Of a DNA stretch of 24,151 nucleotides, positions 1 to 24,151 are shown in pieces; the stretch's first letter is position 1; every line of letters begins with the position of its first letter. The notes under the pieces were generated by a model that did no database searches, had not been told where the DNA came from, and saw nothing but the letters and a program-made list of their open reading frames with translations. Source of the stretch: a virus. The position numbers and the translations under genes are program-made. Location of the stretch: positions 1 to 24,151 of the IMG/VR virus record IMGVR_UViG_3300044502_000009. One strand, 5' to 3'.

Positions 1-24
1 AAGTTGCGGAGTCCGACGATATAA
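1..24 (+). CDS. 3' end of an upstream gene (partial)
   Basis: Frame 1 reads seven codons (ending ...S-P-T-I) and then TAA at 22-24. This stop overlaps the ATG of the next gene as TAATG, the same junction seen between genes at 13307-13311 and 19090-19094. That pattern suggests a real upstream gene of the same operon ends here. Nothing can be said of its product. Confidence 0.4.
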   Translation, partial: KLRSPTI

Positions 25-440
25 TGGGCCGCTTCATCGACTTCCTGACTTCGTCCGCGATCGCCCAAATCACTGCCTGGGCGACGGAGCACATGGCCAC
101 GCTGCGCCGGGTCGGGTGCGCCGATCCGGACCCGGTCAAGGCCGCCCGGCGCTTCGCTGATTACTGCATCCGGAACGGGATCGACCAGGACGATGACGAT
201 CGAGCGCGCCGGGAGCCGGTCGGCTATTATCGGATCGGCGAAGGACTGTGGCGACCGGCGGCCATCCAGGGGAAGACGAAAGCGCCGGACCCTAAGAAAC
301 TGCGGGCTTGGATGGACTGGCGACGGGATCTAGTATTCGAGGCAGTCAGAGAAAACCACCGGGCCGGGATGCGGGAAATGATGCGGGAAATGATGCGGAA
401 CCAGGACCCGGGCGAAGATGTTAAACAGGCAAACCACTAA
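24..440 (+). CDS. Hypothetical phage protein, 138 aa
   Basis: I do not recognise this protein. It is charged and probably cytoplasmic, with no membrane segment or signal peptide. It has an acidic DQDDDD patch near residue 55 and a C-terminal Met/Arg/Glu-rich segment produced by a 12-bp tandem repeat. The ATG at 24 overlaps a stop codon in the preceding frame (TAATG) and has a GGAG at 8-11, which supports this start, although the frame stays open to the window edge. It is followed 14 bases later by the next small gene, so it belongs to the same + strand operon that ends near 2611. Its position upstream of an exonuclease suggests the early/middle DNA-metabolism region rather than the virion module; this is inference from location only. 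Confidence 0.6.
   Translation: MGRFIDFLTSSAIAQITAWATEHMATLRRVGCADPDPVKAARRFADYCIRNGIDQDDDDRARREPVGYYRIGEGLWRPAAIQGKTKAPDPKKLRAWMDWRRDLVFEAVRENHRAGMREMMREMMRNQDPGEDVKQANH
369..398 (+). repeat. 12-bp in-frame tandem repeat, 2.5 copies
   Basis: The unit ATGCGGGAAATG occurs at 369-380 and 381-392 and begins again at 393-398. It encodes Met-Arg-Glu-Met twice near the C-terminus of the 24-440 gene. The length is a multiple of three, so copy-number change would keep the frame. Confidence 0.85.
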
Positions 441-454
441 CCGGAGCAAGGCTA

Positions 455-661
455 ATGGAAAAAACGATTCAGATCGGTCCAGCTGGCGAATTCGGTCAGC
501 GGATCACCATCACAGCAGATCAAACCATCGTCACGCTGCGACAGTCGGACAGCGAGAACGTCCTGACCATTCCCATCATGGCCTGGTCGGACCTGAACGC
601 TGTTGTCGTGCAGCTGGTGGCGGAACTGAAGGTCAAACCGATAGGAGCGAACGAAACATGA
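455..661 (+). CDS. Hypothetical phage protein, 68 aa
   Basis: A small protein of unknown function with alternating hydrophobic residues that suggest beta strands in the first half (IQIG, ITITADQTIVTL) and a helical second half (LNAVVVQLVAELKV). It has no signal peptide, membrane segment or recognised motif. The start is supported by a purine-rich GGAGCAAGG shortly upstream. Its stop TGA overlaps the ATG of the next gene as ATGA at 658-661, so the two are probably translationally coupled. No function is proposed. Confidence 0.6.
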   Translation: MEKTIQIGPAGEFGQRITITADQTIVTLRQSDSENVLTIPIMAWSDLNAVVVQLVAELKVKPIGANET

Positions 662-1611
662 AACCGAAAACGGTGGACAAGGATGCCACGTTGCGCATCC
701 AGAAGGTCGGCGGCGGCACCGTCGAACTGCGCGGCGTATTCGCTGGAACGGTGGTAGACGAACTCCAGGAGCGCTTCCTGGTGAACCTGGACCAGCCCGG
801 CCATCATGTCGTCGGTGTCTTCGGCGGCATCTTGAAACAGACCGACCAGCGATCGCTGCCGCTGGATGATCCGGACAAAGAGAAGGCGGCGAAGGCCGCA
901 GCAGCGTCGATCATCGCAAACCTGGGACCGGCAGCCACAGACATCGCTGCGATCAGTGAAGTGCTGAAGGGCGCGACGATCCAGGACGTGGTGTACGATG
1001 CCGACACCGGTCATTATTGCGTCATCTGCATCCAGATGGCCGGGAAGAAGGAGAAGCGCTTCGATCTGACCTTCACGAACGGAACGGTGACGCCGATCGA
1101 ACCGAAGAAATCCGAGAAGGAAAAACCGTCGAAGGATGCCACGCCTGGCGTCGCTGAGGCGGGAACCGGTGAGCCGATGTCCGAAGATGCCTACGCCAAG
1201 CTGGTCGACCTGGCCGGATGTCGTGCGAATCCGCATAGCTACAACAATGCCATCATCCTGTGCCTGCTGGATGTCAGCAACGCCGACAATGCTGCCGTCG
1301 AATACGGCCGGAACATCGACCGGTGGCGCTATTTGGCGGGCATGGGCGCGGATGACGTCGAACTGCTGCGTCACATTCAGGAAAGCCTGGGTGGGAAGAA
1401 GGGTCGCGACCAGAAGGTCGGCGATTTCACGCATCGGGTCGGCGGTGGCAAGAAAACGACCGGGATCATCTTCTGCATCGAACTGGCTGACGACAAGTTG
1501 CCGTCGTGGGTGCCGTCTGGTGATCGCGAGAACATCCAGTCGAACGATAACAACCTGGTCGCCGGATGGCGGGACCTGATGCACATCCCCTATCCGAAGG
1601 CCGTCAAGTGA
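658..1611 (+). CDS. Hypothetical two-domain phage protein, 317 aa
   Basis: I chose ATG 658, which has AGGAG about 9 bases upstream and an ATGA overlap with the preceding gene. The same frame is open back to 418, but that stretch is out of character (His/Arg-rich) and overlaps the 455-661 gene. The protein has an N-terminal domain of roughly 145 residues with several predicted strands, a lysine/glutamate-rich linker near residues 148-162, and a C-terminal domain of about 145 residues rich in Asn, Asp and aromatic residues (for example DRWRYL near 221-226). I recognise neither domain. It is probably cytoplasmic. It lies directly before the DEDDh exonuclease gene, 12 bases apart, so a role in phage DNA metabolism or replication is possible but only suggested by location. 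Confidence 0.65.
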   Translation: MKPKTVDKDATLRIQKVGGGTVELRGVFAGTVVDELQERFLVNLDQPGHHVVGVFGGILKQTDQRSLPLDDPDKEKAAKAAAASIIANLGPAATDIAAISEVLKGATIQDVVYDADTGHYCVICIQMAGKKEKRFDLTFTNGTVTPIEPKKSEKEKPSKDATPGVAEAGTGEPMSEDAYAKLVDLAGCRANPHSYNNAIILCLLDVSNADNAAVEYGRNIDRWRYLAGMGADDVELLRHIQESLGGKKGRDQKVGDFTHRVGGGKKTTGIIFCIELADDKLPSWVPSGDRENIQSNDNNLVAGWRDLMHIPYPKAVK

Positions 1612-1623
1612 GAAAGTGAACCG

Positions 1624-2355
1624 ATGAAAGTCCTATACTTTGACTGCGAAACGACTGGCGTCGATCCGAATCGTCACGGCCTGATTCAGCTTGGCCAGAT
1701 CATCGAGGTCGATGGCCAGGTCGTCAGTGAGAACGTCTGGAACATTCAGCCGTTCAAAGGCGACGAAATCATGGACGAAGCGCTGGTCGTCAATCGAATC
1801 CATCGCGACGATTTATTCGACAACGAGAAGCGTTTGCCGGTCGAAGCTGCCTGGCACGACATCAAGAAGTCCTGGGATGCCGTCATCGACCGCTTCAGTC
1901 CGCGCGATAAATTCGTCCTGGCCGGTTACAACGTCGACTCCTTCGATCAGCAATTCCTGCGGCGCTTCATCGCGAAGATCACGCCGAACGACCAGTACAG
2001 CGTGGCCGGTTGCTACCTGGGACACTTCACGATGGACCCGCTGCCCTACCTGAAGTGGCTGAAGGTCCTGGGATTCCTGAAGCTGGACAACCTGAAGTTG
2101 CAGACCGTCTGCGATCACCTGGGCATTCAGCTGAAGGATGCGCACGACGCGCTGGCCGACATCAGGGCAACGCGCTGGCTGACGAAGCGAGTGCAGCGCC
2201 AGATTGAGGAAGGGCAGTGGTCCAGCGACGTGACCTTCCTGCACGTCCCGACGGATGCCGAAATCGAAGTGATCGGCCAGACGGAACCATTTCCGCCGGA
2301 ACCGACGGCCGACGTGGCCGAACCCGGAAAGGTGGATGCCGATGCCGGGAATTGA
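1624..2355 (+). CDS. DnaQ-like DEDDh 3'-5' exonuclease
   Basis: This 243-aa protein carries the three exonuclease motifs of the DnaQ/RNase T superfamily in order. Exo I is YFDCETTG with D7 and E9. Exo II is YNVDSFDQQFL with N103 and D108. Exo III is HDALADIR with H174 and D179, the spacing of the DEDDh subtype. These four acidic residues bind two metal ions that cleave single 3'-terminal nucleotides, and the histidine is the general base. The last 60 residues, after the catalytic domain, are Pro/Glu-rich and look disordered. There is no polymerase domain, so it is a free-standing nuclease, perhaps a proofreading partner, a host-DNA scavenger or a recombination factor. It follows the 317-aa unknown by 12 bases and overlaps the next small gene. 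Confidence 0.88.
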   Translation: MKVLYFDCETTGVDPNRHGLIQLGQIIEVDGQVVSENVWNIQPFKGDEIMDEALVVNRIHRDDLFDNEKRLPVEAAWHDIKKSWDAVIDRFSPRDKFVLAGYNVDSFDQQFLRRFIAKITPNDQYSVAGCYLGHFTMDPLPYLKWLKVLGFLKLDNLKLQTVCDHLGIQLKDAHDALADIRATRWLTKRVQRQIEEGQWSSDVTFLHVPTDAEIEVIGQTEPFPPEPTADVAEPGKVDADAGN

Positions 2356-2611
2356 TCGACAGGACTGGCAGGGGCGCGACCTGGATGACATCGCGAATCC
2401 GGACGAGCCCGTCTTTGTAATTCGCGGCCAGGACGTCGTCTCCGGTGACGCTGTGCGGGCCTGGGCCGACCTGGCTGAAAAGGCCGGAGCGCGCCGGGAT
2501 ATCGTCGAATCTGCCCGGCGACACGCGCAGCGGATGGATGATTATCGTCCGAAGAAAGTCCCGGACATGCCCGACAATAAAACGGTTGACAGGGATGCCC
2601 TGGAAACGTAA
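2342..2611 (+). CDS. Small conserved-type phage protein, 89 aa
   Basis: The frame contains two ATGs, at 2336 and 2342. GGAAAGG at 2326-2332 is 9 bases before 2342 but only 3 before 2336, so 2342 is the better start. The gene overlaps the end of the exonuclease by 14 bases. The product is a charged protein with the pattern FVIRGQD..SGDAVRAWADLAEKAG followed by an Arg/Asp-rich helix, a layout I associate from memory with small uncharacterised proteins of many tailed phages. No catalytic motif is visible. It appears to be the last gene of the leading operon: a hairpin and a convergent minus-strand gene follow. Function unknown. Confidence 0.6.
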   Translation: MPGIDRQDWQGRDLDDIANPDEPVFVIRGQDVVSGDAVRAWADLAEKAGARRDIVESARRHAQRMDDYRPKKVPDMPDNKTVDRDALET

Positions 2612-2677
2612 CAAGCGGGTGGCTGGAGTCCAACCGCACAACTGACAGGCTGTCCGCTTGCTCCGGGTCCCTGTCGC

Positions 2678-2716
2678 GGCCGACGGTGTCAGACTTAGCC
2701 GGTCCCACCGTCGGCC
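2678..2716 (+). terminator. Hairpin between convergent genes, probable terminator
   Basis: GGCCGACGGTG at 2678-2688 pairs perfectly with CACCGTCGGCC at 2706-2716 (11 bp, 17-nt loop). On the + strand it is followed by TTGTTATGT, a short and impure T-run. It sits between the + strand gene ending at 2611 and the minus-strand gene ending at 2720, the expected place for a shared terminator. On the minus strand there is no T-run, so termination in that direction may be weaker or factor-dependent. Confidence 0.6.
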
Positions 2717-2719
2717 TTG

Positions 2720-3022
2720 TTATGTCCGCCTGTGTTCCGTCAGATGGCAGGGACGGCACAACCAATCTACCTCCAAAGGTTTGCTGTAGTCACGGTGATG
2801 CATCTGACTTTTCAAACTCCCACAGACGCGACAAGGCAGACGCTTCAAGAAACCACGTTGTAGGTAGACATTGGCGTAACTGCGACATATGTCTTTCTTG
2901 CGCTGTGCACGTGTCAGCGGATGCTTCACTCGATATCTTCGGTTAGCGGCGGCATGACATTTCAAACAATACCGGCGACCGACTGCCACGCTCGGGGCAC
3001 CACAAACACACTTGCCGTTCAT
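2720..3022 (-). CDS. HNH / zinc-ribbon endonuclease-like protein
   Basis: This 100-aa protein has two putative zinc sites. The first is C5-x-C7 with C19-x2-C22. The second is C64-x2-C67 with C89-x2-C92. The second encloses an HNH-like core: H75-H76, D78, then C-x2-C-H93 and H97, written as HHRDYSKPL...WLCRPCH. The classical central Asn of HNH is not obvious, so catalysis is likely but not certain. GGAGG at 3027-3031 lies 4 bases before the start. It is the only minus-strand gene seen, and its DNA is visibly less GC-rich, with many TTG leucine codons, unlike its neighbours. That suggests acquisition as a moron or a free-standing homing-type nuclease. Some phages carry HNH proteins beside terminase that aid packaging; here the opposite orientation makes that less certain. 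Confidence 0.7.
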   Translation of the reverse strand: MNGKCVCGAPSVAVGRRYCLKCHAAANRRYRVKHPLTRAQRKKDICRSYANVYLQRGFLKRLPCRVCGSLKSQMHHRDYSKPLEVDWLCRPCHLTEHRRT

Positions 3023-3066
3023 TCGTCCTCCACAAGTTAATGGGCAGTATACTATTGGCGAAACGT

Positions 3067-3078
3067 TTCACGTGTGAA
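3067..3078. promoter_or_regulatory. Palindrome near the minus-strand start point, possible operator
   Basis: TTCAC and GTGAA arms flank a 2-bp centre (TTCAC-GT-GTGAA). The site touches the -10 element of the minus-strand promoter and covers the expected start point (about 3071). A repressor bound here could control the HNH gene. The arms are short, so chance is possible. Confidence 0.3.
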
Positions 3079-3106
3079 GTTTACGAGAAACAAGGGAATA
3101 TGTCAA
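3078..3106 (-). promoter_or_regulatory. Sigma70-type promoter for the HNH-like gene
   Basis: Read on the minus strand, TTGACA (complement of 3101-3106) is followed after exactly 17 bases by TAAACT (complement of 3078-3083). The -35 is a perfect consensus and the -10 matches TATAAT at four of six positions. Transcription would begin near 3071, giving a leader of about 50 bases before the ATG at 3022. The placement directly upstream of the only minus-strand gene supports it. Confidence 0.6.
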
Positions 3107-3218
3107 CGGAGAACCAGCAACTCCTTTCGACTTTTCTCTTGACAAAAATCAAACTGATGCCGATTCCTTCGGCGATACATGGACTGGACGGAATGTTTAC
3201 GCGCGAAATCGGAGTAAC

Positions 3219-3500
3219 ATGGCCAGCAAGCTGGAACGGATCATCGGCATCGGCGAACGGCTAATCGCCACCGGTCGGACCCGGTTGCTGGCGACACTGG
3301 TCACGATCGGGTCGCTGGTCTACTGCTTTAGGATCGACGTCGATCCAGCGCGGCGCTCACTGTATGCGATCCTGATCGTCATCGCCCAGGCTGTGTTTAT
3401 CATCGCCAAGACAATCGGCGATGTGAAAGAAGGACCGGCGCACGATGGACCATGCAAAAAAACGGACGACACGACAGCGGCCGCCGAGCCATCCAGCTGA
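3219..3500 (+). CDS. Small two-helix membrane protein (holin-like?)
   Basis: A 93-aa protein with two hydrophobic segments, about residues 22-38 and 47-65, separated by a short basic/acidic loop (FRIDVDPARRS), and a hydrophilic charged C-terminal tail. It should sit in the inner membrane as a helical hairpin. Size and topology fit a small holin, but two-helix proteins of this size are common and no family motif is visible. A CGGAG lies just before the ATG. The last 56 bases overlap the start of the terminase small subunit gene in another frame, tying it to the packaging operon. It is the first + strand gene after the divergent HNH gene; I see no convincing + strand promoter between them. Confidence 0.55.
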   Translation: MASKLERIIGIGERLIATGRTRLLATLVTIGSLVYCFRIDVDPARRSLYAILIVIAQAVFIIAKTIGDVKEGPAHDGPCKKTDDTTAAAEPSS

Positions 3501-4038
3501 TGGTGGCAAACGAAAGCCGAAATCGGTATCCGGTCTTCAGGACCGCGAGGCCGCTTTTCGGTTTTGGGCTGAATGCCAGAACGTCCGCAAGACCGCCAGT
3601 CAATTCCACGTCTCACACACCACGATCTACCGGATCATGCGCGCCGACAAATGGCAGGACCGCCTGCCTGGCATCATCGACAAGGTCCGCACTCAATCCG
3701 AGAATACAGCCGTCAGGGCGATCAGCGACAACCTGGACGCTGCGAAGAAACTTCTGTCGAAGGTTTGCGGACAGCTGCTGGCTGAAGGTGCAAAGGTGGA
3801 TGCCGACGTCGGCGACTTCGTGCGCCTGGCCAGATACATCGACGAATTTGAAGGGACTGCGCCCGGCGTGGTCGCTGCGGAGCTTTTGAACGATGTCATC
3901 GGTGAACTTGTTAAGGGGACCGAAACTGACCGAAGTCGCATCGTCGGTAATGCTCTCGCCGGACTTGGTATCACTGATCGGGACACAGTTAGCAGAGCAG
4001 CCAAAATATGGCTGGGCCGCCTACATTCACAGAACTGA
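3445..4038 (+). CDS. terS: Terminase small subunit
   Basis: A 197-aa protein directly before the large terminase. After a basic, disordered N-terminus (residues 1-30) it has a helix-turn-helix at about residues 46-68 (ASQFHVSHTTIYRI, then ADKWQDRL), as in many phage small terminases that recognise the packaging start on phage DNA. The remaining helical region would form the oligomeric ring. Its job is to bind the pac/cos site and deliver DNA to TerL. ATG 3445 has AAGGA about 11 bases upstream; no later in-frame start keeps the N-terminus and HTH well spaced. The gene overlaps the upstream membrane-protein gene by 56 bases and the terL frame by up to 146 bases. The assignment rests on the HTH plus position, not on a strong family motif. 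Confidence 0.7.
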   Translation: MDHAKKRTTRQRPPSHPADGGKRKPKSVSGLQDREAAFRFWAECQNVRKTASQFHVSHTTIYRIMRADKWQDRLPGIIDKVRTQSENTAVRAISDNLDAAKKLLSKVCGQLLAEGAKVDADVGDFVRLARYIDEFEGTAPGVVAAELLNDVIGELVKGTETDRSRIVGNALAGLGITDRDTVSRAAKIWLGRLHSQN

Positions 4039-5659
4039 AAACGAACTGCCGCTGACATTCGACGCGCGCACAGCCTGGCAGATTCCGATACTCCAAGACA
4101 ACGCACCGCAACAAGTCTTCATGAAATGCAGCCAGGTCGGCGTCACGGTCATCGCGATTGTGAACATGATGATCCTGCTGTACAACGGCCTGCCCGGCAT
4201 CTACGTGCTGCCGACCGGCGTCGCCATGTACGACTTCGTCAAGGGCCGCATCGATCCGATGTTGTCCGGCGTCCCGTTCTATCGTCGCCACTATGCCACC
4301 GAAAAGGAAGACGCCAGCGGCGCGCGAATGAAGACGATCTTCAAGCGCCGGGTGAAATTTGCCGGCAGCAACGTGCGCAACAGTTTCTTCGAGATGCCCG
4401 CTGGCTGGTATATCGTCGACGAATGGGATCGCTGCGATCGCGCGAACCTGGACTATCTGGAAGACCGTATCAGTCGCGCCGACGTCAAGATTCGTTTCAA
4501 GATTGGCAACCCGACGTTTAACAAGACCGGCATCCACGCCGAATATCTGGCCAGCGATCAGGAGCAATGGCTGGTGAAATGTCCATCATGCAACCGACGC
4601 CAGCCCTTGACCTGGTTTGAGAATGTCGTCCGCCAGGTCGGGCGGCGTCGGTATGTTCTGCGCGATCGGACGATGCAGATGCAGCTGAATGAACTGGCCA
4701 ACAAACAAGGACCAGACGTGGCCGTCCAGGTGCTGGCCACCGAATGCGAACAGACCGCCACCGATGCCCGCATCTTTTGCAGCAATCCGGCATGCGCCAG
4801 GCCGATCGACCGGCACAGTCCAGGGGAGTGGGTCCCGGCGTTTTCCGATCGGCCGGTGCATGGCCGCCATATAAACAAGATATTCGGTGATCCGACTGCT
4901 GGCGCGATCGTGAACGTCCTGAAGAAACAGATACTGAGCCAGCACGATCCGACGCTGCGCCAGCGCTGGTTCAACAACGACCTGGGCCTGCCCTATGAAG
5001 AACAGGGCAGCCGGGTCACCGACCAGCTGCTGGCTGACGCTGCGGCCGATTATGAATTCCCGCATCAGTTGCCCTTCCAGATACTGCAGCACGACTTCAC
5101 GCAATCGGTCATGGGTGTCGACGTCGGCACGACCATGCACGTCCATATTTCCGGCGTCTACGTCCACGAATACAAGATACACCGGGTGAAGCTGTTCATC
5201 GGCCAGGTGGAAGACCCGGAACAGCTGTGGGACCTGATAACGCGCTACAATGTGACCGCCGGAGTGATCGACGCCATGCCGGAGACGCGCATGTCCCGGA
5301 ACTTCGCGAAGGCGCGGCCTGGTTTCTGGATGGCGTATTACAGCAAGCAAGACCAGAAGATCGACCACGTTCGGGACAAGAAGAAGAAGACGATCTCGCT
5401 GAACCGGACCGAAGCGCTGGACGCGTCGCTGGCCGATTATGATGCGGGCCTGGTGACTCTCCCGATGAACTGGCGATCGCTTGACGGCGGGAAATTCGCC
5501 GAACAGATGAAGGCACCGACCAGGGCATTCAGCGACGAACATGGTCGCATCGAATGGTCGAAATGCGAAGACCACCACAGACACGCCGACACCTACGAAT
5601 ACTGGGCGGCCAGGCTGCCCGGGGCGACAACCTGGGGCGGAATGAAAGGATCGATGTGA
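3893..5659 (+). CDS. terL: Terminase large subunit, GpA-type ATPase/nuclease
   Basis: The motor that drives DNA into the procapsid and cuts it. Numbering from ATG 3893 (588 aa): an adenine-side/Walker A-like KCSQVGVT at 78-85, Walker B IVDEWDR at 174-180, a zinc-ribbon with CPSC at 230-233 and CSNPAC at 296-301, then a RNase H-like nuclease with MGVDVG (D410), VID (D460) and HRHAD (D566). The lack of a classical GKS/T loop and the Cys pairs are typical of the GpA (lambda-like) terminase family. The start is uncertain: 3893 has GGAG 10 bases upstream but overlaps terS by 146 bases; ATG 3950 and TTG 3962-3964 are alternatives that shorten the overlap. The stop overlaps the portal ATG as TGATG. 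Confidence 0.93.
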   Translation: MSSVNLLRGPKLTEVASSVMLSPDLVSLIGTQLAEQPKYGWAAYIHRTENELPLTFDARTAWQIPILQDNAPQQVFMKCSQVGVTVIAIVNMMILLYNGLPGIYVLPTGVAMYDFVKGRIDPMLSGVPFYRRHYATEKEDASGARMKTIFKRRVKFAGSNVRNSFFEMPAGWYIVDEWDRCDRANLDYLEDRISRADVKIRFKIGNPTFNKTGIHAEYLASDQEQWLVKCPSCNRRQPLTWFENVVRQVGRRRYVLRDRTMQMQLNELANKQGPDVAVQVLATECEQTATDARIFCSNPACARPIDRHSPGEWVPAFSDRPVHGRHINKIFGDPTAGAIVNVLKKQILSQHDPTLRQRWFNNDLGLPYEEQGSRVTDQLLADAAADYEFPHQLPFQILQHDFTQSVMGVDVGTTMHVHISGVYVHEYKIHRVKLFIGQVEDPEQLWDLITRYNVTAGVIDAMPETRMSRNFAKARPGFWMAYYSKQDQKIDHVRDKKKKTISLNRTEALDASLADYDAGLVTLPMNWRSLDGGKFAEQMKAPTRAFSDEHGRIEWSKCEDHHRHADTYEYWAARLPGATTWGGMKGSM

Positions 5660-8037
5660 TGGCGTCATTCTTGCGGGAAATGGCAGCGCTGGCCCGATAC
5701 AGAGTCGGCATCGCGGCGACCAGGGCGAAGATGACATACGACTGGCTGCAATCCTACAACAGCCAGATGGGAACGGCGTCCGGCGCTTCGTCGCCGATGA
5801 TTAACCGCCAGATGCAGGGCCTGATCGAGCGCGAAGATGTCAACCTGGCCACCTGCGTCCGGATCGTCGCCGACGAAATGGCCTGGCTGCCGCTGCTGGT
5901 CATGTACGAAGACACAGACAGCCGGGGGAACCGGGTCCTGATCCCGGACAATGAGCATCCCTTCCGGCAGCTGTGGCGCAATCCGCACCCGCAGCACACG
6001 ACGTCCGAAATCACCAAACACCTGGTGGCATCACTGTTGACGACTGGCTGCGGTTTCCTGGCGCGCAGCGATCGGGAAGATATGCCGAAGCGGCGCTCGA
6101 GGCGCAGCATCGACGCCACTGCGCAGCAGCTGAAGCCTAAGCCGTCGTGGCGGATGTTCATCCGATCAGATGAAGACAAAGACCGCATCCTGGGATTCAC
6201 CGAACGCCTGGACCTGGGGCGGGAACGTCTGTGGGACGTGGAGAACATCGTCTACGCGCGACTCTACAACATAAACGACCCGCTTTACGGCCGGTCCGGC
6301 GTCGAACCGCTGAAGCGCGACTTCTGGACTGAATACCAGGCCGAGATGATGTTGCTGGCGCACTTCGCGAACGACGGCACACCACGCGCCATCTTCTCGC
6401 CCGCTGAAGGGATCGACCCGGTCCAGCAGAAACAACTGGAAGAATACTACCGGAACCGCGCGAACCCGGACGACAAGAATCGCCTGCAGATCGCGCCGGT
6501 CCCGGGCGAATTCCACACGATCCAGCCGACGATGGTCGAGATGGAATTCCAGAAGATGCGGAGCTTTCATCGCGAACGGACGTACAGCCTGTTAGGCATC
6601 CCGCCGGGCATCGGTGGCGTGTGGGATCATGCACACTATGCGAACGCGGCCGTTCAGGAGTCCAGCTACTGGCGGCACACGATGATTCCGCTGTGCTGTC
6701 TGCTGGCCGACATCCTGACGCGCCAGCTGCTGGCCAGGATCGAACCCGATCCAAACTACCTGCTGATGCACGACCTGTCCGGCGTCGAAGCGCTTCGCAG
6801 CGATGCGCTGAAGCAAGCCAGGACGGCCGTCACTGTCTCGGGTGGCGCGGTCCTGACTCCGAACGAAGCGCGGCAGCAATTCTATAACCTGGAACCGCTT
6901 GAAGGCGGCGACGAACTCCGAAAACAGGTGAGCACTTTACCCGGGACGAATAACTCCGGGAACGGTGACGGCAGCGCCCAGGCCGACAGCCAGGACGCAG
7001 CTGAAGACGATGACAGCAAGTCCAGCCCGATGCTGAAGCAAGTCTCGAGCCTGGGCATCCAGGTCCAAGACATCACGATCAGCAAGGGGATGCGCCGGGT
7101 GCTGCGGCAACTTCCGACCGATCGCAAGGTGGCGATTATCACCAGGAACACCATCGGCGACGTGGTCCAGCAGACCGAAGTGGATGACGGCATCTTCCAG
7201 AAGGCGCGCGCAGACATCGACGCCAGGATCGCCAAGAACGAAAACAGGATCGCGAAACCGATGAAGGGCTTCTTCGCCGATCAGCTGGATCGGGTCCTGG
7301 ATGCGCTGGATCGGGTCACCGTCGAAGGCGCGTATATGACCGGCCTGTATGCGGTCATCGGCAAGGCTGGCAAGATCGACCCGAACAACCTGGAGAACTT
7401 CCTGGACATCGCGGCCGAAAAGGAACTGCTGGCGAAACTGTTCGAGCCGATCATCGTGGAACTGGTCGAAGAATTCGGCGCGGAAGAAGTTGCGAACGCG
7501 ATCGCGGCCGGTGGCATCGGCGTGGAATTCGACGTCCGGAATCCGAAGTTGCAGGCGGCCGTCCAGAACCGGATCAACAAGATCACCAGCACCGCCGAGA
7601 CAACCTTCCGGGACATCCGGCGCATCCTGATGTCCGGTTACACGCACAGCCTGGGAGTCGATGAAGTGGCGCAGATGATCCGCGACAAGTTTGCGGAATA
7701 TCGCATCAGTCGGTCGCTGCTGATCGCCCGGACGGAAATGACCGGCATCAGCAATACGGCGTCGCGGATGGCGTGGAGCCAGGCCGGAGCGACCCACAAG
7801 ATATGGGTCGCCACGCAGGACAGCTTGACGCGCGACTATCATGTGCAATACAATGGGGAGCGCGTGAAGATCGACGGCTACTTCGTGAACGGACCCGAGC
7901 CGATGTTCGAGCCTGGCGATGCGAAGGCAACGCTGGCCAGCAATGTCTGCAACTGCCGGTGTACGATGATTTACGACTTCAATCCCGTCGATTACATGAA
8001 CGAAACGCTGGCCGAAGCTGACCAGCTAACCGAATAG
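5659..8037 (+). CDS. Portal protein fused to MuF-type head morphogenesis domain
   Basis: A 792-aa fusion. Residues 1 to about 430 are an HK97-like portal (NDPLYGRSGVEPL, then GIPPGIGG near 313 and a helix-rich clip/wing region ending with TPNEARQQF), the ring that forms the DNA channel at one capsid vertex. A Ser/Asp-rich linker follows (about 430-460). The C-terminal part ends in a MuF (phage Mu F-like) domain: RTEMTGISN at 691, W..TQD..TRDYH at 716-728 and a Cys cluster CNCRC at 764-768. MuF proteins are minor head proteins that often enter the capsid and may be injected. I chose ATG 5659, which overlaps the terL stop and has AAAGGA 9 bases upstream; the frame is open further back but only inside terL. 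Portal and MuF are usually separate adjacent genes. Confidence 0.9.
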   Translation: MASFLREMAALARYRVGIAATRAKMTYDWLQSYNSQMGTASGASSPMINRQMQGLIEREDVNLATCVRIVADEMAWLPLLVMYEDTDSRGNRVLIPDNEHPFRQLWRNPHPQHTTSEITKHLVASLLTTGCGFLARSDREDMPKRRSRRSIDATAQQLKPKPSWRMFIRSDEDKDRILGFTERLDLGRERLWDVENIVYARLYNINDPLYGRSGVEPLKRDFWTEYQAEMMLLAHFANDGTPRAIFSPAEGIDPVQQKQLEEYYRNRANPDDKNRLQIAPVPGEFHTIQPTMVEMEFQKMRSFHRERTYSLLGIPPGIGGVWDHAHYANAAVQESSYWRHTMIPLCCLLADILTRQLLARIEPDPNYLLMHDLSGVEALRSDALKQARTAVTVSGGAVLTPNEARQQFYNLEPLEGGDELRKQVSTLPGTNNSGNGDGSAQADSQDAAEDDDSKSSPMLKQVSSLGIQVQDITISKGMRRVLRQLPTDRKVAIITRNTIGDVVQQTEVDDGIFQKARADIDARIAKNENRIAKPMKGFFADQLDRVLDALDRVTVEGAYMTGLYAVIGKAGKIDPNNLENFLDIAAEKELLAKLFEPIIVELVEEFGAEEVANAIAAGGIGVEFDVRNPKLQAAVQNRINKITSTAETTFRDIRRILMSGYTHSLGVDEVAQMIRDKFAEYRISRSLLIARTEMTGISNTASRMAWSQAGATHKIWVATQDSLTRDYHVQYNGERVKIDGYFVNGPEPMFEPGDAKATLASNVCNCRCTMIYDFNPVDYMNETLAEADQLTE

Positions 8038-8049
8038 GAAAGGATGACG

Positions 8050-10359
8050 ATGGAACCAGACCTGGAACAGTTAGTCGAACGGTTTAACGGCCTGGGCGGG
8101 ATGCCCTGGCTGAACCAGCCGAAGACGACGAAGGACGCGCTGAGTCGATACACGCAGCTGTTCCTGAATGAAGGCGGGCGGTCATGCCATCACAAGGATG
8201 ACGCCGATCAGGGGCAGATCGTCTACAAGGCCTGCCCGATCCAGCTGGAAACGAAGACGGCCGACGACGGGGCGACCGAATTCGTCATTCGCGGATGGGC
8301 ATCGACGTCCGACAAGGACCTGGACGACGACATCATCCTGCCGACAGCCTTCCAGTCATCGCTGGCGAAATTCATGGCGCAGGGCCGGATGCTGTTCATG
8401 CACGACTGGTGGGCGCTGCCGGTCGGGAAATGGGACACCGCCGAAATCCGCGACAAGGGGCTGTGGATGGAGCGCGGCATCATCGCGCCGACCACGATGG
8501 GCCTGGACCTTCAGATACTGATCGGCATGAAGGCGATCAATACGCTGTCGGTCGGTTTCCGGGTGCTGAAGGATGAATTCAACTATGACACCGGCATCCG
8601 CACGATCACCGACCTGGACTTGCTGGAAGTGTCAATCGTGAACATTCCGGCGAATCCGAACGCGGTGTTCGAAATGGCGAAAACTAAGAACCTGAAGTCA
8701 CTTATACCAAACCGGTCCGGGAACGGATCGCAGAAAGGAAAGGGGAATACGATGGACCCTGAACTGTTGAAAGTCATCACCGCGATGTCCGAGCGCTACG
8801 ATGTTACGGCCGGACCGGTGGCCGACAGGCTGGCGAAGATGTCCACCACAGTGGACAACATCAACCGCATCCTGACCGCAGTGAAGGCCCAGGCCGACAG
8901 GTCACTGGACCCGAAGGATGCGGCCACGAAGGCCGACCTGCTGCAATTCATGGATAACACCAAAGCCGACATCACCGGCCTGGTGGCGGACATGAAGACA
9001 TTGCAGGCTGCGAAGAAGGAAGACGGGCTCGAGAAGATGATCGTGACCGACTGGCGGGCGATGCTGTCGAAGGGCATCTTCGTGCGCGACGTGAACGGCA
9101 AGGCGCTGTCCACTGCGCACCAGAAGGCCTTCCGCATCCTGAACCTGCCGGTGGACTTCGACAAGTCCGAACATGGTCCGGTCATCAAAGCCGCGCGCAA
9201 CCTGAACGACGTCACGATGATCCAGGACGCCTTCTTCCGGAAGACCGGCAAGGGACCCGGCGGCGGTCAGTATCAGGGGATGCACACCCTTGAGTCCTTC
9301 CAGAAACTGGCCGAAGTCATGGAAATCCTGGACCCGGAACTGGGCGCGTCGATGAAGGCGATGTACACCGGCGGCACCGGCCTGGGCCTGGAATGGATTC
9401 CGACCATCTTCTCTGGCGAATTCGACACGCTGTACCGCCTGCGGCCGACGCTGGTGAACTATCTGCGCCCGGCCTGGCAGATGCCGTCGGCGACGGCCAA
9501 GTGGCCAATCCTGTCCGGTGCTGCGACCGCTTACCTGGCGGACGAAGCGGCGACGAACAACCCGGCGGTCCTGCTGAAGTCCAATCTGACGACCGCAGTC
9601 GTCACCTTCGTGGCCAGGACGCTGGCGACCGCCATCCCGGTGTCGCGTCAGCTGCTGGAAGACTCCATCGTCGACGTGGCGATGGTGATCCGCGAAGAAC
9701 TGGCGATCGCGCTGGCCGAAGCTGAGGAAAACGCGGACATCAATGGCGACAACAGCACCACGCACTTCGACACCGGTCTGTCGCTGACCAGCGCCAGCAC
9801 CGATGTCCGGGTCGCCTGGAAGGGCCTGCGCAAGATTGCCGTCGGTCTGTCGAACAACTGGGACAGCCAGTCGGCGACCGCTGGCGTCGGTGACGGCACC
9901 ACTGCCTTCGCTGCGCAGGACGTCCGGTACAACCGGCAGAAACTGGGCATCCTGGGCCTGAACCCGGCCGAGTGTTTGCACATCGCCAGCATCGGCGCTT
10001 ACTACAAGGCGCTGGCATTCACGCAGGTGACGAAGGCGAACGAATTCGGGTACCAGTCGACCTGGCTGTCCGGAACGCTGCCCGCCCTGGACGGCGTGGA
10101 GATTTATATCTCCGGCCACATGGGTGAGAACTTGAACGCCAGCGGCATCTACGACGCCAGCACGACCAACAACACCGGATGGCTGACGCTGCACCGCCGG
10201 TCGTTTATGCCGGGCGAAAAGCGCGGCGTCAATCTGGAATTCGAGTACAACGCGGAAGTGCAGCAGTGGCTGTTCATTTCCACGATGCGGCGCGACTTCC
10301 AGAACATGCGGCCGTCGACGCAGCTGCCGGTCGCTTACGCCTATAATATCGACAACTAG
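8050..10359 (+). CDS. Prohead protease fused to scaffold and major capsid protein
   Basis: A 769-aa polyprotein from ATG 8050, chosen over ATG 8044 because GGAAAGG (8037-8043) sits 6 bases before it. Residues about 55-215 are a caudoviral HK97-type serine protease: catalytic His118 in FMHDWWALPVGKW, Ser167 in NTLSVGF, and a possible third residue E193 in LLEVSIVNIP. A Gly/Lys linker (about 222-234) leads to a charged helical region (about 235-330) resembling the HK97 delta/scaffold domain, then an HK97-fold capsid protein to the end. The protease would cut away itself and the scaffold during maturation. An internal ribosome binding site and ATG 8752 lie at the junction, so the capsid part can also be made alone. 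Separate protease and capsid genes are the usual state. Confidence 0.9.
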   Translation: MEPDLEQLVERFNGLGGMPWLNQPKTTKDALSRYTQLFLNEGGRSCHHKDDADQGQIVYKACPIQLETKTADDGATEFVIRGWASTSDKDLDDDIILPTAFQSSLAKFMAQGRMLFMHDWWALPVGKWDTAEIRDKGLWMERGIIAPTTMGLDLQILIGMKAINTLSVGFRVLKDEFNYDTGIRTITDLDLLEVSIVNIPANPNAVFEMAKTKNLKSLIPNRSGNGSQKGKGNTMDPELLKVITAMSERYDVTAGPVADRLAKMSTTVDNINRILTAVKAQADRSLDPKDAATKADLLQFMDNTKADITGLVADMKTLQAAKKEDGLEKMIVTDWRAMLSKGIFVRDVNGKALSTAHQKAFRILNLPVDFDKSEHGPVIKAARNLNDVTMIQDAFFRKTGKGPGGGQYQGMHTLESFQKLAEVMEILDPELGASMKAMYTGGTGLGLEWIPTIFSGEFDTLYRLRPTLVNYLRPAWQMPSATAKWPILSGAATAYLADEAATNNPAVLLKSNLTTAVVTFVARTLATAIPVSRQLLEDSIVDVAMVIREELAIALAEAEENADINGDNSTTHFDTGLSLTSASTDVRVAWKGLRKIAVGLSNNWDSQSATAGVGDGTTAFAAQDVRYNRQKLGILGLNPAECLHIASIGAYYKALAFTQVTKANEFGYQSTWLSGTLPALDGVEIYISGHMGENLNASGIYDASTTNNTGWLTLHRRSFMPGEKRGVNLEFEYNAEVQQWLFISTMRRDFQNMRPSTQLPVAYAYNIDN
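8732..8754 (+). promoter_or_regulatory. Internal ribosome binding site and start for the capsid protein
   Basis: AAAGGAAAGGGG lies at 8734-8745 and ends 6 bases before ATG 8752, in frame with the protease ORF. It is at least as strong as the site in front of the whole ORF (AGGAAAGG). It falls exactly at the domain junction, and in the fusion it is read as the low-complexity linker Q-K-G-K-G-N. These features fit a nested start rather than chance. Confidence 0.7.
8752..10359 (+). CDS. Major capsid protein precursor (nested in-frame product)
   Basis: Initiation at ATG 8752 would give a 535-aa capsid precursor without the protease. Residues 1 to about 100 are a charged helical delta-like region (VADRLAKMSTTVDNINRIL, KADLLQFMDNTKADI) that would act as internal scaffold. 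The rest resembles an HK97-fold shell protein: an N-arm, a segment with GGTGLGLEWIPT near 205-215, the P-domain helices (REELAIALAEAEENADINGD, the usual homotetrad before an extended loop) and a C-terminal A-domain ending in a short Asn/Tyr tail. The virion needs hundreds of capsid copies but few protease copies, so independent high-level initiation here makes sense. I cannot locate the maturation cleavage site or tell whether HK97-type crosslinks form. Confidence 0.72.
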   Translation: MDPELLKVITAMSERYDVTAGPVADRLAKMSTTVDNINRILTAVKAQADRSLDPKDAATKADLLQFMDNTKADITGLVADMKTLQAAKKEDGLEKMIVTDWRAMLSKGIFVRDVNGKALSTAHQKAFRILNLPVDFDKSEHGPVIKAARNLNDVTMIQDAFFRKTGKGPGGGQYQGMHTLESFQKLAEVMEILDPELGASMKAMYTGGTGLGLEWIPTIFSGEFDTLYRLRPTLVNYLRPAWQMPSATAKWPILSGAATAYLADEAATNNPAVLLKSNLTTAVVTFVARTLATAIPVSRQLLEDSIVDVAMVIREELAIALAEAEENADINGDNSTTHFDTGLSLTSASTDVRVAWKGLRKIAVGLSNNWDSQSATAGVGDGTTAFAAQDVRYNRQKLGILGLNPAECLHIASIGAYYKALAFTQVTKANEFGYQSTWLSGTLPALDGVEIYISGHMGENLNASGIYDASTTNNTGWLTLHRRSFMPGEKRGVNLEFEYNAEVQQWLFISTMRRDFQNMRPSTQLPVAYAYNIDN

Positions 10360-10427
10360 GCGGACGCCATCAGCTGAGTGAGTGAGCAAAGAAGAAGCTG
10401 AACCATTTTTGAGAAAGGACCCGAGTC

Positions 10428-10688
10428 ATGGGTGTGAAGATTACCAAAGCCTACAAGAACTGCCGCATCGGAGCCGCGATCGTCGCCGGTGCGGGAGCCA
10501 GCACGAACATCGCGATCGCCGGAATTAAGACGACCGACGAATTGTTCATGGTGCTGGAACTGGCCACGTCGACGGCGCTGCCGACGGATCGGACGGCGAC
10601 GTCGTCCATCACTTCCGACGGCAACATCCAGTGCACCGATGCGACCGACTCCGACGTTCTGATCGTGCAGTGGATCAGTCGGGAATAG
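10428..10688 (+). CDS. Small head protein, possible capsid decoration protein
   Basis: An 86-aa protein right after the capsid gene, 68 bases downstream, with AAAGGA 9 bases before its ATG. It is rich in Ala, Ile, Thr and Ser with strand-like segments (NIAIAGI, ELFMVLEL, SDVLIVQWI) and looks like a compact all-beta structural protein. Position and size fit a decoration or capsid-stabilising protein, but I recognise no specific family. It has no signal peptide or membrane helix. A stable hairpin follows the gene before the next one. Confidence 0.6.
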   Translation: MGVKITKAYKNCRIGAAIVAGAGASTNIAIAGIKTTDELFMVLELATSTALPTDRTATSSITSDGNIQCTDATDSDVLIVQWISRE

Positions 10689-10710
10689 CAGCCAGCCCGA
10701 AGGATCGAGC

Positions 10711-10736
10711 GCGCCGGATCGGTGACGGTCCGGCGC
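10711..10736 (+). terminator. Strong GC hairpin between head genes, without T-run
   Basis: GCGCCGGATC at 10711-10720 pairs with GGTCCGGCGC at 10727-10736 (10 bp including one G-T wobble) across the 6-base loop GGTGAC. The sequence after it is AAACCTTAAA, so there is no T-tract and it is not a standard intrinsic terminator. It could be an mRNA 3' stabiliser, a processing site or an attenuator separating highly expressed capsid genes from the connectors. Confidence 0.4.
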
Positions 10737-10766
10737 AAACCTTAAACGCAAACGGAGTACGGAGCA

Positions 10767-11189
10767 ATGGCGAAGACAAAGAAGATCGCATTCAAGTCCA
10801 CCGATCAGATGCAGGTCTATGATGATCGGCCGCGACTGTGGATACACGGCGACATCAGGGAGATCGACGAAACGAAGGCGGCCTATCTGTTGAAGACCTT
10901 CCCGGACAACTTTTTTCCGGCCGAGTCTTTTCAGAAGATGCTGGCGGATGATCGTCGCAAAGAGGAACGCGAAGCGCGCGCGAAACTTGAGGAGCGCTTC
11001 GGTCCCGGGTCATCGTCCAGCACCACAGACGGCAATGGTGCTGAACTGGACCCGGCCATAGCCGCCAAGCTGGACCCGAAGGAAGTGGATCTGTGGAAGA
11101 TCGCGGCGAAGAAGGTCGACGACGGCGTCGAACTGAACGCCGACGAAAAGAAGATCATGGCCAAAGTCGACAAACTGATCGAAGGATAG
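10767..11189 (+). CDS. Hypothetical head-region protein, 140 aa
   Basis: A highly charged protein. The N-terminal 60 residues (IAFKSTDQMQVY, WIHGDIREIDETKAAYLLKTFP) resemble small domains seen at this position in other phages, where a residue-rich motif ends in LL..FP..F. A Lys/Arg/Glu-rich helix (about 58-78), a Ser/Gly linker (about 80-92) and a C-terminal acidic helical hairpin follow. It is probably soluble and may assist head completion, judged only from its place between the capsid and connector genes. ACGGAG 9 bases before the ATG supports the start. The next gene begins 9 bases after its stop. Confidence 0.65.
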   Translation: MAKTKKIAFKSTDQMQVYDDRPRLWIHGDIREIDETKAAYLLKTFPDNFFPAESFQKMLADDRRKEEREARAKLEERFGPGSSSSTTDGNGAELDPAIAAKLDPKEVDLWKIAAKKVDDGVELNADEKKIMAKVDKLIEG

Positions 11190-11198
11190 GCGGCGACT

Positions 11199-11792
11199 AT
11201 GGCCAACGCAGCCGTCGATCTGTTGACCTGGGCAGAGTGGCAAGCCTGGGCCGGGGTGCAGCCGGAAAATCCGAATGTGAACCAGGCCCAGGTTGAACTT
11301 ATGATAACCGCAGCGTCCCGAGCCTTCCAGCGTGAAGCTGGCGGGCGCGTCTTCATAAGTGCAGCCGATGCCCAGGAATTCGCTGGACACAACGGAGCAA
11401 ACCAGCAGCTGCGATATCCGCCGGCGGCATCATCGCCGACGCCTGTCATCGAATATTGGAATGATACCGCCTGGACTGCGGCCGCTGCGGCCAGCTATCC
11501 CAGGCAGATCAATCTGACGACTGGCGAAGTGCGCATGACGTCCGGTGTCTTCAGTCGCGGCCTGCTGTGGCGCATCACATACACCGGCGGATATTCCGTC
11601 GCGGCGGTGCCGGAAGACATCAAAGGCGCTGTGTTCGACATGGTCCAGCGCGCCAGGAAACGGGTCGAAGGAAAGCAGGGCATTCGAAACGATGCCCGGG
11701 GAAATCAGTCGACCAGCTATGACCTGGCGACACTTATGACCGATCAGATCAGGAAGATCGCGATTGGCTACCGGGTGATTTACAACCGATGA
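11199..11792 (+). CDS. Head-tail connector protein, gp6-like
   Basis: A 197-aa protein of the type found in the head-completion slot of HK97-like phages. The N-terminus (LLTWAEWQAWAG...QVELMITAASRAFQREAGG) is the helical motif common to gp6-like connectors, followed by a beta-rich insertion with PRQINLTTGEVRM and the motif WRITYTGGYS...VPEDIKGAVFDMVQR, then a helical C-terminus. Such proteins form a ring below the portal that extends the DNA channel. The Y-T-G-G-Y/P-E-D-I-K segment is especially typical of the family. Its stop overlaps the next start as ATGA, indicating coupled translation with the tail-completion gene. Confidence 0.8.
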   Translation: MANAAVDLLTWAEWQAWAGVQPENPNVNQAQVELMITAASRAFQREAGGRVFISAADAQEFAGHNGANQQLRYPPAASSPTPVIEYWNDTAWTAAAAASYPRQINLTTGEVRMTSGVFSRGLLWRITYTGGYSVAAVPEDIKGAVFDMVQRARKRVEGKQGIRNDARGNQSTSYDLATLMTDQIRKIAIGYRVIYNR

Positions 11793-12193
11793 TCCAGGTG
11801 AACGTCAGCATCACGCCGACCGAATGGAAGGCCTGCCGAAAGTGGCGCGAGTCATTCAAGTCGAATATGACGGACGCCATGTGGCGCGCTCTGAACGCGC
11901 TGCACACGCGCATTCGCCTGAACCTGTCGGGACCCAGCCACACGAAATTCCCGGGCAATGGCAATCCCTTCCCGGGTGTCGTCACCGGCCGACTGCGCAA
12001 CAGCGTCACCGCGCAGCTGTCAAGCTACGGCACCGAATTCCGGGGGATCGTCGGGCCTGATGTCTGGTATGCGGTCAACCACGAACTCGGGCGCGGCGTC
12101 CCGATGCGGCCGTACCTAGCGCCCGCCTTCCGGAAGGAGCGCCAGTACGTGCGCCGGGTGCTGGAAATGGCCATCAAGGAGTCGTTCGAATGA
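11789..12193 (+). CDS. Tail-completion / head-tail joining protein, gp10-like
   Basis: A 134-aa protein with a helical N-terminus and the motif series VVTGRLRNSVTAQL, IVGPDVWYAVNHELG, MRPYLAPAFRK. This order (T-G-x-L-R-x-S, then a V-G-P...Y-A...H-E-x-G step, then R-P-(Y/F)-L-x-P-A) is characteristic of the HK97 gp10 / phage virion morphogenesis family that joins the tail to the filled head. It is the second of three genes linked by ATGA overlaps (11789, 12190), so connector, completion and terminator-like proteins are probably made together. Confidence 0.82.
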   Translation: MIQVNVSITPTEWKACRKWRESFKSNMTDAMWRALNALHTRIRLNLSGPSHTKFPGNGNPFPGVVTGRLRNSVTAQLSSYGTEFRGIVGPDVWYAVNHELGRGVPMRPYLAPAFRKERQYVRRVLEMAIKESFE

Positions 12194-13128
12194 GTGTCCG
12201 CGAAGACATCATAACCGCGCTGGTCGATCAGCTGAAGGACCTGGTGAATGATCCGACGTTCGATTGTCCGCCGGTGGCTGAAGTCATGCGTGGCTGGCCG
12301 ATCCTGGACGAACTTCAAAGCGAATCGTTTCCGCTGATCGTCGTGGATGACAACGGCGACCAGCCCGGGCCTGAACATGGCGGCGTGGCGCGCTTCAGGA
12401 CCTACCTGAACATAAACTGCATCGTGCGGGCGAATACGGTGCCGGACATGGTCGACCAGGTCGAAGCGCTGGCCAACGGTGTCCGGAAATACCTGTACAG
12501 CGCGCCGGTGCTGCACAGCCAGGTGCTGAGTGTGAAGGTCGTCGAATCACCGAACGAAGGCGCATATTCGTCGGTGGCCGATAATCACCTGGCGAACACC
12601 ATGCACCGCATCCGCATCCTGTGGTACGAAACGGTGCAGACGGTGACCGCATCTGCCGACACCGATGTCTACGGTGAACAATGGCTGGATGGAGCGCGTG
12701 ACAAGATCGTCGGAAGGCTGACGGCGCTGATGGCCACGATGGCCACCGGTTACACGCCGACATTCACCAGCGTCCACCAGCGGCATCGCATTCCGGACCT
12801 GGTGCCGAATGCTGTGTCGGTCGGCGTCACAGACGTCCGGCAGGATCACTTTGCGGACTCTGCCAGTGGCGCAAGTATTCAGTACAAGGTGACCTTCAGC
12901 GTCCGGGTCCATACGGCCTTCAGCGACGAAATCGCTGACGACCAGGAAGTCGGACGCCTTATCAATTCAATCGTGAACGATCTTCGCAGCCACCTGAACC
13001 TGGGCGACGGTTTCCGCATCTTCGACATCAGCGGTGCTGACTGTGATGCGACGTTTGCAGAATCCGAAAGCCGGGGCGGCACATTCGACGTGGTCGTCGG
13101 GCTGGCTGTGAGACATACGCAGGTGTGA
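12190..13128 (+). CDS. Double-domain tail-terminator-like protein
   Basis: A 312-aa protein made of two similar halves. Residues about 1-152 and about 164-312 each have an N-terminal helix (DIITALVDQLKDL / DKIVGRLTALMATM), a central strand (FRTYLNINCIVRA / YKVTFSVRVHTA), a helix (VDQVEALANGVRKYLY / EVGRLINSIVNDLRSHL) and a C-terminal pair of strands. This layout fits siphovirus tail terminator (minor tail/neck) proteins, which usually have about 130-150 residues and form a hexameric ring that stops tail growth. A fused double domain could build the same ring from three chains; that is inference. It overlaps the gp10-like gene by ATGA and sits just before the tail tube region, where a terminator is expected. 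Confidence 0.68.
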   Translation: MSVREDIITALVDQLKDLVNDPTFDCPPVAEVMRGWPILDELQSESFPLIVVDDNGDQPGPEHGGVARFRTYLNINCIVRANTVPDMVDQVEALANGVRKYLYSAPVLHSQVLSVKVVESPNEGAYSSVADNHLANTMHRIRILWYETVQTVTASADTDVYGEQWLDGARDKIVGRLTALMATMATGYTPTFTSVHQRHRIPDLVPNAVSVGVTDVRQDHFADSASGASIQYKVTFSVRVHTAFSDEIADDQEVGRLINSIVNDLRSHLNLGDGFRIFDISGADCDATFAESESRGGTFDVVVGLAVRHTQV

Positions 13129-13132
13129 CGAA

Positions 13133-13309
13133 ATGAATGACGGCGATCTGAAAGGATGGCGGGCCAACAGACTGGCCGCGCTCTTGAACGTCGACCTGGC
13201 GACGGCGCGCAAGATCAAAACCGGTGAACTCCGGATCGATCAGATCGCGCAGTCGCAGACGGTCGGCAATGCTGAACCTGAAGACCACACCGAAAGGGAT
13301 GGTGAGTAA
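13133..13309 (+). CDS. 58-aa unknown with a possible short HTH
   Basis: ATG 13133 opens a 58-codon frame ending in TAA at 13307-13309, which overlaps the next ATG as TAATG. AGGTG lies upstream, and only 4 bases separate it from the previous stop. Without it there would be a gap of about 180 bases in an otherwise tightly packed operon, so it is likely a real gene. The segment RLAALLNVDLATARKIKTGE (residues 13-32) has the spacing of a Cro/XRE-type helix-turn-helix, and the last 20 residues are acidic and disordered. It may be a small DNA-binding protein or just a helical assembly factor. A regulatory protein inside a tail operon would be unusual. Confidence 0.6.
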   Translation: MNDGDLKGWRANRLAALLNVDLATARKIKTGELRIDQIAQSQTVGNAEPEDHTERDGE

Positions 13310-14331
13310 TGGGACTGACTGGAACACCGCAATCACCGCGCGAGCAGAAATTCGGTTTTGCGGAACAGACCGTCTACGGCACCGCTGAGGCCGACAGCGC
13401 GGCATTCATGGAAGTGGACTGTGAACCGCTGGTGGTGAACCGCGACGTGAAGCTGATCGAAGTGCAGGGCGCGCATGGCTATCGTGACCGCCATGCGAAC
13501 AATATCATCGTCACCGGGAAGGCTTGCCTGCCTTCCTTCACCGTGACGACACCGATCAAAAGGGAAGACCTGGCGATCTACCTGGCGGCCTTCTTCCAGG
13601 CAGTAACCGAAGGCGCGACCACGCCTTTCTCGAAGACGTTCACGCTGCACCAGACGCAGCCCGACTTCCTTTCGAGCGCCGGTTACTTTTACACCTGGAT
13701 CGCGCGCGACGTGGCGGCATCGAAATCGGTCAAGGTCAAAGACTGCATCCTGCGCGCTCTGACCTTGAAGATTGCGGGCGGCGCTGAACCGGCCATGCTC
13801 ACAGCTGAATGGGTCGGGCGCGGCCTGGCTGCTGTGAATGCGAACCCGTCCGGGACCTGGACGCCGAACGCCAACACGAACATTTACCTGCGCGAAGACA
13901 TCGACAGAGTAACGGTGAACTTCGGCGCTGGTGCGATCAGCTTCCACCTGGTCGAAGCGGAGCTATCATTCAGCCGCGACATCGTCGGCGTCGGACAGGA
14001 TGGCAGCGGCCAATACCGTCTGGTCCACACCACGAACCCGATCGGCAACGCCAAGATCAAAGTCGTGAAGGACAGCGACTGGGAAACGGTGCGCACGAAC
14101 CATGCCGCCGGGACCGCGATCGACTTCAACCTGGGATTCGGAAACGTATCGCCGGGAACGGTTGCGGGCGATCTGGACATCACCGGCCACGCGCTGATCG
14201 ACGGACCGGCCGGGGAAGAACTTGCGCAGGACGAACCGCTGGCCGGGACGATCAATTGCCACCTGGTCCGCGCAACAGCGACCGAACCGATCACCATCAT
14301 ATTCGCCGATGCGGTGGATCACACATGGTGA
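13309..14331 (+). CDS. Major tail tube protein
   Basis: A 340-aa beta-rich protein located exactly where siphoviruses encode the tail tube, between the terminator and the tail chaperones. It begins EQKFGFAEQTVYGTAEADSAAFMEVDCEPLVVNRDV, a start common to tail tube proteins of this type, and has a two-part architecture with an internal repeat-like pattern: each half has long strands and an EWVGRG / ELSFSRDI segment. The protein would polymerise as hexamer rings around the tape measure to form the DNA conduit. No signal peptide or membrane helix. Its start overlaps the upstream stop (TAATG). It is longer than minimal tail tube proteins, perhaps due to an extra domain. Confidence 0.8.
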   Translation: MGLTGTPQSPREQKFGFAEQTVYGTAEADSAAFMEVDCEPLVVNRDVKLIEVQGAHGYRDRHANNIIVTGKACLPSFTVTTPIKREDLAIYLAAFFQAVTEGATTPFSKTFTLHQTQPDFLSSAGYFYTWIARDVAASKSVKVKDCILRALTLKIAGGAEPAMLTAEWVGRGLAAVNANPSGTWTPNANTNIYLREDIDRVTVNFGAGAISFHLVEAELSFSRDIVGVGQDGSGQYRLVHTTNPIGNAKIKVVKDSDWETVRTNHAAGTAIDFNLGFGNVSPGTVAGDLDITGHALIDGPAGEELAQDEPLAGTINCHLVRATATEPITIIFADAVDHTW

Positions 14332-14352
14332 CAAAACTGACAGGACGATGCC

Positions 14353-14823
14353 ATGACTATGAACCTGACGGAACTTTGGGACGAAACTGCCACGACGGCG
14401 GTGGAAATTGACCTGGATGCGAAGAAGGCGCAAGCGCTTCTCATCCAACGTGAACAGCTGACCAGTCTGGAAACTCCGGACGCCAGTCAGCTGGCGCGCA
14501 TTCAGAAGATCGACGAAGACCTGGCGAAGCTGAAACCCGGGACGAACGTCCTGGTGATCCACGTCAAGACACCATTGAACAGCGACAGGATGACACTGGC
14601 GCTGGTCATCCAGCAGGCGGAACAATCCGGCGATGGGTGGAATGTGCTGATGGGCGCGGTCGCGAAGTACATCGACAGAGTCGATGGCCACGACGAAGAG
14701 ATCGCCCAGGCCGGCGGCATGGCCATCTGGCTGCGCCGGTTGAAACGCCTGGCGCTTCAGAAGGCGATCGTCGACGCAGTAACTGACAGCTGTCTGATCC
14801 CGGAACCCGATGCAAAAAACTGA
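14353..14823 (+). CDS. Tail assembly chaperone, G-like (unshifted product)
   Basis: A 156-aa largely helical acidic protein between tail tube and tape measure genes, where lambda-like phages encode gpG. It carries a long Gln/Glu-rich helix (about 22-60), a strand segment with VIHVKTPLNSDRM and C-terminal helices ending in DAKN just before TGA. These chaperones bind the tape measure and bring tail tube subunits to it but are not in the virion. AGGA 8 bases before ATG 14353 supports the start. The last sense codons lie on the slippery site, so part of the ribosomes should shift into the T-like frame and make the longer G-T protein. Confidence 0.8.
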   Translation: MTMNLTELWDETATTAVEIDLDAKKAQALLIQREQLTSLETPDASQLARIQKIDEDLAKLKPGTNVLVIHVKTPLNSDRMTLALVIQQAEQSGDGWNVLMGAVAKYIDRVDGHDEEIAQAGGMAIWLRRLKRLALQKAIVDAVTDSCLIPEPDAKN

Positions 14824-15233
14824 AACTGCTGGTCCAGCTGATGGTCACCGAGCCGGACCAGCTTTCACAAAACTGCGGTGCCTGTCGACCCGAGCGCTGC
14901 TTCAATCACAGCGCCCGGATCGTGACGTCGATCAAAAAGATGCCGACGCTGGTGATCGACCGATCGAACTGGTGGCAAGTCGTGGATGCATGTCGGAAGA
15001 CGTTCAACAATCCCGCCTGGGACGAACTGGCGGCCGTCAACTTCTACGGGATATGCGCCAGGTCGATCGTGTCGCCGATGTCATTCCAGTTGCTGCATCT
15101 GTGGCGCGTGACGGGCGGCATCCAGGCGCGCACACCGGCGGAATATGCCCGCCTGTCGGCACGATGGACGGACGCTGTTATGATTATTAACGACACGATC
15201 GCGAAGGCGAAGGCGGCGCGCGATGGCGGATGA
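14353..15233 (+). CDS. Tail assembly chaperone G-T fusion by -1 frameshift
   Basis: If the ribosome slips back one base on A AAA AAC at 14814-14820, reading continues from CTG at 14820 to TGA at 15231-15233, adding 137 residues to give about 293 aa. The T part has a Cys cluster (C-x2-C-x4-C in CGACRPERC) and a helical region with SNWWQVVDACRKTFNNPAWDEL and FYGICARSIVSPM. The T frame has an ATG at 14841 but no ribosome binding site before it, which favours frameshift over separate initiation. In known phages the T part binds the tape measure and the tail tube, and the G:GT ratio set by the slip controls assembly. The stop overlaps the tape measure start by 11 bases. Confidence 0.85.
14814..14862 (+). 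promoter_or_regulatory. Programmed -1 ribosomal frameshift element
   Basis: The heptamer A AAA AAC at 14814-14820 is in the required register, with zero-frame codons AAA (14815) and AAC (14818) followed directly by TGA. A 7-base spacer (14821-14827) leads to a hairpin: GCTGGTCC at 14828-14835 pairs perfectly with GGACCAGC at 14855-14862 (8 bp, 19-base loop). The downstream -1 frame is the T-like ORF. Heptamer, spacer and stem all match the classical arrangement for -1 frameshifting. Confidence 0.88.
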
Positions 15234-17517
15234 AAAGGCAAAACTGGTCCTGGAAGTCCAGGACAAGGCATCGTCGGCGATCAGGAACGTCGAGACATCT
15301 TGGGGCGGCCTGGTCGGCGCTATTGCGTCCGGGAACCTGGTCGCCAGCGCTGCATCCCGAGCCTTCGAATTCCTGAAGGATGGCCTGGGCCAGCTGGTCG
15401 ATGCGACGAAAGTGGCCGCGCGCATCGAAGTCCTGAACAACGTCTTCGAAATGACCGGCAAGCGCGCCGGTTACACTTCCGCAGAACTTGAAGGCACAAA
15501 ACAAAAGCTGATCGCCCTGGGGATTGCCGAACAAGAGGCGCTCCAGATCGGTCAGCGCTTTATCCAGGCGCAGCTGGACCTGGCTGATGCGACGAAGGTC
15601 GCGCGCGCTGCCCAGGACCTGGCCGTCATCAGCGGACAGAATTCGTCGGAAACGGCGCTGGCGCTCACTGATGCCATCGTGAAACAGCGGCCGGAATTAC
15701 TGAAGCAATACGGCATCATCGCCGACCTGAACGACATCTACAAGGCCCAGGCGGATCAGCTAGGCAAGAACGTCGACCAGCTAGATGCGAATGAAAAGCG
15801 CCAGGGATTCCTGAACACGATCTTGGAGCAAGCCAAGACCGTCGCCGGGTCCTATGAGACAGCGATGGAAGACGTCGGCAAGCGCCTGACGTCGCTGCCG
15901 CGCTACTTACAGCAGGCACAGAACGCGGTCGGGCAGCATTTCCTGCCGATCATGGCCAACGCGGTGGACGCTGCGACGGCCTTCCTGAAAGCGGTCGAGG
16001 CGGCCTTTTCGCCGAAGACCGACATGCTGGTGAAGGCCGCTGGGCAGATGGCCGAAGCGCGGACCAGCTTCGATCAGACCACGACCCGGATCATCGCGCT
16101 GCGCCAGGAATTCGACGCGCTGGCGAAGGTCGTCGAACCGACAGCGGATCAACATGCCCGGATGAAGACGATCCTGAACGAACTCGAGGGAGCCTTCCCG
16201 GGTGTAGTCCTGGGGATTGAGTCAGAGAATGGAGCGCTGCGGACAAACCTAGATCTGCTGGATGACCTGATCGAAAAGCGCGACATCGCGCAGCGTGACA
16301 AGGAACGCCAGCAGCTGGCTGAAATCGCCGATCAGTACGAGTCGGTGACGAAACAGCTGAAGAAGAACAGCGAAGCGCTGGAAACGGCCAGGCGGTTGAC
16401 GTTTGAATTCCAGGAAGGGGTCGCGTCCGGGAAATATGACGAAGCGAAGCAGCAGCTGCTAAAGGTTTGGGGCGGCCTGGACGCCTACAAGACGATGGTG
16501 ACCAGTCTGCCGCCGGTTATCGACAAGCTGACCGGTGAACAGACGCGCCTGGTCCAGGCGCTGTCGTCCATGTATCCGAACCTGGAACAGAACCAGGTCG
16601 CGGCGGCGCTAATGAATGCCACGCTGTACGAGGCGGTGACGGCATACCAGTGCGAACAAGAGGCGCTGCAGCAATCCAGACAGGCGAAGGAAGACAGCGG
16701 CCAGGCATCCATCGACCTGTCGGCGCTCGAGACGACATTGCAGGAAGGCGCGCGCCAGCGGTTTGAGGAACAGACGCGCAACCTGGGCATAGTCAAGCAA
16801 CAGATCGACCTGCAGGACGTCGCGATCGTGCGCCTGGGGAATACCACGACGACCTGGGGCAAGGTGACCGGGCTGACCTATGCGCAGGCCGGAGTGAATG
16901 CCCGGGGATACCAGAACGTGGCCACCGGCGCGGTCGCAGCGGTGACGCGGATCTCAATCGACGCAGCGAATGAACAGCGGGAAGTCTTTGACCAGGTCTA
17001 TCGTGACATGCAGCGGATCGCGGAACGGGCGATGGACAACATCGTCGACGACGTCATCTTCGGACGCCAGAGCTTGCGCAGCGTCTTCCAGGGCATGGCC
17101 GCAGACTTCATGAAGTATTTTATCAAACAGGCGCTGGCTGCGATCGCCAATATGTTCATCCCGGGCCTGGGTAGTCTGTTGGGTGGCATCTTCGACACGC
17201 CTGCGAACGATCGCATGGCTATGACCCAGGGGCAGCACTTCGCGAACTGGTTCACGACGGGCGCTCTAGATCGGGTCGCCGACTTCCCGGCGCAATTCGC
17301 GGGCATGGTTGCAGGTGCAGGAACAGGATCGGTAGCAGCGGCCGGTGCCGGCGGGTCGCGCGGCGCGCAGATCATCATCAACAACCCGATCATGGACCGG
17401 CGTTTCGTCAGCGAATCACTGGAGCCCTTGCTGGTCAGCAACAGCGCAGCAGGGATGTCCGACATCGTCATCGACCAGAACAATCTGACCGGATACGACA
17501 ATGCCCGCATCATCTGA
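15223..17517 (+). CDS. Tape measure protein
   Basis: A 764-aa mostly helical protein directly after the chaperone pair, the standard place for the tape measure. It begins KAKLVLEVQDKASSAIRNVE, the start motif of many tape measure proteins. It has long helical stretches rich in Ala, Gln and Glu, and a C-terminal hydrophobic patch around residues 625-665 (FMKYFIKQALAAIANMFIPGLG) of the sort that helps open or cross the cell membrane during DNA entry. At about 0.15 nm per residue it would set a tail near 115 nm, which implies a siphovirus with a modest tail; this is an estimate. It overlaps the G-T gene by 11 bases and the next gene by 17. Confidence 0.9.
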   Translation: MADEKAKLVLEVQDKASSAIRNVETSWGGLVGAIASGNLVASAASRAFEFLKDGLGQLVDATKVAARIEVLNNVFEMTGKRAGYTSAELEGTKQKLIALGIAEQEALQIGQRFIQAQLDLADATKVARAAQDLAVISGQNSSETALALTDAIVKQRPELLKQYGIIADLNDIYKAQADQLGKNVDQLDANEKRQGFLNTILEQAKTVAGSYETAMEDVGKRLTSLPRYLQQAQNAVGQHFLPIMANAVDAATAFLKAVEAAFSPKTDMLVKAAGQMAEARTSFDQTTTRIIALRQEFDALAKVVEPTADQHARMKTILNELEGAFPGVVLGIESENGALRTNLDLLDDLIEKRDIAQRDKERQQLAEIADQYESVTKQLKKNSEALETARRLTFEFQEGVASGKYDEAKQQLLKVWGGLDAYKTMVTSLPPVIDKLTGEQTRLVQALSSMYPNLEQNQVAAALMNATLYEAVTAYQCEQEALQQSRQAKEDSGQASIDLSALETTLQEGARQRFEEQTRNLGIVKQQIDLQDVAIVRLGNTTTTWGKVTGLTYAQAGVNARGYQNVATGAVAAVTRISIDAANEQREVFDQVYRDMQRIAERAMDNIVDDVIFGRQSLRSVFQGMAADFMKYFIKQALAAIANMFIPGLGSLLGGIFDTPANDRMAMTQGQHFANWFTTGALDRVADFPAQFAGMVAGAGTGSVAAAGAGGSRGAQIIINNPIMDRRFVSESLEPLLVSNSAAGMSDIVIDQNNLTGYDNARII

Positions 17518-18292
17518 CTTCTACACAGCGCCTTCCATGCGACGGCCGGAAATCCACAGCGTCACCAGTGAGGCAGACGGGCATCCGATTGAGATGGCAT
17601 TCGACTGGAACCTGGACACATACTGGGAGCCGACGACGACTGGCGTGAATGCGATCATCGTCGATCTTCAGGCAGCCTATGACATTGACGGCCTGGCGTT
17701 GTTTTTACGCAATTATAACACTAACTTCGCCTCAGAAGCGGTCGAATTGTCTTATTCAGATGATGGTAGTGCCTGGACGATCGTGTCGGCGTGGAACATT
17801 ATGACGTACGGCGCGGTGGGGCAACCCTTGAAGGTATTTCCGGTGATTACGCAGAGTGCACACCGCTACTGGCGCGTAACATTCGGTGGCACGATCACGC
17901 AGAAGGTCCAGGTGGCGGCGATCATCCTGTACAACAAGTCGACGATCAGCCAGGGGAACCAGGACCCGGAAACGGACGACATCGAATACGTCGTCGACGT
18001 CCTGGCCGAAGATGGACTGCCGACCTTGAAACACCGGGTCAACAAGTTGCCGGTGCGGCGTTTCATCCGGACTTGGCGGTTTGTCAGCGACGCCGACTTC
18101 CAGGTGCTGCAACAGGTCGTGGCCGATTGTTTGGGCAGCGGGCGGCCGCTGATCCTGGGCGAAGACAGTGCGTACTATCTGGTGGAAATTGTTGACGACA
18201 ACTTCGATCAGGAGAAGACTGGCGCGGGCGAATACCTTCCGACGGTGACCTTTCAGACATTGCCGTACAACGGCGACGGGGATGGTTACTGA
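17501..18292 (+). CDS. Distal-tail-like protein with discoidin domain, copy 1
   Basis: A 263-aa protein. Residues about 16-150 look like an F5/8 type C (discoidin) carbohydrate-binding domain: IHSVTSEADGHPIEMAFDWNLDTYW, a conserved D-N-x-D/N-T-x-W turn, then VDLQAAYDIDGLALFLRNYNT and SYSDDGSAW. Residues about 175-263 (RRFIRTWRFVSDADFQVLQQVV...PTVTFQTLP) match the second protein and resemble distal-tail/minor-tail folds. It would attach at the tail end, with the discoidin part binding glycan. ATG 17501 overlaps the tape measure end by 17 bases; ATG 17537 in frame is an alternative start. The stop overlaps the next start as TGATG. Confidence 0.68.
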   Translation: MPASSDFYTAPSMRRPEIHSVTSEADGHPIEMAFDWNLDTYWEPTTTGVNAIIVDLQAAYDIDGLALFLRNYNTNFASEAVELSYSDDGSAWTIVSAWNIMTYGAVGQPLKVFPVITQSAHRYWRVTFGGTITQKVQVAAIILYNKSTISQGNQDPETDDIEYVVDVLAEDGLPTLKHRVNKLPVRRFIRTWRFVSDADFQVLQQVVADCLGSGRPLILGEDSAYYLVEIVDDNFDQEKTGAGEYLPTVTFQTLPYNGDGDGY

Positions 18293-19092
18293 TGGCCACC
18301 ACGACGCAATTCCTGGTGCCGGTCGATCCGCGCGCGATCGCAATCACTTCGGTGACCAGTGAAGCGACCGGGCATCCGATCGAATTCGCGTTTGATCGCA
18401 ACCTGAATACCTACTGGGTCGCATCCAGCACCGCAACGCAGGAACTGATCCTGGACCTGGGCAGCGCCTTCGCGATCGACAGCCTGGTGCTGTTCATCCG
18501 GAATTATACGACGACGGCCGGAGTGAACGCCACCGTCGTCGTCGAATACAGCGACAACGGGACCAGCTGGACGCAATTCACGCAGCTGGAAACGGCGCTG
18601 TCCAGCACTTACACCGTCGGGACTCCGCTGGTGATAAAACAGCACACCAGCGCGCAAACGCATCGGTATTGGCGCTTGACCTTCTACTTCTTCAACCCGG
18701 TCATGCAGATCGCGCAGCTGTGGCTGTGCCGGACGAAGACGATCAGCGTCCCAAACACCAGGCCGGAAAACGACAAGCGGATCTACGGCAGCCGAGTCGT
18801 GCATGGACCAGGCGGGCGAGAAAACAGAGCGCCGATCAATATCCTCCCCGTCTATGATCGGACACGCACCTGGCTGACGGCCAGCAGCGCCGACCTTCAG
18901 GCATTGCAGGACGTCGTCGATCTGTGTGGCGGTCGGGAGAATCTTCTCATTCACAAACCGGCGGGCGGGACCGCTGAAGTGATCGAACTCCGGGACAGGC
19001 GCTTCAGTCCCGGCCGGATGCTGTACGGTCTTTGGAAACCGACCATCACCTTCCGGACCTGGCCATACATTGAAGCGGGCGAGGCATTCTAA
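18292..19092 (+). CDS. Distal-tail-like protein with discoidin domain, copy 2
   Basis: A 266-aa paralogue of the preceding gene, starting directly at its stop codon. The discoidin half (about 18-150) repeats the same pattern: SVTSEATGHPIEFAFDRNLNTYW, LILDLGSAFAIDSLVLFIRNY and EYSDNGTSW. The C-terminal half (about 185-266) repeats the TRTW...ADLQALQDVVDLC...PTITFRTWP series of the first copy. The two therefore arose by duplication and then diverged. One may form the distal tail ring and the other the next layer or a second glycan contact. Its own stop overlaps the hub start as TAATG. Confidence 0.68.
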   Translation: MATTTQFLVPVDPRAIAITSVTSEATGHPIEFAFDRNLNTYWVASSTATQELILDLGSAFAIDSLVLFIRNYTTTAGVNATVVVEYSDNGTSWTQFTQLETALSSTYTVGTPLVIKQHTSAQTHRYWRLTFYFFNPVMQIAQLWLCRTKTISVPNTRPENDKRIYGSRVVHGPGGRENRAPINILPVYDRTRTWLTASSADLQALQDVVDLCGGRENLLIHKPAGGTAEVIELRDRRFSPGRMLYGLWKPTITFRTWPYIEAGEAF

Positions 19093-21362
19093 TGGCCCTG
19101 ACGATGTCGACAGCTTGGGAAGAATCCCGCTTGAATCTGCGGGCGCGGCGTGCGGTCGTCCTGGTGCTCACCGATGGAACGAACACCTGGTACATCGGGA
19201 CGCAAGAGATGATTTTGACGGATGGCCATGTCTATCCCGGCCTGCAATCATGGTCGAACATCCAGTCGGGTGCCGATATATACTCGAAGCGCTGGACTGT
19301 CCCGAACATCACCGTCCAGGTCGCGAACTATCCGCACACCAGAACCGAATCGGCGAACAGCTTCAAGCGCTGGTCGGACATCCTGACCGGCCTGCGCGGC
19401 GAAACGGCCGAGCTATACTTCTTTGTCGGCGATCACATCGCATCGCTGGCCGATGGACTGAAGCGCTTCAAGGGAACGGTGCAGGCCGATCCGGAATATG
19501 ATGGCAAGCGCCTGCGGATCAAGATCGTCGCCGACCTGCTATACAATGACCGGATGCTGCCCGAACACTATATCGGCGACGTTTGGGGAAACACCGAACC
19601 GGATGGGGTCTATGACGCAACGCCTGAAGATGCAATCAGATTGATGCCGCTTGCCTGGGGCAAATACTTCATGGAGTCAGAGGACGTCGCACCGGTCGGC
19701 GGGGCTTACGGTGTCCGAGCCAGAATTCGGACTTATTGTCTTGCCGATCACACCTGGCATACCATCGCGAACTATCTGACCACTGCGACCTATTACGGCG
19801 GTTACTACAAGTTGCCGGAATTACCGGACGTGTCGATGATGACTTACAGCAGCGCGCTGCCAGATGGCAATGCCTTCTTTGTCGGTTACGCTGTGGTCGC
19901 GCACCTATATGGATCAGGTGGCTACATGGCCAAGACCTTGCTGCGCCCGAGCGATTCGGACACCGGCGACTATAATCAAACGTTGGGTGTCGAAGACCTA
20001 GAGAATCCCGGCAACGCCTATAATCGCAATCCTGAAAACTATGCGACGCTGAATGACTACGCCGACAACAGTGCGGGCGGAACTGGCTACATGCGCGCCC
20101 ACGCGATGTTTTGTTGGGGCGACTACGCGGCAGGTGGCCAGAATGATAATTCGATCGGTCGCAACAATGTCGCTGGAAACTGGGCCTTGAACTTCATCGC
20201 TGAATGCGTGGCGTCATCTGCGAAATTCGCGTCGGCGTACTCGCGCTTGTACTATGGAGTATCCGGGACCGATCAGCTGTACACGATTGGCAACTTCACA
20301 CCGGCAACAGCAAAGACAAAATTCGACCAGGATATAAGCAACACCGCCGACCCACCTGATTTGGCGGGCGACTGGGTCTGGCATCTGCGATCCGGCGACG
20401 TGGACAATGGCGGCGCGAAATGGCCCTTTGTCATTCGCATATACTTGGAAACTGGGACGAATGACACCACCGGGACGCCGGACGCTAACGGAACTCTGCA
20501 CGACCAATGGATCATGAGACTGTACGACGTTAGGCTGGAAATCGATCACGATGTTAAGACTGGACCGGATCACTGTTGGGCCGAAGGTGAAGCGCGCGAA
20601 TATGGCAGTTGGATCAGCAGCCGATCGAGCAATTACGCCAGCGGCGATGCGATTGAAGACCCGGCAGGCATCATCGAATCTGTCCTGCGTGACGTCCTGG
20701 GATTCACGTCGTCACAGATAGACGGACCGTCATTCATCGGTGCCGAGAATACCAGCGTGAAGGCCCGGGTTAATTTGTACGATGACTTCCAACTGCGGGC
20801 CAGCGAACTGATCCGAATGATCGCCGAGCAGTCGACTTTCATGTTTGTCCTGGGACCTGTCGGGACTGCCCGCCTGGTGAGCCTGGCAGATAAGACGCCA
20901 ACCATCAATCACACGATCCCCTTCAGTCACGTGAAGAACGGCGTCGTGACGGTGCGCAAGACGTCGATCATCCGGGAAACTCTCATCGTCCAATCGCGAT
21001 GGCGCGGCGAATTCGCACGATATGAGGACATCGACACCATCACTGACGCAACTGCCAGCGGACTGATCCACACCGCAGCCTGGCGCTTCATGGCTGGAAC
21101 ATCGGCCGACGCAGTCGCGGCGCTGTATGTCAACAGCACCGACGGCATCTGGTCGAAGGAGCACACCGAAGTTGAATTTGAAACGGTCGGATTGACTTGG
21201 GCGCATGTCGAAGAAGGTGACTGGGTCCATCTGGACAGCATCACCTTCGACCCGCAGATAAAGGCACCCGGCGGGACATCCTGGTCGGGGAAGGACCTGC
21301 TGGTCATCGACGTCGATCAGGGCGAAGACGGGACAAAGCTGACACTGGTGGAACTATGGTAG
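19092..21362 (+). CDS. Tail hub / tip protein with inserted domain
   Basis: A 756-aa protein in the tail-hub slot. The N-terminal part (about 1-200) has strand-rich sequence (VVLVLTDGTNTWYIGTQEM, KRWTVPNITVQVANY) like domain I of phage tail hubs. The C-terminal part (about 495-756) has the segment GDAIEDPAGIIESVLRDVLGF, which is typical of tail hub proteins, plus EQSTFMFVLGPVGTARLVSL and a final LTLVELW. In between, residues about 255-490 form an extra region with a carbohydrate-binding look (ENPGNAYNRNPENYATLNDYAD, Tyr/Trp/Asn-rich) and less GC-rich DNA. The hub would close the tail end and carry the receptor-binding parts. It follows the two discoidin proteins without a gap. Confidence 0.7.
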   Translation: MALTMSTAWEESRLNLRARRAVVLVLTDGTNTWYIGTQEMILTDGHVYPGLQSWSNIQSGADIYSKRWTVPNITVQVANYPHTRTESANSFKRWSDILTGLRGETAELYFFVGDHIASLADGLKRFKGTVQADPEYDGKRLRIKIVADLLYNDRMLPEHYIGDVWGNTEPDGVYDATPEDAIRLMPLAWGKYFMESEDVAPVGGAYGVRARIRTYCLADHTWHTIANYLTTATYYGGYYKLPELPDVSMMTYSSALPDGNAFFVGYAVVAHLYGSGGYMAKTLLRPSDSDTGDYNQTLGVEDLENPGNAYNRNPENYATLNDYADNSAGGTGYMRAHAMFCWGDYAAGGQNDNSIGRNNVAGNWALNFIAECVASSAKFASAYSRLYYGVSGTDQLYTIGNFTPATAKTKFDQDISNTADPPDLAGDWVWHLRSGDVDNGGAKWPFVIRIYLETGTNDTTGTPDANGTLHDQWIMRLYDVRLEIDHDVKTGPDHCWAEGEAREYGSWISSRSSNYASGDAIEDPAGIIESVLRDVLGFTSSQIDGPSFIGAENTSVKARVNLYDDFQLRASELIRMIAEQSTFMFVLGPVGTARLVSLADKTPTINHTIPFSHVKNGVVTVRKTSIIRETLIVQSRWRGEFARYEDIDTITDATASGLIHTAAWRFMAGTSADAVAALYVNSTDGIWSKEHTEVEFETVGLTWAHVEEGDWVHLDSITFDPQIKAPGGTSWSGKDLLVIDVDQGEDGTKLTLVELW

Positions 21363-21389
21363 CAAATAACTATACGGGAAGGGGATCGC

Positions 21390-21689
21390 ATGGACGAACG
21401 TGCAGCGCGAACAGCTGAAAAGCGGAACACCTACCAGTGGGTGATCACCACACTGGTCGGAGTCGTGGGACTTTTAAGTGGAATAGGCCTGGCACACTTC
21501 GCCATACTTAGCAAAGTGAACCAGGTCGTCGTAGTCCAAGCCAGGACCGAAGAACAAATCGGAGCACTGACCCGGGGCGAACAGGAACAGCGGGAAATGT
21601 ATAAGTCGACGATGCGACTGCACGAAGAAACGCTGAAGGCGGTCGCGACGCTGATCCAGCAAAACACGATTTTGATTGAAAGGAGATAG
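21390..21689 (+). CDS. Membrane-anchored coiled-coil protein, 99 aa
   Basis: A short protein with an N-terminal charged head, one transmembrane helix at about residues 17-38 (VITTLVGVVGLLSGIGLAHF) and a long charged coiled-coil-like C-terminus (about 45-99). GGAAGGGG lies before the ATG, a strong ribosome binding site. The layout resembles single-helix membrane proteins at the lysis or tail-fibre end of phage operons, including spanin-like inner-membrane subunits and some holins, but it lacks a signature motif. No endolysin is seen next to it in this window, so a lysis role is only a suggestion. Confidence 0.55.
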   Translation: MDERAARTAEKRNTYQWVITTLVGVVGLLSGIGLAHFAILSKVNQVVVVQARTEEQIGALTRGEQEQREMYKSTMRLHEETLKAVATLIQQNTILIERR

Positions 21690-21692
21690 ATC

Positions 21693-22232
21693 ATGCCGAT
21701 CCAAGAAACCGACGTTCTGCTGAAGCTGTCCACGAAGTCGGGCTCGGCCGGAAACTCGCTGACGAGCACACCGGCGGCAAGCCTGGGCAAGTATATCAGC
21801 CAGACCGAACTGGTCAGCGCCAGTTTGCACAACCTGTTCGACGTCGTGACCGGTGACGAGAATGCCGCCAGCGATGTCGAATACCGGTGCATCTTCGTCC
21901 ACAACAACCACGCCACGCTGACGCATTTCAGCGTCGTCGCCTGGCTGGTGTCCGAAGCGTCCGGCGGTTGTAGTATCGCGGTCGCGGTCGACGGTGTGGC
22001 GGCCAGCGTCATCGGATCGGCCAGCGCGCAGGCTGACGAAGTGGCAACCGAATCCGTCGCGCCAACAGGTGAAACCTTTTCGTCGCCGTCGTCGAAAGTC
22101 ACCGGCATCAGCCTGGGCGACATCCCGGCCGGACAGTGCAAAGCGCTGTGGGTCCGGCGGACCGCTGCGGCATCAGCTGCGAAGGACTCGGACGACGTCT
22201 ACATCCGGGTCGAGGGAGATACCGGCGAATGA
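21693..22232 (+). CDS. Tail-tip / fibre-associated protein, 179 aa
   Basis: A soluble, beta-rich protein with a strong ribosome binding site (AAAGGAG upstream). Its pattern TELVSASLHNLFDVVTGDENAASDVEYRCIFVHNNHATLT is typical, from memory, of small structural proteins found after the tail hub in many GC-rich and marine-type phages. I recognise no catalytic residue. It probably belongs to the tail tip or fibre set. Its stop overlaps the next start as ATGA, so it is coupled to the signal-peptide protein that follows. Confidence 0.6.
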   Translation: MPIQETDVLLKLSTKSGSAGNSLTSTPAASLGKYISQTELVSASLHNLFDVVTGDENAASDVEYRCIFVHNNHATLTHFSVVAWLVSEASGGCSIAVAVDGVAASVIGSASAQADEVATESVAPTGETFSSPSSKVTGISLGDIPAGQCKALWVRRTAAASAAKDSDDVYIRVEGDTGE

Positions 22233-23464
22233 AGTGGCCCATTATCATCCTGCTGCTGTCGACACTAGGATCCGATTTGTCGGCGGCCGAAGTGATCGAA
22301 CTGAACCGGGCCTTTTCGACCGGGGTCAGGACGTACAGCCAGGGCATCCCGCGCGAAGCGATCACCGCATCAGCGTCGGATTCTGAGCGCGTGACGATGA
22401 CCCAAAGCAGCGCCGGATACTACGGCATCGCGGCGGTGCGCATATACACCGATCATTTCCAGACGCTGGCTGATTCCGGATTCACGTCGTCAGCAGGAGT
22501 CGGTTTTTACATCGGTGACCACGCCCACCACACAGAGCGTCATGACACGATCATCGTCGTCGGGCCGCGCGGTGATGGGAAATGGTGGGCGCGGTTTACC
22601 GTCTTTGCCGACGACTTCACCTTCTTGGATTCCGGTTTGATCGACTCCGCTGGACAGGCTGACAGCCAGGGCGAAGTGGAATGGTTTGGGCATACCGACT
22701 CCGTCATCGTCCTGGGCCGGAACCCGGATGATATGGATGTCTGGTACTGGCTGTCGCAGAACAACGGTGCGAGCTATGCTTCGCAGGGCCACATGTACGC
22801 GTATGATCTTGACACCCGGGTCGAAATCGACCAGTGGGGCGACTCGCTGTATGCGGTCGTCTTTCGTGGTGTCACGCCTTTCGGCTATTACTTCCACCCG
22901 TTTGGTGGCACCTGGGGAACTCGGGAAACGATCAGCACCGGGACTTCATTCACACGCCTGTACGCTGCATCCGAAGGCCGCGATAAGTGGGTCCATGTCA
23001 TGTGGACCGACTATTCCAATCCGACGCACGTCATCCACGCCCGGCGCGATCCCGTCGCGCAGACCTGGGCGCTAGACACGCCATACACTGCGCCCGGGCA
23101 GGTACTGACGAACGGCGGCGAACTCTGGCCCGCGCTCTGTTATTCCAGGTGGGACGCAAAGTTGCGGGCCTTCTATTCGGTCCCGAGTGAAACGAATGCC
23201 GACAGCGGTGCGATCCTGGTCGAGCGCATCTGGAATTACACGACGGCCGCCTGGGGCGATCCGGACACGATCAGCAGCGCCGGGTCGGACTATGTCAGCA
23301 ATCTTGCGGGCTGTCGTGACGTCCCGGCGATCCATCATTCGCGCGCCTACATCGAATTCAATGAACGGGTCAGCGGCACGACCACGACGCGGCACATGGT
23401 CTTGGCGGATTCAGCTGCGGCGCAATATCCGGAGCCTGAAAGGAACAAGGTGATGGCCCGATGA
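22229..23464 (+). CDS. Exported beta-propeller-like protein
   Basis: A 411-aa protein whose start is set at ATG 22229, which overlaps the previous stop (ATGA) and follows GGAG. It begins with a Sec-type signal peptide: MK, hydrophobic core PIIILLLSTLG, and a likely cleavage after S-A-A at residues 18-20. The rest shows about six repeats of the form D-x-hydrophobic-x-V...Y/W...W (starting near residues 106, 157, 203, 247, 295 and 350), as expected for a six-bladed beta-propeller, and an Asp-box-like SQNNGASY at 176-183 as in sialidase-type propellers. I see no confirmed active site. It may bind or trim surface glycans. A signal peptide is unusual for a tail-region protein and points to export from the infected cell. 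Confidence 0.55.
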   Translation: MKWPIIILLLSTLGSDLSAAEVIELNRAFSTGVRTYSQGIPREAITASASDSERVTMTQSSAGYYGIAAVRIYTDHFQTLADSGFTSSAGVGFYIGDHAHHTERHDTIIVVGPRGDGKWWARFTVFADDFTFLDSGLIDSAGQADSQGEVEWFGHTDSVIVLGRNPDDMDVWYWLSQNNGASYASQGHMYAYDLDTRVEIDQWGDSLYAVVFRGVTPFGYYFHPFGGTWGTRETISTGTSFTRLYAASEGRDKWVHVMWTDYSNPTHVIHARRDPVAQTWALDTPYTAPGQVLTNGGELWPALCYSRWDAKLRAFYSVPSETNADSGAILVERIWNYTTAAWGDPDTISSAGSDYVSNLAGCRDVPAIHHSRAYIEFNERVSGTTTTRHMVLADSAAAQYPEPERNKVMAR

Positions 23465-24151
23465 AACGAATGACCACGACGATCCTGGCGCTGATCGTCA
23501 TCCTGGCGATCGGCGCTTCAGCTGCTGAACTGACGGTGCGGAATGCCGCGCGGACGACGGACGGGAAGATTCGTGAGCTCAGCCCGTACAACACCCGCAA
23601 CTTCGGCAGCGCGCCGACGGCGGCAACGGCGAATTCGGCGGGCAATAATCAGAACTTCTTCGTCATGTTCGATCACCTGGACACGATCGGCGCGAACATG
23701 GTGATCGATACCTTCCAGGCTATCGTGTACTGCGAGGGGGCGACGAACACGCCGACCGTCGGAGCCTTCCAAGCATTCAAGCCATACAAAGAGGGAACGG
23801 CAAACAATGCCGAAGAAACCGGAGCCTGTTGTTACGATGACTGGTATTTCAATAGCGACGCCGGGCTGGATTCGTCCTGGACGACCGCCGGGTGCATGTC
23901 GGCCAGCGATGCAGGATCACCGAACCGAACGGATGCCAGCGGCAGCGATCGCAGGGCGACGGCCTTCGCATCGGTGACATATAGCGCGGCCGGATCGTAC
24001 ACCTACAACTTCAACGCGGCCGGAATTCAATGGGCGAACGACGTCTACAACGGCGACATTGCGGCCGACCAGGCGGCGCTGTTCTTCCGGGAAACATCGA
24101 CGTCCGGCATCAGCACCTGGACGACCAGCGAAGGCACGACCGCAGCTAATC
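23461..24151 (+). CDS. Exported DNRLRE-like protein (truncated by window end)
   Basis: Starts at ATG 23461, overlapping the previous stop as ATGA, and stays open to the window edge (230 codons seen, no stop). It begins with a Sec-type signal peptide: KRMTTT, core ILALIVILAIGA, and a probable cleavage after A-S-A-A near residue 22. The body is strand-rich: FFVMFDHLDTIGANMVIDTFQAIVYCE, a variable middle with CCYDDWYF, then SYTYNFNAAGIQWANDVYNGDIAADQAALFFRE, which resembles the DNRLRE/carbohydrate-binding beta-sandwich in which I-Q-x-W precedes a final strand. It would be a surface-binding protein, coupled to the propeller-like gene. The family match is from pattern only and the C-terminus is missing. 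Confidence 0.5.
   Translation, partial: MKRMTTTILALIVILAIGASAAELTVRNAARTTDGKIRELSPYNTRNFGSAPTAATANSAGNNQNFFVMFDHLDTIGANMVIDTFQAIVYCEGATNTPTVGAFQAFKPYKEGTANNAEETGACCYDDWYFNSDAGLDSSWTTAGCMSASDAGSPNRTDASGSDRRATAFASVTYSAAGSYTYNFNAAGIQWANDVYNGDIAADQAALFFRETSTSGISTWTTSEGTTAAN

Follow-up and report, generated by a model that had tools for sequence, protein, structure and literature searches.

The protease–capsid gene and its putative internal start

The window, as we call the whole analysed stretch of 24,151 nucleotides (positions 1 to 24,151 of IMG/VR virus record IMGVR_UViG_3300044502_000009), carries an open reading frame without interruption on the plus strand at positions 8044–10359. Its translation is 771 aa long from ATG 8044 and 769 aa long from the better-placed ATG 8050. 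The Shine–Dalgarno (SD) sequence of this start, AGGAAAGG (8036–8043, plus strand), lies 6 nt before ATG 8050 and overlaps the stop codon of the portal gene (8035–8037). The SD duplex scored −5.4 at ATG 8050 and −4.2 at ATG 8044.

The encoded protein is an S78 prohead protease joined to an HK97-type capsid protein. The protease domain (8245–8682, plus strand; residues 68–213) matched PF04586 with 76 bits against a cut-off of 21 (E 3.7e-21) and TIGR01543 with 74 bits against a cut-off of 59 (residues 88–213). For the capsid part, PF05065 gave 46 bits against a cut-off of 24.2 (E 5.8e-12) and TIGR01554, the major capsid protein model, gave 52 bits against 27.5; the PF05065 match was limited to residues 452–573, and the capsid half was poorly modelled by AlphaFold2. 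NF045541, the model for prohead protease/major capsid fusions, gave the window protein 30.1 bits, below its cut-off of 525. The full-length AlphaFold2 model had a mean pLDDT of 47 and was good only for the protease, where pLDDT was about 70–92. Residues 215–270, the stretch holding the internal start, stayed below 50, and helices were predicted at low confidence at 258–287 and 290–323. The preliminary description had spoken of a delta/capsid part; the capsid assignment holds, while the delta domain is plausible only, the two helices being compatible with such a region.

Between the two domains lies a linker (8683–8751, plus strand; residues 214–236) that is predicted to be disordered and holds the internal ribosome-binding site. 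The SD run AAAGGAAAGGGG occupies 8734–8745 on the plus strand, is read within QKGKG in the fusion, and ends 6 nt before the in-frame ATG at 8752–8754 (codon 237 of 771). This ATG is the putative start of a nested capsid gene (8752–10359, plus strand; 535 aa), predicted to encode a delta-like helical N-terminal region followed by the HK97-fold capsid domain. The sequence of the run, its 6-nt gap and the in-frame ATG had all been described correctly before; the beginning of the run had been placed at 8732 and is corrected here. Likewise, the placement exactly at the junction was borne out, as the site follows the PF04586 match, precedes the PF05065 match and falls in the low-pLDDT stretch.

The anti-SD duplex energy at ATG 8752 was −7.8 kcal/mol, the best among the 53 ATG, GTG and TTG codons of the reading frame and the 8th among the 407 ATGs on the plus strand in any frame. 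It was on par with good gene starts of the window at 12190, 18292 and 21390 (−8.0, −7.9 and −7.9, respectively). A search for the AAAGGAAAGGGG site with up to 3 mismatches found one match in the window, where 0.01 was expected. A start of gene quality thus sits inside what is modelled as a flexible linker joining the two domains. CCCU downstream of the SD can pair with its GGGG in a weak hairpin.

Side observations concern two other genes of the window. The gene at 5554–8037 encodes a portal protein and a Mu gpF/SPP1 gp7-like minor head domain in a single product of 827 aa and, in contrast to the protease–capsid fusion, has no strong SD–ATG between its domains. The gene at 22136–23464 probably starts at ATG 22229 (codon 32), because the SD there (−8.5) is much stronger than that of the listed GTG start.

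An SD-like sequence in a Lys/Gly-rich linker may also be read as a by-product of its codons. On this reading the linker peptide itself, as a flexible segment or a cleavage site, would be the conserved thing; AAR-GGN and AAR-GAG codons create SD-like DNA automatically, and synonymous-codon resampling of the window linker gave a mean of −6.7 against the observed −7.8 (p 0.24). The window-only resampling is uninformative because Lys and Gly codons yield an SD regardless. Searches of viral and genome contigs with the fusion protein gave no close relative of the window gene, and a terminase search of the viral contigs gave none of the window; conservation is therefore shown only against proteins about 15–27% identical. 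Across the fusions the linkers are diverse (KPQEGND, TIRKESR, SAALEGA, RLTRQTS, IEKGENN and SAEQEAS), whereas the SD and its spacing are constant, residues change while the SD stays, and the ATG always follows. We therefore consider the by-product explanation very unlikely.

Recurrence of the internal SD–ATG in distant fusions

A search of 289 genomes of one bacterial class with the window protein recovered further S78–capsid fusions, seven of which were confirmed with Pfam along with those of PAJU2 and Arya. In a comparison of 34 diverse S78 fusions, the window and the Arya type included, all 34 had an in-frame ATG no more than 60 aa past the protease. When SD strength was ranked against all in-frame ATGs downstream of the protease-domain start, the linker ATG had the strongest SD in 21 of the 34, against 3.9 expected, and none of 20,000 simulations reached 21. 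In the Arya-like family the ATG was kept in 7 of 7 members and the SD was weak in two of them (L269 MQ-4 and L274 FoX3). Fusions with a ClpP protease (mEp043, Fels-1, LESphi2, F10 and two prophages) had an SD and an in-frame ATG at the junction in 6 of 6 cases; their junction peptides show little variation, which makes constraint on the protein inseparable there from constraint on the RNA. By sequence comparison, nearly all distant protease–capsid fusions examined thus appear to share the same internal-start arrangement at their junctions.

The PAJU2-like family allowed fused and split genes to be compared. Salmonella phage FSL SP-016 encodes a 644-aa fusion that is 27% identical to the window protein and has the junction AAAAAAGGAAACAATACGATG. 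By way of FSL SP-016, PAJU2 and a Rhizobium phage, 186 two-domain loci were gathered: 19 are split, and the 167 fused ones fall into 22 clusters at 70% identity. Every one of the 167 fusions has an in-frame ATG where the capsid part starts, preceded by an SD of AAGG or better. In the split loci the protease has its own stop codon, and the separate capsid gene starts with an SD and an ATG (TTG in one) at the position homologous to the internal start. Mean SD values were −7.3 at the internal ATG of the fused loci and −7.0 at the capsid starts of the split loci. A tree of 36 representatives required 7 changes between the fused and split states, at least 5 of which were forced by well-supported branches. 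Protease and capsid have thus been joined or parted repeatedly in this family, with the capsid start retained every time.

These changes of state bear on a second alternative, in which the fusion is the sole product, the protease cleaves itself and removes the delta domain in the procapsid, and the internal SD–ATG is an unused relic of an ancestral split gene. Because fused and split forms change into each other, a recent fusion could carry such a relic, and the window gene is isolated, with a synonymous test of its own that is not significant. However, the internal site is kept in every fused clade of the PAJU2-like family, long all-fused branches included, and the SD–ATG junction arrangement recurs in four distantly related fusion sets. 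A relic would also be expected to decay, whereas the SD bases resist synonymous change, as described below. Taken together, we regard an unused relic as unlikely, if somewhat less so than the by-product explanation, and favour an internal start that is in use.

Further side observations concern individual loci. In the linkers of L185 and L139, a terminator-like hairpin followed by a T-run lies in frame within the fused gene (for example CCCGCC-ACT-GGCGGG-TTTTTTT). Similar terminator-like hairpins lie between the protease and capsid genes of the split loci L140 and L147. In L090 (Stenotrophomonas phage SOVA965), the annotation breaks the capsid gene at 1181–2586 into two pieces that overlap and lie in different frames. 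This may be genuine recoding or a frameshift in the record.

Nucleotide constraint and hairpins near the junction

The preliminary description had proposed asking whether the ribosome-binding site and ATG are conserved beyond what the protein sequence needs, and in the distant homologues the answer was positive. Besides the presence of the site in all PAJU2-like fusions and the homologous starts of the split capsid genes, synonymous diversity was low at the SD. In the SP-016-type cluster (76 distinct sequences) it was 0.10 against a gene mean of 0.42, and in the PAJU2-type cluster (22 distinct sequences) it was 0.07 against 0.43, corresponding to the 1.5 and 0.7 percentiles, respectively. The effect was weaker in a third cluster of 12 distinct sequences (9.9 percentile). 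Residue −5 of the PAJU2 cluster is E, Q or L (GAG, CAG or CTG), yet the SD keeps its AG-GAG-G bases throughout. Synonymous-codon resampling over clusters gave a weak result (Fisher p 0.035) because the SD already follows from the choice of amino acids, and within-cluster synonymous diversity was used instead. In these relatives, the SD bases are under constraint beyond the needs of the protein.

A stem-loop of the form NNNG-GCGYNN-CNNN was found 39–75 nt upstream of the internal ATG in 166 of the 167 PAJU2-like fusions (for example L115, L078, L157, L186 and L089), against a background of 0.11 per kb. The stems covary (CCCG/CGGG, GCCG/CGGC, GCTG/CAGC, ACCG/CGGT and GCGG/CCGC); aligned sequences were picked for a perfect stem, which biases the percentage of pairing, while the frequency across all fusions is unbiased. 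One pair links two codons at their third positions; it occurs as C-G in 49, U-A in 40 and G-C in 2 distinct sequences. Cluster L189 preserves the hairpin at the DNA level despite a one-base shift of the reading frame. This silent wobble covariation and frame-independent retention mark the hairpin as an element of the RNA (or DNA), not a motif of the peptide. Rfam searches of the window and of 16 fused loci returned no known RNA family, and the hairpin itself matched none. It may tune internal initiation or make the capsid portion of the mRNA more stable.

Of the 14 split loci included in the tree, only L109 and L166 had the hairpin near the capsid start, and both lie inside fused clades; the split locus L181 has a match far upstream, within the protease. 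A tree-aware analysis of the association between hairpin and fusion had too few informative pairs for significance. The NNNG-GCGYNN-CNNN hairpin was absent from the window linker and from the other fusion types.

The window has a different hairpin just 5' of the internal SD, CGGUCCG-GGAA-CGGAUCG (8713–8730, plus strand). It was not significantly more stable than its shuffles (z −1.57, 12 of 200), and we do not claim a functional hairpin upstream of the SD in the window. A second GNRA hairpin, CGGAUCG-GUGA-CGGUCCG, lies at 10715–10732 upstream of the start at 10767; the stem sequences of the two hairpins, upstream of starts 8752 and 10767, are exchanged.

Two probable nested products and relation to known systems

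The nested start proposed in the preliminary description is strongly supported by the SD strength in the window and by recurrence and constraint in relatives. The reading frame at 8050–10359 probably holds two in-frame nested genes, encoding the fusion from 8050 and the capsid protein alone from 8752. From the comparisons above, it is most likely that such fusion genes make both a full-length fusion and a capsid protein alone. Ribosomes initiating at 8050 would produce the protease–linker–delta–capsid fusion, and those initiating at 8752 on the stronger SD would produce the capsid protein alone. The site at 8752 would then serve as the normal start of the capsid gene and stay in use although no stop codon parts protease from capsid, as in the distant relatives, which alternate between fused and split forms yet always keep the capsid start.

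We infer that this phage makes both products, in some ratio, and that co-assembly delivers the protease. That the inner start has the better SD (−7.8 versus −5.4) suggests production of more capsid protein than fusion. The ratio could be altered by occupancy of the inner start by elongating ribosomes, by coupling to the portal gene and by the GGGG–CCCU pairing. In line with the rare fusion and abundant capsid protein proposed in the preliminary description, the fusion would bring in the protease, probably making up a small share of the procapsid subunits, and the capsid-only protein would form most of the shell. Co-assembly of the fusion as a protease carrier is plausible and not obligatory; in the PAJU2-like family covalent co-assembly appears dispensable, because split relatives work with a free protease.

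Phage lambda C/Nu3 has its scaffold gene nested in frame within that of the protease, and a further gene encodes the capsid protein. As in the window, lambda C/Nu3 and Mu I/Z have one reading frame with two same-frame starts, a shared C-terminal part, a protease in the long product only and an SD before the internal start. Their inner product is a separate scaffold, whereas that of the window would be the capsid protein itself. The likeness to C/Nu3 drawn in the preliminary description therefore holds for the logic of nesting and not for the nature of the inner product. The Mu-type arrangement, with an SD and spacer before the internal start, has been described in Mu-like phages of P. aeruginosa (PMC4378225).

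The fusions of PAJU2, FSL SP-016, JLK-2012 and RHph_X2_26 share with the window an S78 protease, an HK97 capsid and an SD–ATG at the junction; they differ in being about 15–27% identical and in having the upstream hairpin, which the window lacks. Their records annotate a single product, and PAJU2 ORF003 is annotated as 'prohead protease fused capsid protein'. The capsid gene of Gifsy-2, as Effantin reportedly described in 2010, is tripartite, a single gene that combines a protease, a middle region and a capsid part, and we take Gifsy-2 to belong with NF045541 (F10/mEp043-type ClpP–capsid fusions). The Gifsy-2 and F10/mEp043-type fusions resemble the window in joining protease, middle region and capsid in a single gene, and their protease is ClpP-like, unlike the S78 protease of the window. 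Protease–capsid fusions (PAJU2 annotation, NF045541) and in-frame internal starts in Mu-like protease genes were thus already known. In the open-access literature, we found no account of an internal capsid start in protease–capsid fusions, nor of its recurrence across families.

As a tentative generalisation, which we put at somewhat under even chances, tailed phages may have recurrently evolved a general nesting of the capsid gene in a protease fusion, in which annotated fusions are mostly expressed from the inner start, the fusion serves as protease carrier and the PAJU2-like linker hairpin tunes the ratio. If this is true, the N-terminus now annotated for the major capsid protein would need correcting in many phages and prophages. 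Protease and capsid would be seen to fuse and separate reversibly, with the capsid start retained in every case. The dosage of protease in the procapsid is a real question of assembly; if the fusions are nested gene pairs, its answer would be encoded in the start site.
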